Shown: one piece after another, positions 1 to 64,000 of the stretch
Layout: every line of letters starts with the position of its first letter
How positions within the stretch are numbered: position 1 is the stretch's first letter
DNA from: Acidobacteria bacterium Mor1
Lineage (GTDB): Bacteria; Acidobacteriota; Polarisedimenticolia; Polarisedimenticolales; Polarisedimenticolaceae
Assembly (NCBI GenBank): GCA_001664505.1
Contig: CP011806.1
Coordinates: forward strand, 4,512,149 to 4,576,148
Direction: 5' to 3'
Length of the DNA: 64,000 nt
The notes under the pieces: model-generated
The model's database searches: none
Seen by the model: only the letters and a program-made list of their open reading frames with translations
What the model was told of the DNA's origin: nothing
Made by a program: the position numbers and the translations under genes

Positions 1-2
1 TC

Positions 3-473
3 GATCCCGGCGAAGAGTGCGACGACGCCAACAACGAAGACGGCGACGGCTGCTCCGCCGACTGCAAGGTCGAGATCATGGGCGACCAGGGCTGCGCCAA
101 GGGCTTCTGGAAGAACAACAAGGAAAAGTGGGAGGTCTACGCTCCCGAGGACCTGGTCGGCGACATCTTCCCCTCGACCAACACGGCCTGGCCGGATCTG
201 GCGGTGCTGACCCTGCGTGACGCCCTCCACATCCGTAGCTGCGACATCGTCGAGGAGATGGCGGTTGCCCAGCGTCTGCTGCGCCAGGCGGTTGCCGCGC
301 TGCTCAACGCCAGTCATAGCGGTGTGCTCTACGAGTACTCCGAGGCCGACGTGATCAGCCGGACCGACGACGCGCTGGCTTCGGGTGTCAAGAAGGACAT
401 GCGCCGCACGCGCAACGACTGGGTCAACGGGAACAACGAGGGCTGCCCCCTCGACGACAACCGCTGCAACTAG
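3..473 (+). CDS. C-terminal part of a secreted protein with a Myxococcus-type Cys-rich repeat (5' end outside window)
   Basis: The frame is open from the left edge and ends at TAG 471-473, so only about 156 residues are seen. The first residues include the signature GEECDDANNEDGDGCSADC, which matches the DUF4215 / Myxococcus cysteine-rich repeat found in extracellular proteins. The rest contains CAKGFWKNNKEKW and a helical stretch, and ends in a Cys-containing tail (CPLDDNRCN). Export and surface location are inferred from the repeat family; I do not recognise the C-terminal domain. A strong hairpin terminator follows 20 bases after the stop, so this is the last gene of its unit. Confidence 0.75.
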   Translation, partial: DPGEECDDANNEDGDGCSADCKVEIMGDQGCAKGFWKNNKEKWEVYAPEDLVGDIFPSTNTAWPDLAVLTLRDALHIRSCDIVEEMAVAQRLLRQAVAALLNASHSGVLYEYSEADVISRTDDALASGVKKDMRRTRNDWVNGNNEGCPLDDNRCN

Positions 474-494
474 TCCAACCCGATCGCTGATTGC

Positions 495-525
495 AAACCC
501 CCGGCCTTCGGGCCGGGGGTTTTTT
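495..525 (+). terminator. Intrinsic terminator
   Basis: A 9-bp G+C stem (498-506 with 511-519) closed by a TTCG tetraloop and followed by six T residues. Three A residues before the stem pair with the first Ts. It lies just after the stop at 473. Confidence 0.9.
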
Positions 526-558
526 CATGCCTGCCCCGAGCTCCGATCGATTCGACGG

Positions 559-588
559 TTGACAGCGGCGCTGCGCGGGCCTTACGCT
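559..588 (+). promoter_or_regulatory. Putative sigma70-like promoter of the gene at 597
   Basis: TTGACA (559-564), an 18-base spacer and TACGCT (583-588). The -35 box is a perfect consensus match; the -10 is weak. The start codon lies 8 bases after the -10 box with no Shine-Dalgarno sequence, so the mRNA may be leaderless. Confidence 0.4.
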
Positions 589-596
589 CGCCGTGA

Positions 597-1208
597 ATGA
601 AGAGCGTTCACCGCAAGGGGATCGTTTTCAGCCTGGCGATCGGGTTTGCCTTCTCGATCGTCTCCTCCTCCACGGCCACCTGCGATGTTCTGATTGCCGA
701 CGAGCGGGTCCAGCTCGCCGATCACGCCCTCGAGGTGCGCCTCGCCGAGGCCCGTCTGTCGGCCTTCGAGGATATCTACGCGTTGATCGACGGCCTCTGG
801 CAGCGTGAGGCGATCGAACGGATGGTCTGGTTGGAGGCGAAGTACGAACGGGATGCGGCCCGGGTGGCACTTGAGCGTGCCGGCCTCGTTCTGGAGCGCC
901 AGGAATTCCTGGTCGAACGACTGGCCGCTACCTGCCGCGGGGCGAAGGGATCCGCCGAGGCGCGCAGGGGCTATCGCGCGCTTCAATGCGCCCAGCTCGA
1001 ACGGGCGATCGCCGAGGCGGGAATCGACCTGGAATTTCAGCGGGAGTGGCTAGCCAGCGTTCAGCGTCTGCGCGAGGGCAGCGCCGCGACCGCCACGGCT
1101 CAGGACGTGATTCGCGCGCGGCTGGAGGTCTCGCTCTGTGAGATCCGGCTGGAGGACGCGCGCAAGAGACAGGCAAGCTGCAAGGAGAGCTCAGTCAGCA
1201 GGGAATAG
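597..1208 (+). CDS. Exported helical coiled-coil protein, unknown function
   Basis: 203 residues. The N-terminus has basic residues followed by a hydrophobic stretch of about 18 residues (IVFSLAIGFAFSIVSSS) ending near TATC, consistent with a Sec signal. The mature part is almost wholly alpha-helical, rich in Glu, Arg, Ala and Leu with heptad-like spacing, and carries scattered Cys residues. The pattern loosely resembles the helical hairpins of TolC or HlyD-type proteins, but no family motif can be fixed. ATG 597 has no Shine-Dalgarno; the start is supported by the signal peptide and the promoter just upstream. It is transcribed alone, convergent with the gene at 1241. Confidence 0.65.
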   Translation: MKSVHRKGIVFSLAIGFAFSIVSSSTATCDVLIADERVQLADHALEVRLAEARLSAFEDIYALIDGLWQREAIERMVWLEAKYERDAARVALERAGLVLERQEFLVERLAATCRGAKGSAEARRGYRALQCAQLERAIAEAGIDLEFQREWLASVQRLREGSAATATAQDVIRARLEVSLCEIRLEDARKRQASCKESSVSRE

Positions 1209-1240
1209 TGTTCTAAAGAAGGAGCCGCACTCTGTGAGAT

Positions 1241-2437
1241 TCAGGGACAAGCCGTCAGCACCTGCTCAACGCGACAGCGCAAACCGCTATCCACCGGCTG
1301 GGGCCGTTCCGTCGAAACGCCTGTTGGCGAGTCGAAGCGGCTTCCGTAAGAACCCTCCGCGGCCGCATTCGTGGGCACGACGAGGTAGTAGGTATCGCCG
1401 CTCGCGGGAGTGATGCGCTCGACGCGGTCGGACCCCGCATCGCCGCAACGAATCTGCTGATGGTCGTAGCTGCCGGCCTGCAGGGAGGCGATGGTCCCCT
1501 CGTAGATGCCGTAGTCGCCGGCGCCGCAGGAGCAGCTGTCCCCGAAACTGATGTCCAGATCGGTGCCCGCCCGGGCCACGCGAATCTGACGAGCCGGGTC
1601 CATCCCGTCAATGGCGCCGGGATTCGCCTCCAACGAGAGCCCGTCCACTTCGCTCTCGATCGGCCAGCCCGCCGCGAGCAGGTCGAGGTACTCGTCGAAG
1701 ATGCTGCCGTCCCAGGAGACGATCTCCCCCGGTAGCTGGGTCGCCGCGCCCAGGGTAGGAGACAGGTCCACCGGGATGTCCCAGGCGATGGCGGTCACGC
1801 CGGCGTCTCGGTCGACTCCGATCGGTCTTGAAGCGGTCGGAAATACGGTGCTCGATACCCGCAAATCGAGATCCACGGCGACGAAGCTCCAGTCGGCGCA
1901 GCCGCTCCCGCTCCGGGTGTAGCGCAACAGGGATCCGGGGCGGTAGATCGTGCCGCCGATCTCGACGTTCCCGTCGAGAGCCAGCAGCAGGTCGCCGTTG
2001 TCGTCACCCTCGAGGAAGAGCCCGTCGATGCCGGCCGACGAGGGGAGGGGTTGACTCAGCGAATCGCCACAAAAAAACAGGCTGTACTGGGTGCCGTCGA
2101 AACGCACCACATCCCGGGTCTCGACCGGGTCGGTCAAGCCGTTCCCCAGATCGGAGTTCTGGGCCACGGCCAGCAACCAGTGCGTGTCCGAAGTGCCCGG
2201 GGTCACGCAGGCATCCATCCGGTGGACCGCCCGTGCGGCCGGGTTCGCGGGAAACGACACCGCCACGGAGAATGCGGCACCGTCGTAGCGCGCGACCTCG
2301 CTCGGCAGCGCCTCGACACCTCCGGGGAGGTCGGTCGTCACGTCGGGAGAGACATAGACCGTCTGGGCCGCGGCGAGCGCGGGCAGCAGGCCGGCGAGAC
2401 AGAGCGCCGGCAGCCAGGTGCGATACCGTCCGATCAA
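1241..2437 (-). CDS. Secreted protein of unknown function, possible beta-rich repeats
   Basis: 398 residues with a clear signal peptide (hydrophobic LPALCLAGLLPALAAAQ, cleavage likely after AAA). The mature region is beta-rich with repeated aromatic and Asp/Gly segments such as ARYDGAAF, VRFDGTQY and VSWDGSIF, suggesting a repeated or propeller-like fold. The C-terminal third has four spaced Cys and a YYLVVP strand, a tail type seen in secreted proteins of Acidobacteriota-like genomes. Its start overlaps the stop of the upstream beta-helix gene by 4 bases, so the two are probably translated together. No enzyme motif is visible. Confidence 0.7.
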   Translation of the reverse strand: MIGRYRTWLPALCLAGLLPALAAAQTVYVSPDVTTDLPGGVEALPSEVARYDGAAFSVAVSFPANPAARAVHRMDACVTPGTSDTHWLLAVAQNSDLGNGLTDPVETRDVVRFDGTQYSLFFCGDSLSQPLPSSAGIDGLFLEGDDNGDLLLALDGNVEIGGTIYRPGSLLRYTRSGSGCADWSFVAVDLDLRVSSTVFPTASRPIGVDRDAGVTAIAWDIPVDLSPTLGAATQLPGEIVSWDGSIFDEYLDLLAAGWPIESEVDGLSLEANPGAIDGMDPARQIRVARAGTDLDISFGDSCSCGAGDYGIYEGTIASLQAGSYDHQQIRCGDAGSDRVERITPASGDTYYLVVPTNAAAEGSYGSRFDSPTGVSTERPQPVDSGLRCRVEQVLTACP

Positions 2438-3510
2438 AGCGTGTTCGGCAGCCAGTTGTCGCCCTGCGAGGCGTTGGCCGAGGTGCCGAAGTCGTCGTCG
2501 CAGAAGTCGGCGGTGGCGGAGGGGTTGCAGTTGGCGCCCACTCCGGTGTTTCCGCGGGCGGTGTTGCGCCGGAAGATGTTGGCGTCGGCGGTGGAGCTGA
2601 AGCGCAGGCCCCAGGACCCGTTGCCGTTCAGCACGTTGCCCTCGACCTGGTTGCGGTCGCCGTCGATCAGCAGGCCTTCGTTGTCGGCGTTGCTGACGAC
2701 GTTCTCGCGAATGACGTTGTCGGCGCCGATGATCCGCAGGCCGACACCGCTCTGCACGTTGCGCACGGTGTTGCCCTCGACGGTCGCGCCGAAGGTGGCG
2801 CTCGTCATCAGGATTCCGGTGCCGCCGTCGACATCGACGATGGTGTTGCGCAGCAGGATCGGCGCGTTGACGCTGTCGATCACGATGCCCGCGTTGAACG
2901 GACCGCCGGCCAACTTCTCGCGGATGCTGTTGCCTTCGATGCGGACGCCGCCGCCGCCGAACACGCAGATCCCGTCGGAGACCCGGCGGAGCTGGTTGTT
3001 GACGATCACTCCCTGGGTGTTCTCGTTCTGACCGCCCTCGGCGGCGATGCCCACGCTCCCCGCGTCCTCGATGATCGAATCGACGATGCTGAACTGGTCG
3101 ACGTCGAACAGGTAGATCCCGCGGTCGCTGGTGCCGGTCACGGTCACCTGCTCGATGTTGACCCGGTCGGCGCCGTCGGTGTTGATCCCGATGGTGCCGC
3201 CGCTCAGCACGCCGTTACGGATCCGGGCCTCGGCGTCCAGGGCGATCTCGATCACCGTCGAGGCCGCGTCGCCGGTCACGGTCATGCCGTTGAGGTCCAG
3301 GTCGACGCCGGTGGCGTTGATCTGGAACACCGGGCCGGCCCCGGTCGCCGTCAGGTTGCGGGTGAGCACGTACTGCCCTGGAGTGTCCAGCACGATCGGC
3401 GTGGCGATCGGCGTGGCAAAGGGAATCGGGGTGCGCCCCTCTTCGGCCTGGAGGCCCAGCAAGGGCCACAGACAGAGGCAACCGATCAGCAAACGGGCAG
3501 AACGCGACAT
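2434..3510 (-). CDS. Secreted right-handed parallel beta-helix protein (NosD/PbH1-type)
   Basis: 358 residues. A signal peptide (LLIGCLCLWPLLGLQAEE) is followed by about ten PbH1-like turns rich in N, G, V and I, for example VEGNTVRNVQSG, IRENVVSNADNEG and VEGNVLNGNGSWG. This asparagine-ladder pattern is typical of pectate-lyase-like and NosD-type folds. The opening YVLTRNLTATG is typical of the family, in which such proteins bind or cleave polysaccharide or act as surface structures; no catalytic residues can be assigned here. It is first gene of a two-gene unit with the protein ending at 1241. Confidence 0.8.
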   Translation of the reverse strand: MSRSARLLIGCLCLWPLLGLQAEEGRTPIPFATPIATPIVLDTPGQYVLTRNLTATGAGPVFQINATGVDLDLNGMTVTGDAASTVIEIALDAEARIRNGVLSGGTIGINTDGADRVNIEQVTVTGTSDRGIYLFDVDQFSIVDSIIEDAGSVGIAAEGGQNENTQGVIVNNQLRRVSDGICVFGGGGVRIEGNSIREKLAGGPFNAGIVIDSVNAPILLRNTIVDVDGGTGILMTSATFGATVEGNTVRNVQSGVGLRIIGADNVIRENVVSNADNEGLLIDGDRNQVEGNVLNGNGSWGLRFSSTADANIFRRNTARGNTGVGANCNPSATADFCDDDFGTSANASQGDNWLPNTL

Positions 3511-3620
3511 AGCGGGCTCCTCGGGACGGATCTTTTACGGGGGCACAACCGGCCACCTGGATTATTACGGGGGAACGCAACCCCGCACAAGCGCCGGCTG
3601 GCCGATCACCAAATAGATAT

Positions 3621-3640
3621 CCGGCCCGAAGGGGGGCCGG
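3621..3640 (-). terminator. Hairpin, probable terminator of the gene at 3666-4046
   Basis: Stem CCGGCCC/GGGCCGG with a 6-base loop, on the minus strand preceded by TTTT and followed by a moderately T-rich stretch. It lies 26 bases beyond the stop of the minus-strand gene. The U-tract is weak. Confidence 0.45.
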
Positions 3641-3665
3641 AAAACCGTCCGGGACCCCGGCTGGG

Positions 3666-4046
3666 TCAGCCTCCGAGCTTCTTTCGGGCCTTCCGCACCT
3701 TCTTGGGGTCGGCCAGGGGCATGCAGCGAATCAGGTCCTCCCGGGCTTCGGCCCGGTGGAACTTGACCTCGGCGGTAGCCCCCGCGCCGCCGCCGAATCC
3801 GAGGGTGCGGCCCTTGAGCGCCTGCTGCCGGATCTCGAAGTACTCGAAATCGGCGGCGACGCAGACCGAGGCGATCTCCTCGTAGAGGGTTCGGAGCGCC
3901 TTGCCCTGGCCGCCCCAGCGGGTGGCCTTGCGGTGGGTCACCAGGAACTGGTCGTCGTCGAGACGCTGGAATTTGAGGCCGGCCAGGGCCGGCAGGCCGA
4001 GGGACAGGGCGATCAGGACGATCAGGATCCGGGTCGTGGTGCGCAT
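3666..4046 (-). CDS. Small exported protein, unknown function
   Basis: 126 residues with an N-terminal signal peptide (ILIVLIALSLGLPALAG). The mature part starts with a beta strand pattern (LKFQRLDDDQFLVTHRK), includes a Gly-rich loop LGFGGGAGATAEVKFH and ends in a Lys/Arg-rich helix. The arrangement resembles small periplasmic proteins or lipoprotein-like domains annotated only as hypothetical; no lipobox Cys is present. A good Shine-Dalgarno (AAAGGAG) precedes ATG 4046. It lies downstream of the sigma-factor pair on the same strand and might belong to that unit (54-base gap). Confidence 0.6.
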   Translation of the reverse strand: MRTTTRILIVLIALSLGLPALAGLKFQRLDDDQFLVTHRKATRWGGQGKALRTLYEEIASVCVAADFEYFEIRQQALKGRTLGFGGGAGATAEVKFHRAEAREDLIRCMPLADPKKVRKARKKLGG

Positions 4047-4100
4047 CGCATTCTCCTTTGCGTGAACACCCGGATAAGCGCCAAGACCGCCCGGCCACCC

Positions 4101-4751
4101 TCAGGGGCAGCTCTCTCCGTTCGAGGCCTGATCCAGAAGAGCCCGCAGCTCGTCCCGGTACGGGATCAACTGGCGCTCGACCGCCCGCTGGTTGAGTTTC
4201 CACACCATGTAGCCGACCAGGGAGAAGATCACGACCGATCCGGCCAGCACGACGCCGATCGATGCCGCCGCAAGGGCGAGGGAGGTCTCCGCCACCGGCA
4301 CGGTCGCCGTCGTGGCCCAGACCGTCCCGCCGGCGGCCAGCGGCAGCACGTACCAGGACACGACCCTGCGCAGCAGCCGGATCTGGTCCTCGACACGGGA
4401 GATCTCCTGCTTCAACCGCGCGGTCAGCGGCAGGTCCTCGCGGGCTCCCCGGTTGCGGCGCTGCACCCGGTACATCTTCCACAACGCGAACACGACGCAA
4501 CCGGACGCGAACAGCGCACCGAGTTTGGGGATGATGCCGGGGGTCTGCCAGGAAACCCAGCCGAAGACGCCGATGACCAACGCGCCCGCGATGGCCTCGA
4601 CGGCATCCCGTCGCCGGATCGTGCGATCGAACCGTTCCGATTTGCGCTTCACGTTCATCAGGATCTCCTCCGTGTTCCAGGTATCGGCGTCCACTTCCTG
4701 GTCGCGCCAAAGCCGGGCGAGCTCATCGAAGTCGCGATCATCGGGAGTCAT
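4101..4751 (-). CDS. Membrane protein partnered with the sigma factor (possible anti-sigma)
   Basis: 216 residues. An acidic, soluble N-terminal segment of about 50 residues (FDELARLWRDQEVD) is followed by two hydrophobic segments (AIAGALVIGVFGWVSW; ALFASGCVVFALW), a charged loop with a predicted coiled coil, and two more hydrophobic segments near the C-terminal half. Its start overlaps the end of the ECF sigma gene by 14 bases, so the pair is co-transcribed. A cytosolic N-terminus plus membrane anchor encoded right after an ECF sigma is the usual anti-sigma layout, but no zinc-binding anti-sigma motif (HxxxCxxC) is present, so the role is inference. Confidence 0.6.
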   Translation of the reverse strand: MTPDDRDFDELARLWRDQEVDADTWNTEEILMNVKRKSERFDRTIRRRDAVEAIAGALVIGVFGWVSWQTPGIIPKLGALFASGCVVFALWKMYRVQRRNRGAREDLPLTARLKQEISRVEDQIRLLRRVVSWYVLPLAAGGTVWATTATVPVAETSLALAAASIGVVLAGSVVIFSLVGYMVWKLNQRAVERQLIPYRDELRALLDQASNGESCP

Positions 4752-5268
4752 GGTCGACCTCCTGTTTCGCCAGACGGCGGCTCAACTTCGCGCGCAGCCG
4801 GTGCAGCCGGACGCCGATGTGGTTCTCGTTCATACCGGTGATCTCCGCGATCTCCCGGTAGGGCAGGTCTTCGAGATGGAGCGCGATCAGGGCTCGGTCC
4901 GGGGGTGGAAGCTCGGCGATCGCCTGGCGCAGCCGCTCCAGCCGGTCCTGATCGTCCAGGCGCTGACCGGGGTCGACCGCAGGGGGCGGCGTCGGCGCTC
5001 GAGCTTCCAGCTCTTCACGGCCCCGCTCCCGCCTCGACCGGCTGCGGCCGTGGAGCATCGCCACGTTGAGGGTCACCCGGAACAGCCAGGTGTCCTCGCC
5101 CGAGCGGCCGTCGAAGCCGGGGAGTGACCGCCACAGCTGGAGCAGGATCTCCGAGCGCAGGTCCTCCCGCTCGGCGGGATTTCGCGCCCACGAGCGCGCG
5201 AGACGGTCGATCCGCCCGCGGTTGCGCTCGATCAGCTCCAGGTAACGGCGTTCAATCTCACCGGACAA
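4738..5268 (-). CDS. RNA polymerase sigma factor, ECF/sigma-70 family
   Basis: About 176 residues. Region 2 includes REDLRSEILLQLWRSLPGFDG and DTWLFRVTLNVAM; region 4 includes LPPPDRALIALHLEDLPYREIAEITG with helix-turn-helix GMNENHIGVRLHRLRAKL. The start is taken as TTG 5268 because GGGAG lies 7 bases before it and homologues begin near this point; an in-frame ATG at 5361 would add 31 residues unlike the family. It should direct RNA polymerase to a small regulon, controlled by the membrane protein encoded immediately downstream. Divergent from acyl-CoA dehydrogenase, with about 120 bases between the two starts. Confidence 0.85.
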   Translation of the reverse strand: MSGEIERRYLELIERNRGRIDRLARSWARNPAEREDLRSEILLQLWRSLPGFDGRSGEDTWLFRVTLNVAMLHGRSRSRRERGREELEARAPTPPPAVDPGQRLDDQDRLERLRQAIAELPPPDRALIALHLEDLPYREIAEITGMNENHIGVRLHRLRAKLSRRLAKQEVDHDSR

Positions 5269-5389
5269 TTCACATCTCCCTCGAAGTACCGCTCGATGAG
5301 TTGCCGGAGGCCTCTTCGCCTTACACCCCGTGCTACCATTTTTTTCCAATTTCAGGGCCAAAACCCGTCAAACCTCGTGGAGTTCAGCC

Positions 5390-6547
5390 GTGTCCGAAAC
5401 CTCTCCGTCCGCCCTTACCGTCCTTCAGGAGCATGAACTGGTCCTCCAGCAGGAGGTGCGCCGTTTCGCCGACGAGCAGATCCGCCCGTTGGTCCACGAC
5501 GCCGACCAGCAGGCCAAGCTCCCCGAGGAGGCTCTGAAGGCTCTGTTCGAGATGGGGCTGATGGGCGTCGAGATTCCGGAAGAGCTGGGCGGCGCCGGTA
5601 TGGAGTTCTTCTCGGCGGCACTGGTCATCGAGGAGCTCGCCCGGGTCGACCCCGCCGTCGCGGTGGTCGCCGATGTGCAGAACACCCTGATCAACAACAT
5701 CCTGCTGCTCAAGGGGAACGACGCCCAGAAAAAGGAATGGTGTCCGCGGCTCGCCGAGAACACCGTCGGCGCCTTCGCGCTGTCCGAGGCCGACGCCGGT
5801 TCCGACGCCTTCGCGCTCAAGGCCCGGGCGGTCGCCGACGGCGACGACTACAAGATCAGCGGCAACAAGATGTGGATCACCAACGGCATCGAGGCCGGGC
5901 TCTACATCGTGTTCGCCAACATCGACCCCGACGCGGGCTACAAGGGCATCACCGCGTTCCTCGTCCCCCGGGACGCCGCGGGCCTGACCATCGGCAAGAA
6001 GGAAGACAAGCTCGGCATCCGCGCCTCGTCCACCGTGGAGCTGATCCTCGAGGATGTCCGGGTGCCCCGTAGCGCCATCATCGGCGAGCCGGGCAAGGGC
6101 TACAAGATCGCCATCGAGGCGCTCAACGAGGGCCGGATCGGCATCGGCGCCCAGATGGTCGGCCTGGCCCAGGGAGCGCTGGATGCCGCGGTGTCCTACG
6201 CCAAGGAACGCAAGCAGTTCGGCCGTTCGATCTCCGAGTTCCAGGGGGTGCAGTTCGCCCTGGCCGAGATGGCGATCGAGGTCGAGGCCGCGCGGCTGAT
6301 GGTCTACAACGCCTGCAGGCTGCGGGACGGGGGCAAGCCCTTCGTGCAGCAGGCGGCCATGGCCAAGTGGTTCACCGCCGAGGTGGCCGAACGGACCGCA
6401 AGCCGTGCCGTGGACCTGTTCGGAGGCTACGGCTTCTCCAAGGACTACCCGGTCGAGAAGTTTTACCGCGACGCCAAGATCGGCAAGATCTACGAGGGCA
6501 CGGCGTTCATGCAGCTCAACACCGTGGCCAAGAACCTGCTCAAGTAG
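5390..6547 (+). CDS. Acyl-CoA dehydrogenase (short/medium-chain type)
   Basis: 385 residues, the normal family length. It oxidises an acyl-CoA to the trans-2-enoyl-CoA using FAD and passes electrons to ETF in the cytoplasm. Visible motifs: the family signature GAFALSEADAGSDA, WITNG, RKQFGRSISEFQ and the C-terminal KIYEGTAFMQ, whose Glu is the catalytic base of butyryl/medium-chain enzymes. The start is GTG 5390, preceded by GGAG at 5379-5382 with 7-base spacing; the upstream ATG 5330 would add an atypical 20-residue extension. Chain-length specificity cannot be read from sequence. It converges with the ABC1 gene at a 7-base gap. Confidence 0.92.
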   Translation: MSETSPSALTVLQEHELVLQQEVRRFADEQIRPLVHDADQQAKLPEEALKALFEMGLMGVEIPEELGGAGMEFFSAALVIEELARVDPAVAVVADVQNTLINNILLLKGNDAQKKEWCPRLAENTVGAFALSEADAGSDAFALKARAVADGDDYKISGNKMWITNGIEAGLYIVFANIDPDAGYKGITAFLVPRDAAGLTIGKKEDKLGIRASSTVELILEDVRVPRSAIIGEPGKGYKIAIEALNEGRIGIGAQMVGLAQGALDAAVSYAKERKQFGRSISEFQGVQFALAEMAIEVEAARLMVYNACRLRDGGKPFVQQAAMAKWFTAEVAERTASRAVDLFGGYGFSKDYPVEKFYRDAKIGKIYEGTAFMQLNTVAKNLLK

Positions 6548-6554
6548 CGCCCGC

Positions 6555-7889
6555 TCAGGTAGAGGGAGTGCCGGCAGCCAACGCCCGGGAGGAGTACTCC
6601 CGGGCCAGGGCGTTCCACGGCCCCACCGCCTGCAGCTTGCACAGGTTGCCGAAGTGGCCGCTCAAGGTGCGGTCGATGAAGATGATGTCGCTGGGGAAGA
6701 CCGCGTCGGTGCTCTGGGACCAGTTGGCCATGCCCAGCTCGAACAGCCGTTCGTAGACCCCGGAATCGGGCACGAAGCGGTAGGGCGGCTCCTCGCGGAA
6801 CATCCGGCGGATGATCTCGAAGTAGGGATCGATCAGTTCCTGGCTGAACGTGCTGCCGTCCGCCTTGTACACGCCGAAGTCCTTGAGCGTTTGCGGCACG
6901 TCGTCGGGACGGTCTTCGAGCACGGTGCGCAGCAACCGCGCGTAGCCCTGGACCACCGCGAGATCCGGCTCCTTGATGCAGCCGTAGTCGTAGACGATCA
7001 CCCGCCCGTCTTCGAGAAACGCGAAGTTGGCGAAGTTCGGGTCGGCGTGCAGGAAGCGGTGCTCGAACAGGCCGCGGAACTCGAACTCGAACAGGTTGCG
7101 GCCCCAGCGATCCCGTAGCTCCTGGGGATACTTTTCGCTGCAGGCTTCCCGGGGCGGGATGCCCTTGACGAACTCCAGGGTCAGGATGCGATCGGTCGAG
7201 GCCTCTTCGACGACCTTGGGGATCACGATCTCCGGCACCGAGGCGTGGAGTTCGGTCATGCGGCGGATGTTGTCCGCCTCCCGCCGGTAGTCCAACTCTT
7301 CGAGTAGGCGGTCCCGCAGTTCCTGCCAGATCGGCTCGAACTCGATGTCGAAGAACATGGCGAACAACGACTTGCAGGCGGCCTTGAGGTTGGTCAGGTC
7401 CGAGCGGATTACGTGGTCGATGCCGGGATACTGGATCTTGACCGCGACGGCGCGACCGTCGCGCAACACCGCTCGATGCACCTGGCCGATCGAGGCCGCG
7501 GCGAATCCCTCATCGCTGATGTGGTGGAAGATCTTGTCGTGATCGGGGATCTGTCCCTCGATCTCGAAGCGCATCACCTCGGTGGGCACCCGTGGTGCCT
7601 CGCGCTGGAGCGCGCTGAGGATGTCGGCGACTTCGGGTGGGAGCAAGCCCTCGTGAAGGCTCAGCATCTGGCCGACCTTCATCGCGGCGCCCTTGAGTTC
7701 GCCGAGGGTCTCGACGACACGCACCGCGTTGCGCACCATCGCTTCCTGTTCCTTCTCGGAGCGGGTCTCGTCGGAGCGCACGTACTTGAGCAGCTTGTTG
7801 CCGAGCATCGAAACGCCGACCCGTCCGGCCAGGCTGCTCAGCTTGACCGCCCGGCTGAGCGCGGAGTCATCGATCGGTTTGGTCGCCAC
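6555..7889 (-). CDS. ABC1/UbiB-family atypical kinase-like protein
   Basis: 444 residues. Conserved ABC1 family motifs are all present: the KxGQ motif in AAMKVGQMLS, the Ala-rich nucleotide loop AAASIGQVHRA, the ion-pair lysine in VAVKIQYPG, ELDYRREADN, the catalytic-loop equivalent HADPNFANF and the metal-binding DYG in VYDYGCIKE. Family members (UbiB, ADCK3) are ATPase/kinase-like proteins linked to isoprenoid quinone synthesis or lipid homeostasis. Start GTG 7889 is chosen because GAGGA lies 6 bases upstream and it falls 20 bases after the thioesterase stop. Probably co-transcribed with that thioesterase. Confidence 0.88.
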   Translation of the reverse strand: MATKPIDDSALSRAVKLSSLAGRVGVSMLGNKLLKYVRSDETRSEKEQEAMVRNAVRVVETLGELKGAAMKVGQMLSLHEGLLPPEVADILSALQREAPRVPTEVMRFEIEGQIPDHDKIFHHISDEGFAAASIGQVHRAVLRDGRAVAVKIQYPGIDHVIRSDLTNLKAACKSLFAMFFDIEFEPIWQELRDRLLEELDYRREADNIRRMTELHASVPEIVIPKVVEEASTDRILTLEFVKGIPPREACSEKYPQELRDRWGRNLFEFEFRGLFEHRFLHADPNFANFAFLEDGRVIVYDYGCIKEPDLAVVQGYARLLRTVLEDRPDDVPQTLKDFGVYKADGSTFSQELIDPYFEIIRRMFREEPPYRFVPDSGVYERLFELGMANWSQSTDAVFPSDIIFIDRTLSGHFGNLCKLQAVGPWNALAREYSSRALAAGTPST

Positions 7890-7909
7890 GAGATGTCCTC
7901 GTGACCATT

Positions 7910-8422
7910 CTAGGGCGTGGGGTCCACATCCGCCGGTGCTTCCCAGCGGTGGTACGCCGGGTGTCCCGGTTTGACCGCGACGAAACGTCCCTCGCAGGTC
8001 GCGGTGACCTGGTCTCCGGCGCGGATCTCGGCGGTGACGGTGACCTTGCTGCCCTCGTCGGCGATCGCCTCGGCGACCACGATCAACTCCCGGTCGGTCG
8101 GTGTCGGCCGTCGCATCTTGACGTGGAAGTCGGCGGTCACGGTGCAGGGCGGAATCTCGAGTCCGTCCCGCAGTTTCAGTTTCCAGCAGGCGGCCCAGTT
8201 GGAGTGGCAATCGAGCAGGGCACCGACGATGCCCCCGTTGAGCACCCCGTCAAAGGCCTCGTGGTGGGGCAGCGGCCGCCAGTGAGCCACCAGTCGTTCG
8301 GGTTTGTCGGGGTCGGGGAAGCTGCGGATCCGCAGGCCCTTCTCGTTGGCCGGGCCGCAGCCGAAGCAGGCGTTTTTCGGTGCGTACAGCTCCTGGATGC
8401 AGCGGGAATGGCGGTCGGACAC
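7910..8422 (-). CDS. PaaI-type hotdog-fold thioesterase
   Basis: 170 residues. The hotdog signature is seen in HHEAFDGVLNGGIVGALLDCHSNWA, where the Asn-Gly-Gly loop precedes the central helix, and in the strand DFHVKMRRPTP. An N-terminal CFGCGPANEKGLRI motif with two Cys is typical of this subgroup. It should hydrolyse acyl-CoA thioesters in the cytoplasm; substrate unknown. The gene is divergent from a TetR regulator with a palindromic site between them, so regulation by that TetR is likely. The ABC1-family gene follows 20 bases downstream. Confidence 0.85.
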   Translation of the reverse strand: MSDRHSRCIQELYAPKNACFGCGPANEKGLRIRSFPDPDKPERLVAHWRPLPHHEAFDGVLNGGIVGALLDCHSNWAACWKLKLRDGLEIPPCTVTADFHVKMRRPTPTDRELIVVAEAIADEGSKVTVTAEIRAGDQVTATCEGRFVAVKPGHPAYHRWEAPADVDPTP

Positions 8423-8483
8423 GGCGATTCTCCAGCTCGTCAGGCGGTTTCTCCGGCGCCGCCGGCAAAACGGCCTTGACGAA

Positions 8484-8501
8484 ATAGAACGGTCGTACTA
8501 T
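8484..8501. promoter_or_regulatory. Imperfect palindrome, probable TetR operator
   Basis: An 18-base imperfect dyad in which 14 of 18 positions are symmetric (ATAG at the left arm, CTAT at the right). It overlaps a TACTAT -10-like hexamer at 8496-8501, ten bases before the TetR start, and sits between divergent TetR and thioesterase genes. Position and symmetry suggest autoregulation. Confidence 0.6.
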
Positions 8502-8510
8502 TTTCTCTGC

Positions 8511-9101
8511 ATGACCAAGGGAGAGGATACCAAGGCCGCGATCCTGCGCACCGCGCTGGAGCGGGCCAGCCGGGACGGTTTCCTGGGGCTCAGCCTGGGA
8601 AGCCTGGCCCAGGAGACCGGGCTCTCCAAGAGCGGCCTGTTCGCTCACTTCGGTTCCAAGGAGGATCTGCAGCTCCAGGTGCTCGACGCATCGGTCGAAG
8701 CCTTCGTCGAGCACGTGGTGGCCCCGGCCCTGCGCAAGCCCAGGGGGCTTCCCCGGGTGCGCGCCCTGTTCGACGGTTGGCTCGAGTGGAGCCAGGAGCT
8801 CTCAGGCGGCTGCGTCTTCCTGGCGATTGCCAGCGACCTGGACGACAAGTCCGGCCCGGTCAGGGACAAGCTGGTGGCTTATCAGCGGGACTGGAGCGAC
8901 AACCTGGCCATCGCCGCCTCGATCGCCGTCGCCGAAGGGCATTTTCGCGAGGACCTCGACACCCGGCAGTTCGCCCATGAGTTCAGCGGCGTCTACCTGG
9001 CCTATCACCACCATTCCCGTCTGATGCGCGATCCCGAGGCGGAGTCCCGGGCTCGAGCCGCCTTCGAAGGGCTGATCCAACGTTCCTCGGCTCGTTCCTG
9101 A
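8511..9101 (+). CDS. TetR-family transcriptional regulator
   Basis: 196 residues. The N-terminal HTH is clear: AAILRTALERASRDGFLGLSLGSLAQETGLSKSGLFAHFGSKEDL, with the recognition helix SKSGLFAHF. The remaining 140 residues form the helical ligand-binding and dimer domain, including GGCVFLAIASDLDD, a pattern of the TetR_C subgroup found beside fatty-acid genes. ATG 8511 is just downstream of a -10 box and the palindrome; no Shine-Dalgarno is seen, so translation may be leaderless. Context (thioesterase, alpha/beta hydrolase, acyl-CoA dehydrogenase) suggests an acyl-CoA or related ligand, which is inference. Confidence 0.9.
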   Translation: MTKGEDTKAAILRTALERASRDGFLGLSLGSLAQETGLSKSGLFAHFGSKEDLQLQVLDASVEAFVEHVVAPALRKPRGLPRVRALFDGWLEWSQELSGGCVFLAIASDLDDKSGPVRDKLVAYQRDWSDNLAIAASIAVAEGHFREDLDTRQFAHEFSGVYLAYHHHSRLMRDPEAESRARAAFEGLIQRSSARS

Positions 9102-9141
9102 GCCGGCGGCACCCTCTGCACTTTCCCAGGAGAACCCCATC

Positions 9142-10104
9142 ATGGCCTTCCAATCGATGAATCGAAAAAGCACGATCGGTCGTATTAATCCCGGCCTGCG
9201 CATGGCCATGGGAGCCATGGGCGCGCTCTCCAGGGTGGCGCCGGGCTTCGTGTCTCGCTGGTACGCCGATCGTTTCCTGACCACCACGCGCCACCGGGTG
9301 CCTCTGCGGGAGACCGAATGGGCTCTGGGCGCCGATCGGGTGTCGGTCCGCTCCGGCGGCAAGGAACTCCCCGGATGGTCCTGGGGCGAGGGTCCGGCGA
9401 TCCTGATGACTCACGGCTGGTCGGGGCGCGGGCTCCAGCTGGGCGCCTTCGCCGCCCCCCTGGCCGCCCAGGGATATCGCGTGATCACCTTCGATGCGCC
9501 GGGACACGGGACCTCGCCGGGCAAGCGCTCTTCGGTGGTCGAATTCGCCGATGCGATCGAGGCCTACGCCCGCGAGTTCGGCAACCCCGACGCAGTGATC
9601 GCCCACTCGCTGGGCACGGCCGCGGTGTCGTTGGCGCTGCGCCGCGGGCTCGAGGCCAAACGCCTGGTCTACATCGCGGCTCCCGAGGACGCCGGGGTCT
9701 ACATCCATCGCATTGCCGATCGCTTCGGGTTGCCTCCGGTCGTCGCCGACCGTGCGATGGAGCTGATCGAGCGTCGCTTCCGGATCTCCTGGAGCGACTT
9801 CGATTCCCGCAGCGTAGGCGGCAGCGCCGGGCTGCCGATGCTGCTGGTCCACGACCGGGACGACCATGAGGTCGAGATCGATCAGGCGCGCAGCCTGCGA
9901 CAGGCCTGGAGCGGGGCCCGGCTTCACGAAACGTCCGGCCTCGGTCATCGGCGCATTCTCCGCGACCCCGGTGTCGTCGAAGCGGTCTCGTCGTTCATCG
10001 GCGCGTCGCCAGTCGGCGGCCGCAGCGGCAACGAGAACGAAAGCGTAATCCCGACCGGGCCGGAAATCGTCGACAAGAGAGAAGGCGTGCTCCAGCGAGC
10101 CTGA
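9142..10104 (+). CDS. Alpha/beta hydrolase
   Basis: 320 residues. The fold is marked by the oxyanion loop THGWSGRG, the nucleophile elbow AHSLGTAA (Ser), the acid in LVHDRDDHEV and the catalytic His in GLGHRRIL. All three catalytic residues are present, so an active serine esterase, lipase or similar hydrolase is expected; the substrate is unknown. The first 40 residues are basic and amphipathic rather than a standard signal peptide. It starts 40 bases after the TetR gene on the same strand and may be co-regulated. Confidence 0.87.
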   Translation: MAFQSMNRKSTIGRINPGLRMAMGAMGALSRVAPGFVSRWYADRFLTTTRHRVPLRETEWALGADRVSVRSGGKELPGWSWGEGPAILMTHGWSGRGLQLGAFAAPLAAQGYRVITFDAPGHGTSPGKRSSVVEFADAIEAYAREFGNPDAVIAHSLGTAAVSLALRRGLEAKRLVYIAAPEDAGVYIHRIADRFGLPPVVADRAMELIERRFRISWSDFDSRSVGGSAGLPMLLVHDRDDHEVEIDQARSLRQAWSGARLHETSGLGHRRILRDPGVVEAVSSFIGASPVGGRSGNENESVIPTGPEIVDKREGVLQRA

Positions 10105-10113
10105 CATCGCAGG

Positions 10114-10166
10114 CATAATCGGCTCCGATGAACAGTGGCAATTGCAGCGCGGCATCGCCTGCGTAG
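10114..10166 (+). promoter_or_regulatory. Promoter -10 and 12-codon leader ORF before the cupin gene
   Basis: A CATAAT box (10114-10119) is followed 8 bases later by ATG 10128, opening a 12-codon frame (MNSGNCSAASPA) that stops at TAG 10164-10166. A small hairpin (stem 10177-10181 with 10188-10192) and GAGGAG follow before the cupin start at 10209. The short frame may be chance; its placement right at the expected transcription start is suggestive. Confidence 0.3.
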
Positions 10167-10208
10167 ATTCAACCTGCCGCCGCTTCGGGCGGAATCGAGG
10201 AGCTGCTC

Positions 10209-10517
10209 ATGGAAGAACTCTCCATCCTGGCCGCCAAGCTACCGTGGGAGAAATCCCCCTCGGGCGATCTACAGCGCAAGGTGCTGCGGGTCGGTGCCGA
10301 CGGAAAGCCCAAGGTCGCACTGGTCCGGCTCGAGCCGGGGGTTCCCAGCGTGGCTCACGCCCACGAGCAGGCGGAGAATCACTACGTGCTGGAAGGGGAG
10401 TACGAGTCCCAGGGCGGGTCGTACCCCGCCGGCAGCTACCGGCTGATTCCGCCGAACAAGACCCACGGCCCGCTGCTCTCGAAAGAGGGAGCGACCCTGC
10501 TGGTCATCTGGGAGTAG
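10209..10517 (+). CDS. Small single-domain cupin protein
   Basis: 102 residues. Cupin motif 1 is visible as AHAHEQAENHYVLEGEY (His, His, Glu, His spacing) and motif 2 as YPAGSYRLIPPNKTHGP (Gly, Pro, His). The metal ligands are therefore mostly intact. Such proteins bind a metal and act as dioxygenases, isomerases or ChrR-like sensors; none can be preferred. GAGGAG lies just before the start. It is convergent with the REC gene of the H-NOX operon at a 3-base gap. Confidence 0.8.
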   Translation: MEELSILAAKLPWEKSPSGDLQRKVLRVGADGKPKVALVRLEPGVPSVAHAHEQAENHYVLEGEYESQGGSYPAGSYRLIPPNKTHGPLLSKEGATLLVIWE

Positions 10518-10520
10518 GCG

Positions 10521-11711
10521 TCAGGCTTCGCCGGCGTCGGCGGTCACCGCCGCCTCCGTCTCGGCCTCCTCGGCGTCCTCCGCCCCGGGCAGCTTGACCG
10601 AGACCGGTTCGACCACCCACCCCGGCTGGAACCGCTCCATCCGTTCGAGGAGTTCCGGGGTGACCTCGTAGCCTCGCGCGATCAGCAGCGCACCGGTCCG
10701 GGTCATCACGTCCCGGGTGAAGATCATCCCCTCGACCAACGAGGAGAGGCTGATCTCACGGGTTTCCTCGTCGGCCTCGCTGTCCCCTTCGTCTCCGCAG
10801 AGTTCGCTGAGGGCGTCGATGACCGCCGGGTCCATGTCGTCCCGTTGACGCAGGACGCTCAGGGCACTGGCCGCTCCGTGCCCCGCCCAGGTCAGCCGAT
10901 CCAGTTCGACCACCGAGCGCAGGACCCGAACCTGGTCACGCACGCCGGAGCTCGATCCGCCCAGGCAGCCGGTCAGGATCTGCTCGATCTCCTCCATCCG
11001 CGGGATGTCGCGGATGATCCGCTGGGCCACCTTGGGAATCCCCTCGACCTGCCGGGTTTCGTCCTCGGTCAGCGGATGACCTTCGTGATACTTCGCCGTC
11101 AGTTCCGGCGGCAGCGTGATCAGGCCCACGTGGAACAACAGCGCCGCGACCTCGACCTGCCAGCGATTCTCGAGCTGCATCGCGTCGGCGAGATCGCCGG
11201 CGAGTTGTTGCAGGCGCCCCGCTTTTCCGATGGCGGCGGGCTGGGTCAGCTCGACCAGGTTGACCAACGCCTTGATGCTGCCGCGCAGGGTGCTCTGCAG
11301 CAGCACCCGCTCGCTGCTGATCAGCCGGTGCTGTTCAATGGCGGCCTCGACGGCGGTCATCAGCGAGTCGCGAGGGCACGGCTTGGTGAGGAAACGGAAG
11401 ATCTGGCCCTGATTGACCGCCTGGATGGCCGCATCGAGTCCGGTTTGACCGGTCAGCAGCATGCGAACCGTATCGGGGTAGAGCTCGCGGACCTGGGTCA
11501 GGAAGGTCGCCCCGTCCATCCCGGGCATGCGCATGTCCGAGATGACCACCTCGAACGGCGGGTTGTGCTTCAGTTTGTCCAGCCCTTCGGGGGCGTTGAG
11601 CGCCGTGGTGACTTCACACCGGCGCCCCAGCTGGAAAGACATGCCCTCGAGGATGTTCTTCTCATCGTCGACGCAGAGGATCCGGGCCCGGGATTTCTTC
11701 TTCTTGCTCAC
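10521..11711 (-). CDS. Response regulator with degenerate HD-GYP-like domain (HnoD-like)
   Basis: 396 residues. The REC domain (about 10-125) keeps acidic residues D15/D16, phospho-acceptor D59 in VVISDMRMPG and the lysine in FLTKPCP. The second domain (about 150-260) resembles HD-GYP proteins but the metal-binding HD is replaced: FHVGLITLPPELTAKYHEG stands where HDIGKI...P is expected, and no GYP is seen. Activity against cyclic-di-GMP is therefore unlikely. In known H-NOX systems HnoD is a REC protein with a degenerate HD-GYP domain that modulates the pathway; this looks analogous. GTG start overlaps the stop of the HDOD gene by 4 bases; last gene of the operon. Confidence 0.82.
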   Translation of the reverse strand: MSKKKKSRARILCVDDEKNILEGMSFQLGRRCEVTTALNAPEGLDKLKHNPPFEVVISDMRMPGMDGATFLTQVRELYPDTVRMLLTGQTGLDAAIQAVNQGQIFRFLTKPCPRDSLMTAVEAAIEQHRLISSERVLLQSTLRGSIKALVNLVELTQPAAIGKAGRLQQLAGDLADAMQLENRWQVEVAALLFHVGLITLPPELTAKYHEGHPLTEDETRQVEGIPKVAQRIIRDIPRMEEIEQILTGCLGGSSSGVRDQVRVLRSVVELDRLTWAGHGAASALSVLRQRDDMDPAVIDALSELCGDEGDSEADEETREISLSSLVEGMIFTRDVMTRTGALLIARGYEVTPELLERMERFQPGWVVEPVSVKLPGAEDAEEAETEAAVTADAGEA

Positions 11712-12901
11712 GATGCGGTCTCCGACGATGCGGCGCAGCGAACGGCGATCTCGGTCAGATCCTCTCGGTCCGCCTCGAGGTCGAGGTTCGCGAAAAACTC
11801 TTCCAGGTCACGGTCGGGTGTTTGTTCGACCACGTGATGGGCCAGGCGGTTGGCCACGTAGATCGCGCATTGCGGCTCGCTGAGCAGGCAGCTTTCCGGT
11901 GGGGTGTGATGCGCGGCGACGGTCTCGACCACCTCGGCGGGGAGCCCCCAGAGATGGAGCAGGAACCCGCCGACGTCGGCGTGGTCGACCCCCAGCACTT
12001 CCCGTTCCACCTGTTCCAACGGACGATCTCCCGCCTGGGCCAATACCTCGCGGTAGGCATCCTCGGCCCGGCAGGCCAGCAGCAGTTTGCCGCAGTCGTG
12101 GACCAACGCGGCGTTGACCACGTTCTCGGGATCGACGTCGCTGCCGACGATCTCCCGGGCGATGCCGGCGCAGAGCAAGCTGTGGCGGAAGAGGTCGTCC
12201 GCCGACAGGTCGGGAAGCTTCGCGCTGGGCTCGAACGCCCGGAACATGCCCAGGGTCAGGGACAGGTAGGCCAGGGACTCGACCCCGATATGGGCCACCG
12301 CGGACTCCAGCCGGACCACCGGCACCTGGGAACCGAAGTATGCCGAGTTCGCGATCTGCAGCACCTTGGTCGCCAATCCCATGTCCTGCCGCACGATCTC
12401 GGCCAGCACCGCCGCATCTCCGTCGATGCGCTGGACGGCGGCCACCAGCTTCTGGTGAATCGACGGGCGTGTCGGCAGCGAGTCCACAGCTCCGATCAAC
12501 TCGAGGATTCGCGGGTTGCCGATGCGTTCCGTCAACCCGATGACCGCTTCCAATGTTTCCCGCAACTTGTCGGCGGGGCAGGGCTTGGAGATGAAGCGAT
12601 GGGCCAGCGGCGTCAGTTTCAGCAGCTTCAGGTCGTCGACCTGGCCGGAGAGCGCGATCCGCGCGGTCGACGGGCTGTGCTTGCGCGCCGTATCGAGCAC
12701 GGCGACGCCGCTCCTGCCCGGCATCTGCACGTCGGTGACGACCACGTCGAAACGCCGGTTTTCGAGCAACTCGATCCCGGTGTCGCTGCCATGGGCGAAG
12801 GTCATGTCCCACACGCGCCGTTGACGCCTCAGGCGCAACTGCAGCCCGTCGAGGATCTCGCGTTCGTCATCGACGAACAGGATGGATTTCTTCTCCGGCA
12901 T
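11708..12901 (-). CDS. Response regulator with HDOD output domain
   Basis: 397 residues. REC domain at 1-125 with D11/D12, phospho-acceptor D57 (VVVTDVQMPG) and lysine in ISKPCP. From about 140 there is an HDOD domain: LPTRPSIHQKLVAAVQ, VRQDMGLATKVLQIANSAYFG, HIGVESL and ALVHDCGKLLL, with a further AAHH near the C-terminus. HDOD proteins are regulatory relatives of HD phosphohydrolases. ATG 12901 overlaps the kinase stop by one base (TGATG), so translation is coupled. It is the likely phosphorylation target of the kinase encoded upstream. Confidence 0.88.
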   Translation of the reverse strand: MPEKKSILFVDDEREILDGLQLRLRRQRRVWDMTFAHGSDTGIELLENRRFDVVVTDVQMPGRSGVAVLDTARKHSPSTARIALSGQVDDLKLLKLTPLAHRFISKPCPADKLRETLEAVIGLTERIGNPRILELIGAVDSLPTRPSIHQKLVAAVQRIDGDAAVLAEIVRQDMGLATKVLQIANSAYFGSQVPVVRLESAVAHIGVESLAYLSLTLGMFRAFEPSAKLPDLSADDLFRHSLLCAGIAREIVGSDVDPENVVNAALVHDCGKLLLACRAEDAYREVLAQAGDRPLEQVEREVLGVDHADVGGFLLHLWGLPAEVVETVAAHHTPPESCLLSEPQCAIYVANRLAHHVVEQTPDRDLEEFFANLDLEADREDLTEIAVRCAASSETAS

Positions 12902-14154
12902 CACGCGCTTCCCAACGGCAGTCGGATCGAAAAGGTGGTGCCCTGGCCGGGCTCCGACTGGAAGTCGAGTTTGCCCTGGTGGCGTTGCACGACGATGGAG
13001 CGGGCGATAGCAAGGCCCTGGCCCGTGCCCTTGCCCACGTCCTTGGTCGTGAAGAACGGCTCGAAGACCCGGTCCTTGATCTCCTCGGGAATTCCCGGCC
13101 CATCGTCGGCGATCTCGACGACCACATCCTCGCCGTCGACGAAGGTGCGGATATCGATCTGGCCGCGCTGACCCTCTTCCCGGTGCTCGCCGATGGCGTG
13201 TGCCGCGTTGACGATCAGGTTGAGCAGCACCTGGTTGATGTCGCTGATGAAGCAGTTCACTTCCGGAACCTCGCCGAGTTCGAGGGCGACGTCGGCGACG
13301 TACTTGTGCTCGCTGCTGGAGACCATCAGCGCGTTCTCGACGGCGCGGTTGAGGTCCGACGGTGTCATCTCCACCTGGCCCGGGTGCGAGAACTCCTTCA
13401 TCGCCGCCACGATCTGCGTGATGCGGCTCAGACCCTCGGTGACGCATTCGAACGCCTTGGGCACCCGTTCTTCGAGGAACTCGAGATCGGCGTCGTCGCA
13501 GGCTTCCCGGGCTTCCTCGACGGCGGCGGCGGGAGGTGCGCCCTTTTCCGCCGCCTCGATCAGGATGCCGCTCTTGTCGAGGACGGCCTGCAGATCTTGG
13601 TAGGCCTCCTGGAGGAAGTAGACGGCGTCGCCGATGAACTGCACCGGGTTGTTGATCTCGTGGGCGATTCCGGCGGCCAGCTCGCCGACTGCCTGCAGCT
13701 TCTGGTGATGGCGCAGTTCGACTTCCTGGCGTTTGCGGCCGCGTAGATCGACTCCGACGTAGATGCGCTCTCCGCCTTCGCCGACTTCGGAGGCGGTCAC
13801 CAGCACCGGGACCTCCGTCCCGCCGCGAGCGGTCCAGGTGGACTCGACCCCTTCGCCGCCGGCGTCGTCGGGAGCCGCGTCCGAGACGATCTCGGCCAGC
13901 GGTCGGTCGACGATCTCTTCAGCCGCGCACTCCAACAACCGGCAGGCGGCGGAATTGGTCAGCTGGATCGTGCCGTCTTCGGCGGTGAGCAGCATGGCGT
14001 TGGGCATCGCCTCGAGGACCGCGGACATGTAGTCATTGGCGACCCGCAGGTCCTTGTTGGCCAGGAACAGATCCCGGGTCTTGTCCTCGAGCATGCTCTC
14101 GAGTACCTCGACCTTGGAGAGCGCGCGTTTCAGCTTGCGTTCTTCGGCACTCAT
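12901..14154 (-). CDS. Cytosolic PAS histidine kinase of the H-NOX operon (HnoK-like)
   Basis: 417 residues, no membrane segment. Residues 1-42 form a coiled coil; a PAS domain covers about 43-145 (LEAMPNAMLLTAEDG...IYVGVDLRGRKRQEVE). The dimerisation/phosphotransfer helix has H165 in GIAHEINNP. The catalytic domain shows N box INQVLLNLIVNAAHAI, G1 DDGPGIP, F box FEPFFTTK and G2 GTGQGLAI, all intact. ATG 14154 overlaps the H-NOX stop by 4 bases. In known pairs the H-NOX protein with bound nitric oxide inhibits the partner kinase; that wiring is inferred here from operon structure. Confidence 0.92.
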   Translation of the reverse strand: MSAEERKLKRALSKVEVLESMLEDKTRDLFLANKDLRVANDYMSAVLEAMPNAMLLTAEDGTIQLTNSAACRLLECAAEEIVDRPLAEIVSDAAPDDAGGEGVESTWTARGGTEVPVLVTASEVGEGGERIYVGVDLRGRKRQEVELRHHQKLQAVGELAAGIAHEINNPVQFIGDAVYFLQEAYQDLQAVLDKSGILIEAAEKGAPPAAAVEEAREACDDADLEFLEERVPKAFECVTEGLSRITQIVAAMKEFSHPGQVEMTPSDLNRAVENALMVSSSEHKYVADVALELGEVPEVNCFISDINQVLLNLIVNAAHAIGEHREEGQRGQIDIRTFVDGEDVVVEIADDGPGIPEEIKDRVFEPFFTTKDVGKGTGQGLAIARSIVVQRHQGKLDFQSEPGQGTTFSIRLPLGSA

Positions 14155-14717
14155 GCAACGCCCTGGGCCTGCTCCTCGAAGCGCAGCGAGAACGAGCAGT
14201 GGTCGCTGCCGTGGTGCATGCAGGGCCCGTGTTCGTATTCGATCTTGGTGTCGTAGTGGTCGCCGGCACCCTCGATCAGCCCCTCGACGAACGCGCACAG
14301 CTTGCGGTTGGAGCGGTACTCGAGGATCAGGCGGTCCGGGCCCGTGTCTTCGTAGCGGAAGACCGGCGTGACTGCGCCGGGGTACATCTTGCGTACCTCG
14401 ACGTGGATCACGCTGTCGACCTGTTTGAGCAGCTCCTTGGCGCTCGGAATGTCCTCGACCAGCGGGCCCGCCTTGTCCATCAGGTGCGGGAGGCAGAATT
14501 TTCCGAACGCCCGGATGGCCTCGATCGCAGGCACCTCGAGCATCTCGCTGGCCTTGGTCACCAGGGTGAACAGATCGGCATCGGGGTAGGTCCCCGGCCC
14601 GACGAAAACGCCGTCGGAGGTCTCGAGGGAACAGGCGTCGACCAGCTTCCAGTAGGTCTCTTCCCCCCAGTTCTCGACCACGAACGCCTCAAACAGATTG
14701 AACACGACCCCTTTCAT
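14151..14717 (-). CDS. H-NOX heme nitric oxide/oxygen sensor
   Basis: 188 residues, the standard length. The family heme pocket is present: H105 in DSVIHVEVRKMYPGA fits the proximal ligand, and Y134-R-S136-N-R138 is the YxSxR motif that binds heme propionates. The distal pocket lacks an obvious Tyr signature, which would favour NO/CO sensing over O2, though this needs a structure-based alignment. An excellent GGAGGAGG precedes ATG 14717; the longer upstream frame is not needed. First gene of a four-gene operon with its kinase and two response regulators, so it should report NO to that phosphorelay in the cytoplasm. Confidence 0.95.
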   Translation of the reverse strand: MKGVVFNLFEAFVVENWGEETYWKLVDACSLETSDGVFVGPGTYPDADLFTLVTKASEMLEVPAIEAIRAFGKFCLPHLMDKAGPLVEDIPSAKELLKQVDSVIHVEVRKMYPGAVTPVFRYEDTGPDRLILEYRSNRKLCAFVEGLIEGAGDHYDTKIEYEHGPCMHHGSDHCSFSLRFEEQAQGVA

Positions 14718-14916
14718 GACACCTCCTCCGGTAGTCGAGAGCAGCACACTTCGGCTGCGCACGTATCGACCGGGTTCGGCGCTTCTTTAGGCCACGGGGG
14801 GATTCCGGAGGGGCCCAGGCCGCTCAAAGCCCTGGACGGCATGGGGTTGCCCGCCGTATCAAGTGGAGATCCGGCCCCCGGCGGCCGGGCCGAGTTCGGG
14901 TTTGCAGGAGGTTTTC

Positions 14917-16008
14917 GTGGATATCCGGTCGCTTCTCGCTCGATTCGCCGATTCACGCTACGTCCAGGACGGAGTGCTCCGGCTGACGGATCTGCACCTC
15001 AAGGCGGGGCAGCCCCCGCGCTACCGCCTGGACGACGCCCTGGTCCGCCTCGAGGATGACCCTGTGCTGGATGCTGCCGCCCTCGAGGAGGCGATCCGGG
15101 AGTTCGTCGGCGGCGAACGGTTGAAGCAACTGGAGCAGGACCCCCGTAGCGATATCGATGTCGGCTACGGCGGCAGCGACGAGACCCGCCGGGACGGATT
15201 GAGCTTCCGGGTCAACGTCTTTCAGGACAGGGACGGCCCGGCGGTGGCGGTGCGGGTGCTCCCCGCCCGTGTACCCGAGGTCGAGCAGCTCGGCCTCGCC
15301 GCCGAGGTGGCCGAGCAGATCGTGTCCCAGCGGCATGGCTTGCTGGTGGTTACCGGGGTGACCGGAAGCGGCAAATCGACCACCGTGGCGTCGATCCTGC
15401 GGCGCATCGGCCGGGAGCGGCCGGTCCGGATCATCACCCTGGAGGATCCGATCGAGTACGTACTCGAGGGGGAGCAGGCGATGATCTCCCAGCGCGAACT
15501 CGGGACGCACATGGATACCTTCCATCAGGGTCTGCGCAGCGCACTGCGGGAAGACCCGGACATCATCTTCGTCGGCGAGATGCGGGACCGGGAGACCGCC
15601 GCGTTGGCGCTGACCGCCGCCGAGACCGGCCATCTGGTGCTCTCGACGATGCACACCCGGGACGCCAAGGGAGCGGTGACCCGTCTGGTCGATCTGTTCC
15701 CCAGCGAGCGTTCGCGAGAGATCGCCAGCCAGCTCTCCTTCGGGCTCAACTGGGTGCTGGCCCAGAAGCTGGTTCCCCGAGCCGGGGGCCAGGGGCGGGT
15801 TGCGGCGATCGAGGTGCTGAAAAACGTGCCGGCGATCGCCAACATGATCCGCAACGGACGATGGCATCAGATCTACGCCGGGATCGAAGGTCACCGGCGG
15901 GACGGGTTGATCACCCTGGAGCGCCGGCTGTTCGAGATGGTGGAGAAGGGGCTGATCCGCAGCGACGACGCCCGCGGTTTCGCCAACGATCCGGCGCAAC
16001 TGGTTTGA
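14917..16008 (+). CDS. pilT: Type IV pilus retraction ATPase PilT-family
   Basis: 363 residues. Hexameric AAA-like motor ATPase at the cytoplasmic face of type IV pilus machines. Motifs: Walker A GVTGSGKST (147-155), Asp box ITLEDPIEYV, Walker B DPDIIFVGEMRDRETA, His box TGHLVLSTMHT and a C-terminal AIANMIRNGR corresponding to the PilT AIRNLIRE retraction motif. Start GTG 14917 is fixed by AGGAGG at 14906-14911. Gene stands alone, divergent from the H-NOX operon; other pilus genes are not in this window. It could equally be a PilU-like paralogue. Confidence 0.9.
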   Translation: MDIRSLLARFADSRYVQDGVLRLTDLHLKAGQPPRYRLDDALVRLEDDPVLDAAALEEAIREFVGGERLKQLEQDPRSDIDVGYGGSDETRRDGLSFRVNVFQDRDGPAVAVRVLPARVPEVEQLGLAAEVAEQIVSQRHGLLVVTGVTGSGKSTTVASILRRIGRERPVRIITLEDPIEYVLEGEQAMISQRELGTHMDTFHQGLRSALREDPDIIFVGEMRDRETAALALTAAETGHLVLSTMHTRDAKGAVTRLVDLFPSERSREIASQLSFGLNWVLAQKLVPRAGGQGRVAAIEVLKNVPAIANMIRNGRWHQIYAGIEGHRRDGLITLERRLFEMVEKGLIRSDDARGFANDPAQLV

Positions 16009-16176
16009 TTCACCGCGACAGCAGGTGTCCTCTGCGGTAGACGGTTGTGCGTCAGCCCGGCACGGACCTCCCGCCGATCCACCCGGTTTTCCGCGGAAAA
16101 CGGCCATTTTTGCGGTGGCCCGGCACTTGCAGTTCAGTCAGGGTGCACATGGATTCTTGGAAGAAAGGAGAACGCC

Positions 16177-16479
16177 ATGGATGCCCGGAAGAACTTGGAA
16201 GCCCGGCACGATTCTCCGAGCTGGAAGTGCCGCAAGTGTCACGAACCTCTGATGCCGAAACTCTGCCGCGCCTGCAGCGGCCGCAGCCGCGTCGGCGCCC
16301 TCCGGCGTTCGGAGTGCGAGGCTTGCGAGGGTCAGGGGTTTCTCTGGCGCTGCCCGCAGACCGCCGCTCACCGTCACGATGAGCGGTCGGCGGTCTACGC
16401 CCGCCGCACCCAGTCTTCCAATCCGCTATCGGTTGCGCTCTACCTGGCGACCCACCCGATTCGCACGAACCGCAGTTGA
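16177..16479 (+). CDS. Small DnaJ-like zinc-finger protein
   Basis: 100 residues. Four Cys pairs or near pairs lie in the first 60 residues: CRKC, CRAC, CEAC with GQG, and WRC. CEACEGQG resembles the CxxCxGxG repeats of DnaJ, so one or two zinc sites are likely. The remaining C-terminal part is basic and rich in Ser/Arg. AAAGGAG precedes ATG 16177 by 8 bases. Function unknown; such proteins may act as chaperone accessory or redox-sensitive zinc proteins. Gene is monocistronic, ending in a large hairpin. Confidence 0.6.
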   Translation: MDARKNLEARHDSPSWKCRKCHEPLMPKLCRACSGRSRVGALRRSECEACEGQGFLWRCPQTAAHRHDERSAVYARRTQSSNPLSVALYLATHPIRTNRS

Positions 16480-16483
16480 GGCC

Positions 16484-16517
16484 GGCTGACCCGCGACCCT
16501 GGAGCCGCGGGTCAGCC
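16484..16517. terminator. Perfect 12-bp inverted repeat, bidirectional terminator-like hairpin
   Basis: Arms 16484-16495 and 16506-16517 are perfect reverse complements around a 10-base loop. It sits between convergent genes (stops at 16479 and 16525). There is no U-tract on either side. Confidence 0.6.
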
Positions 16518-16524
16518 CCTCGTC

Positions 16525-17163
16525 TCAGAAGCGGTAGCGCACGCCGACGGTCAGGTCGTACGCGGAGTACGACACGTCGCTGCTGGTGCTGTTGGTCGCG
16601 GCGGAACTGGTCAGCGAAGCATCCTCCGCCTCGACCAGCCGCAAGTCCGCCCGGAAGTCCCAGTTCTCGGCGATCCCGACGGCCAGGCCGGCGACGAACT
16701 GATAGCCGAGCACATCGTCATCGTCATCCAGAGCATCGAGCCCGGGTACGCCGAAGTTGGCGTAGTCGACTCCGATCTGTCCGACGCCGAGTCCGACATA
16801 GGGAGTGACCGAGGAGCCGGTCTCGAAGTCGTAGAAGACGTTGGCGAAGAGGGAGACGGAGTTGCCTTCGCCGAAGGAGCCGTCGATCGGCGCACCGCCG
16901 TCGAGCCGGTGCGTGTCCACATCGGCCTCACGCCGCGTCAGTTCACCCTCCACACGCCAGGCATTGCCGAAGTCGTAGCCCACGGCGATGCCGTAGGTGA
17001 AGGTGTTGTCGAAAGCCGTATCGATCCGGCTGGTGCCGAGCACGGCGAAGTTGGTGTCGTCGGTTTCGCCGGTTCCGGCAAACAGATCGATGTAGACGCC
17101 CTGGGCGGCGGCCGGCGAGGCCATGACCAGGAACAACGCGGCAACGCAGATCAAACGAGACAT
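16525..17163 (-). CDS. Outer-membrane beta-barrel protein (OmpA/opacity-like)
   Basis: 212 residues. Signal peptide LICVAALFLVMASPAAAQ is followed by alternating hydrophobic beta strands with aromatic ends (VYIDLFAG, FTYGIAVGYDFGNAWRVEGEL, SVSLFANVFYDFE, VTPYVGLGVGQIGV) and a last strand YDLTVGVRYRF ending in Phe, the BAM insertion signal. This is the eight-strand Opa/OmpW-like layout. Start ATG 17163 has GGAG upstream; an in-frame ATT farther upstream is rejected. Role probably structural or adhesive; no enzyme motif. A stem-loop separates it from the fasciclin gene upstream. Confidence 0.85.
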   Translation of the reverse strand: MSRLICVAALFLVMASPAAAQGVYIDLFAGTGETDDTNFAVLGTSRIDTAFDNTFTYGIAVGYDFGNAWRVEGELTRREADVDTHRLDGGAPIDGSFGEGNSVSLFANVFYDFETGSSVTPYVGLGVGQIGVDYANFGVPGLDALDDDDDVLGYQFVAGLAVGIAENWDFRADLRLVEAEDASLTSSAATNSTSSDVSYSAYDLTVGVRYRF

Positions 17164-17202
17164 GAGAACGCTCTCCAATGAGTCTTGTAGGGGGAAAGGA
17201 GA

Positions 17203-17237
17203 GAGCCGGAGAGGGCTGGTCGCAGCCTCTCCGGCTC
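17203..17237 (-). terminator. 12-bp stem-loop between fasciclin and beta-barrel genes
   Basis: Perfect arms 17203-17214 and 17226-17237. On the minus strand it lies 40 bases after the fasciclin stop and is followed by a pyrimidine-rich but T-poor run. Probably attenuates or terminates transcription, or stabilises the fasciclin mRNA. Confidence 0.5.
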
Positions 17238-17276
17238 CCTGCCACCGGGGGGAAGTGGCTTCGTATCGCGGGCGAA

Positions 17277-17762
17277 CTAGTTGGGCAGGATCACGGCGTC
17301 GATCACGTGGATCACGCCGTTCTTGGCGACGATGTCGGTCTGGACCACGTTGGCGTTGTCGACCTTGACGCCGTCGGCGGTGTCGATGCTGATCGACTGG
17401 CCCTGGACGGTCTTGGCGGAGTTGAGCTTGACCACGTCGCTGGCCATCACCTTCCCGGGGACCACGTGGTAGGTCAGGATCTTGGTCAGCGCTTCCTTGT
17501 CCTGGAGCAGCGAGTCCAGGGTGCCGGCCGGCAGCGCGGCGAAGGCATCGTCGGTCGGGGCGAAGACGGTGAACGGACCGTCTCCCTTGAGCACGTCCAC
17601 CAGACCGGCGGCCTGGACGGCGGCGACCAGGGTGCTGAAGCTGTCGGCACCGGCCGCGATATCGACGATGTCCGGCTGGGCCTTGTTTCCGGCGCTCAGG
17701 GGCAGGGCGAGCAGGGCGAGAACGGCCAGGGCGGCGATCGTCTTGAGACTTTTCTGCATCAT
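17277..17762 (-). CDS. Secreted fasciclin (FAS1) domain protein
   Basis: 161 residues: signal peptide ([18 protein letters not shown]) and a single FAS1 domain. Both FAS1 signatures are seen: [19 protein letters not shown] (H1) and [17 protein letters not shown] (H2), ending in [13 protein letters not shown]. Single-domain FAS1 proteins are secreted adhesion or small-molecule binding proteins. GGAG precedes the two alternative ATG codons at 17762 and 17759. Very similar one-domain proteins occur widely in bacteria, so the family call is secure; the ligand is not known. Confidence 0.93.
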
Positions 17763-17904
17763 TTTCGAAGCTCCTTCGAGGTCAAGTTCAGTAGCCGGGG
17801 GGTGTGTTGTCCGGCTTCTGTCTAGTCTTCGTCGAGCTTCAGGTGGCGGATTCAGCCCGCAGAGGTTTTTTGTCGAACCTGGTGTTCCGCTGGAAGCCCC
17901 GGCC

Positions 17905-19125
17905 CTACCGGGCGAAACGGAAGGCGCGGATGCCCTCGAGTTCCCGGACGTAGACCTCGTCTCCGGCGACGGCCAGATGACCCCAGGTCTCGTCTTTTGA
18001 GACTTCCCGCCGGGAGACGAGTTCCAGCTCGGCGGGGTTCGCCGCGATCAGCAGCAGTTCCCCTTCGGAGGTCAGCGCCAGTACCTGATTCCCGCGAACC
18101 ACCATGCTGACGTACTTGCCGAAAGACTCCGAGCTACGCCAGGTCTCCTTGCCGTTGCTCAGGTCGATGCAGGCCAGCCGGCCGTTACCCAGATGCATGT
18201 AGGCGTGGCCGTCGAGCACGACGGGCGACGACATGTAGGCGGCCGCCGGGAGGGTCCAGGCTTCACGCACCGAATCGGCGCCGATCTCATAGAAGAAAGA
18301 CTTCTGGCGGTAGGTGCTGGTGAACACGCCGCCGCCGTGAACCACCGGCGTGAGGATGTTCATTCCACGGAAACTCGGGACCGTGTGGGACCACAGCACC
18401 TTGCCGGTCGCCGGATCGAGTCCGTTCAGTTGCTGGCGGCCCTGAATCAGCAGGACTTCACGGTCACCCATCTTCGCCACGAACGGCGAGGAGAAGGCAC
18501 CCCGGGACATCATGTCGGTCTCGGCAGCCAGGCTGCGCCAACGCACATCGCCGCTCTCGGCGTCGAGGCTGACGACCGAATCGGCGGCCTGAACGATCAG
18601 AGCGCCGTCGAGCAGCATCGGCGACGAGGCGAAACCGAAGTCCGGGACCTTGGTTCCGAACTTCTCGGGGAAGTTCAACGTCCACTGCACCGCGCCGGTC
18701 TCCCCGTCCAGGGCGACCAGGACCTCCTGCATGTCGCCGACGAACAGCCGTTCGCCGTCGTAGGCCGGGGTGGCCCGCACCCAGTCGCCATTGGCCGCCG
18801 CGAAGAACGGCACCTTTCCCGAAGAGTCCCAGGCATGGCTCCACAGCTCCTCGCCGGACTTGCGGGCCAGAGCGCGGACCTGCACCGATTCGTCCTTGAG
18901 GGACTCGACCACGAAGACCCGGTCCCCGGCGACGATCGGGCCGGGGTAGCCCTTGCCCAGTTCCGCCGACCAAAGCGGCTGGAGGGTCTCGAGGTCCGCC
19001 GGCCAGGCCTCGCCCGAGGAGTGGCCGTCCCGGTCGGGACCGCGCCACTGGGGCCAGTCGGCGAAAACCGGGCCGGAGCCGAGCAAGATGGCAAGAACAA
19101 GCGTCAGGACGAAGATTCGGTTCAT
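17905..19125 (-). CDS. Periplasmic PQQ-like beta-propeller protein
   Basis: 406 residues. A signal peptide ([16 protein letters not shown]) precedes [14 protein letters not shown], the typical opening of PQQ-like quinoprotein repeat proteins. Repeats of the type [30 protein letters not shown] and [15 protein letters not shown] mark the propeller blades. These proteins resemble BamB or alcohol dehydrogenase-like propellers but usually lack enzymatic activity; PQQ-binding residues cannot be confirmed. Start ATG 19125 is chosen for its GGAGGG; the ATG 6 codons upstream is weaker. Divergent from the gene at 19274. Confidence 0.85.
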
Positions 19126-19150
19126 GGTTCCCTCCGATTTCACCCTAGCG

Positions 19151-19180
19151 GCGGCCGCAAGCCCTCGGGGGTGCGGCCGC
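19151..19180. repeat. Inverted repeat with two GCGGCCGC octamers
   Basis: Arms 19151-19159 and 19172-19180 pair over 9 bases around a 12-base loop. Each arm contains the self-complementary octamer GCGGCCGC. It lies in the divergent intergenic region just before a TACCAT -10-like hexamer (19193-19198). Confidence 0.55.
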
Positions 19181-19273
19181 GAGAATCGGAGTTACCATCG
19201 AATGGAACACAACGCTTTCCGACTCCGCACTTCAGGCCACGCTTCAGCATCCGGCCTACGGAGAATCAAGCCG

Positions 19274-20563
19274 ATGAATCGATATCTCTGCTGCTCTCGC
19301 GTCCTGTGTCTGATCGCCGTCCTGGTGCTTTCCTTCGGGGCTCCGCCCCGGGCCGAAGTTGCCGATTACCTGCCCGCGGAACCTCACGTTGCCGGGGTCT
19401 ACACCCTGGATCTGGCGGAACTCGCCGAGAAATGGGCCCAGCGTTTCGGCATGTTCGCTCAGCGGGGAGCCGAGGAGTTCGAGCAGGAGATGGCCCGGAT
19501 GGACGAGCAGGTCGGGATGTCTTTCCGCGACGACGTGTTGAGAGCCTTCGGCCCGGAGTTCGGCTTCTCTCTGGAATTTCCACCTTACGAGGAGTACCTC
19601 GCCGCCGAGTCCGGTGCGGCAGCGTCGACGGTGTTGTTCGAGTCCGGCGTGCTTGTCGCCGGCTACGACGATCTCGACCGGACGCTCCGCGCTCTGGGAG
19701 CTCTGGCAAAGCTGGGCAGCATGACCCTGACCCGCGAGGAGGAGCGTCTCGTTCTGAGTCCGGCGGAGCAGCAGGGCACGGGACCGACGCTCCACGGCCG
19801 GATCGTCCCCGGCTACATCCTGTTCTCGGGCTCTGCGGAGCGGATCGCCGCTGCCGCAGACGGATACGGTGAAGACGCCCGGTTGAACTCCGGCTCCGAT
19901 TTCCGCTTCGTCGCGAGTCAGATCGAGGGGGCGCCCGAAACGCTGACCTACGTGAACCTGCCTGAGATCCGCAACTGGATCGAAACCGGTGTCGGCGGTC
20001 GCGATGTGCTGGATTCCGACGAATACGCCGCCTACGCGGTCTGGTTGTCCGACGAGTGGATGGGGCACGGGGCGATCTTCGCCTCGTCGCGTGCCGGTGG
20101 GGGCGTGCGCAGCACGACCTTCGCCCCGGAACCGGTCGCCGGCCTGTTCTCCCCGCTCAACGGTTCGATGTCGATGATGTTCATGCCGCTGCTCTCGGGG
20201 GCGCGTGGGCTGTTGCCCACCCCCGCCGACGGCGAGCCAGACAGCTCCGACGTCTACTCTCATCTGATCGGAGTGAGTTCCTCACTGCAGGCCATCGCCG
20301 CCGAAGAGGGGAATCTTCCGGTCAGCGGAGGCTGGGCTCCGGCCGAGGGGGTGCTGGCCGGTTTTCCGCAGGTCGACACGGCGGATCTCGACGATCCCTG
20401 GGGCAACCCCTATTTGATCTCGTCGGACGGCGAGAAGTTCTGCATCGCGAGCACGGGCAAGGACGGGTCGCTGGACCGGTCCTGGGCCGCGGGTATCGAG
20501 GCGCAGGAAAGCGACGATGACTTCGTGATCTGTGACGGGAACCTGGTGCACTGGCCGCGGTAG
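19274..20563 (+). CDS. Exported protein with GspG-like C-terminal tail
   Basis: 429 residues. An N-terminal signal (VLCLIAVLVLSFGAPPRA) precedes a 350-residue domain resembling exported proteins that measure or bind a surface (DYLPAEPHVAGVYTLDLAEL), of unknown function. The last 60 residues contain DPWGNPYLISSDGEKF and STGKDG, the pattern found at the C-terminus of type II secretion major pseudopilins (GspG), where it binds calcium. The N-terminus is not a pseudopilin leader, so this is a tail shared with, rather than a, GspG. ATG 19274 has GGAG 10 bases upstream. Confidence 0.65.
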   Translation: MNRYLCCSRVLCLIAVLVLSFGAPPRAEVADYLPAEPHVAGVYTLDLAELAEKWAQRFGMFAQRGAEEFEQEMARMDEQVGMSFRDDVLRAFGPEFGFSLEFPPYEEYLAAESGAAASTVLFESGVLVAGYDDLDRTLRALGALAKLGSMTLTREEERLVLSPAEQQGTGPTLHGRIVPGYILFSGSAERIAAAADGYGEDARLNSGSDFRFVASQIEGAPETLTYVNLPEIRNWIETGVGGRDVLDSDEYAAYAVWLSDEWMGHGAIFASSRAGGGVRSTTFAPEPVAGLFSPLNGSMSMMFMPLLSGARGLLPTPADGEPDSSDVYSHLIGVSSSLQAIAAEEGNLPVSGGWAPAEGVLAGFPQVDTADLDDPWGNPYLISSDGEKFCIASTGKDGSLDRSWAAGIEAQESDDDFVICDGNLVHWPR

Positions 20564-20578
20564 CCCGCGAGCCCCGGG

Positions 20579-21610
20579 TCAGTCGCGCCGCTCGCCCTCG
20601 TCCCGGCGACGTTCGGCGTCGAAGTCCATCGGGTCGTCTTCGAGATCGGACATGTTGCGCTTCGGCGGCGGCTGGAGCCGCAGGGTTTGAAGCTGTTCCC
20701 GCAGATGGCCGAGGTGCTCCATGTGCACCGCGTCGATCTCGTCGAGGACACTCTTGTAGGATCCGGCCGAGCGGCCGCCGACCAGGATCTGGGTCTCGTC
20801 CCCGAGAAGACGCCCGAGTCTCCGCAGTTCGCGGGGAAGCTGGGGATCGTCGGCGGGGAAGGCGACGCTGAGGGCGACCGCGACGGCGTTGCGCTTGCGC
20901 ACGGCCCCGGCGATTTCCTCGGCAGGAAGGTTCGGGCCCAGGTAGATCGTTCGCCAGCCCTCGGTGCGGGCGGTGGCGGCAATCAGCAGGCAGCCGAGCT
21001 CATGATGCTGATGGATCGGCGTGGTGACCACGATCCGCGGGACCGTCGGCCCCGGCGCGTAGGCCGGATGCAGCTCGTCGAGGAACGATCGCAGCACCAT
21101 GGTCGCCAGGTGCTCGTTGGCCGCGCGCAGTCGCCCGCTGGCACACTCGGCGCCGACGCGGCGCAGCATCGGGACCAGCAGCCGGTCGAGCAGATCGACG
21201 CGGCTGAACTCCATCGAGGCCAATTCGAAGTTTCGCTTGAGCCCGGTGCCGTCGAGTTCGCGGATCGCCTGGATGCAGGCTTCGATCCGGTCCTCGACCC
21301 GCAGATCGCGCTGGACCTCGCCGGGCCGGTCCTCGAGCACCGGCCGCTGGGTCCCGCTCTCCAGAAGTTGCCGCAATTCCTGGTCGGGCAGGGAGGCGAC
21401 CTGGCCGATCTGCCAGCCGGCCTCGGTGACCTCGCGCAGCAACAGCAGGCGGCGCACCTGGTCGTCTGAATACAGGCGTCGGTTGCCCGGCGTGCGCTCG
21501 GGCTCGACCACGTTGTAGCGCCGTTCCCAGGCCCGAATGACGTCCACTCGCAGCCCGGTTCGGCGGGCCACGACGGCAATCGGGTGACGGCTTGGACTCA
21601 CGTCAGACAT
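20579..21610 (-). CDS. MerR-type regulator with B12-binding domain (CarH/LitR-like)
   Basis: 343 residues. MerR HTH at about 8-75 (AVVARRTGLRVDVIRAWERRY), helical bundle to 185 and a cobalamin-binding Rossmann domain from 190. H203 in HHELG corresponds to the lower-face B12 His ligand of CarH. The cap motif Wx9EH is present as C156-x9-E166-H167, so the Trp that shields the cobalamin upper face is Cys here. CarH-type proteins repress carotenoid or stress genes in the dark as tetramers and release DNA on light. No carotenoid genes are nearby. No Shine-Dalgarno precedes the start; GTG 21616 is an alternative. Confidence 0.87.
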   Translation of the reverse strand: MSDVSPSRHPIAVVARRTGLRVDVIRAWERRYNVVEPERTPGNRRLYSDDQVRRLLLLREVTEAGWQIGQVASLPDQELRQLLESGTQRPVLEDRPGEVQRDLRVEDRIEACIQAIRELDGTGLKRNFELASMEFSRVDLLDRLLVPMLRRVGAECASGRLRAANEHLATMVLRSFLDELHPAYAPGPTVPRIVVTTPIHQHHELGCLLIAATARTEGWRTIYLGPNLPAEEIAGAVRKRNAVAVALSVAFPADDPQLPRELRRLGRLLGDETQILVGGRSAGSYKSVLDEIDAVHMEHLGHLREQLQTLRLQPPPKRNMSDLEDDPMDFDAERRRDEGERRD

Positions 21611-21736
21611 ATGCACACATACGGTAGCAACGGCTGCAAATCAGGCTCCTCCAGGTGGCGGGGGAAGGGCTCGAAAACCCGGATTCCGGGGCCGTTCTTG
21701 CCGACTCCCAACCCCGGAGCCATACTCGCTCCCACG

Positions 21737-22165
21737 ATGACGCGGCTGATGCAAGACCTGGCGCTGAAGGCGATTTGGGCGCCCCTGCTGGTTTTTTCGG
21801 TGCATATGGTGTTGTGGCAAGGCACCGATCTCTACGACCGGATCCCCCACGTCGACATTCCGCTGCACCTGTTCGGGGGATTGGCCATCGCCTACTTCTT
21901 CGCCGGTTGCCTCAACCTGGGGGCGGAGCGAGGCTGGGTCGATCAAGCCGCAGGCATGGTGCGGGGCCTGCTCCTGGTCGGGCTTTCCTGCGTGGCCGGC
22001 GTTCTGTGGGAGTACGGCGAGATGACCGTCTTCAAGGCCATCGGGGCGGATCTCCAGGTCAGCATCGCCGACACCCTGGTCGACATCCTGGTCGGTACCG
22101 CCGGAGGGGCGCTCTTCGCCCTCGCCGAGTGGATCTGGCGGCAGGCCTTCGCCGCCGGCCGCTAG
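21737..22165 (+). CDS. Integral membrane protein, DUF2238/VanZ-like
   Basis: 142 residues with four hydrophobic segments: APLLVFSVHMVLW, HLFGGLAIAYFFAGCL, GLLLVGLSCVAGVLWEY and VDILVGTAGGALFALAEW. Polar residues in DIPLHLFGG, LWEYGEMT and DTLVDILVGTAGG recall small membrane families such as DUF2238. Biological role unknown. ATG 21737 lacks a Shine-Dalgarno; a CATACT box sits 10 bases upstream, suggesting a short or absent leader. It stands divergent from the MerR gene and convergent with the CBS gene 3 bases downstream. Confidence 0.6.
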   Translation: MTRLMQDLALKAIWAPLLVFSVHMVLWQGTDLYDRIPHVDIPLHLFGGLAIAYFFAGCLNLGAERGWVDQAAGMVRGLLLVGLSCVAGVLWEYGEMTVFKAIGADLQVSIADTLVDILVGTAGGALFALAEWIWRQAFAAGR

Positions 22166-22168
22166 CGG

Positions 22169-22573
22169 CTAGCCCTCGCCGGGCTCCAGCCTCTCTTCAC
22201 CGACCACCCGGCAGACGTCCAGCGACGAGACCATCCCCACGACCCGGTCCCGGTCGACGATCGGCAGGTGGTGGATGCGAAGCCGCCACATCATCCGGCA
22301 GAGGTCGCTGACCCGGGTCTCGGGAGAAGCGGAGATCGGCGGAGAGGTCATGATCTCGCCCACCGCCGTCGCCTGCCTCCCCGACTCTCCGGACTGGCTG
22401 GTGCCTCCCACCAGCAGATCTTCCTGACTTACGATCCCGACCAGCTTCCCGTCCGGGTCGACGACCGGCGCGCAGTGAACGCGGGCGTGCTGGAACAGGT
22501 CGCAGACCTCCTCGGCAGGGTCGGTGGGGTGCACGGTGAGCACCCGGGTGGCCATCATATCGGCGGCGGTCAC
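22169..22573 (-). CDS. Tandem CBS-domain protein
   Basis: 134 residues comprising two CBS motifs: MTAADMMATRVLTVHPTDPAEEVCDLF with PVVDPDGKLVGIVSQEDLL, then IMTSPPISASPETRVSDLC with PIVDRDRVVGMVSSLDV. CBS pairs bind adenine nucleotides or SAM and act as regulatory modules. GTG 22573 overlaps the stop of the EgtB-like gene (GTGA), so the two are co-translated. No catalytic domain is present. Confidence 0.85.
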   Translation of the reverse strand: MTAADMMATRVLTVHPTDPAEEVCDLFQHARVHCAPVVDPDGKLVGIVSQEDLLVGGTSQSGESGRQATAVGEIMTSPPISASPETRVSDLCRMMWRLRIHHLPIVDRDRVVGMVSSLDVCRVVGEERLEPGEG

Positions 22574-23841
22574 CGTGGATCCTCGGCCAGTCGAATGCCG
22601 GTGAACTGCCAGCGCATCGAGGGGTAGAAGAAGTTGCGATAGCTGCGGCGCATGTGATCGTGGGAGGTCACGGCGGCGCCGCCCCGGCAGACGAACTGGT
22701 TACACATGAACTTGCCGTTGTACTCGCCGATCGCTCCGTCGGGGCGGGCGTAGCCGGGGTACGCGGTGTAAGGGCTGCGGGTCCACTCCCAGCAGTCGCC
22801 GAACAGCTGATGGCGTCCACCGCCGTCGGCCCCGTGAGGCAGCGGATGCAGGGCGCCGCTGTCGAGGAAGTTGCCGGCGAGCTCGATGTCCGAGGAGGCG
22901 TGTTCCCACTCTTGCTCCGTCGGCAGCCGCTTACCGCTCCAGGATGCGAAGGCGTCCGCCTCGAAGTAGCTGACGTGGCACACCGGAGCATCCGGGTTCA
23001 ACGGCTCCAGGCCGTGCAGGGTGAACTCGAACCAGGATCCGTCTCGCTCGACCCAGTAGAGCGGCGCCTTCCAACCCTCTTCCCGCACCGTGGCCCAGCC
23101 GTCGGCCAGCCAGTGGCGCGGGTCGCGGTAGGCGCCCGAACTCACGAACTCCAGGTACTCGCCGTTGGTCACCATGCGGGACGCGAGGCGATAGGCCTCG
23201 AGCCAGCTCTTGTGCCGCGGGCGTTCGTTGTCGAAACAGAAGTCTTCACCGGCATGCCCGACCTCGACCAACCCCCCTTCGAATTCGAGCGCCGGGTCCG
23301 CCTGGACGGAGGTCGCCGGCGAGTCCTCGGCAGGCCGATAGGCCGGGTAGAGCGGGTTGCAGGAGAAGACATGCTTGATGTCCATCAGCAGCAATTCCTG
23401 GTGCTGCTGCTCGTGGTTCAGTCCCAGGGTGATCAGTTCGGCCAACGCCGGATCGTCGCCGCGTTGTTCGAGCAGTCTTGCGACCGCCTCGTCCACGGCA
23501 TCCCTGTAGGCGAAGATCTCGCGCACGGTGGGACGGGTCAACATGCCGCGGCGCGGCCGGGGGAACTGCTCGCCCACCGCGTTGTAATAGGAGTTGAACA
23601 GGTACTCGTAGCGCTCGTCCACCGGGCGGTAACCCTCGGCGTGGGGGCGCAGCACGAAGGTCTCGAAGAACCAGGTCACGTGGGCCAGATGCCAGCGGGT
23701 CGGGCTGACGTCGGGCATCGACTGGACGACGAAATCTTCGGGTTCCAGCGGCTCGCAGAGACGGCGAGAAGTGTCGCGAATACGCTTGAAACGGTCGGCA
23801 AGGCGCACGTTTTGCGCTGCCTGCTGCTCGGTTGCCCGCAT
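22570..23841 (-). CDS. egtB: EgtB-like ergothioneine/ovothiol-type sulfoxide synthase
   Basis: 423 residues. The N-terminal DinB-like part holds candidate iron ligands: SPTRWHLAHVTWFFET and LGLNHEQQHQELLLMDIKH. The C-terminal formylglycine-generating/sulfatase-modifying domain includes FGDCWEWTRSPY, GEYNGKFMCNQFVCRGG and SYRNFFYPSMRW with LAED at the end. This architecture is that of EgtB, a non-heme iron enzyme joining a thiol to trimethylhistidine with oxygen. Start ATG 23841 matches family N-termini; ATG 23898 is poor. No EgtD methyltransferase lies in the window, so pathway completion cannot be verified. It is flanked by CBS genes. Confidence 0.85.
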   Translation of the reverse strand: MRATEQQAAQNVRLADRFKRIRDTSRRLCEPLEPEDFVVQSMPDVSPTRWHLAHVTWFFETFVLRPHAEGYRPVDERYEYLFNSYYNAVGEQFPRPRRGMLTRPTVREIFAYRDAVDEAVARLLEQRGDDPALAELITLGLNHEQQHQELLLMDIKHVFSCNPLYPAYRPAEDSPATSVQADPALEFEGGLVEVGHAGEDFCFDNERPRHKSWLEAYRLASRMVTNGEYLEFVSSGAYRDPRHWLADGWATVREEGWKAPLYWVERDGSWFEFTLHGLEPLNPDAPVCHVSYFEADAFASWSGKRLPTEQEWEHASSDIELAGNFLDSGALHPLPHGADGGGRHQLFGDCWEWTRSPYTAYPGYARPDGAIGEYNGKFMCNQFVCRGGAAVTSHDHMRRSYRNFFYPSMRWQFTGIRLAEDPR

Positions 23842-23954
23842 GGGTGGCACCTTTTTACCGGGGTTCTGGTCGAGACGTGCGAAACCGCATTGTCTCATCC
23901 CTCCCGGAGCGAGTCCACCGGGCGCCCCCTACGCCCCGCCGCCAGCCGCTGGTG

Positions 23955-23960
23955 TAGACT
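23955..23960 (+). promoter_or_regulatory. -10 box (TAGACT) immediately before a GTG start
   Basis: TAGACT ends 6 bases before GTG 23967, with no Shine-Dalgarno. The same TAGACT-N6-start layout occurs at 44557-44562. A leaderless transcript is suggested. Confidence 0.4.
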
Positions 23961-23966
23961 TCCCGG

Positions 23967-24452
23967 GTGCGGACCCTTGCCGAAATCATGCGGGATACGT
24001 CGGTGCTGGAGATGGGGCCGCTGCCCGCTCCGCGCCTGGCGATTACCGCGACCCTGCACCAGGCCCTGCAGATGCTGGTTCGGGGACGTCGCGGCGCCGT
24101 GGTGCTGATCGACGGCCTGCGGCCTGTAGGGGTGTTCACCGAGCGGGACGTGGTCAACCGGCTTTCCGAGGATCTGCTGCGAAACCCCGAGCAGCGCCGG
24201 ATCACGCCGGTACGCGAGGTGATGAGTTTTCCGCCGGTCACGATCCGCCGCCAGCAGACCCTCGCCGAGGCGATGGAGATCATGGTCGAGCGGAGTTTCC
24301 GCCACCTGGTCCTGGTCGACCGGGAAGAGAACCTGCGGGGGATGATGACCAGCGGCGACGTGGTGCAGTTCGTTACCGATCTCTTTCCCGAAGAGACGGT
24401 CAACCTGCCCCCGCGCCTGCGCCAGCGATTCCAGACGCCGGAAGGGGCCTGA
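23967..24452 (+). CDS. Tandem CBS-domain protein
   Basis: 161 residues with two CBS repeats: RLAITATLHQALQMLVRGRRGAVVLIDGLRPVGVFTERDVV and REVMSFPPVTIRRQQTLAEAMEIM with HLVLVDREENLRGMMTSGDVV. Regulatory ligand-binding role; no enzyme domain attached. GTG 23967 lies 6 bases after a TAGACT box. It is followed after 2 bases by a second CBS protein, and is divergent from the EgtB gene. Confidence 0.85.
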   Translation: MRTLAEIMRDTSVLEMGPLPAPRLAITATLHQALQMLVRGRRGAVVLIDGLRPVGVFTERDVVNRLSEDLLRNPEQRRITPVREVMSFPPVTIRRQQTLAEAMEIMVERSFRHLVLVDREENLRGMMTSGDVVQFVTDLFPEETVNLPPRLRQRFQTPEGA

Positions 24453-24454
24453 GC

Positions 24455-24949
24455 ATGCGCTGCCCCGCCTGCGGCCACGACAACATCGCCGGGGTCGATC
24501 TGTGCGAGAGCTGCGGCATGGATCTGGCCGGTCTGGACGTCCACGGCAGCAGCTTCGACCCCGCCGACCCGCTCCTGACCCAGCCGATCTCCGGCGTGGC
24601 GCTCGAGGAGCCGCTGACCCGCCCGATGGACGCGACGGTGGCCGATGCCGTGCGTTTGATGCAGGAACGGAGCGAGGGCTGCGTGTTCGTGATGGATGGC
24701 GAGCGGCTGGCCGGAGTGCTGACCGAGCGGGATGTGACTCGGGTGATCTCCCGTGGTCTAGATCCTACGCGCACGAAGCTCGACCGGGCGATGACGCCCG
24801 AGCCGATGCGGTTGCGTGAGGAGGACCCGTTGGCCTGGGCGCTGCACCGCATGGGTGTCGACGGCTACCGCCACATTCCGGTGACCCGGGAAGGAGGCCT
24901 GCGCGGCGTCCTTTCGGCCCGCTCGGTGCTTCGCCGCCTGCTCGATTGA
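24455..24949 (+). CDS. Zinc-ribbon plus CBS-domain protein
   Basis: 164 residues. A short N-terminal zinc ribbon (MRCPACGHDNIAGVDLCESCG, two CxxC) is followed by two CBS motifs: PMDATVADAVRLMQERSEGCVFVMDGERLAGVLTERDVT and MTPEPMRLREEDPLAWALHRMG with GLRGVLSARSVLRRLL. The combination may couple nucleotide sensing to a partner through the ribbon. It starts 2 bases after the preceding CBS gene and forms an operon with it. Confidence 0.83.
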   Translation: MRCPACGHDNIAGVDLCESCGMDLAGLDVHGSSFDPADPLLTQPISGVALEEPLTRPMDATVADAVRLMQERSEGCVFVMDGERLAGVLTERDVTRVISRGLDPTRTKLDRAMTPEPMRLREEDPLAWALHRMGVDGYRHIPVTREGGLRGVLSARSVLRRLLD

Positions 24950-25048
24950 TCTTGCCTTACCCGGTCCGGTTCTGTTGCGGCGCCTTCGATTCGCCGCGCT
25001 GAGCCGACCATCTACCGATTGACTGTCCATGCACATGGAGGGGATGTG

Positions 25049-25447
25049 ATGAAGAAGACGATGTGGAAGTTCGTGACGATCAGTTGCCTCGTGGTTTGCT
25101 GTGCCTTCTTCGCCGGCTGCGGCGAGAAGGGTACGGCGGAAGAGGCCGGCAAGGCGATCGACGACGCGATGTCCGACGCCAAGGACGCCGCCAGCGATCT
25201 GGCCGACGATGCCAAGCAGACGGCCGGTGATCTGGCCGACGGTGCCAAGGAAACCGCCGGCGATCTGGCCGACGGCGCCAAGGAGGCCTACGACGACGTG
25301 AAGGACGGCGCCAAGGAAGCCTACGACGACGCCAAGCAGGCCGCGGGTGAACTGGCGGACGACGCCAAGAAGGCTGCCGGCGAGGTGAAGGACGGGGCCG
25401 AGCAGCTGGCCGACGACGCCAAGAAGAAGCTCGGCGACAAGGACTGA
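25049..25447 (+). CDS. Lipoprotein with LEA-like Ala/Asp/Lys repeats
   Basis: 132 residues. Signal peptide ends in the lipobox FFAGC, so Cys becomes the acylated N-terminus. The mature chain is a continuous series of 11-residue-like units built from DAKxAAGDLADGAKE, with Ala, Asp, Lys and Gly dominating and no Pro or aromatic core apart from a YDD motif. Such amphipathic 11-mers are typical of LEA_4 or YtxH-like desiccation-associated proteins. GGAGGGG before ATG 25049 fixes the start. Location: lipid-anchored in the envelope. Confidence 0.75.
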   Translation: MKKTMWKFVTISCLVVCCAFFAGCGEKGTAEEAGKAIDDAMSDAKDAASDLADDAKQTAGDLADGAKETAGDLADGAKEAYDDVKDGAKEAYDDAKQAAGELADDAKKAAGEVKDGAEQLADDAKKKLGDKD

Positions 25448-25480
25448 TTTCGGGGTCCGGCCCGGCGAGGACGACGCAGC

Positions 25481-26482
25481 ATGATCTACACATCGCTGGG
25501 CCGGACCGGCCTTCAGGTTTCGCGCATCTGTCTCGGCTGCATGACCTACGGGGATCCGGCGTGGCGTCCCTGGACCCTGGGCGAGGACGCAGCCCGGGAG
25601 CATTTCGTCCGGGCCCTCGAACTGGGCATCAACTTCTTCGACACCGCCGACATGTACTCCAACGGGGTGAGCGAGGAGCTCACCGGCAAGCTGCTGGCCG
25701 AGTTGGCTCCCCGAGACGACTACGTCCTGGCCAGCAAGGTCTACTTCCCGGTCGCCGAGGGGCCCAACCGCCGAGGCCTTTCGCGCAAACATGTGATCGC
25801 CGCCTGCGATGCGTCGTTGCGCCGGCTGGGTCACGACTACATCGACCTGTACCAGATTCACCGCTGGGACGAGGCGACCCCCGTCGAGGAGGCGCTCGAG
25901 GCGTTGGACTCGCTGGTCCGCGCCGGCAAGGTGCGCTACCTGGGAGCCAGCAGCATGGCCGCGTGGCAGTTCGCCCGAGCCCTGTTCACGGCCGGCGAGC
26001 GGGGTTGGCACCGCTTCGTCTCGATGCAGAACCACTACAACCTGATCTATCGCGAGGAGGAGCGGGAGATGATTCCGCTCTGCTCCGATCAGGGGGTCGG
26101 CGTATTGCCCTGGAGTCCGCTGGCCCGCGGACTCCTTACCGGAGCCCGCAGCCGCCGGGATCCCCGCCCCACCGAGCGGGCGCAGAACGACGAGTTCGCC
26201 GATCGCATGTACTACCGGGACGACGACTTCGATGTGGTCGAAGCGTTGGTCGAGGTTGCCGCGGCACGGGGCGCCAGGCCGGCCCAGGTGGCGCTGGCCT
26301 GGCTGCTCTCGGTCCCGGGCGTGGTGGCCCCGGTGGTGGGCACGACCAGGGCCCCGCACCTGGATGACGCGGCCGCCGCGGTCGGCATCGAGCTCGCGGC
26401 CGAGGAGATCGAGCGGCTGGAGGCTCCTTACCGAGTCCACCCCGTCCTGGGGCACGATCAGCCCGGCCACCGGCCCCGCTGA
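25481..26482 (+). CDS. Aldo/keto reductase
   Basis: 333 residues. NADPH-dependent (alpha/beta)8-barrel oxidoreductase. The catalytic tetrad is visible: Asp in FFDTADMY, Tyr in ADMYSNG, Lys in LASKVYFP and His in YQIHRWDE. C-terminal cofactor residues appear in [16 protein letters not shown]. Similar to AKR families acting on quinones, aldehydes or sugar-derived carbonyls (YajO/Tas-like). It starts 33 bases after the repeat lipoprotein; no pathway partners nearby. Confidence 0.9.
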
Positions 26483-26547
26483 GGCCGGTTCGGGAACTCA
26501 AGTCGTTGATCCCGTTCGGTTTAGTTCGGCAGGCCGCCCGCATCTTG

Positions 26548-26738
26548 TAGAATCCCCCCCGTCGACGGCCGCAGTGGGGTGCGGCTGGAGTCGATCGAAG
26601 CCAGGGGTGGCCTTCGAGTCCCGGATCCGCCGTTCCCAAGCTCAAGCTGATCAGAACGCGAACCCGGTCGCCGTTCAGGCGAATCCTACCCATATTTGGA
26701 TCGCGGGAAGGTTCCCGAGTCAGGAGATGGAACGAGCG
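26548..26738 (+). other. Putative promoter -10 and long leader of glnN
   Basis: TAGAAT at 26548-26553 is a good -10 match (the -35 position is poor). It would give a leader of about 180 bases before the chosen start. Stretches with self-complementary C/G runs occur but I do not recognise a known riboswitch, nor the conserved core of the glutamine riboswitch. Confidence 0.3.
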
Positions 26739-28928
26739 ATGTCGAGCACTACCACCAAAGATGAAGCCCTTCGGTCTGCGACTTCGTGGATGGAGTCCGA
26801 GCACGATTCCGGACACGCCGGAGTCGACAGCTACTTCGGCAAGGACGTGTTCAGCCACAAGGTCATGCGTCAACGTCTGCCCAAGGACGTCTACAAGAAG
26901 CTGATGCAGACCATCGAGCACGGTGAGCCCCTCGATCGCGAGTTGGCCAACGTCGTCGCCGTGGTGATGAAGGACTGGGCCGTCGAGAACGGCGCCACCC
27001 ACTACACCCACTGGTTCCAACCGCTGACCGGCCTCACCGCCGAGAAGCACGACTCCCTGGTCGCTCCCGACGGCGAAGGGGGCATGGTCTACGCGCTCTC
27101 CGGCTCCGAGCTGTGTCAGGGCGAGCCCGATGCCTCCAGCTTCCCCTCGGGAGGCCTGCGCGCGACCTTCGAGGCCCGCGGCTACACCGCGTGGGACGCC
27201 ACGAGCCCGGCGTTCCTGCTCCGCGGTGAGAACAACGTCACCCTCTGTATCCCGACGGCGTTCGTCTCCTGGACCGGCGCCGCTCTCGACCAGAAGACCC
27301 CGCTGCTGCGTTCGATGGATGCGCTGGCCGCCCAGGCGGTGCGGGTGCTTCAACTTTTCGGTACCGACAAGGGGGTGACCCGCATCACCACCACCGTCGG
27401 CGCCGAGCAGGAATACTTCCTGGTCGACCGCAAGCTGTTCTTCGCCCGGCCCGACCTGGTCAACTGCGACCGCACCCTGTTCGGCACCAAGCCGCCCAAG
27501 GGACAGCAGCTCGACGACCACTACTTCGGTTCGATTCCGCGCCGGGTGCTGGCGTTCATGGCCGAGGCCGAGAAGGAAATGTACCGGGTCGGAATCCCGG
27601 TCAAGACCCGGCACAACGAGGTCGCTCCCGGCCAGTACGAGATCGCCCCGACCTTCGAGACCAGCAACGTCGCCTGCGACCACCAGATGGTGATCATGGA
27701 GACGATCAAGCGGGTCGCGCCCCGCTTCGGCATGCAGGCGATCCTCCACGAGAAGCCCTTCGCCGGACTCAACGGCTCGGGCAAGCACAACAACTGGTCG
27801 ATGTCGACCAACACCGGGGTCAACCTGCTCGACCCGCAGGACGAGACCCACACCAACATGCAGTTCATGGTGTTCCTCTGCGCGGTGATCCGCGCCGTGG
27901 ACATCCATGCCGACCTGCTGCGCGCCGCCATCGCCTCGGCGGGCAACGATCATCGTCTCGGAGCCAACGAGGCGCCGCCGGCGATCATCTCGATCTTCCT
28001 CGGCGACATGCTGACCGATCTGGTCGAGCAGCTCGAAGCCGGCGCGCCGACCCGCACCCTCAAGGGCGGCGAGATGGACTTGGGCGCTCTGAGCCTGCCG
28101 CAGATCCCGCGGGATTCCGGCGACCGCAACCGCACGTCCCCCTTCGCCTTCACCGGCAACAAATTCGAGTTCCGCGCCGTCGGCTCCTCGGCGACTTCCG
28201 CCTGGCCCAACACGGTGATGAACACCATCGTGGCCGAGTCGATCGACGTGATCGTCAGTCGCCTCGAGGCCGAGGTCGGCGACGACCGCTCGCCGGAAAA
28301 CCTCGAGAGCTGCGTGCGCAAGGTGCTGCAGCAGACGGTCAAGAACCACAAGCGGGTCATCTTCAACGGCGACGGCTACTCCGACGAGTGGCACAAGGAA
28401 GCCGAGGAGCGGGGCCTTCCCAACCTGCGCAGCACCGTCGACGCGCTGCCCAAGCTGGTCGACGCCAAGTCGATCGAGATGTTCGGCAAGTACAACGTGC
28501 TCAACGAGGACGAGGTGCGCAGCCGCGCCAACGCCTATCTCGAGAAGTACGCGCTGCAGATGCAGATCGAATCCGAGACGATGGCGGTGATCGGGCAGCA
28601 GATGATCCTGCCGGCGGCGACCGAGCACCAGCGGCGGCTGGCTTCGTCGCTCCAGGCGACCCAGGCTGCCGGCGTCGAGTCTGCCGGGCAGAAGGCGGAA
28701 CTCGAGAGCTTCGTCAAGCTCGTCGACAACTTCCGCTCTTCGGTAGAGGCTCTCGGGGCCGCCAACGAGCACGAGTCCGACGGAGAGCTCGCTCACGCCG
28801 AGTACATGAAGGAAACGGTCGAGCCGCTGATGGACAAGGTCCGTGAGTACGGCGACAAGCTCGAGACCCGGGTGGCCTCGGACCTCTGGCCGCTGCCTTC
28901 CTACCGGGAGCTGCTGTTCTTCAAGTAG
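26739..28928 (+). CDS. glnN: Type III glutamine synthetase (GlnN)
   Basis: 729 residues, the large type III size rather than about 470 for GlnA. It converts glutamate, ammonia and ATP to glutamine. Family signatures: [12 protein letters not shown] near the N-terminus, [50 protein letters not shown] and [21 protein letters not shown] (substrate and metal loops), then a long helical C-terminal region. ATG 26739 is chosen; ATG 26727 four codons earlier has its GGAG too close. Followed by a bidirectional terminator. Confidence 0.95.
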
Positions 28929-28952
28929 CCCCCCGGCGACACCGGAAACAAC

Positions 28953-28985
28953 AAAGGGCGGACCCGCGGGTCCGCCCTTTTTCTT
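28953..28985. terminator. Bidirectional intrinsic terminator
   Basis: 13-bp perfect stem (28953-28965 with 28968-28980) preceded by A residues and followed by TTTTT. It lies between convergent glnN and the selenoprotein-like gene and should work in both directions. Confidence 0.88.
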
Positions 28986-29007
28986 TCGTTGCGGTGTCGT
29001 GTGCCGG

Positions 29008-29625
29008 CTACTTGTTCATCGCCGCGGCTTCCGCCTTGGCCGTCGCGAGCAGCGCATCGGCATCGAGGCGCACCCGATAGTCCGGGTTGACGTAGCTGAA
29101 GCGGATCTTGCCGCCGGAGACCAGGAACACCGCCGGAACCGGCAGCATGCCGTGGTCTTCGCCGCTGGACTTGGCCAGGTCGATGCCGTAGCCGCGATAG
29201 ACCTCCTTGGTCTTGTCGTCCAGCTTGAAGGCGATCCCGAACCCCTGGGCCGCTTCCATCTTGGCGTCGGACATGAGGTCGAAGGCGATCTCGGTTTTGC
29301 CGAGGGTCTTCTTCAGTTCTTCCGGACGGTCGGGGCTGAGCGCCACGAGCCGGAACCCGAGTTCAACGAGTTGATCTTCGATCTTGGACAGTTGACCCAA
29401 CTGTCTGGTGCAGTACGGTCACCAACCGCCACGGTAGAAGATCAGGACCGCCGGGTCGTCCCCGGAGAGCTGGACGGTCTGGCCGTCCAGGGTCTGCACC
29501 GTGGCCTCGGGCACCGCGGAGCCGATCAGCAGGGGGCGGATCTCGCTCGCGCTCGCCGGCGCCGCGGCGTGTGCCGGCGCAAGGGCGAGTGCGAGGAGCG
29601 CCGCCGCGAGCAGCGTGCGTCTCAT
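29008..29625 (-). CDS. Secreted peroxiredoxin-like selenoprotein (UGA-encoded Sec69)
   Basis: 205 residues if UGA at 29419-29421 is read as selenocysteine. Signal peptide LLAAALLALALAPAHA is followed by an AhpC/TSA-like thioredoxin fold. The redox site reads FYRGGW-UGA-PYCTRQLGQL; relatives have FYRGGWCPYC, so UGA replaces only the first Cys of CPYC. The downstream frame (LGFRLVALSPDRPEEL, then VPAVFLVSGGKIRF) continues the same fold without other stops, and neither half is a complete protein. A 7-bp hairpin with a GGGUC loop starts 13 bases after UGA. GAGGAGG precedes ATG 29625. Sec would give a periplasmic peroxidase or thiol reductase. Sel genes are not in the window. Confidence 0.87.
29387..29405 (-). 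promoter_or_regulatory. Candidate bacterial SECIS hairpin
   Basis: Minus-strand stem GACAGTT/AACTGTC (7 bp, perfect) with loop GGGTC. It begins 13 bases after the UGA; the loop starts at 20 bases, inside the 16-37 range known for bacterial SECIS loops. The loop carries the G-rich GGUC-like feature seen in the fdhF element that SelB contacts. It lies within the coding frame. Confidence 0.75.
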
Positions 29626-29658
29626 CGTTCCTCCTCAGGATCGGGACAGAGCGCTCAG

Positions 29659-29664
29659 AGTATA
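29659..29664 (-). promoter_or_regulatory. -10 box of the selenoprotein gene
   Basis: TATACT on the minus strand, 34 bases upstream of ATG 29625, just after the isomerase stop at 29682. No convincing -35 hexamer. It suggests independent expression from the upstream gene. Confidence 0.4.
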
Positions 29665-29681
29665 GCGCCAGCCACACGGAC

Positions 29682-30356
29682 TCACTTCCCGCGCCGCGGA
29701 GAGCCCTTGCGGTCGATACCCCGGGGGCGCGAGAGGAACTGGAGTGACCGTTCCGAGGTGTCCGGGATGGTCCCGTCGAGCCGCCCGGCCAGCAGGTCCA
29801 GCCGGTCGTGCCCCCAGAAGAGTTCCCCCCGCCAGACGAAGGTCGGGACTCCGAAGGCGCCTGCGGCCAGGGCCTCGGTGGTGTGGGTGTGGAGCCTCGT
29901 CTTGATTTCCGGTGCTTGCAGCCGATCGGAGAGACCCTCGGCGTCTAGGCCCAGGGCCGCGATCACGTCGGCGATCACCGCCAGATCGGTCAGGTCTCGA
30001 CCCTCGGCCCAGGCTGCATCGGCGAGGGCGGCCGCCAGGGGCAGGGTTTCGGGCTCGTCGAGAAACAGGCAGACCGCCCGCAACGCTTCCAGGGAGCGGA
30101 AGGGATGCGCCGGAGGCCCCTGAAAGGGATAGCCCTCCCGGGCGGCGATGCGGCCGATATCGAAGAAGGTGTAGCGCCGCTTGGATTCGATCTCCGCCGG
30201 TCCGACCAGGCCGGTGGCGTCGAGCAGGGCCCCGTAGACCACCGGGCGGATGCGCCACTCCAGATCGTGGGCCCGGCCGAAGGGTTCGGCGGCCTTCAAG
30301 CCGAGCCAGGCGTAGGGAGAGATGACGTCGAAGTAGAGCGTGACCGGTTCGGGCAT
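29682..30356 (-). CDS. DsbA-fold 2-hydroxychromene-2-carboxylate isomerase-like protein
   Basis: 224 residues. The DsbA/HCCA fold begins LYFDVISPYAWLG, with Ser at the active-site position where DsbA has Cys, as in glutathione-dependent HCCA isomerases and kappa-class GSTs. Other family motifs: KRRYTFFDIGRIA, PPAHPFRSLEALRA, FGVPTFVWRGELFWGHDRLD. Substrate unknown; it may isomerise aromatic intermediates with glutathione. Start ATG 30356 is preceded by GGAG at 6 bases; ATG 30368 has none. The gene precedes the Sec protein by 57 bases on the same strand. Confidence 0.85.
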   Translation of the reverse strand: MPEPVTLYFDVISPYAWLGLKAAEPFGRAHDLEWRIRPVVYGALLDATGLVGPAEIESKRRYTFFDIGRIAAREGYPFQGPPAHPFRSLEALRAVCLFLDEPETLPLAAALADAAWAEGRDLTDLAVIADVIAALGLDAEGLSDRLQAPEIKTRLHTHTTEALAAGAFGVPTFVWRGELFWGHDRLDLLAGRLDGTIPDTSERSLQFLSRPRGIDRKGSPRRGK

Positions 30357-30439
30357 GAGGGACTCCATCTGCCGGGGGCATCCATCGGGAATCGCATCTA
30401 TTCTACGGGGGTCCGTGCGACGTATTTCGAGGGAGCCAG

Positions 30440-31564
30440 ATGTCCGACGTACGAGCCGCCGAAACTCCGAGCGTTTCCCCTGCGCCGCCGCCGGTCGAGA
30501 AGAGCCGGTTCCCGACCTGGCTCAAGGTGCTGCTCGGTTGCGGCGTCGGCTGCGGCGTCCTGGTTTTCGCCGTGTTCCTGGCGGTGAGCTACGGCGCCTG
30601 GTGGCTGACCTCGGCCGGGAAGCAGATCGAGACCGGCGATATCGCCGTGGCGGGCACGACCAATGTCGTTCGGATCGAGGCCGAGGATGCCGACGGCGAC
30701 CTGGTGAACTTCCTGACGACCATGTTGCTCGACATCCAGACGGCCCAATCGGAAGCGGCCCAGGAGGGGCTCCCCGAATCGATGGCCTGGCTCGATTCAT
30801 TCCGTCAGATGCAGCAGAGCCAGGGAGCCCAGGGCCTCGCGATGTACGTCCCTAAGGAGGTCACCCTGGTGTTCGAGCCGGGTGACGACGGCTCGATGCA
30901 TACGGTTGCCGCGATCAACCTGCGGGCCTTTCCCAAGCTGATCCAGATGTTCGTTTCGCTCGCCGCATCCTCCGGCGATACGGCAATTCGTGAGGCCTCC
31001 TATCGGGATGTGGAGTACCAGGTGTTCGACGAGGAGGCATCCCTGGCCTTCCTCGGCGGCACGATGCTCTGGGCCGCCAGCGAGGACTCCATGCGCCTCG
31101 TGATCGACCGGGTTTCCGGCGAAGGGGCAGCGAGAGAGACAGAGGAGTCCTCGGCGTTGCTGGTCGCCGAGCCCGGAGAGTGGGAGATTCAGGGACGCTT
31201 CGACGCCGACGGGATTCGCCACCTGCGCAGTTTCAGCGAGTCCGACGAGGAAACGATGGTCGAAGACGTCGAGCTCGTCGCGGTGCAGTTCGGGATCGAC
31301 GTGACCTCGGCGGATAGCATCAACGGTTTCCTCTCCGGAGCCGGCGGTGACCTCGACAAGGTTGAGGAGGGCCTGACCCGGGCCTTTGAAGGCATGGTCG
31401 AGGACTGCTCCGACGTCGGCATGTCGTGTGAGTACGAGGTGCGCCGCGAATCGGACCGGGTGGTGGTCTCGTTCGAGCATTCGGGAATCCGTGAGGCGCT
31501 GCGTCGCGGCATCCGGGAGTCGATGGCTGCCGAGATCGAGGGCGCTTCCGGAGAGGCACCCTAG
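30440..31564 (+). CDS. Membrane-anchored periplasmic protein, unknown function
   Basis: 374 residues. A Pro-rich cytosolic tail of about 25 residues, then one transmembrane segment (VLLGCGVGCGVLVFAVFLAVSYGAW), then a long extracytoplasmic domain of mixed beta strands and helices with no Cys pairs in its core except near residues 330-337 (CSDVGMSC). It has no recognisable enzymatic motif. The single anchor and acidic domain suggest a surface or regulatory protein. Stands 83 bases downstream of the divergent isomerase start. Confidence 0.6.
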   Translation: MSDVRAAETPSVSPAPPPVEKSRFPTWLKVLLGCGVGCGVLVFAVFLAVSYGAWWLTSAGKQIETGDIAVAGTTNVVRIEAEDADGDLVNFLTTMLLDIQTAQSEAAQEGLPESMAWLDSFRQMQQSQGAQGLAMYVPKEVTLVFEPGDDGSMHTVAAINLRAFPKLIQMFVSLAASSGDTAIREASYRDVEYQVFDEEASLAFLGGTMLWAASEDSMRLVIDRVSGEGAARETEESSALLVAEPGEWEIQGRFDADGIRHLRSFSESDEETMVEDVELVAVQFGIDVTSADSINGFLSGAGGDLDKVEEGLTRAFEGMVEDCSDVGMSCEYEVRRESDRVVVSFEHSGIREALRRGIRESMAAEIEGASGEAP

Positions 31565-31670
31565 CCGATACGATTTCGCAATTCACTCAAGTCGGCCGGG
31601 CCGCGGCCGATCTCCTTCCAGCTTCGCGACTCCGGGTTGGGCCCGGGGTCCCAAAAGAGGTGCCGACGGA

Positions 31671-32024
31671 ATGAGTGATCGACCCACGTTCGACCAGGAA
31701 TTCGTACTGAACCAGACCGGTGGCGATCAGGAGTTGATGGGGGAGGTGTTGGCCCTCTTCCTCACCGAGACGCCTCGCATGCTGGAAGACGTGCGGGCCG
31801 CCGTGACCTCCGGGGACGCCGGGACCGTAGAGCGCACCGCGCATCGGCTGAAAGGATCGCTGGTGGCGATTGCCGCCCAGCCGGCTGCCGACGAGGCCCT
31901 CCGTCTCGAGACCCTGGGGCGCCAGGGAGAGGTGGCCAGCGCCTCCCAGGTGCTGAGTTGTCTCGAGCAGGAAATCGACCGGTTGATGCCGGAAATCCGC
32001 CAGGTGACCGGAGCCGGTTCCTAG
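31671..32024 (+). CDS. Histidine phosphotransfer (Hpt) protein
   Basis: 117 residues, single Hpt helical bundle. The phospho-acceptor is in RTAHRLKGSLVAIAA, the usual HxLKGS signature. Family members relay phosphate between a hybrid kinase and response regulators in the cytoplasm. No kinase is adjacent; the H-NOX kinase at 12.9 kb is not a hybrid kinase. ATG 31671 follows AAGAGGTG. Confidence 0.85.
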   Translation: MSDRPTFDQEFVLNQTGGDQELMGEVLALFLTETPRMLEDVRAAVTSGDAGTVERTAHRLKGSLVAIAAQPAADEALRLETLGRQGEVASASQVLSCLEQEIDRLMPEIRQVTGAGS

Positions 32025-32289
32025 CACGAATCCCTTTCCCGATTCCCCGGGCCGGAACGGAGCAAACCATGCTCCGAGTTCGCCGTCCGGTGCAGTAACC
32101 CTTTTCGTGGTAACGATTTGTGGCGCCGATCCCCCCGGCGCCGCGCCGCCTTGCGCCCGCCTCCCGGCCCGCGGAATTCTTGCCCGCGTGGTACCATTCC
32201 AAGCCCGTTCGACATTCCGACCCGACAACACCCGAGAGGGCGTCCGACGCGACCGTTCCCTCCGGATCGACCCCACTAGGAGGCGACGC

Positions 32290-34695
32290 GTGCCCCAGTC
32301 GAAGACGAGCCTGGCCGAGTCCCACGGCATCAGCCGCGAGAGCATCGTCCGCGATTACCGCCTGGCATTTCAGAGCCGCCAGGCCAGCATCATCGGTCGG
32401 AAAGAGGTGTTCACCGGCAAGGCCAAGTTCGGCATCTTCGGGGACGGCAAGGAAATCGCCCAACTCGCCATGGCGCGGGCCTTCCGCAAGGGGGACTTCC
32501 GCTCGGGCTACTATCGCGACCAGACCTTCATGTTCGCCACGGGCATGACCAGCCTGGCCAACTTCTTCGCCCAGCTCTACGCCCATCCTGAACTCGAGCA
32601 CGACCCTTCGTCGTCGGGCCGTTCGATGACCGCCCACTTCGCCACGCGGATGCTCAACGAGGACGGCAGCTGGAAGCGCCTGCGAGATGAGTACAACTCG
32701 GCGTCGGACATCTCGCCGACCGGCTCCCAGATGCCGCGGCTGGTCGGGCTCGGCCTGGCCTCCCGGCTCTTCCGCGAGCTGGAGGGTCTCGAGGATTTCG
32801 AAGGCTTCTCGGACAACGGCAACGAGGTCGCCTTCGGCACCATCGGCAACGCGAGCTGCGCCGAGGGCATGTTCTGGGAAGCGATCAACGCCATCGGCGT
32901 GCTGCAGGCCCCGGTGGTCATGTCGGTCTGGGACGACGGCTACGGCATCTCGGTGCCCAACCACATCCAGGTGACCAAGGGCAACATCTCGGAGTTGCTG
33001 GCCGGGTTCCAGCGCAAGAAGGGCACCAACGGATACGACATCTACACCGTCAAGGCCTGGGACTACCCCGCGTTGGTCGAGACCTATCTCAACGCCGCCG
33101 AGACCGCCCGCAAGGAACATGTCCCGGCGATCATCCACGTGCTGGAGATGACCCAGCCGTCGGGGCACTCGACGTCGGGGAGCCACGAACGCTACAAGTC
33201 GAAGGAACGGCTCCAGTGGGAGAAGGACTTCGACGGCATCGCCAAGATGCGCGAGTGGATGATCTCCCAGAAGATCGCCACCGCCAAGGAACTCGACGCC
33301 TTCGATGCCGAGGACAAGCAGCACGTCCTCGACGTCAAGACCGAGGCCTGGGACGCGTTCCACACGCCGATCCGCGAAGAGCTGGATCAGGTGGTCGGGA
33401 TTCTCGACCAGCTGGCCTGGCGTTCGCCGCAGAAGGAAAAGCTCGAGGCGGTGCGGGACGCGGTCAAGCGCATCCCCACGCCGCTGCGCCGGGACATCAT
33501 GCATGCCGTGCAGGAAGCCCTGGTGCTGGTCCGCGATGAAGATCAGCCGGCCCGCAAGCAGTTGATCGACTGGAAGCACGAGCAGACGAAGATCAACAAG
33601 GCACGCTTCAGTTCCCACCTCTACATCGAGGGTCCGGCGTCGGCGCTCGAGATTCCGCCGGTGGCCGCCCAGGCCGGCGATGAAACCCTGCGGGGCTTCG
33701 AGGTGCTGAACCGCTGCTTCGACGAAGCGCTCGGCCGCCACCCGAACCTGGTGGTCTTCGGTGAGGACGTCGGCCAGTTAGGCGACGTCAACCAGGGCTT
33801 CTCGGGCATGCAGGAGAAGTACGGCGAGTTGCGGGTCAGCGATACCGGCATTCGCGAGACCACCATCGTGGGGCAGGGGATCGGCCTTGCCATGCGCGGC
33901 TTCCGGCCGTTGCTCGAGATCCAGTACCTGGACTACGTGCTCTACGCGCTGCAGATCATGTCCGACGACCTGTGCTCCCTGCACTACCGCACTCGTGGCG
34001 GGCAGAAGGCTCCGGTGATCATCCGCACCCGTGGCCATCGCCTTGAAGGCATCTGGCACGCCGGTTCGCCGATGGCGGGCATGCTCGGCCTGGTGCGCGG
34101 CATGTATGTCTGCGTGCCCCGCAACATGACCCAGGCCGCCGGCATGTACAACACGCTGCTGGCCTCCGACGACTCGGCGATCGTCGTCGAGGTGCTGAAC
34201 GGCTACCGGCTGAAGGAGCAGCTGCCCGGGAATATCGGTGATTTCAAGGTGCCGCTGGGGCATCCCGAGGTCATCCGCGAGGGAAGCGACGTCACCGTGG
34301 TGACCTACGGTGCCTGCTGCCGCATCGCAGAGGAGGCCGCGGAGCTGCTGGCCGATGCCGGGATCTCCATCGAGATCGTCGACGTACAGACGCTGCTGCC
34401 CTTCGATCTCGACGGACGCATCGTCGATTCGCTGCAGAAGACTTCGCGCCTCCTGGTGCTCGACGAGGACGTGCCCGGAGGCGCCAGCGCCTTCATGCTG
34501 CAGCAGATCCTCGAGCAGAGCGGCGGCTTCCGCTGGCTCGACTCGGCGCCGCGGACCCTGACCTCCGAGGCGCACCGCCCGGCCTACGGCTCCGACGGCG
34601 ACTACTGGTCGAAACCCAACCGGGACGACGTGTTCAACGCGGTCTACGAGATCATGCGCGAGTCCGATCCGTCGCGGTTCCCGCAGATCGACTAG
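32290..34695 (+). CDS. Fused E1 alpha-beta 2-oxoacid dehydrogenase (thiamine diphosphate)
   Basis: 801 residues. The first half is E1 alpha (IGNASCAEGMFWEAINAIG ... WDDGYGISVPNH, cofactor pocket); the second half is E1 beta beginning near residue 460 (GFEVLNRCFDEALGRHPNLVVFGEDVG, then SDTGIRETTIVGQGIGLAM and RTRGHRLEGIWHAGSPMAG). Normally these are separate genes; the fused form occurs in Bacteroidota, Acidobacteriota and others. It decarboxylates a 2-oxoacid, most likely branched-chain or pyruvate-like, and passes acyl to an E2 not encoded here. GTG 32290 has AGGAGG 6 bases upstream. Confidence 0.9.
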   Translation: MPQSKTSLAESHGISRESIVRDYRLAFQSRQASIIGRKEVFTGKAKFGIFGDGKEIAQLAMARAFRKGDFRSGYYRDQTFMFATGMTSLANFFAQLYAHPELEHDPSSSGRSMTAHFATRMLNEDGSWKRLRDEYNSASDISPTGSQMPRLVGLGLASRLFRELEGLEDFEGFSDNGNEVAFGTIGNASCAEGMFWEAINAIGVLQAPVVMSVWDDGYGISVPNHIQVTKGNISELLAGFQRKKGTNGYDIYTVKAWDYPALVETYLNAAETARKEHVPAIIHVLEMTQPSGHSTSGSHERYKSKERLQWEKDFDGIAKMREWMISQKIATAKELDAFDAEDKQHVLDVKTEAWDAFHTPIREELDQVVGILDQLAWRSPQKEKLEAVRDAVKRIPTPLRRDIMHAVQEALVLVRDEDQPARKQLIDWKHEQTKINKARFSSHLYIEGPASALEIPPVAAQAGDETLRGFEVLNRCFDEALGRHPNLVVFGEDVGQLGDVNQGFSGMQEKYGELRVSDTGIRETTIVGQGIGLAMRGFRPLLEIQYLDYVLYALQIMSDDLCSLHYRTRGGQKAPVIIRTRGHRLEGIWHAGSPMAGMLGLVRGMYVCVPRNMTQAAGMYNTLLASDDSAIVVEVLNGYRLKEQLPGNIGDFKVPLGHPEVIREGSDVTVVTYGACCRIAEEAAELLADAGISIEIVDVQTLLPFDLDGRIVDSLQKTSRLLVLDEDVPGGASAFMLQQILEQSGGFRWLDSAPRTLTSEAHRPAYGSDGDYWSKPNRDDVFNAVYEIMRESDPSRFPQID

Positions 34696-34791
34696 CTCGC
34701 GTTTGCCCGGACCCGGCGTCGTCTGCGTTGCGTTGACCGCTCGTGGCGCGAGCCGCTATGGTGCCGCTTCGCTTCCAAGGAGGGATCCCCC

Positions 34792-35640
<849 letters not shown>

Positions 35641-35655
35641 ATCCCGATCTCCGAG

Positions 35656-35679
35656 GGGGCGTCCCGGCAGGGGCGCCCC
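35656..35679 (+). terminator. 10-bp GC hairpin after the dienelactone hydrolase gene
   Basis: Arms 35656-35665 and 35670-35679 (one G-T pair) with a GGCA loop, 16 bases after the stop. No U-tract directly behind it; T-rich runs occur about 45 bases on. Confidence 0.5.
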
Positions 35680-35800
35680 GGCAGGTCCCCCCCCCCGCAG
35701 GTCCTCTCGGCCCGGCCTCCTTTTCCCAGCCTTTTTTCTGCCCGGACATGCAAAAAGTGCTTGTCGCATGGCACTTTGTATCGTAAAGCTCTTTGCAGAC

Positions 35801-36553
35801 ATGCGGAGCGTGCAACAGACCCAATGGATCGATCTCTGCCGGGCGACCCCCCACCAGGTGGAAGCGTGGGTGCAGATGCACGGGTCGATTGCACGTTCCG
35901 CCGCCTGGATCGCCTTCGGGGCAGCCCTCTACGGGCTTTCGATGGGCGTCTGGCGAGACCCTCTGCTGGGGGTCTACGTGGCGATCAAGCTGCCCCTGCT
36001 GATGGGCTCCACGGCCCTGGTCACCGCCCTGATCAACGGCCTGCTGGCCCAGATCCTGGGGCTGCGTTTCCCCATCGCTGCTTCCCTCTCGGCGGTGCTG
36101 GCCTCCTTCGCCCTGGTGGCGCTGATCCTGGCGGCTCTGGCCCCCCTGGTGCTGTTCATCACCTGGTGCGTCCCCGGTGTCGACGCCACGACCCGTATCG
36201 GCCACGACATCCTCGGGCTGGCTCACGTGGCCGCCCTGGCCTTTGCCGGCGTCGTGGCCAACGTGCGGCTGCACCAGTCGCTGCGGGCCTGGGCCGGGAA
36301 GGCCTCCCGGGGAATCCTGATCGCCTGGCTCGCCACCAATCTGTTCGTCGGCGCCCAGCTCTCCTGGAACCTGCGCCCGTTCTTCGGCGATCCCTCCCAG
36401 CCGGTGCAGTTCCTCAGAGCCGATGCCTTCGAGGGCAATTTCTACGAGTCCGTCTGGTCCATGTTCCAGGGGGTGATCGACCCCAAAGAGAGGAAGCGCC
36501 ATGAGCGACCACCAACAACCGACACCACCGACGACCGACCCGGCCGACGCTGA
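35801..36553 (+). CDS. Multispanning membrane protein, unknown function
   Basis: 250 residues. About six hydrophobic segments: WIAFGAALYGLSMGVW, LLGVYVAIKLPLLMGSTALVTAL, AASLSAVLASFALVALILAAL, LAHVAALAFAGVVA, GILIAWLATNLFVGAQ. The start is uncertain: ATG 35801 or ATG 35768. The soluble N-terminus includes QTQWIDLCRATPHQVEAW. No transporter motif; it may be a Yip1-like or structural membrane protein. It overlaps the next membrane-protein gene by 53 bases, so the two are likely translated together. Confidence 0.6.
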   Translation: MRSVQQTQWIDLCRATPHQVEAWVQMHGSIARSAAWIAFGAALYGLSMGVWRDPLLGVYVAIKLPLLMGSTALVTALINGLLAQILGLRFPIAASLSAVLASFALVALILAALAPLVLFITWCVPGVDATTRIGHDILGLAHVAALAFAGVVANVRLHQSLRAWAGKASRGILIAWLATNLFVGAQLSWNLRPFFGDPSQPVQFLRADAFEGNFYESVWSMFQGVIDPKERKRHERPPTTDTTDDRPGRR

Positions 36554-37223
36554 ACCTGTCGCGCCGCTTGCGCCGGACACCGGCATGGCCGGCCTGGCCG
36601 ACGCGCTGCTCAAGCGGCCCCGCGGCCTGATCGAACGCTTCGACCGGGGAGACGTCTCCGCCATCGAGTGGCGGCTGCTGGGTATCGCGCTGTTCGGTTA
36701 CGTCGGCTACGGCGTGCTGGTCGGCAGCTTCTCCGGGGGCACCCAGTGGTGGGCCGGGCCGCTCAAGGTGGTGGCGGTCGGCGTCGGCGCCAGCGCGATC
36801 TGTCTGCCGAGCCTCTACGTCTTCTCGGCGCTGGGCATGGCCCGGGTACGGCTACGCCACGTGGTGGATCTGCTGCTGGCTCAACTCGCCCTCAGCAGCA
36901 TCCTGCTGCTGGGCTTCCTGCCGGTGGGTTGGGTCTTCTCCCAGTCGACCAGGTCCGCGGCGTTCATGGGAATGATCCACCTCGGGCTCGGGGTGATCGC
37001 GATGTCCTTCGGCCTGCGACTGCTCTTCGCCGGGTTTCAGTTGTTCGAGATGCGTCGAGACGGCTACGTGCGGCTGTGGGTGATGATCTTCCTGATCACG
37101 TCCCTACAGCTCACCACGGCGCTGCGGCCGATCCTGGGTGAAGCGGAGACGGTGCTGCCCCAGGAAAAGAAATTCTTCCTCCAGCACTGGGGAGAGTCCT
37201 TCGTTCGCGATATCGAGGACTAG
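36501..37223 (+). CDS. Multispanning membrane protein, unknown function
   Basis: 240 residues. A Pro/Asp-rich soluble N-terminus (about 60 residues) precedes around five hydrophobic segments (LLGIALFGYVGYGVLVGSF, VVAVGVGASAICLPSLYVFSAL, LALSSILLLGFLPVGWVF, GMIHLGLGVIAMSFGLRLLF, MIFLITSLQLTTAL) and a charged cytosolic or periplasmic tail. Together with the preceding gene it forms an overlapping pair that probably makes a complex. I do not recognise the family. It converges with the DusA gene, 8 bases apart. Confidence 0.62.
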   Translation: MSDHQQPTPPTTDPADAEPVAPLAPDTGMAGLADALLKRPRGLIERFDRGDVSAIEWRLLGIALFGYVGYGVLVGSFSGGTQWWAGPLKVVAVGVGASAICLPSLYVFSALGMARVRLRHVVDLLLAQLALSSILLLGFLPVGWVFSQSTRSAAFMGMIHLGLGVIAMSFGLRLLFAGFQLFEMRRDGYVRLWVMIFLITSLQLTTALRPILGEAETVLPQEKKFFLQHWGESFVRDIED

Positions 37224-37231
37224 CGGCGCGG

Positions 37232-38245
37232 TCAGCCTGCGGTCTCGACCGGGCTCTCGTCGGGGACGTGTTGCAGGGCGTCGAGCAGCACCCGGGCGTC
37301 GGTGGCCCGGGGCCCTTCGACACTGAGTTGCCGCCGGTAGGCGCGGGCTCCGGGGAGCCCGGTAAAGAGGCCCAGCAGGTGACGGGTGACGTGATGCCCC
37401 TTGTAGCCCTCGGCCAGGAAAGCCTCGAGGTAGGGCATCATCTGCTTGACCACCTGGTGCCGGGTCGGCGCTGTGGCGTCGTCGCCGAACAGCCGGCGAT
37501 CGGCGCCGGCCAGCAGGTAGGGGTTGTCGTAGGCCGCCCGGCCGATCATCACCCCGTCCACCCGCCGGAGATGTTCCTCGGTGGCGTCGAGGGTCAGCAC
37601 GCCGCCGTTCAGTTCGATGCGCAGCTCGGGAAACGCCTGCTTCAGCCGGTAGACGTCGTCGTAGCGCAGCGGCGGCACCGTGCGGTTCTCCTTGGGGCTC
37701 AGGCCCTTGAGCCAGGCCTTGCGGGCATGGACGCTGAAGCGGTCGCTGCCGCTCCGGCGGACGATCTCGACGAAGCGCGCCATGTCCTCGTAGCGATCGA
37801 GGTCATCGACGCCGATGCGGTGCTTGACGGTGACCGGCAGCTCGACCCGGCTGCGCATGGCGGCGACACACTCGGCGACCCGCTCCGGCTGCTTCATCAG
37901 GCAGACGCCGAAGTTGCCTCCCTGGACCCGGTCGCTGGGGCAGCCGACGTTGAGGTTGATCTCGTCGTAGCCCATGTCCTCGGCGATGTGGGCGCACTCG
38001 GCCAGGGCCGCCGGATCGTCGCCGCCGAGCTGCAGCGCCAGGGGTTTCTCCCGCAGGTCGAACCCGAGGTAGCGCTCCCGGTTGCCCCGCAGGATTGCCG
38101 GGGTGGTGACCATCTCGGTGTAGAGCAGGGTGTGCCGGGTGAGCAGGCGGGCGAAGAATCGATAGTGCCGGTCGGTACAGTCCATCATCGGCGCCACGCT
38201 CAGCGGGCGCTGGGTACCCCGGGGACCATGCGGCGCGTTGCTCAC
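37232..38245 (-). CDS. dusA: tRNA-dihydrouridine synthase, DusA-like
   Basis: 337 residues. Flavin-dependent reduction of uridine to dihydrouridine in tRNA, NADPH as donor. Motifs of the DusA subgroup: LSVAPMMDCTDRHYRFF, INLNVGCPSDRVQGGNFG with the catalytic Cys, VKHRIG, FSVHARKAWLKGLSPKENR and IELNGGV, VMIGRAAYDNP. Start GTG 38245 overlaps the stop of the Rieske gene (GTGA). The longer upstream frame lies inside the Rieske gene and is not used. Confidence 0.92.
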   Translation of the reverse strand: MSNAPHGPRGTQRPLSVAPMMDCTDRHYRFFARLLTRHTLLYTEMVTTPAILRGNRERYLGFDLREKPLALQLGGDDPAALAECAHIAEDMGYDEINLNVGCPSDRVQGGNFGVCLMKQPERVAECVAAMRSRVELPVTVKHRIGVDDLDRYEDMARFVEIVRRSGSDRFSVHARKAWLKGLSPKENRTVPPLRYDDVYRLKQAFPELRIELNGGVLTLDATEEHLRRVDGVMIGRAAYDNPYLLAGADRRLFGDDATAPTRHQVVKQMMPYLEAFLAEGYKGHHVTRHLLGLFTGLPGARAYRRQLSVEGPRATDARVLLDALQHVPDESPVETAG

Positions 38246-38649
38246 GATTCTTCCGACGGCTCCGGTTTCTTCTTGAGGAACTTGTCCGGATCCCACTCGA
38301 TCAGCGGCTCCGGTTCCGGCTCGGGGGCCTTCTCTTCCTGGGGAGCCGGGCCGACCAGCACGTCCTCCCCCTCGATCTTGACCGGGAAGATCTTGGCGCA
38401 GTTGGCCCGGGCCATGTCGCAGGCGCCGGTCTCCAGGTCGTAGGCCCAACCGTGCCAGGAGCAGATCACCTGGCCGCGGCCGACGACGCTGTCGGCCAGG
38501 GAGGCGCCCATGTGGGGGCAGGCGTCCTGGATCGCGTAGATCCGGTCGGCGATGCGGATCACCGCCACGGTGGTGTCGTGGACCTTGATCGCCTTCCCGC
38601 GCAGATCCTTGAAGTCGGATTTGACGCCGACCTTGATGAACTCGCTCAT
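38242..38649 (-). CDS. Rieske [2Fe-2S] ferredoxin-like protein
   Basis: 135 residues. Cluster ligands are complete: CPHMG and CSWHG (two Cys, two His), in the small-subunit or ferredoxin arrangement of assimilatory nitrite reductase/oxygenase Rieske proteins. After the domain comes a Pro/Glu-rich tail with EPEPEPEP. Cytoplasmic electron carrier. It sits between an EEP-family nuclease gene (1-base overlap) and DusA (4-base overlap). Confidence 0.9.
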   Translation of the reverse strand: MSEFIKVGVKSDFKDLRGKAIKVHDTTVAVIRIADRIYAIQDACPHMGASLADSVVGRGQVICSWHGWAYDLETGACDMARANCAKIFPVKIEGEDVLVGPAPQEEKAPEPEPEPLIEWDPDKFLKKKPEPSEES

Positions 38650-39389
38650 CAGTGCACCTCGAAGTCGGCGATCAGCGGTAGATGATCGCTGGCCACCTTG
38701 GACAACGCCAGCCGGCAGGTGCGCGCCTGGCGGTGGCGGATGTCCCCCTTGTAGAAGATCTTGTCCAGTCCGCCGGTAGGAGAGAACGACGGGTAGGTGC
38801 GAATCGACGACCCCGGCGCACGGTCGGTCGCCGACTTGAAGTCCAGGATGTAGGTCAGGATCGGTACCAGCTGGGCGCGCCAATCGTTGAAGTCGCCGCC
38901 GATCATGCACGGACCGCGGCTGCGGAGCTTCTTGAACTCGTCGGCGTGGGCCAACCGGCCGATCTGATGCACCCGCTCGGTGGCCGACAGACCCAGGTGC
39001 AGGTTGAACATCTCCATGGTGCGGAAGTAGCCGTTGACCTTGTTCAGCTGCAGCCGGGTGTAGAGGCAGCCGCGCTTTTTCTTGTTGCCGATGGTCAGAT
39101 CGATGTTGCGCTGCTTGGTGATCGGAAAGCGGCTGAGGGTCGCGTTCCCGTAGCGTCCATGGCGCAGCTTGACGTTGTGGCCCACGGCGTAGTGCTCGAA
39201 CTTCAGGTCCCGGGCCAGCTCCCGGGCCAGGTCCAACCCGCGGGAGCGGGGGGCGCCCTCGTCGACCTCCTGGAGCAACACCAGATGCGGATCGTGGTGG
39301 GAGATGATCTCCACGATGCGCTCGGGGCGGAAGCGCCGGTCGACGCCGATGGCCCGATGGATGTTGTAGGTCAGAACCCGAATGTGCAC
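38649..39389 (-). CDS. Endonuclease/exonuclease/phosphatase-family protein
   Basis: 246 residues. EEP-fold metal hydrolase: LTYNIHRAIG, LLQEVDEGAP, GNATLSRFP, MFNLHLG, IGGDFNDWR and the C-terminal SDHLPLIADF provide the Glu, His, Asp and Asn catalytic set. Could act on DNA, phosphoinositides or other phosphodiesters; the exact substrate is unknown. GTG 39389 start; the first gene in an EEP-Rieske-DusA unit. Confidence 0.85.
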   Translation of the reverse strand: MHIRVLTYNIHRAIGVDRRFRPERIVEIISHHDPHLVLLQEVDEGAPRSRGLDLARELARDLKFEHYAVGHNVKLRHGRYGNATLSRFPITKQRNIDLTIGNKKKRGCLYTRLQLNKVNGYFRTMEMFNLHLGLSATERVHQIGRLAHADEFKKLRSRGPCMIGGDFNDWRAQLVPILTYILDFKSATDRAPGSSIRTYPSFSPTGGLDKIFYKGDIRHRQARTCRLALSKVASDHLPLIADFEVH

Positions 39390-39499
39390 GGCCGGTGCCC
39401 TAGGACGTTGAGACAGAACAAGTTACGCTGTGGGACGGATCTTGTCGAGGCCGCCGCTCCCATGTAGGCTGACCTCCTGCCCCCAGGGGTGTTTTTGAC

Positions 39500-40468
39500 G
39501 TGGCAGGTATGGATCGACCGATTCCACTCATCATTCTCGGCGGTAGCGACCGGCGCGGGTCGGAGCTTCCCCCCGAGGGTGCGGACAAGCATGCGCTGTC
39601 CGGCTACAAGGGCGCCGAGATGCGCGTCGAGGGCCGGCCGTTGGTCGAGATCGTCGCCGAGCGGATGACCGCCGGCGGGGTGCTGGGACCCGTGCGCGTT
39701 GCGGGACCCGCCGAGGTGTATCGCCGCGCCGGCGTCAATCTCGGCGTGATCGACACCGACGACAGCTTCGGCGGCAACATCCAGGCCGCCATCGAGGCGA
39801 CCCGGACCGAGTTCCCCGACTCACCGGTCGCGATCACCACCGCCGACATCCTGCCCGAGGTCGACGATGTAAAGCGCATGGTCGACGACTACCTGGCCGC
39901 CGCGCCGCTGGCATTCTGGGGCGCGTTCATTCGCACCCCGGAAGACCGTCAAGCCCTCGGAGCCTCGGCGTGGAAGCCCAGGTACCGCATGGTGGAGCGG
40001 AAGGGGGAGGCGCCCGCGGCGATCCTGCCGGGGCATCTGGCCATCGTGTTGCCCCGGGCGCTCAAGTTGCGCTTTCTCTACGACCTGGTGGACCTGACCT
40101 ACCGCAGCCGCAACAAACCGATCGCCTACCGGCGTAGCTACATCGTGCGCGGGTTGATCTGGGGCATGCTGCTTCAGGATCTGCGGCATCTGGCCACCCT
40201 GCGGGTGCCCAACGTGACCTGGAACATGCTGCGCACCGGTCTCGCGGCGGCCAAGGGGCTCAAGGACGGCGACATCCTGTTGTCCGACCTGGAGCAGGCG
40301 ATCGAGCGGATCTTCGTGCGTACCGAACATCGCCGGCGGCATCCGCACAGCGTGCGGCTACCGATTCTCGAGGGGCTCTCACTGGCCGAGGACATCGACA
40401 CCGCCGAGGAGGCGGCGGAGAAGGGTGCCGAGGCGGGTGGCCCGATGCGGGATCAGAGCAGCTTGTAG
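39500..40468 (+). CDS. Nucleotidyltransferase-like protein (MobA/GT-A fold)
   Basis: 322 residues. Begins LIILGGSDRRGSELPPEG, resembling the GGxSxRxG nucleotide-binding loop with DKH and GRPLVE pattern (KHALSGYKGAEMRVEGRPLVE) found in MobA/GT-A-type nucleotidyltransferases. ITTADILPEVDD is the metal-binding Asp motif equivalent. The loop GGSDRRG is not canonical. Probably uses NTP and a sugar or cofactor phosphate; substrate unknown. GTG 39500 chosen over ATG 39509, which has no room for a Shine-Dalgarno. Overlaps the convergent gene by 16 bases at its end. Confidence 0.7.
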   Translation: MAGMDRPIPLIILGGSDRRGSELPPEGADKHALSGYKGAEMRVEGRPLVEIVAERMTAGGVLGPVRVAGPAEVYRRAGVNLGVIDTDDSFGGNIQAAIEATRTEFPDSPVAITTADILPEVDDVKRMVDDYLAAAPLAFWGAFIRTPEDRQALGASAWKPRYRMVERKGEAPAAILPGHLAIVLPRALKLRFLYDLVDLTYRSRNKPIAYRRSYIVRGLIWGMLLQDLRHLATLRVPNVTWNMLRTGLAAAKGLKDGDILLSDLEQAIERIFVRTEHRRRHPHSVRLPILEGLSLAEDIDTAEEAAEKGAEAGGPMRDQSSL

Positions 40469-41190
40469 CTCGCCGGGTCTGCCCGCAGGGTCAGCACGTC
40501 GCCGCGCCGTTCGACCTCGCCGTGGATCTCCACCGGCTCGGCGATCATCTCCAGCACCCGATCGTTGACCGCGTTCCCCTGCTCATCGACGAGGAACAGG
40601 TAGGAGAGTTCTCCGCTCTCGCTCTCCACCCGCAGCACCGGCGGGACGCCGCCGCGGATACAGAGGATCGCGCAGGCCTTGTGGGGCTTGCCCCGGCCCG
40701 GCTTCATCACGCCCAGGTGGCACTTGGAGTCGACAATCTCGCCGGTGAAGCTGAAGGTGCCGAGCTCCATCCCGCCGGCGAGGCTCTGCCGCGCATCCCC
40801 CAGGGGTTCCAGCTCGTGGACCTCGATCATCTGCTCCTGGTCGTTCCAGATCCGCGAGCCGGTGATGCGCACCCGTTTGCCGTCGTGTCCCGCGGTCAGG
40901 CTCTCGGCGCCGAACTTGCCGAAGGCGACCAGTAGATGGCTTCCCGGGTATTCCCCGTCGTCGACGACCAGCAGCGGGTAGGGGTGCTCCAGCAACACTC
41001 CCTCGAAGGTGCGGTCGATGCCGAACTCGAAGGCGCCAGGATCGAAGGGGGACTGTAGCGCCGCCAGCGCTCCGGCAACGCCGGCGGCCAGCAGCAGGAT
41101 CAGCAGGATGCTTCGCTTGACGTGGGCGGCGATGCCCGCCGGAGCCTCGGGTAGGTAGCCGACGTAGAACTCGTCGTCGTTGTGGCTCAT
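40453..41190 (-). CDS. Membrane-anchored protein with CHLGVM/CAILCI metal or redox motif
   Basis: 245 residues. An N-terminal soluble part, one transmembrane segment (SILLILLLAAGVAGALAAL) and a periplasmic domain. Its core has GEIVDSKCHLGVMKPG and KACAILCIRGGVPPVL, with Cys-x2-Gly-Val-Met-x-Pro-Gly and Cys-x3-Cys. This motif is conserved in proteins encoded beside ferric-reductase-like genes in diverse bacteria; a metal or redox role is inferred. ATG 41190 overlaps the reductase stop by 4 bases. Confidence 0.7.
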   Translation of the reverse strand: MSHNDDEFYVGYLPEAPAGIAAHVKRSILLILLLAAGVAGALAALQSPFDPGAFEFGIDRTFEGVLLEHPYPLLVVDDGEYPGSHLLVAFGKFGAESLTAGHDGKRVRITGSRIWNDQEQMIEVHELEPLGDARQSLAGGMELGTFSFTGEIVDSKCHLGVMKPGRGKPHKACAILCIRGGVPPVLRVESESGELSYLFLVDEQGNAVNDRVLEMIAEPVEIHGEVERRGDVLTLRADPASYKLL

Positions 41191-42230
41191 GAGCTCCCTC
41201 GGATCGGTGCGGGTTCGGCCCGTTGCCCTGCAGGGTTCGGTTCCGGATCGACGTAGACCTCGCCGGAGACCACCCGCACGTTGAAGGTCGGGATCTTCTC
41301 GGTGAACGGCGGCGGCGACGCTCCCGTTTCGGGTTCGTACTGATAGCCGTGCCAGGGGCACGTGATGCAGCCGTCGACGATGCGGCCCTCGCCCAGCGGT
41401 CCGTTCTGGTGCTGACAGGCGTTACTGACCGCGGAGATCGTGTCTCCGTTGCGGAAGATCGCGACCCGTTCGCCGGAGATGCAGACGATCCGGGCCCGCT
41501 TGTCTTTGATATCGGCGACGGCGCAGGCGTGGAGGTAGCCGTCGATGACATCCCCCCGGTGCGGCGCGTCTCCCGGCTTCTCGCGGAAGCCGGCGACCAG
41601 ATGCAGGGTGACGATCCAGCCGAAGCCGCCGACCAACAGGCCGATCAACACCAGGTTGCGTTCGGTCTGCAGGATCCCCAGCGCGACGTGGAGTACCAAC
41701 AGCAGGTAGGCCACGTAGACCAGCATGTGCAGCGCTTTCCAGACCGGCGCCGACAGGTTGGCCAGCCAGAAGTCGTGACTGGTCGCCGCCATCAGGAACA
41801 GGATGCCGAGCGCGACGAAGCCGAGCGTCTGGAAGGGGAAGGCGCTGATGCTGGCGTACTGGGGGTTGCCTGCCAGCAGGCTGACCAGCGGATTGACATC
41901 CCCCAGGGCGTGGAACTGGATCATCGAGAACGCGCCGTGGACCAGGGCGCAGAGGAACATGCTGACGCCCAGGTGGCGACGGTTGTAGAGCAGGGGCAAG
42001 AAACGCCGGTCCAGCCGGGCCAGCGGCCCGACCGACAGGATCACGTGGAGCATCAAGAGCGCCAGGGTGCCGAAGGCGCGGATGATCAGGGTCTCGGGGG
42101 TCGCCTCAGGGCGCAATGCCGCGCCGAGCCCGACGAACAGGCCGATGTAGAGCAGGATGCCGGCGAGGATCGTCAGGTCGTAGCGCTTCTTCTGCCGGTT
42201 CCACAGGACCGCCTGATAACCCGCGCTCAT
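41187..42230 (-). CDS. Ferric-reductase-like transmembrane protein fused to a Rieske domain
   Basis: 347 residues. The N-terminal half has six hydrophobic segments with heme-binding His candidates (LMLHVILSVGPLARL, CALVHGAFS, HMLVYVAYLLLVLHVALG), as in MsrQ/YedZ and ferric reductases. The C-terminal 110 residues form a Rieske domain with CQHQNGPLG and CPWHGYQY, all four ligands. This would move electrons from quinone or heme across to the 2Fe-2S centre, the acceptor being perhaps a periplasmic or cytoplasmic partner. ATG 42230 overlaps the small upstream gene stop (ATGA). MsrP is not seen. Confidence 0.85.
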   Translation of the reverse strand: MSAGYQAVLWNRQKKRYDLTILAGILLYIGLFVGLGAALRPEATPETLIIRAFGTLALLMLHVILSVGPLARLDRRFLPLLYNRRHLGVSMFLCALVHGAFSMIQFHALGDVNPLVSLLAGNPQYASISAFPFQTLGFVALGILFLMAATSHDFWLANLSAPVWKALHMLVYVAYLLLVLHVALGILQTERNLVLIGLLVGGFGWIVTLHLVAGFREKPGDAPHRGDVIDGYLHACAVADIKDKRARIVCISGERVAIFRNGDTISAVSNACQHQNGPLGEGRIVDGCITCPWHGYQYEPETGASPPPFTEKIPTFNVRVVSGEVYVDPEPNPAGQRAEPAPIRGSS

Positions 42231-42376
42231 GGAGCTTCCTCTTGAACCGCAGCGGGGATCGACTCGACCCGCGGGATCGGCCGGTCGCCGCTGAGCGCGA
42301 CGAACAGCAGCACCCAGCCGATCAGGGCGATGGCCAGAAACATCATCCGGTGACGGCTGCGCAGGGGGCGAATCAT
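42227..42376 (-). CDS. Very small single-span membrane protein
   Basis: 49 residues: basic MIRPLRSRHRM, one transmembrane segment (MFLAIALIGWVLLFVALSG) and a short outer tail. ATG 42376 overlaps the stop of the 84-residue gene, and its own stop overlaps the reductase start. Tight coupling on both sides supports a real gene, possibly a small subunit of the reductase complex. Confidence 0.7.
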   Translation of the reverse strand: MIRPLRSRHRMMFLAIALIGWVLLFVALSGDRPIPRVESIPAAVQEEAP

Positions 42377-42627
42377 CCGGCGCTCCCGCGGCGGTGAGCG
42401 GAACGCTCCACCGGTGGCTGCTTGCCGCCGGCCCAGCGCAGAAGCATCAGCGGCCACAGCGCGGCGACGCCGGGAAGGATCATCACCCGGAAGCCCGGCT
42501 TGCTCCCCGGGGCCGCCGGGTCGACCCGGTTGACGCCGACCAGGACGAAGGCCACGGCGAACAGCAGGCCGATAGCGGCGTAGAGCACCAGCGCGTACGA
42601 GAACCAGAGAGCGATTTGTTCGAGCAT
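42373..42627 (-). CDS. Small two-span membrane protein
   Basis: 84 residues with two hydrophobic stretches (SYALVLYAAIGLLFAVAFVLVGV; MILPGVAALWPLMLLRW) and a basic tail. AAGGA precedes ATG 42627. Encoded between the NrsF-like gene and the 49-residue protein in the same unit; probably a membrane subunit of the Rieske-reductase system. Confidence 0.7.
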   Translation of the reverse strand: MLEQIALWFSYALVLYAAIGLLFAVAFVLVGVNRVDPAAPGSKPGFRVMILPGVAALWPLMLLRWAGGKQPPVERSAHRRGSAG

Positions 42628-42658
42628 GCTGATTCCTTGGCCTCCCGGGCTCGAGATG

Positions 42659-43339
42659 TTACCCGATTCGAGAACGTCGCCGGACGCCCCACAGCACGGC
42701 GCCTGCGGTCGTCAGCGCCACCAGCAACAGCATGCCGGCGCCGTGAGAGGGGACCACGTGTCCCGCCTCGCCGAAGGGGCAGATCAGGCGCCAGCAGGCA
42801 TCGGCGAGCAGCGCCGCCGCCAGGCCGGCGAGGAGCCCTGCGCCGGCGGGCGCGGCGGGGAACCCCCGGGCCAGGATCAGTCCGGACCAGAGCGCGATCG
42901 GCAGGCCGAGGGCGAATTCGACGCCGAAGCAGAGGAAGCCCTCGGCGAGGCGTTTGTCCGCCGGCAGGCTCAAGGTCCCGGCCCGAGCGGTAAGGGTCAT
43001 CGCGCATACGGCAATGAACACCGCCGAAGCGGTCAGCACCGAGATCCGTGCCGCCCGCAGTGCCGGCGCCGGGAGCGCGCCCCGCGCCGCACCGGCGAAT
43101 AGCGGCAGGGCCATAGCGGCCTGGATCAGGGTCAAGCCCCAGAAGATCCACGGCCCGAGATCGGAGCGATCGGAACGGAGCCCCCAGCGGGAGGCCAGGA
43201 CCGCGGCGCCCAGGCCCGCCAGGGCCAGCGCCCCCAGCAGCAGGGGAGCCAGCGGGCGCATCGGGGCCACCGGCTGCAGATCCTCGCGCAGCCGTTCGCG
43301 CAATGCGTCGAGCTCCGGCTTTCGATCATCGGCGGACAC
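42659..43339 (-). CDS. NrsF-type (DUF1109) anti-sigma membrane protein
   Basis: 226 residues with about six transmembrane segments. It starts in a soluble helix (RKPELDALRERLREDLQPVAP), as NrsF proteins do, and contains the conserved FPAAPAGAGLLAGLAAALLADACWRLICPFGEAGHVVPSHGAG segment with its CP and His pattern. DUF1109 proteins negatively regulate ECF sigma factor SigF (Caulobacter NrsF). An ECF gene lies 600 bases away across a divergent DoxX gene. Start GTG 43339 (or GTG 43354) follows a TACGCT box directly. Confidence 0.8.
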   Translation of the reverse strand: MSADDRKPELDALRERLREDLQPVAPMRPLAPLLLGALALAGLGAAVLASRWGLRSDRSDLGPWIFWGLTLIQAAMALPLFAGAARGALPAPALRAARISVLTASAVFIAVCAMTLTARAGTLSLPADKRLAEGFLCFGVEFALGLPIALWSGLILARGFPAAPAGAGLLAGLAAALLADACWRLICPFGEAGHVVPSHGAGMLLLVALTTAGAVLWGVRRRSRIG

Positions 43340-43494
43340 CCCCCGAGCGTACACCGATCCCGCTACGGGAAGCGCGGGATTCCAGCGCTTTTCGATCCCC
43401 GGGAATGAGCGAACGGGTCGCTCGGTTTACTGCACACGAACACGGCAGAGAACACGCCGGACGCCGGCGAGAAAAACGAATCGGAGGGAATAAA

Positions 43495-43911
43495 ATGAAC
43501 CAGAAGACGATCAACATCACCAGTTGGGCACTGCGCATCGCCATCGCGGTCATCCTGCTTCAAACGCTGTTCTTCAAGTTCACCGGCGCCCCCGAGTCGA
43601 TCTACATCTTCGAGACCCTCGGCATGGAACCGTGGGGCCGCATCGGCAGCGGAATCGCCGAACTGATCGCCTCGGTGTTGCTGCTGGTTCCCCGGACCCG
43701 CATCTACGGTGTGTTGTTGTCCCTGGGCGTGATCGGCGGCGCCATCGTCAGCCACCTGACGACCCTCGGTATCGTCGTGCAGAACGACGGCGGAACCCTG
43801 TTCGGTATGGCGCTCTTCATCTTCTTCGCCGATCTGGTTCTGTTGGCGCTGCACCGCTCGGAGCTCCCGGTGGTCGGCGCGCACTTCGTGCCCTCTCATT
43901 CCCGCAGCTGA
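43495..43911 (+). CDS. DoxX-family membrane protein
   Basis: 138 residues. Four hydrophobic helices (WALRIAIAVILLQTLFFKFTG; IGSGIAELIASVLLLVP; YGVLLSLGVIGGAIVSHL; GMALFIFFADLVLLAL) with the DoxX motif around FKFTGAPES and FETLG. DoxX proteins are membrane components often linked to redox stress or metal responses; they accompany SigF-NrsF genes. GGAGGG precedes ATG 43495. The sigma gene follows 41 bases downstream. Confidence 0.82.
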   Translation: MNQKTINITSWALRIAIAVILLQTLFFKFTGAPESIYIFETLGMEPWGRIGSGIAELIASVLLLVPRTRIYGVLLSLGVIGGAIVSHLTTLGIVVQNDGGTLFGMALFIFFADLVLLALHRSELPVVGAHFVPSHSRS

Positions 43912-43952
43912 TTCCGGAACGAATCGCAAGGCTTCCGGAAGGAGGGGGAACG

Positions 43953-44510
43953 ATGAGCGACACGATCTGCGATCACCCGGTCGATGAGCTCGAAGGGTTG
44001 ATGCGCCGCTACCAGCAGGGAGATGCCGCGGCCTTCGACCGCATCTTCCGCTCGATGACCGGCACCCTGCGCGGCTACTTCCTGGCGCGGCGCCTGCTGC
44101 CCGAGAAGGCCGAGGACCTGGTGCAGGAGACCTTCCTGCAGATCCACCGGGCGCGGCACACCTATCAGCCCGGCCGGCCGGTGCGGCCCTGGTTCCTCGG
44201 AGTCGCCCGTCACGTCTATCTGATGGACCGCCGGGCGGCGGCTACCCTCAGCCGGCGCAACACCCAGCCCCTCGAGGGGGCACCGGAGCCCGCGGTCGAT
44301 CCGGCCCAGCTGAAGCTGGGCGATCGCCAGCGGGTCGGCCGCGCCGTATCCGGACTCAGCGAGGGAAACCGTCAGACGCTGCTGATGCACCACGTGTGGG
44401 GCATGAGCTTCAAGGAGGTCGCCACCGCGCTGGGGATTCGCGAGGGGGCGGCCAAGGTGCGCTCCCACCGTGCGCTGCGGGATCTGCGTCTCGCGCTGGA
44501 GGAGAGCTGA
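43953..44510 (+). CDS. ECF sigma factor (SigF-like)
   Basis: 185 residues. Sigma region 2: LEGLMRRYQQGDAAAFDRIF ... EDLVQETFLQIHRARHTYQPGRPVRPWFLGVARHVY, ending in a DRR boundary. Region 4: GLSEGNRQTLLMHHVWGMSFKEVATALG with the HTH REGAAKVRSHRALRDLR. GGAGG precedes ATG 43953. Together with DoxX and the divergent NrsF-like gene it forms a SigF-NrsF-type module, so it probably responds to redox or metal stress. Confidence 0.9.
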   Translation: MSDTICDHPVDELEGLMRRYQQGDAAAFDRIFRSMTGTLRGYFLARRLLPEKAEDLVQETFLQIHRARHTYQPGRPVRPWFLGVARHVYLMDRRAAATLSRRNTQPLEGAPEPAVDPAQLKLGDRQRVGRAVSGLSEGNRQTLLMHHVWGMSFKEVATALGIREGAAKVRSHRALRDLRLALEES

Positions 44511-44556
44511 CCGCCGGTCGCCGGCTTCCCGCCGGCCGCTCATGAACCATCCGGGC

Positions 44557-44562
44557 TAGACT
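44557..44562 (+). promoter_or_regulatory. -10 box (TAGACT) immediately before an ATG start
   Basis: TAGACT ends 6 bases before ATG 44569 with no Shine-Dalgarno in between. Same arrangement as at 23955. Suggests a leaderless transcript. Confidence 0.4.
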
Positions 44563-44568
44563 GCGGCG

Positions 44569-45606
44569 ATGGACGAGATCCCGACCCGCCGCATCTACGC
44601 CGAGCGCCTCAACCGCGTCCTCGACTACATCGCCGCCAACCTCGAAGGGGATCTCTCCCTCGAGAGCCTGGCACAGGTCGCGTGTTTTTCGCCCTATCAC
44701 TTCCACCGGCTGTTCAAGGGCGCCTTCGGCGAGACCGTCCACCAGCACGTGCAGCGCCAGCGCCTGGAACGATCCGCCCGGCTGCTCAAGTCGGCACCGG
44801 ATCGCACCGCCACCGAAATCGCTCTCGAGGTCGGCTACCCCGGACTGTCTGAGTTCTCCCGGGCGTTCAAGAAACACTTCGGCACCAGCCCCGGTGCGTG
44901 GGACCGGGTCACGCCGCTGCCGAACAGCAAGATCTGCCAAGCGCCGGAACCCTTCCCCCGGTACGATCCCGCCGAACTGGCCGAGATCGAGGCCAGGCAG
45001 GAGTTCCGGATTCGTATGAAGACCTTTCCCCGCAGCCGCTTCGCCTTCTTCAGGGTGCACGACGCCTACGGCAATCAGCGCCTGGTGGATGCCTACACCC
45101 AGTTGATTGCCTGGCTCGGCAGTCAGGGGTTGGGCTACCGGGACGTGGTGATCGCCGGGATGAGCCAGGACGACCCCGAGGTCACGCCGCCGGAGAAGTG
45201 CCGCTACGACATGGGCGCCCTGTGGCCGCTGGACCTGGACCTCGAGTCCGCCGACCCGCTGGCCGACGCCGGTGTGCTGGGCGGGCTCTTGTCCGAGCGC
45301 GGTCCGGACGCCGCGGCATTGTCCCGCACGTCGCGGGCGGTCGAGGCCTGGCGCCCCGGGGGAACGCCCCTTGCCGAGGGGATGTCTTTCCGTGATTTCG
45401 ACGCCTGCCCCGCCGCCTGCATGTACCTGGGCGGCGCTCTCGATCTGTTCGACCGGGCCTATCAGTTCCTGTTCCGGCACTGGCTCCCCGAGAGCCGCTA
45501 CATGCCGGCGGACCTACCCGGGATGGAACTCTTCCGCCGGGTGCCCGAGGAGATCGGCTGGGAGACCTTCGATATCGAGAGCGTGCTGCCGCTGGCGGCA
45601 CCCTAG
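44569..45606 (+). CDS. AraC-family regulator with GyrI-like sensor domain
   Basis: 345 residues. Two N-terminal HTHs: [34 protein letters not shown] and [32 protein letters not shown]. The C-terminal part is a GyrI-like or Rob-type small-molecule binding domain ([19 protein letters not shown] ... [10 protein letters not shown] ... [25 protein letters not shown]). The GyrI part has an extra 45-residue segment between residues 225 and 270. Probably binds hydrophobic drugs or metabolites and activates nearby genes such as the glyoxalase. Confidence 0.9.
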
Positions 45607-45609
45607 ACC

Positions 45610-45627
45610 TGCCCCCCCAAGGGGGCA
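45610..45627. repeat. Small inverted repeat between AraC and glyoxalase genes
   Basis: TGCCCCC and GGGGGCA pair over 7 bases around a 4-base loop (CCAA), just after the AraC stop. Could reduce readthrough; too short for a firm call. Confidence 0.35.
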
Positions 45628-45640
45628 CTGCGGAGAGATC

Positions 45641-45994
45641 ATGGAACTGGGTCAGTTTTCGGTGAGTTTGACGGTCAAGGATCTGCCCGCCTCGCGGGAG
45701 TTCTACAAGAAGCTCGGCTTCAGCGTGGTGACGCTGTCCCACGATCCCGAGGCGTTTCCCGGCTACGACGAGAGCTGGGTGATCCTGGAGAACGGTCCGG
45801 TCAAGGTCGGCCTGTTCCAGGGGATGTTCGACAAGAACATGCTGACCTTCAACCCCACCGACGTGCGGTCGATTCAGGCCTCGCTCAAGGAGCAAGGGGT
45901 CGCCTTCATCAAAGAGGCCGAGCCCGGAGACGGACCGGCATCGGCGATGCTTCTTGACCCGGACGAGAACCCGATCCTGCTGGATCAGCACTGA
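45641..45994 (+). CDS. Glyoxalase/bleomycin-resistance (VOC) superfamily protein
   Basis: 117 residues, a single-module VOC protein. The opening [24 protein letters not shown] and the end [17 protein letters not shown] are classic. The metal-ligand Glu and His pattern is incomplete in the first module, so catalysis is uncertain. GAGA before ATG 45641 is a weak Shine-Dalgarno. It follows the AraC gene and may be its target. Confidence 0.82.
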
Positions 45995-46004
45995 TCGATC
46001 GAGT

Positions 46005-46301
46005 TCAGGGCACCTGCTGATCGCTGAGGCAGCCGCCGCGCACCGGGGCCTTGGTGGTGCACTCGATGTTTTCCTTGCGGCCGGTGGCCAAGAGCGCGCA
46101 GGCGTTGTCGATGGCGGTGCGCATCGCCTCTTCCTTGGTGGCGCCCTGGGCCTCCCGGCACATCTCCCGGCCGCGGAAGGTGACGCAGGCCTCGCAGGTC
46201 TCGCCGAACTGCTGGGAGGCGGCGATCACGATCAGGGCCACCGTGCCCAGGGCCAACAGGCCTCCGACGACGGCGATAGTGATTCCGGCCTTCTTGGTCA
46301 C
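46005..46301 (-). CDS. Small membrane-anchored Cys-rich protein
   Basis: 98 residues. One N-terminal transmembrane segment (AGITIAVVGGLLALGTVALIVIAAS) and a periplasmic domain with six Cys (CEAC, C, C, C, C) compatible with disulfides. No family recognised. Convergent with the glyoxalase gene (10-base gap) and divergent from the tricorn gene. Confidence 0.65.
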   Translation of the reverse strand: MTKKAGITIAVVGGLLALGTVALIVIAASQQFGETCEACVTFRGREMCREAQGATKEEAMRTAIDNACALLATGRKENIECTTKAPVRGGCLSDQQVP

Positions 46302-46449
46302 GTGCGGCTCCTTCCTGCGGGTCGCCTCATCCTAGCAGCCCCTCTCCGCCCACCTTCGCCGCCGGCCTCGGAGGGCAGGCCTCGCGATCGCCGCGATTTT
46401 GGTATCATGGCGCCCTCACAAATACAGCTATGGGGCGTTGGAGGTATCG

Positions 46450-49400
46450 ATGTCGGTGATGCGTCGGGGGCTCATCTGTCTGCTTCTCTGTCTGTTTGCC
46501 GTTTCGGCGGCGGCCCAGACCAAGTTGTTGCGCTTTCCGGATGTCCATGGCGACCAGGTGGTCTTCACCTACGCCGGCGATCTCTGGTTGGCCTCGACCT
46601 CGGGAGGCAGCGCGACCCGGCTGACGACCCACGACGGTGTCGAGCAGTTCGCCCGGTTCTCGCCCGACGGCAACTGGATCGCCTTCACCGGCCAGTACGA
46701 CGGTGACGAGCAGGTCTACGTGATCCCGACCCGGGGCGGCGCGCCCCGGCAGCTGACCTTCTATCCCGCCTTCGGGCCGCTGCCCCCGCGCTGGGGCTCC
46801 GACAACCAGGTCTACGGCTGGTCTCCCGACGGCAAGAGCGTGCTGTTCCGTTCGATGCGGGGCGGCTTCGACCTGACCGACACCCAGCTCTACACCGTGC
46901 CCGTCGACGGCGGCCTACCGGTCGCCTTGCCGATGCCGACCTCGGGCGCCGGCGAGTTTTCCCCCGACGGCAAGCAGGTGGTCTACAGCCCGCTGGTGCG
47001 GGACTTCCGCACCTGGAAGCGCTACGAAGGGGGCTGGGCGCAGAATCTGTTCATCTTCGACCTGAAGAAGAACACGGCGACCCAGATCACCGACGACAAG
47101 CGCACCGAGCGGGACCCGATGTGGATCGGCGACGCGATCTACTTCGCCTCGGATCGCGACGGCACCCTCAACCTCTATCGCTACGCCACAGGTTCCGGCG
47201 AGGTCTCCCAGATCACCCGCAGCAAGAAGTGGGACGTGCGCTGGCCCTCCAGCGACAACAAGGGGCAGATCGTCTACGAAGAGGGGGGCGAGTTGCGCCT
47301 GCTCGATGTGAGCGCCGGCTCGGCCAGGCCCCGGCCGATCTCGATCTTCGTCCCCGACGACGGGATCAACCGCCGGCCGTCGCGGATCGACGTCTCCCGC
47401 TCCATCGCCGACTTCAGCCTGAGCCCCAAGGGGGAGCGGGCGCTGTTCACCGCCCGCGGCGACATCTTCACCGCTCCGATCGAGAACGGCCGTTCGCGCA
47501 ACCTGACCCGCAGCTCCGGCGCTCATGACAAGGGGCCGGTCTGGTCCCCCGACGGTTCCCGGATCGCGTTCATCTCCGACCGCACCGGCGAGGAGGAGAT
47601 CTGGCTGATCGCTCAGGACGGTTCCGGCGAACCGACCCAGCTGACCCGGGGCGGGAACGCCATGCGCTACACCCCGGCCTGGGCGCCCGACGGCAAGCGG
47701 CTGGCCTTCAGCGACAAGGACGGCAAGATCTACGTCGTCGAGGTCGACGGCAAGAAGATGATGGAGGTTGCCGACGAGGAGCGCGGGCAGGTCCAGGACT
47801 ACGTCTGGTCGCCCAACGGCGGCCACCTGGCCTTTACCCTGTCGGATCTCAACGGCTTCAACGCGATCTGGGTCTGGAGCGTCGAGAGCGGCAAGACCCG
47901 CCGAGTCACCGGCGAGTTGTTCAACGAGTACAACCCGGCCTGGGGTCCGAAGGGAGACTACCTCTTCTACCTGAGCGATCGTCAGTTCCAGCCGCAGATC
48001 GGTTCGATCGAGTGGAACTACGTGGTCGACCGGGAGACCGGGATCTACGCAGTGGCCCTGCGCGACGACGTCGAGCATCCGCTTCCGCCGCGCAACGACG
48101 AGGTCACCATCGACAAGAAAGACGACGATTCCGGCGACGCCGAGCCGGTCGATGAGGACGCAGACAAGGAGAAACAGGCCGAAGAGGAGGCCTACATCGA
48201 GATCGACTTCGACGGCATCGCCGACCGGGTCGCCCGCATGCCGGTCTCCGACGACAACCTGACCGGCCTGGCTGCCGGTGACGGGCTGCTGTTCTTCGTC
48301 CGTACCTCCCCCTTCTACTACGGCCGCGGCTCCGACCGTCCGCCGGCGCTTCAGGTGTTCTCGTTCAAGGATCGCAAGGTCACGACCCTGGCGGATCCGA
48401 TGGGCGGCTACGACCTGTCGATGGACCGCAAGAAGGTTCTGGTGCGCGAGGGGGGCGGCTTCAAGCTCTACGACGCCGGCCCCAAGGGTGAGGGCAAGGC
48501 GGTTCGCCCGGAGCTGGGTGTCGACCGGGTTCCCGCCGAGGAGTGGGCGCAGATCTTCGACGAGGTCTGGCGCCGCTTCCGGGATTTCTTCTACGTCGAG
48601 AACATGCACGGCTACGACTGGGACGCCCTGCGTGGGCAGTACCGGCCGTTGCTCGAGCACGTGGCTCATCGCTCGGACCTCAACTACGTGATCGGCGAGA
48701 TGATCGCCGAACTCAACGTCTCCCACGCCTACATCTCCGGCGGGGACTACGACATTCCGGAACGGCCTTCGGCGGCGCTGCTGGGCGCGGCGATCGAGCT
48801 GGACCGCAAGTCCGGCCGCTACCGTTTCTCCCATGTCCACCGGGGGCACAACGAGGAGCCTCGCTACCGCTCGCCGCTGACCGAGATCGGCGTCGGCGTC
48901 GGCGCCGGACACTACCTGCTGGCCATCGAGGGGCAAGAACTCGGAGCCGGAGACAACCCCTACGAGATGCTGCGCCACCGCGGCGGCGAGGGGCTGGAGC
49001 TGACCGTCAACGACAAACCGACCCTCGAGGGCTCTCGCAAGGTGCGGATCGACCCGATCTCCGGGGAGCGCAGCCTGCGCTACCTCGAGTGGGTCACCGC
49101 CAATCGTGAGAAGGTGTCCGAGGCCACCGGCGGCCGGGTCGGCTACCTGCATATTCCCGACATGGGCGCCAACGGCATCCGGGAGTTCATCAAGTACTAC
49201 TACGGCCAGGTGCGCAAGGAAGGGCTGGTCGTCGACGTCCGGGGCAACGGAGGCGGCAACGTCTCCCAGATGATCATCGAGCGCCTCGGCCGGGACCTGC
49301 TGGGTACGCGCTTCATCCGCACCAGCGAGACTCCGGGCACCTATCCGAACACCGTGTTCCACGGCCACATGGTCTGCATTCTCGATGAGGATTCGGCATC

Positions 49401-49740
49401 GGATGGTGATATCTTCCCGTACCGGTTCCGGCAGGCCGGGCTCGGTCCGCTGATCGGCAAGCGCTCCTGGGGTGGGGTCATCGGCATCACCAACCGGGGC
49501 ACGCTGATCGACGGCGGCACGGTCAACGTGCCGGAGTTCGGCACCAACGCTCCCGACGGCAGCTGGATCATCGAGGGCACCGGAGTCGAGCCCGATATCG
49601 AAGTCGACAATCCGCCGAGCGCGGTCCTGGCCGGCAAGGACCCCCAGCTCGAGCGGGCCATCGAGGAAGTACTTGCGGCGATGAAGCGTGAGCCGCGCAC
49701 CATGCCCGATCGCCCCGCCGATCCGGTGCGGACCCGCTAG
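46450..49740 (+). CDS. Tricorn protease homologue
   Basis: 1096 residues with a signal peptide (LICLLLCLFAVSAAA), so exported, unlike the archaeal cytosolic enzyme. N-terminal beta-propeller repeats (FSPDGNWIAFTG, WSPDGKSVLF, WSPDGSRIAFISD, WAPDGKRLAFSD) are followed by an acidic linker (residues 560-600), a PDZ region and the C-terminal peptidase S41-like domain. The catalytic Ser-His pair is at S758-H759 (NVSHAY), the nucleophile S984 in SASDGDIFPY and the likely acidic residue E1029 in NVPEFG. It degrades peptides. GGAGG precedes ATG 46450; MVSW upstream is rejected. Confidence 0.92.
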   Translation: MSVMRRGLICLLLCLFAVSAAAQTKLLRFPDVHGDQVVFTYAGDLWLASTSGGSATRLTTHDGVEQFARFSPDGNWIAFTGQYDGDEQVYVIPTRGGAPRQLTFYPAFGPLPPRWGSDNQVYGWSPDGKSVLFRSMRGGFDLTDTQLYTVPVDGGLPVALPMPTSGAGEFSPDGKQVVYSPLVRDFRTWKRYEGGWAQNLFIFDLKKNTATQITDDKRTERDPMWIGDAIYFASDRDGTLNLYRYATGSGEVSQITRSKKWDVRWPSSDNKGQIVYEEGGELRLLDVSAGSARPRPISIFVPDDGINRRPSRIDVSRSIADFSLSPKGERALFTARGDIFTAPIENGRSRNLTRSSGAHDKGPVWSPDGSRIAFISDRTGEEEIWLIAQDGSGEPTQLTRGGNAMRYTPAWAPDGKRLAFSDKDGKIYVVEVDGKKMMEVADEERGQVQDYVWSPNGGHLAFTLSDLNGFNAIWVWSVESGKTRRVTGELFNEYNPAWGPKGDYLFYLSDRQFQPQIGSIEWNYVVDRETGIYAVALRDDVEHPLPPRNDEVTIDKKDDDSGDAEPVDEDADKEKQAEEEAYIEIDFDGIADRVARMPVSDDNLTGLAAGDGLLFFVRTSPFYYGRGSDRPPALQVFSFKDRKVTTLADPMGGYDLSMDRKKVLVREGGGFKLYDAGPKGEGKAVRPELGVDRVPAEEWAQIFDEVWRRFRDFFYVENMHGYDWDALRGQYRPLLEHVAHRSDLNYVIGEMIAELNVSHAYISGGDYDIPERPSAALLGAAIELDRKSGRYRFSHVHRGHNEEPRYRSPLTEIGVGVGAGHYLLAIEGQELGAGDNPYEMLRHRGGEGLELTVNDKPTLEGSRKVRIDPISGERSLRYLEWVTANREKVSEATGGRVGYLHIPDMGANGIREFIKYYYGQVRKEGLVVDVRGNGGGNVSQMIIERLGRDLLGTRFIRTSETPGTYPNTVFHGHMVCILDEDSASDGDIFPYRFRQAGLGPLIGKRSWGGVIGITNRGTLIDGGTVNVPEFGTNAPDGSWIIEGTGVEPDIEVDNPPSAVLAGKDPQLERAIEEVLAAMKREPRTMPDRPADPVRTR

Positions 49741-49806
49741 ATCGATCGCCAGGTCATTTTCGGAGTTTCTTTGAGCGCCATCACGGCAGGGAGTCGTCGA
49801 GTCACC

Positions 49807-50646
49807 ATGAAGAGTCAAATCGTCAAGGATCCCCACATCCTCTACGAGTGCAGCGTTCAGGACCCCGAATTCGATCTCGAGTTCTTCGCCAAGACCTTCA
49901 AGCGTCGCAACCGGCGTGCCCTGCGCACCCTGCGCGAGGATTTCTGCGGAACCGCGACCCTGGCCTGTCAGTGGGTCGGCCAGAACGCCGAGAACCGCGC
50001 GTGGGGAGTCGATCTGGACAAGCCGACCCTCGACTGGGGCCGGGAACACCATGTCTCACGCCTGGATGGTGCCGCCGAGCGGCTGGAGTTGATTCAGGGA
50101 GACGTGCTCACGACTCGCACCCCTCCCGCCGATATCGTCGCGGCGCTCAACTTCTCCTACTCGATCTTCACCACCCGCGACCAGTTGCGGAACTACTTCG
50201 CCCAGGTGCGCAAGTCCCTCAAGGGGGACGGCATGTTCTTCCTCGACGCTTTCGGCGGTAAGGACACCCCCGACGAGTGTCTGGAAAAGCGCAAGATCCC
50301 TGCGACCAAGTACAACGGCATCCGCGTGGCGCCGTTCACGTACATCTGGGAGCAGGAAAAGTTCAACATCATCGACAACCACATCACCTGCCACATCAGC
50401 TTCAAGCTGAAGGACGGGACCAAGATCAAGCGCGCCTTCACCTACGACTGGCGCCTGTGGAGCCTGCCCGAACTACAGGAGCTGTTGCTCGAGGCGGGTT
50501 TCGCCGCCGCGGAAGTCTGGCTCGACGACTGGGACGAGGATGAAGGTGACGGCAACGGCATCTTCAAGAAGCGCAGGCACTACGACAACCAGGAGGGGTG
50601 GGTCGGCTACGTGGTCGGTCTGATGGGAGCCCCTGCTCCTCGATGA
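49807..50646 (+). CDS. Class I SAM-dependent methyltransferase
   Basis: 279 residues. SAM-binding core LREDFCGTATLACQWVG (motif I), the acidic ADIVAALNFSYSIF, and MFFLDAFGGKDTPDE. The cofactor site is preceded by YECSVQDPEFDLEFF, typical of a bacterial family with no known substrate. The start is ambiguous: ATG 49807 lacks a good Shine-Dalgarno, while TTG 49771 has GGAG 5 bases upstream and would add 12 residues. First gene of a unit overlapping DHFR by 4 bases. Confidence 0.82.
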   Translation: MKSQIVKDPHILYECSVQDPEFDLEFFAKTFKRRNRRALRTLREDFCGTATLACQWVGQNAENRAWGVDLDKPTLDWGREHHVSRLDGAAERLELIQGDVLTTRTPPADIVAALNFSYSIFTTRDQLRNYFAQVRKSLKGDGMFFLDAFGGKDTPDECLEKRKIPATKYNGIRVAPFTYIWEQEKFNIIDNHITCHISFKLKDGTKIKRAFTYDWRLWSLPELQELLLEAGFAAAEVWLDDWDEDEGDGNGIFKKRRHYDNQEGWVGYVVGLMGAPAPR

Positions 50647-51107
50647 TCCTGATCTCGGCCATGGGCTCGAACCGGGTGATCGGTAGCGGCGCAGGCATGC
50701 CCTGGAGCGTGCCCGAGGAATACGCCCAGTTCCTCTCGTTCGTGCGTGGCCAGACGGTGCTGTTCGGCCGCAAGAGCTACGAGATCTTCGGCGCCGACCT
50801 CGAGGATGCTCGGATCGTGATCGTCAGCCGTTCGATGCCCGACCCCGGGCGTCCCGGCGTTCAGGTCTGCGGCGATCTGGAACAGGCGATCACGGCGGCC
50901 CGGGCCACCGGGCGCACGGTCTATAGCGCCGGGGGCGCCACGATCTACCAGCAGACCATGCCTCACGCCGAGGCGATGTACCTGTCGACGATCAAGGGGG
51001 ATTGGAGCGGCGACGCCTATTTCCCCGAGTTCGACGAATCCGAGTGGAGGGTCACCCGCGAGGAGGACCACCCGGCATTCGTCTTCAGGATTCATGAGCG
51101 TCGCTGA
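50643..51107 (+). CDS. folA: Dihydrofolate reductase
   Basis: 154 residues, standard length. NADPH-dependent reduction of dihydrofolate to tetrahydrofolate. Visible motifs: MILISAMGSNRVIGSGAGMPW with the Met20-like loop, the acidic active-site Glu in VPEEYAQF, GRKSYEIFG and SAGGATIYQQTMP. E. coli has Asp at the catalytic acid position; Glu is common in other bacteria. ATG 50643 overlaps the methyltransferase stop by 4 bases. Overlaps the ACT gene by 14 bases. Confidence 0.92.
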   Translation: MILISAMGSNRVIGSGAGMPWSVPEEYAQFLSFVRGQTVLFGRKSYEIFGADLEDARIVIVSRSMPDPGRPGVQVCGDLEQAITAARATGRTVYSAGGATIYQQTMPHAEAMYLSTIKGDWSGDAYFPEFDESEWRVTREEDHPAFVFRIHERR

Positions 51108-51489
51108 GGACGGCCTGGCTCTCGAGTGGTTGCCCGGCGAACTCGCCGTGGTGCGGCTCGGCGCGTCGGATCCGCTGCCCGAATGGGCCCTACGCGGCCT
51201 GGTTCACGGTATGGTGCGCACTCCCGACGAGTTGTCCATCGTCTGCGCCGCGGCAGAGGTGCCCCATGAGGTGCAGGCCGAGCGGGGTTGGCGCCTGTTG
51301 CGGGTGCGTGGCCCCCTTCAGTTCGACCTGACCGGAATCCTGGCCTCGTTGACCGGCCCGTTGGCCGCCGCCGGAGTGCCGATCTTTTCGATCTCGACCT
51401 TCGACACCGACTACCTGATGATCCGTGCCGCCGACGCCTCCCGGGCGACCGAAGCGTTGAGCCGAGCCGGACACCGTTTCGACGAGTAG
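51094..51489 (+). CDS. ACT-domain protein
   Basis: 131 residues. Contains an ACT-like fold of the CASTOR/ACT_7 type: LRVRGPLQFDLTGILASLTGPLAAAGVPIFSISTFDTDYLMIRA, with a second part before it (VHGMVRTPDELSIVCAAAEVP). These proteins bind amino acids and regulate partners. In CASTOR relatives Arg is bound; ligand here unknown. Its start overlaps DHFR and the next gene follows after 5 bases. Confidence 0.85.
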   Translation: MSVAEDGLALEWLPGELAVVRLGASDPLPEWALRGLVHGMVRTPDELSIVCAAAEVPHEVQAERGWRLLRVRGPLQFDLTGILASLTGPLAAAGVPIFSISTFDTDYLMIRAADASRATEALSRAGHRFDE

Positions 51490-51494
51490 CCCCT

Positions 51495-52283
51495 ATGTGT
51501 CTGATCGCCGTCGCTCACCAGGCGAGCCCCCGCTACCGGTTGGTCGTCGCGGCCAATCGGGATGAGTTCCACCAGCGGCCCACCCGTGAGGCGCGTTTCT
51601 GGGGCGTGTACCCCAGTTTGCTGGCCGGGAAGGACCTGGAAGGTGGAGGGACCTGGATGGGGGTCTCCCGGGACGGCCGGGTCGCCGCCATCACCAACTT
51701 CCGCGAACCGGGCAAGAGTCGCAGCGACGCCGTCTCCCGGGGGCTGCTGGTGCGGGACTTCCTCACCGGGAATGCGGGGCCGCTGGACTACGTCCAGCAG
51801 GTCACCCTGGAAGAACAGGAATTCAACGGGTTCTCGCTGCTGGCCTTTCAGGGCGAAGAGCTGGCCTGGATCTCCAACCGCCATCCCGGCGCCGGGGCGC
51901 TGGCCCCGGGCATCTACGGGTTGAGCAACGCAGTGCTGGATACTCCGTGGCCCAAGGTCTGCCGCCTCAAGGACCGCCTGGAAACCCTGGTGAGCCGGGA
52001 CGAGCCGTTGGACGCCGAGTCGGTCTTCGCGGCCCTGGCCGACCGGGTCACCCCCGACGACGCCGATCTGCCCGAGACCGGCGTGGGGCTGGAGCGGGAG
52101 CGGGTGCTCTCGCCGGTCTTCATCGACACCCCCCAGTACGGCACCCGGTGCTCGACCCTGGTGACCATCGACTACGACGGGCGGCTGACCTTCATCGAAC
52201 GCAGCTACGGACCCGCCGCAGCGCCCCTGGGCGAGGTTCGCTTCGATTTCCGCATCGAGTCCCAACGGGAGGCGACACCGTGA
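51495..52283 (+). CDS. TANGO2/NRDE-family protein
   Basis: 262 residues. Family signature MCLIAVAH at the N-terminus followed by YRLVVAANRDEFHQRPT (NRDE), then GGTWMGVSRDGRVAAITNFR, GLSNAVLDTPWPKV and TRCSTLVTIDYDG. Catalytic Cys2 after the Met is conserved. The TANGO2 family is linked to heme or lipid handling, still poorly defined. Stop overlaps the thioesterase start by 4 bases (GTGA). Confidence 0.92.
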   Translation: MCLIAVAHQASPRYRLVVAANRDEFHQRPTREARFWGVYPSLLAGKDLEGGGTWMGVSRDGRVAAITNFREPGKSRSDAVSRGLLVRDFLTGNAGPLDYVQQVTLEEQEFNGFSLLAFQGEELAWISNRHPGAGALAPGIYGLSNAVLDTPWPKVCRLKDRLETLVSRDEPLDAESVFAALADRVTPDDADLPETGVGLERERVLSPVFIDTPQYGTRCSTLVTIDYDGRLTFIERSYGPAAAPLGEVRFDFRIESQREATP

Positions 52284-52708
52284 GCACGCAACAGCCGCTG
52301 GCCGACTGGCCGCTCAAGATCGACATGTCGGTAGTGTGGGGCGACATGGACGCATACCAGCACCTGAACAACACCGTCTATTTCCGCTACTTCGAATCGG
52401 TGCGGGTCGAGCTGTTGCGGGAGAGCGGCTTCATCGAGTCGATGGAGCAGGACGGTATCGGCGCGATCCTGCGGGACACCCGCTGCCGCTTCCGGGCGCC
52501 GGTGACCTATCCGGACCGGGTGCATGTCGCCGGCCGGGTGCGGGAGATCGGTGAAGATCGCTTCGTGATGGACTACGCCATCTGGAGCGAGAAGCTGGCG
52601 ACCCTGGCTGCGGAAGGGGACGGCACAATCGTCTGTCTGGACTATCGGGCGGCGGCCAAGGCGCCGATCCCCGATTCGATTCGCGCCAGGCTCGAAGGCT
52701 ATCGCTGA
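52280..52708 (+). CDS. 4HBT/YbgC-type acyl-CoA thioesterase
   Basis: 142 residues. Hotdog signature VVWGDMDAYQHLNNTVYFRYFESVR, with Asp17-like acid in WGDMD and NN/H that positions the thioester. FRAPVTYPDRVHV follows. Such enzymes hydrolyse short or medium acyl-CoA, also in YbgC-type Tol-Pal-linked roles. GTG 52280 is fixed by GGGAGG upstream and the overlap with TANGO2. Convergent with Lnt at 7 bases. Confidence 0.88.
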   Translation: MSTQQPLADWPLKIDMSVVWGDMDAYQHLNNTVYFRYFESVRVELLRESGFIESMEQDGIGAILRDTRCRFRAPVTYPDRVHVAGRVREIGEDRFVMDYAIWSEKLATLAAEGDGTIVCLDYRAAAKAPIPDSIRARLEGYR

Positions 52709-52715
52709 GTCCGAG

Positions 52716-54278
52716 TCAGCTTCGACGTCCGGCGATCAGGCCCCGGACGAAGGCACCCAGTAGCACCAACCAGCAGGCCCAGGCGAGCCAATCGCCGCGC
52801 TCCGTGTAGAAGGTCGGCGGCGCGGTGCCCGGGTTGAGGGCCACCTTCATGATGGCTTGCTTACCCAGCTCGGTGCGCTCTCCGAAGGCTCCTGCGGCGT
52901 CGGTCCACGAGGAGACCCCGCTATTGGCCGCGCGCAGCAGCGGCAGCCGCAGCGCCCGCGCCTGGGCGGCGACCATGCGGGCGTGCCAGGGAGGAAACGT
53001 GCTGTTGCCCCACCAGGCGTCGTTGGTCATGACCACAAGCATGTTGGCACCCTGCTGCCGGTAGGTGCGGCCGAGAGCGCCGTACATCCCCTCGTAGCAG
53101 ATCAACACCCCGATGCGCATATCGCCGACCTCGAAGATCGTCGGCTCCGGTCCCCTGGTGAAGTTGCCGAGCAGGGTCAGGTAGCCCTTCTGGTCCAGGT
53201 CGCGTTTCGAGGGGTCCCAGCCGATCAGGTCGCCGAAGGGCACCCCTTCGACCAACGGAAGCAAGCGTTGCTTGCCGTACCAGTCGACCAGTCCGCGGCC
53301 CGGAGCCACCAGTGCCGCGCCGTTGTAGATCGCCCGCACCTTGCCTTGTTCCAGCTTCGCGATCTCGGTGCCGTAGAGGATCGGCACGCCGATGCGGTCG
53401 GCGATCTTCTCCATTTCCGGGTCGCGGGGTTTGTTGCCGTCGCGCCAGATCAGCGGGCCCGGGCGGGTAGATTCGGGCCACACGACCAGGTCGCTATCCT
53501 GGGCCGCTTCCGCGGTCATCCGGATCAGCCGTTCCCAGAGTCCCGGCCAGCGGTCCCGAATCAGTTTGTCGTCGGGTTCGAAGAAGGGCTGCACCACTCC
53601 GATGCGCGGCGTTTGCTCCGTGACCTGGCGGACGTTGCCGTCCCGGGTGGTGTCGAGGATCCAGCCGTTGATCGCCGGCGCGCACCAGAGTGCCAGCGCC
53701 AGACCGGCCAGAGTCACCGCCCGGCGCCGGTCTCCCCGGCGTTCCCAGGCGAGGTCGAGCAGGTAGCCGATGAGGAAGACCAAAAGGGTCAGCCCGTGGG
53801 GGCCGATCACCGGCGTCCAGGTCAGCCAGGCCGGATGGGTGCCGAAGGCGTGGGCCGCGAGGTCGGCGGGGAAGGACAGATCGCTGACGGTACGCAGCTT
53901 CTCGACCCCGGTGAACACCAGCGCCAACCCGAGAGAGCGGGGCAGTCCCGCCCGTTCCTCCAGCCAACGTGCCGTCCAGCACTCGAACATACTCTGGGGC
54001 AGGATGTAGCCGATGGCGAGCAGGTAGATCACGATCCCCAGGGGCACTGACCAGGCGGTCAACCACAGCAGGAAGTGGGACCCGACGATGTATTTCGCGG
54101 CGCCGAAGCAGAGCCCGATCCAGAGCGCCTCGCGGCCGGTGCCGGCGCCGCGCAGGGCCCGCATGAACAGGAAGGCGGCCAGGGGAATGGTCGGCGCCAG
54201 GAAAAAAGGGTTCCAGCAGAGGCCGAACCATGCCCCACCGGCCAGCGCCAGCAGCCGTCCCTGAAGTCGAGGTGTCAT
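52716..54278 (-). CDS. lnt: Apolipoprotein N-acyltransferase
   Basis: 520 residues. Inner-membrane enzyme that adds the third acyl chain to lipoprotein N-terminal Cys. About six N-terminal membrane segments, then the periplasmic nitrilase-like domain with the Glu-Lys-Cys triad: VVWPESTRPG, WYGKQRLLPLVEGVPFG and IGVLICYEGMYG. A further transmembrane segment near the end (WACWLVLLGAFVRGLIAG). Presence of lipoproteins elsewhere in the window agrees. ATG 54278 is chosen; MIRPRK at 54326 is less fitting. Confidence 0.92.
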   Translation of the reverse strand: MTPRLQGRLLALAGGAWFGLCWNPFFLAPTIPLAAFLFMRALRGAGTGREALWIGLCFGAAKYIVGSHFLLWLTAWSVPLGIVIYLLAIGYILPQSMFECWTARWLEERAGLPRSLGLALVFTGVEKLRTVSDLSFPADLAAHAFGTHPAWLTWTPVIGPHGLTLLVFLIGYLLDLAWERRGDRRRAVTLAGLALALWCAPAINGWILDTTRDGNVRQVTEQTPRIGVVQPFFEPDDKLIRDRWPGLWERLIRMTAEAAQDSDLVVWPESTRPGPLIWRDGNKPRDPEMEKIADRIGVPILYGTEIAKLEQGKVRAIYNGAALVAPGRGLVDWYGKQRLLPLVEGVPFGDLIGWDPSKRDLDQKGYLTLLGNFTRGPEPTIFEVGDMRIGVLICYEGMYGALGRTYRQQGANMLVVMTNDAWWGNSTFPPWHARMVAAQARALRLPLLRAANSGVSSWTDAAGAFGERTELGKQAIMKVALNPGTAPPTFYTERGDWLAWACWLVLLGAFVRGLIAGRRS

Positions 54279-54403
54279 GACCCGCGAAGATACCGCGTCT
54301 CTCGGGGCTTTGCGCGGCCGAATCATCCGGGTGACAATTTGGGGTCCGGCTGCAACAACGGCCGGGACTCAGGCGTTTCCGGGGGCAGGAGAGGAGCACG
54401 CCT

Positions 54404-56197
54404 ATGTGTACTGCGCTACTGCTCGTTCTATGCGGGCTCGCGGCCGCCTCTGCCGCCGCCGAGACCGGCGCTGAACCGGTCTTCACCGAGGCCTGGCGCG
54501 AGGCCCAGGCCGGTCTGGCGGAGATGGGGCAACTCGGTCTTGCCGACGCGGCGTCGCGCAATGCCGACTTTCGCAACGGGCTCGAGCGATATCTGGACGC
54601 CGCCGGCGCCGAGCTGCGCGAGGGTGCCCGGTTCGATCTGGGCGACGAGGACGGCTTCCGGCGCGCCTACTGGGAGCTGCGGATCCAGATCGAGAAGGAC
54701 CTGTCCGACTGGCATCTGCTGCACGCGTTGGACGCGCTGTCCCGTCTGCTGGTCAGCCACGGCGACCCGATTTGCGCGCGTCTCCTGGGGCAATCCGCTT
54801 CGGTCCCCGAGGACGAGGATGCCCTCAATAGGCGCACCCGCTGTCGCAACTACATCGTGCTGCCGGCGGTCGCCGATCAGATCGGCCCCCGGCTCCGCGA
54901 GGCCTTCGAGCGCCACGCCGAGAGTGACCGGATCGATCTGGTCCAGCGTGCCGCCACCCTGCTGCGGATGGTGATGAATGAGCATGCGAACCACAGGGTC
55001 ACCCGGGTCGTGTTCTCCGACGATGCCCTGCCCGAGGCAATGCGCCTCGCTGCGGAAGCCTGCGTGACCGACCGGGAGCTTCCCGACGAGATCGCTCTGT
55101 CTCGCTTCGAAGCGGTTGGAGAGGTATTCCCCGAGTTGCGTTCCTCGGCCGGAACCGATGAACTGCTGATCTTGCTCGAACGCTTCGACCGCCTCGGGAC
55201 GCCCGCCCGCCGCGGCCTGGTCGAACCGGCATTGATCGGAGGCGTACGAGGCTACATCGATCACATCATCGACAACGACGAGGATGCCGTCGAGGCGATG
55301 GAGACCGTCGACGCCCTGACCCGCATGGTCGCGGAGCGGGGTGGCGTGGTGCACCCCGATCTGGAGCAGCCGCGCATTCTCGAGATCCTGGTCGGAGCAC
55401 TCAAGGACAACCCGGATCTCCTGCGCCGCTACATCGAGGTGTTCCACCGGGATTTCCACGCGTTGAACCCCGCCGGCTTCGAGATGGTGATCTTCAATCT
55501 CGTCGACCTCTTGCTGGACGCCGCCGAAGAGGAAGCGCTGCCCGGACCCGAGGAGATGGAGGTGGTGGCTGCCCGCCGCAAGGCCATCCGTAGCGCGGTG
55601 AGCAAGGAGTTCAAGCCGGGGGGGCAGTACTACCACTTCAGCGAAGCGGCGATACTCGAGGCCTATCAGCGGGGTGGGATCGACCGAGATACGTACATGG
55701 AACTGCGTGCGATGAGCCGGGCTGAGAGGAGGCGAGCCCACGAAGAGGCCGATGCGGAGGGTGACGACGAGGAGGAACGCCGCCTGTCTGCCGTTGCGCT
55801 GACGATGATCCTGCTCGAGGGCTACCACCACGCCCTGGTCTCGACCAAGTCCAGCCTGCCCGAGGCCAATCGGTTCTTCGTGGCTCAGGAGCAGCAGGCG
55901 ACTCTCGAGCGCTTCTACCGCTACTACCAGGTCAAGAACACCGGTGCTCTCGGAGAGCTGGAGCGGGACAATCCACGCTTCGTCGAGCTGACCCTCGACC
56001 TGATCCTGCGCCTGGCCCACGCCGCGGACCCTGACGATCTGGAGACGTTGGTCATCGGTCCGATTCGAGAGCGCGGCTCCTACCTCCAGTCCTCCGGGAA
56101 GCGCTATGCCAAGCCCTTCCTCAGCAAGCGCATGACGAAATCCATCGCGGCGCTGCAGAAGGTGATCGAAAGCAACCGGCGGCTGGCCGAACGCTAG
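54404..56197 (+). CDS. Exported helical protein of unknown function
   Basis: 597 residues, signal peptide (LLLVLCGLAAASAAAE). The mature chain is all-helical with heptad-like charge distribution, charged segments (EEADAEGDDEEERR near 435-450), and scattered Cys. No recognised catalytic motif. AGGAG precedes ATG 54404. It resembles large hypothetical proteins of environmental bacteria and might be a scaffold or chaperone-like envelope protein. Convergent with ahcY, with a terminator between. Confidence 0.6.
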   Translation: MCTALLLVLCGLAAASAAAETGAEPVFTEAWREAQAGLAEMGQLGLADAASRNADFRNGLERYLDAAGAELREGARFDLGDEDGFRRAYWELRIQIEKDLSDWHLLHALDALSRLLVSHGDPICARLLGQSASVPEDEDALNRRTRCRNYIVLPAVADQIGPRLREAFERHAESDRIDLVQRAATLLRMVMNEHANHRVTRVVFSDDALPEAMRLAAEACVTDRELPDEIALSRFEAVGEVFPELRSSAGTDELLILLERFDRLGTPARRGLVEPALIGGVRGYIDHIIDNDEDAVEAMETVDALTRMVAERGGVVHPDLEQPRILEILVGALKDNPDLLRRYIEVFHRDFHALNPAGFEMVIFNLVDLLLDAAEEEALPGPEEMEVVAARRKAIRSAVSKEFKPGGQYYHFSEAAILEAYQRGGIDRDTYMELRAMSRAERRRAHEEADAEGDDEEERRLSAVALTMILLEGYHHALVSTKSSLPEANRFFVAQEQQATLERFYRYYQVKNTGALGELERDNPRFVELTLDLILRLAHAADPDDLETLVIGPIRERGSYLQSSGKRYAKPFLSKRMTKSIAALQKVIESNRRLAER

Positions 56198-56220
56198 ACT
56201 TCCTGCCTGCTGACGGGGCG

Positions 56221-56257
56221 AACCCAAAAGAAAACGGCGGGTCCGAAGACCCGCCGT
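56221..56257 (-). terminator. Intrinsic terminator of ahcY
   Basis: 10-bp stem (56234-56243 with 56248-56257), loop TTCG on the minus strand, followed on that strand by a T-rich run (TTTTCTTTTGGG). It lies 27 bases after the ahcY stop. Confidence 0.85.
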
Positions 56258-56283
56258 CTCAATCGGTCGATGTGTGGCCGAGC

Positions 56284-57780
<1,497 letters not shown>

Positions 57781-57838
57781 GGACTCTCCTTTGGGATGTC
57801 GCTTGCTTTGTCGATCGAGGGGTTGTTCGTGTCGTCGG

Positions 57839-58783
57839 TCATTGAATCGTCGGGTGGAAACGGCAGGTCGCCGCGAACAGCAGCGGGCCCCTTGCCTGGG
57901 GATCGGCAGGCAGCGGCTCGAAGCGATCGAGACGTAGGCCGGCCGGGCGCATGAAGCGTTCGAGTTGGTCCCGGGTGAACCCGAGCCAGAGGTGTCCCAT
58001 CTCCTGCTGATACTCGTTGCGGTCGTGGGGCAGCATGTCGACGATCAGGGCGCGGCCGCCGGGGCGCAGCACGCGGCCCACTTCGGCGAGCACCCGGGCG
58101 GGATCCGCCAGATGGTGCAGAACCAGCACGAGGGTGACGGCGTCAACCGAGTCGTCAGCGATGGAAAGTTGTTCGAGGTCGCTACGATGAAGCTCGACGT
58201 GATCCCGGCCGGCCAGCCGGGTGCGGGCTGCGTCGATCATCTCCGCCGAGCCGTCGACGCCGATGACCCGGGCGACGAAGGGGGCCAGGGCGTCGGCGAC
58301 CACGCCGGTGCCGCAGCCCAGGTCGGCGACGACCCAGTCCGGGTCGAGCAGGCCCAACAGCGCCATCCGCTGGAACCCCTCACCGAACAGCTCGGTGCGC
58401 ACCCGGTCCCAGTCGGCGGCGGCGCCGGCGAAGAACTCCCGGGTCTTGGTCCGGCGCTCGGCCAGAACCTCCCGCAGCCGCTCCTGGTCCTGGGCGCTGG
58501 CCGGGGCCTCGGCAATCTGCTCGTGGGTCAGGCTCCAGAGCTCCCGGGAGCGCTCGTCCAGGTCCTCGGCACGGGTGTAGAACCGGTTGGTCCCATCCCG
58601 GCGGGAGACCACCCAGCCGGCCTCACCCAGGGTCTTCAGGTGGCGGCTGGTGGTGGACTGGGGCAGCTGAAGCACCGCGCAAAGCTCCGAAACGGTCAGT
58701 TCCCGGCCATCCAGCAGCAGCAGCGCGCGGCTGCGCACGCCGTCGGCCAGGGCCGTCATCTGGTTGAAAATCCTGGGTTGCAT
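57839..58783 (-). CDS. ArsR-type regulator with methyltransferase-like domain (SahR-like)
   Basis: 314 residues. N-terminal winged [39 protein letters not shown]. The second domain is a class I methyltransferase fold, [33 protein letters not shown] and [25 protein letters not shown]. SahR of Proteobacteria has this layout, binds S-adenosylhomocysteine and controls methionine-cycle genes. Location right before ahcY is in line with that. ATG 58783 is chosen; upstream ATG 58879 falls in the promoter region. Confidence 0.88.
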
Positions 58784-58787
58784 ATCA

Positions 58788-58803
58788 ATCCGTAAATCCG
58801 GAT
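58788..58803. promoter_or_regulatory. Probable operator of the SahR-like regulator
   Basis: Contains the perfect 8-base palindrome ATCCGGAT (58796-58803) and an inverted repeat ATCCG/CGGAT (58788-58792 with 58799-58803). It lies just downstream of the -10 box of the regulator promoter, a repressor-like position. Confidence 0.5.
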
Positions 58804-58806
58804 GGA

Positions 58807-58834
58807 ATGATAGACTAATTTTCGACCCTGTCAA
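58807..58834 (-). promoter_or_regulatory. Strong sigma70 promoter of the regulator-ahcY unit
   Basis: On the minus strand TTGACA (58834-58829), 16-base spacer and TATCAT (58812-58807). Both hexamers are close to consensus. Start codon 58783 follows 24 bases later. Confidence 0.75.
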
Positions 58835-58969
58835 GCCGATGGAGGCTCCTGAGGACCGGACGGGGCGGGTCGGAGCCACTACAATCTCCCTTCCCGAGAC
58901 GGTGTTTTCGAGAAAACCCGGCAGGCGCAGGATCGCCCGTAGCCCCTACCGAAGGAGATTGCTCAGCCC

Positions 58970-61645
58970 ATGGCCACCATCGACGAGGCGCCCCAGGACC
59001 CGCAGCTGGAACAGCTCGAAAACGAGGAGTGGATCGAGTCCCTGGACTACGTGATCAAGCAGGGGGGCACCGGCCGGGTGCGCCGGCTGCTGCGTCACCT
59101 CCAGCGGCGCGCGGCCGAGTTCGGCATCTCCCTGCCGTACACCGCCAACACCCCCTACGTGAACACCATCCCGCGCCATGCCCAGCCCCGTTTTCCCGGG
59201 AACCGGGCGATCGAGCGCCGGATCAAGAGCATCATCCGTTGGAACGCCATGGCCATGGTCGTGCGGGCCAACCGGGTCGAGAGCGGTATCGGCGGGCACA
59301 TCTCGACCTTCGCCTCGGCGGCGACCCTCTACGAGGTGGCGTTCAACCACTTCTTCAAGGGCAAGGACGACCCCAACGGCGGCGACCTGATCTATTTCCA
59401 GGGCCACGCCGCTCCGGGCATCTACGCCCGGGCATTTCTCGAGGGCCGGTTGAGTGTCGAGCAGCTCGAGAACTTCCGCCGCGAGCTGGCGCCGGGCGGG
59501 GGGCTCTCCTCCTACCCGCACCCCTGGCTGATGCCGGGCTTCTGGGAGTTTCCCACGGTCTCCATGGGCCTCGGCCCGATCATGGCGATCTATCAGGCGC
59601 GCTTCAATCGCTACCTGGAAGACCGCGGTTTGAAGGAGCGCACCGGCAAGGTCTGGGCCTTCCTCGGCGACGGCGAAACCGACGAGCCCGAATCTCTCGG
59701 AGCCATCAGCCTCGCCGCCCGGGAAGATCTGGACAACCTGGTGTTCGTGATCAACTGCAATCTGCAGCGTCTCGACGGACCGGTGCGGGGTAACGGCAAG
59801 ATCGTCCAGGAACTCGAGGCGATCTTCCGCGGCGCCGGCTGGAACGTGATCAAGTGCCTGTGGGGCGACAGCTGGGATCCGCTGTTCGAGGCGGACGAAC
59901 ACGGCCTGCTGGCCGAGCGGATGGACCACGCCGTCGACGGCGAGTACCAGAACTACAGCGTCAAGGGCGGCGCCTACGTTCGGGAGAACCTGTTCGGCAC
60001 CGACCCGCGGCTGAAGCAGATGGTCGATCACCTGACCGACGACGAACTGGCCCGCTTGCGCCGCGGTGGTCACGATCCCGAGAAGGTCTTCGCCGCCTAC
60101 AAGGCCGCCATGGACCACACCGGCGCGCCGACGGTCATCCTGGCCAAGACGGTCAAGGGCTACGGTCTCGGCGAAGCGGGTGAAGGCAAGAACATCACCC
60201 ACCAGCAGAAGAAGCTCAACGAAGAGGAGCTGCGGGAGTTCCGCGGCCGCTTCGGCATTCCGATTTCCGACGACGAGGTCGGCGAGGCACCCTTCTACCG
60301 CCCGGCCGACGATACGCCCGAGATGGTCTATCTGCGCGAGCGGCGGATGAACCTGGGCGGCTTCGTGCCCTCCCGCCAGGGAGACTGCGATCCGATCGAT
60401 CTGCCCGACGACAAGGTGTTCCAGGGCTTGATCGAAGCCTCCACCGATCGCGAGGCCTCGACCACGATGGTCTTCGTGCGGCTTCTCGCGCAGCTGCTCA
60501 AGGATCCGAAGATCGGCAAGCTCTGCGTGCCGATCGTCCCCGACGAGGCGCGCACCTTCGGAATGGAGTCGATGTTCCGCCAGGTCGGCATCTACTCCCA
60601 CTCAGGTCAGAAGTACGAGCCGGTCGACCGCGAGACGCTCCTGTACTACAAGGAAGCCACGGACGGCCAGATCCTGGAGGAGGGGATCACCGAGGCGGGT
60701 TCGATGTCCTCGTTCATCGCCGCCGGCACCTCCTACGCCTCCCACGGCGTGCCGACGATCCCGTTCTTCATTTTCTACTCGATGTTCGGCTTCCAGCGGA
60801 TCGGCGATCTGATCTGGGCCGCCGGCGACATGCGTTGCCGCGGCTTCCTGCTCGGCGCCACCGCCGGCCGCACCACGCTGGCCGGCGAAGGCCTGCAGCA
60901 CCAGGACGGTCACAGCCACGTGCTGGCCTCGACCCATCCTCACGTGGTGGCCTACGATCCCGCCTTCGCCTACGAGATCGCGGTGATCATCCGCGACGGC
61001 ATCCACCGCATGTATGTCGACGGCGACCCGGTGATCTACTACCTGACCATCGAGAACGAGCAGTACACCATGCCCGCGATGCCCGAAGGCTGCGAGCAGG
61101 GCATCCTCGACGGCATGTACCGGCTGCTGCCCGCAGAAGGCAAGAAGGGCGCGCCGAAGGTCACCCTGCTCGGCAGCGGCGCCATCGCCAACGAAACGAT
61201 CAAGGCCCGGGAGATCCTCGCCGAGAAGTACGGCGTGGCCGCCGAGGTCTGGAGCGTGACCAGCTACCAGCAACTGTTCCGCCAGGGGCAGGACGCCGAC
61301 CGCCACAACCGGCTGCATCCGTTGGACCGCCAGCGGGTGCCCTACGTCAACACCGCGCTACAGGGTGCGGAGCTGGTGGTCGCCGCATCGGACTACAGCA
61401 AGCTGATGCCCGAGTCGGTCTCCCGCTGGGTCGACGGCGAGATGATCTGTCTCGGAACCGACGGCTTCGGCCGCAGCGAAGGCCGCGGTCCGCTGCGCGA
61501 GTTCTTCGAGGTCGACGCCCGGCACATCGCTTTCGCGGCGTTGACCGGTCTCCTGGGTCAGAAGAAGATCAAGCCCGAGGTGGTCAAGCAGGCCATCAAG
61601 GATCTCTCCATCGATCCCGACAAGGCGAATCCCCGGCTGGCCTGA
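58970..61645 (+). CDS. aceE: Pyruvate dehydrogenase E1 (homodimeric AceE)
   Basis: 891 residues, as in E. coli AceE. Decarboxylates pyruvate with thiamine diphosphate and acetylates the E2 lipoyl group. Family features: SLDYVIKQGGTGRVRRLLRHLQRRAAEFGI at the start, HISTFASAATLYEVAFNHFF, GDGETDEPESLGAISLAAREDLDNLVFVINCNLQRLDGPVRGN (thiamine-binding GDGE...NCNLQ), KTVKGYGLGEAGEGKN and TAGRTTLAGEGLQHQDGHS. Putative -10 TACAAT at 58880-58885. First gene of aceE-aceF-lpd; the promoter region is shared divergently with the SahR-like gene. Confidence 0.96.
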   Translation: MATIDEAPQDPQLEQLENEEWIESLDYVIKQGGTGRVRRLLRHLQRRAAEFGISLPYTANTPYVNTIPRHAQPRFPGNRAIERRIKSIIRWNAMAMVVRANRVESGIGGHISTFASAATLYEVAFNHFFKGKDDPNGGDLIYFQGHAAPGIYARAFLEGRLSVEQLENFRRELAPGGGLSSYPHPWLMPGFWEFPTVSMGLGPIMAIYQARFNRYLEDRGLKERTGKVWAFLGDGETDEPESLGAISLAAREDLDNLVFVINCNLQRLDGPVRGNGKIVQELEAIFRGAGWNVIKCLWGDSWDPLFEADEHGLLAERMDHAVDGEYQNYSVKGGAYVRENLFGTDPRLKQMVDHLTDDELARLRRGGHDPEKVFAAYKAAMDHTGAPTVILAKTVKGYGLGEAGEGKNITHQQKKLNEEELREFRGRFGIPISDDEVGEAPFYRPADDTPEMVYLRERRMNLGGFVPSRQGDCDPIDLPDDKVFQGLIEASTDREASTTMVFVRLLAQLLKDPKIGKLCVPIVPDEARTFGMESMFRQVGIYSHSGQKYEPVDRETLLYYKEATDGQILEEGITEAGSMSSFIAAGTSYASHGVPTIPFFIFYSMFGFQRIGDLIWAAGDMRCRGFLLGATAGRTTLAGEGLQHQDGHSHVLASTHPHVVAYDPAFAYEIAVIIRDGIHRMYVDGDPVIYYLTIENEQYTMPAMPEGCEQGILDGMYRLLPAEGKKGAPKVTLLGSGAIANETIKAREILAEKYGVAAEVWSVTSYQQLFRQGQDADRHNRLHPLDRQRVPYVNTALQGAELVVAASDYSKLMPESVSRWVDGEMICLGTDGFGRSEGRGPLREFFEVDARHIAFAALTGLLGQKKIKPEVVKQAIKDLSIDPDKANPRLA

Positions 61646-61674
61646 GTCCAGGCACAAAAGGAAGGCACGGACGC

Positions 61675-63012
61675 ATGATCCAAGAGCTGAAGCTCCCGGA
61701 GTTGGGTGAAGGTATCGATAACGTCGAGGTCACCGGCGTGCTGGTGGCGCCGGGGGACACGGTCAAACAGGACCAGCCGGTCCTGGAGGTCGAGACCGAG
61801 AAGGCCAGTCTCGAGGTGCCCTGCCCCTTTGCCGGCACGGTGAAGGAGGTCCGGGTCGAGCCGGGCAGCAAGATCTCGGTCGGCGCCACGGTGCTGACCG
61901 TAGATACCGCTGCCGAGGGTGCGGCGGAAGCTCCGGCTGCGCCGGCGGAATCCGCGGCGCCTGCCGAGACGCCCGCTCCGACCCCGCCGGCCCCTGCACC
62001 GGCTGCCCCGGTCGCCGCTGCAACCGCTCCTGCGGCTGCCGCCACGGCGGCGGCTGCGGCTGAGCCGATGGCCGAAGTGGTCGAGTTCAACCGAGGTGCC
62101 CAGCCGGAAGCGGGGGATCCGCCGCCGGCGGCTCCTTCGGTCCGCCGCGTGGCCCGGGAGCTGGGCGTCGACATTCGCCGGGTGCCCGGTTCCGGCCCCG
62201 CCGGCCGTATCTCGATCGAGGACGTCAAGCAATTCGTCAAACAACAGATGCAGCGTCCTGCGCCGAGCGGCGGCGCCACGATCATGGAGCTGCCGGACCA
62301 GTCCCGGTTCGGCCCGATCGAGCGGGAGAAGCTCAGCCGGCTGCGCATGTCGGCCGCCGAGAAGCTGACGGCAACCTGGAACGCCGCGCCCCACGTGACG
62401 CAGCACGACCGGGCGGACATCACCGATCTGGAAGCGGCTCGCAGGGCTTTCGGCAAACGGGCCGAGAAGGTCGGCGCCAAGCTGACGGTCACCGCCATCG
62501 CGCTCAAGATCGCCGCCAGCGCGCTCAAGGTCTTCCCTCAGTTCAACGCCTCGCTGGATCTGCAGAACGGTGAGGTGGTGCGCAAGAAGTACGTGCACCT
62601 GGGGGTGGCGGTGGATACCGACCGGGGCTTGCTGGTGCCGGTGATTCGCGACGCCGACCGGAAGAACGCCATCGAACTGGCGGTGGAGGTCGGCGACCTG
62701 GCCAAGCGGGCCCGTGATCGCAAGCTGACGCCCGACGAGATGCAGGGTTCCTGTTTCACCCTGAGCAACCTCGGTGGTCTCGGGACCACCTACTTCACTC
62801 CGATCCTCAACTTCCCCGACGTGGCGATCCTCGGACTGGGACGCGGCGAGGTGCAGGCGGTCTACAAGGACGGCGAATTCGTGCCCCGCACGATCCTGCC
62901 GCTGTCGCTCTCATACGACCATCGCTGGATCGACGGCGCCGATGCCGCGCGCTTCTTGCGCTGGATCGCCGAGGCGTTGGAAAACCCGGTTCTCGTCGCG
63001 CTGGAGGGCTGA
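61675..63012 (+). CDS. aceF: Dihydrolipoyl acetyltransferase (PDH E2)
   Basis: 445 residues. One lipoyl domain (1-75, lysine in VETEKASLEVP), a long Ala/Pro linker, a peripheral subunit-binding domain (PSVRRVARELGVDIRRVPGSGPAGRISIEDVKQF) and the catalytic domain ending with SYDHRWIDGADAARFLRW, active-site His present. E. coli AceF has three lipoyl domains; a single one is found in many other bacteria. AAGGAAGG precedes ATG 61675. Acts in the cytosolic PDH complex. Confidence 0.95.
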   Translation: MIQELKLPELGEGIDNVEVTGVLVAPGDTVKQDQPVLEVETEKASLEVPCPFAGTVKEVRVEPGSKISVGATVLTVDTAAEGAAEAPAAPAESAAPAETPAPTPPAPAPAAPVAAATAPAAAATAAAAAEPMAEVVEFNRGAQPEAGDPPPAAPSVRRVARELGVDIRRVPGSGPAGRISIEDVKQFVKQQMQRPAPSGGATIMELPDQSRFGPIEREKLSRLRMSAAEKLTATWNAAPHVTQHDRADITDLEAARRAFGKRAEKVGAKLTVTAIALKIAASALKVFPQFNASLDLQNGEVVRKKYVHLGVAVDTDRGLLVPVIRDADRKNAIELAVEVGDLAKRARDRKLTPDEMQGSCFTLSNLGGLGTTYFTPILNFPDVAILGLGRGEVQAVYKDGEFVPRTILPLSLSYDHRWIDGADAARFLRWIAEALENPVLVALEG

Positions 63013-63015
63013 GCC

Positions 63016-64000
63016 GTGGCCGAGACCTCGACGACCCAGCTCGCCGTGATCGGCGGCGGTCCCGGCGGCTATGCCGCGGCGTTCCTCGCGGCCGATCTCG
63101 GTATGGAGGTCACGCTGATCGACCTCGAGGCCAACCCGGGAGGGGTTTGCCTGTACCGCGGCTGCATTCCGTCCAAGGCGCTGCTGCACGTGGCGAAGCT
63201 GCTGGACGAAACCCGCCATGCGGCGGAGTGGGGCATCGAATTCGGCGAGCCACGGATCAAGCTGGCCAAGCTGCGCGCCTTCAAGGAGCGGGTGGTCGAC
63301 AAGCTGACCGGCGGCGTCGGCCAGGTGGCCAAGCTGCGCAAGGTCCGTTTCGTCCGCGGCCGGGCGAAACTGCTCGACGCTCACCGGGTCGAGATCGATC
63401 TGGTCGAGGGCGGACGGGAGACGCTCGAGTTCCAGCACGCGATCCTGGCCACCGGTTCCGAGCCGGCCAAGGTGCCCGGATTCCCTGAAGATCCCGAACG
63501 GATTCTCGATTCCACCGGTGCCCTCGAGCTCAGGGATGTGCCGGAGAAGCTGCTGGTCGTCGGTGGCGGTTACATCGGCCTCGAACTCGGCAGTGTCTAC
63601 GCGGCGCTGGGCAGCAAGGTCACCGTCGTCGAGATGATGCCGTCGCTCCTGGCCGGCGCCGATCCCGACCTGGTGCGGCCGTTGGCCCGCAAGATCGAAG
63701 AACGCGTCGACTCGGTGCTGCTCGAGACCCGGGTCGCCGGAATGAAGGTTCAGAAGAATGGCGTCAAGGTCCGCTTCGAGGGAAAGAACGCCGTCGACGG
63801 TGAGAAGCTCTTCGACAAGGTACTGGTCTCCATCGGCCGCAGGCCCAACTCCGCGGGGCTCGGCCTCGAGAGCACGGCGGTGGTGGTCGACGACCGCGGC
63901 TTCGTCCAGGTCGATCAGCAGCTGCGCACCCGGGAGCCCTCGATCTACGCCATCGGCGATCTGGTGGGGCAGCCGATGCTGGCCCACAAGGCGTCCCACG
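63016..64000 (+). CDS. lpd: Dihydrolipoyl dehydrogenase (PDH E3), 3' end outside window
   Basis: First 328 residues or so, open at the right edge. FAD site AVIGGGPGGYAAAFLAADLG, redox-active disulfide GGVCLYRGCIPSKAL, FAD-linked ILATGSEPAKVPG, NAD site VVGGGYIGLELGSVYAALG and SIYAIGDLVGQPMLAHKAS are all seen. It reoxidises the E2 dihydrolipoyl group with NAD+. GTG 63016 starts 3 bases after the E2 stop. The missing part contains the His-Glu dyad. Confidence 0.95.
   Translation, partial: MAETSTTQLAVIGGGPGGYAAAFLAADLGMEVTLIDLEANPGGVCLYRGCIPSKALLHVAKLLDETRHAAEWGIEFGEPRIKLAKLRAFKERVVDKLTGGVGQVAKLRKVRFVRGRAKLLDAHRVEIDLVEGGRETLEFQHAILATGSEPAKVPGFPEDPERILDSTGALELRDVPEKLLVVGGGYIGLELGSVYAALGSKVTVVEMMPSLLAGADPDLVRPLARKIEERVDSVLLETRVAGMKVQKNGVKVRFEGKNAVDGEKLFDKVLVSIGRRPNSAGLGLESTAVVVDDRGFVQVDQQLRTREPSIYAIGDLVGQPMLAHKASH

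Follow-up and report, generated by a model that had tools for sequence, protein, structure and literature searches.

The locus studied here poses a simple question: does the UGA codon inside a peroxiredoxin-like gene end translation, or is it read as selenocysteine (Sec)? The gene lies in a window of 64 kb, by which we mean the whole stretch of DNA analysed, at 4,512,149-4,576,148 of a genome assembled as one 5.985 Mb contig (99.98% complete). A first-pass annotation had proposed a secreted selenoprotein at 29387-29625 without naming a strand. The features lie on the minus strand, and the gene, which starts at 29625, reaches 29008, so that the proposed span covers its 5′ third only.

A reading frame with a single internal UGA

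Translated with TGA as Sec (U), the minus-strand frame 29625-29008 comprises 205 codons, including Sec69, the single recoded codon. It begins with ATG at 29625 and ends with TAG at 29010-29008, and is open between these except at UGA69 (Table 1). As had been claimed, the UGA occupies the first-Cys position of the motif FYRGGW[C/U]PYC, which here reads FYRGGW-U-PYC, and the frame stays open beyond it, with homologues aligning from end to end. The Shine-Dalgarno sequence that had been noted was found as well, and the N-terminus, MRRTLLAAALLALALAPAHA, resembles a signal peptide, as had likewise been proposed; export of the protein is predicted from this segment. Standard gene callers let the gene end at UGA69 or begin beyond this codon, and the active site and the export signal are therefore missing from the annotation.

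Table 1. Features of the selenoprotein locus (positions in the window)
Feature	Position	Strand	Basis
Whole gene, exported peroxiredoxin-like (AhpC/TSA) selenoprotein (predicted)	29008..29625	minus	translation with TGA = U, Pfam PF00578, end-to-end homologue alignment
Shine-Dalgarno AGGAGG, 4 nt upstream of ATG	29630..29635	minus	sequence
Signal-peptide-like N-terminal segment (MRRTLLAAALLALALAPAHAA) (predicted)	29563..29625	minus	sequence and low-confidence model N-terminus (~20 residues)
In-frame UGA, codon 69, predicted to be read as Sec, first residue of UPYC	29419..29421	minus	TGA shared by L026, L027, L051-L053, L057-L059; Cys codons in 22 homologues
Codon for Cys72, predicted resolving cysteine of UxxC	29410..29412	minus	invariant in 29 aligned homologues
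bSECIS hairpin	29387..29405	minus	9/9 Sec homologues, 4 compensatory pairs; absent from 22/22 Cys homologues
Bidirectional intrinsic-terminator-like hairpin, between the selenoprotein gene and the type III glutamine synthetase gene	28953..28980		scan

The upstream neighbour is a DsbA-domain gene, and the terminator-like hairpin stands 3′ of the selenoprotein gene, which shares it with a gene for type III glutamine synthetase. A search with Rfam at gathering scores gave no match anywhere in the 64-kb window. Elsewhere in the window (25019-25447, plus strand), a small lipoprotein-like ORF carries repeated alanine/aspartate-rich KEAYDDVKDGAKEAYDDAK units that resemble LEA-type repeats.

Residues 34-175 of the protein matched Pfam PF00578 (AhpC-TSA) with 80 bits against a cut-off of 26, and the best fold matches in the PDB of its AlphaFold2 model (mean pLDDT 93.7, with low confidence for about 20 N-terminal residues) were Bcp/PrxQ, AhpE and ResA. 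Residue 69 of the model lies immediately before a helix formed by residues 70-80; placement of the active-site residue directly before a helix is standard for the thioredoxin fold. The peroxiredoxin motif sensu stricto, PxxxTxxC/U, was not found in the protein, which has RGGWUPYC, and all aligned members carry Arg at the Pro position and Sec or Cys at the Thr position of that motif. Sec69 thus appears to occupy the conserved Thr position of peroxiredoxins, and Cys72 the position of their peroxidatic Cys. Because these two positions would supply a UxxC pair, thioredoxin-like chemistry seems most likely. Sec69 and Cys72, at the N-terminal end of the first active-site helix, would form the redox pair, in which Sec69 is probably the attacking nucleophile, its selenolate attacking a disulfide or a peroxide; the resulting Sec69-Cys72 selenosulfide would then be resolved by a periplasmic (envelope) reductant as the predicted partner. 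The most likely role is that of a thiol:disulfide oxidoreductase or a thiol peroxidase in the cell envelope, two activities that the sequence does not separate.

Alternatively, the selenoprotein might be a true Sec peroxiredoxin, that is, a peroxide reductase and not a disulfide oxidoreductase. This proposal differs from the preferred one in function only and overlaps with it, and it draws on the AhpC-TSA match and on a sequence and fold closest to Bcp/PrxQ and AhpE. The defining PxxxTxxC/U is, however, replaced by RxxWUxxC, and Sec at the Thr position with Cys72 at the peroxidatic-Cys position is the arrangement of the Prx-like UxxC proteins (PMC1088965). We consider a peroxiredoxin proper to be a serious possibility, if not the expected one.

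Exchange of selenocysteine and cysteine among homologues

A scan of species genomes yielded 29 relatives. TGA occupies the same codon in two other Acidobacteriota genomes (L026, Thermoanaerobaculia, and L027). The position is Cys, encoded by TGC or TGT, in 22 homologues, which come from Bacteroidota, Verrucomicrobiota and Paraglaciecola, among other taxa. Of 41 genomes from the class to which the window belongs, four, the window's genome included, contain the gene (E <= 1e-25); all four belong to the same family, and each gene has exactly one internal TGA, at the same codon. The genes of the other three are L057-L059, all with TGA at codon 69. Identity of the window protein to the other five Acidobacteriota Sec homologues is 38-52%, and no neighbouring genes were held in common with L026, L027 and L057-L059 within the flanks compared. 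Residues F63, Y64, R65, G66, W68, U/C69, P70 and C72 are invariant among the aligned members; the in-frame UGA coincides with a Cys position in homologues and has conserved flanks on both sides. More distant FYRGGWUPFC proteins, also with Sec and with the same type of hairpin (GCAACTCGGYGAGTTGC), were seen in three MAGs of Candidatus Poribacteria (L051, L052 and L053).

The distribution of selA was recorded in part of these genomes. It scored over the cut-off in all six of the Sec-homologue genomes tested and in one of the five Cys-homologue genomes tested. The Puniceicoccaceae K14 genome (G044, the source of L028) has a selA over the cut-off, yet it encodes the Cys form of the protein. In a tree whose deep branches are weakly supported, and which gives the window protein no firm place among the Cys homologues, the Sec forms group together (4 changes, against 8.7 in shuffles).

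We also compared the two sides of the UGA. Identity to five Sec homologues is 44-59% upstream and 39-51% downstream, and in the downstream part differences are fewest at second codon positions (0.27-0.37) and most frequent at third ones (0.47-0.52). Because identity is similar on both sides and substitutions follow this order, the region downstream of the UGA is constrained at the protein level, not decayed, and the comparison shows purifying selection on both sides of UGA69.

The downstream stem-loop and the decoding machinery

A 7-bp hairpin with a GGGUC loop, said to begin 13 nt after the UGA, does occur there: 29405-29399 pairs with 29393-29387, and the loop lies at 29398-29394. The apical loop follows the UGA by 20 nt (21 if G24 and C28 pair), and in each of the nine Sec homologues a GGU or GGC loop is situated at a distance of 20-21 nt from this codon. 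The stem, the GG[U/C] loop and this spacing agree with the published model of the bacterial SECIS (PMC13188914).

Folding of the single sequence was uninformative. The isolated hairpin has an energy of −8.6 kcal/mol with G24-C28 paired and of −7.5 with an open 5-nt loop, the latter exactly at the limit, and its folding energy is unremarkable (z about −0.8). In the RNAfold minimum-energy structure of the isolated 40-45 nt, the UGA pairs with the loop in place of the named hairpin. This rival pairing was rejected on pair counts, as none of its pairs shows a compensatory change and several homologues disrupt it. Furthermore, the hairpin in one gene alone is weak evidence, because, given the peptide QLGQL, 7 pairs arise in about 13% of synonymous recodings of the window gene.

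The comparison of homologues gave a different picture. Across the nine Sec sequences, four of the seven pairs have changed on both sides with pairing retained. The covariation score is 0.325 against 0.159 in shuffles, and 0 of 500 shuffles reach 0.325, counts that are not probabilities, since the nine include non-independent sequences (L051-L053 are close to one another, as are L026 and L027). The signal collapses when the pairing partner is slid by one base, and RNAalifold, applied across the Sec homologues, recovers the named hairpin unprompted. The window gene has CAG TTG GGT CAA CTG where L026 has CAA CTG GGT CAG TTG; both encode QLGQL, and four of the five codons differ with the stem intact. 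At least 6 consecutive pairs are present in all nine Sec homologues and at most 4 in all 22 Cys homologues, among them L038, which lacks the hairpin despite a QLGQLQ peptide identical to that of L026. Covariation and the Sec/Cys contrast, not single-sequence folding, are what exceed chance. These comparisons show that compensatory substitutions, most of them synonymous, maintain the hairpin in the Sec homologues. SelB bound to Sec-tRNA-Sec would recognise the stem-loop 13 nt downstream (apical loop G-GGU-C), and its recognition would lead ribosomes to read UGA69 as Sec.

One could envision instead that the locus makes two products, a secreted peptide of 68 residues and a second protein whose translation restarts at TTG 29400, for which the ORF list offers a TTG-started ORF of 130 aa (29400-29008). 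The restarted protein would have neither the signal peptide nor the N-terminal strands nor the active-site motif, conservation of the peptide motif and of the hairpin extends across the UGA, and the Cys homologues are single proteins; we find such an arrangement highly improbable. A pseudogene, in which a Cys codon mutated to TGA and the gene died, would need a single substitution from TGC or TGT, and annotation that lacks rules for selenoproteins would cut the gene short or divide it in two. A pseudogene is contradicted by the TGA that six divergent Acidobacteriota genomes and the Poribacteria relatives have at one and the same codon, by the intact and constrained downstream frame and by the co-varying hairpin. 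The first-pass annotation was right to doubt a pseudogene, which we regard as next to impossible.

The genome is equipped to insert Sec. All four genes that the first-pass annotation had named for a search are present: selA (516 bits against a cut-off of 267.9), selB (330 against 242.25) and selD (358 against 125) were found with profiles, and tRNA-Sec (selC) scored 72.7 bits against a gathering score of 47 and was called by ARAGORN as tRNA-SeC with anticodon TCA. SelD of the same genome (L055, 2910488-2911429, minus strand) has one in-frame TGA itself (ASCAG-U-ASKMGP), as does the formate dehydrogenase alpha subunit, FdhA (L060, 5055762-5057774; 811.7 bits). A second Prx-like gene, L002 (5378496-5378783, minus strand), has an in-frame TGA in FYRGYW-U-PFC, and a hairpin with GGU in the loop lies downstream of the UGA in both L002 and selD. 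The N-terminus of L002 looks membrane-anchored. Given the single in-frame TGA in each of SelD and the formate dehydrogenase subunit, the number of selenoproteins encoded by this genome is probably four or more.

Decoding of the UGA as a different residue (Trp or Cys), through a general change of code or a suppressor tRNA, would look identical at this one codon, but it has almost nothing to recommend it when TGA serves as an ordinary stop elsewhere, as in the neighbouring DsbA-domain gene (29684-29682), no internal TGA interrupts SelA or SelB, in-frame TGAs stand at the known Sec sites of SelD and FdhA, the TCA tRNA belongs to the tRNA-Sec family, and the SECIS at UGA69 is conserved. Because the Sec machinery is present, homologues have either TGA or a Cys codon at this position, the SECIS is kept in Sec and absent from Cys homologues, and the downstream frame is constrained, we infer that the selenocysteine reading put forward by the first-pass annotation is right: the gene very probably encodes an exported, thioredoxin-fold Prx-like selenoprotein in which UGA69 is read as Sec through the downstream stem-loop.

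Relation to known selenoproteins

The locus would extend the Prx-like UxxC selenoproteins to another bacterial class, which the closest named relatives suggest to be Thermoanaerobaculia; our literature search found no paper mentioning both Thermoanaerobaculia and selenocysteine. It also offers a clean test case of a SECIS within coding sequence that is preserved through compensatory and mostly synonymous substitutions, with the Cys orthologues as a natural control. One further hypothesis, which we put forward tentatively and hold to be rather doubtful, is that these proteins form an undescribed exported FYRGGW[U/C]PYC subfamily in which one acidobacterial class exchanged the catalytic Cys for Sec, possibly more than once, and built the SECIS from synonymous QLGQL codons; the periplasmic enzyme with Sec would thereby have acquired a distinct, oxidation-resistant function.

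"Prx-like" UxxC selenoproteins were reported in the Sargasso Sea survey (PMC1088965), in the Global Ocean (GOS) survey (PMC2398784) and in Geobacter, Syntrophus and Desulfotalea (PMC1794560), the domain being PF00578 wherever one is given, and the UxxC type is listed in a current review, together with a "peroxiredoxin-like family protein" selenoprotein with UxxS (cd02970) (PMC13188914). Three selenoprotein families were already known from the phylum Acidobacteria in 2006 (PMC1794560).

Across the whole domain, the window protein weakly resembles the profile of the SelL-related redox protein (NF040769), at 43.3 bits far below the cut-off of 120. With the Sec peroxiredoxin PrxU (TxxU) it shares the AhpC/TSA domain and a Sec in the active-site region, but its Sec takes the place of the Thr, and a Cys fills the peroxidatic position (UxxC). 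RefSeq peroxiredoxin-like family proteins (FYRGGWCPYC) have the same domain and motif and about 35-52% identity, whereas they carry Cys for Sec, and no SECIS hairpin was present in the 22 tested. The closest likeness, drawn from published descriptions, is to the Prx-like UxxC selenoproteins: the same Pfam00578 domain, Sec as the first residue of a thioredoxin-like UxxC (here UPYC) instead of the TxxU found in peroxiredoxins, numerous Cys homologues and a bSECIS directly after the UGA. The window protein differs in its predicted signal peptide, its FYRGGWUPYC motif and its Acidobacteriota origin, and the gene would fit this selenoprotein type, known since about 2005.
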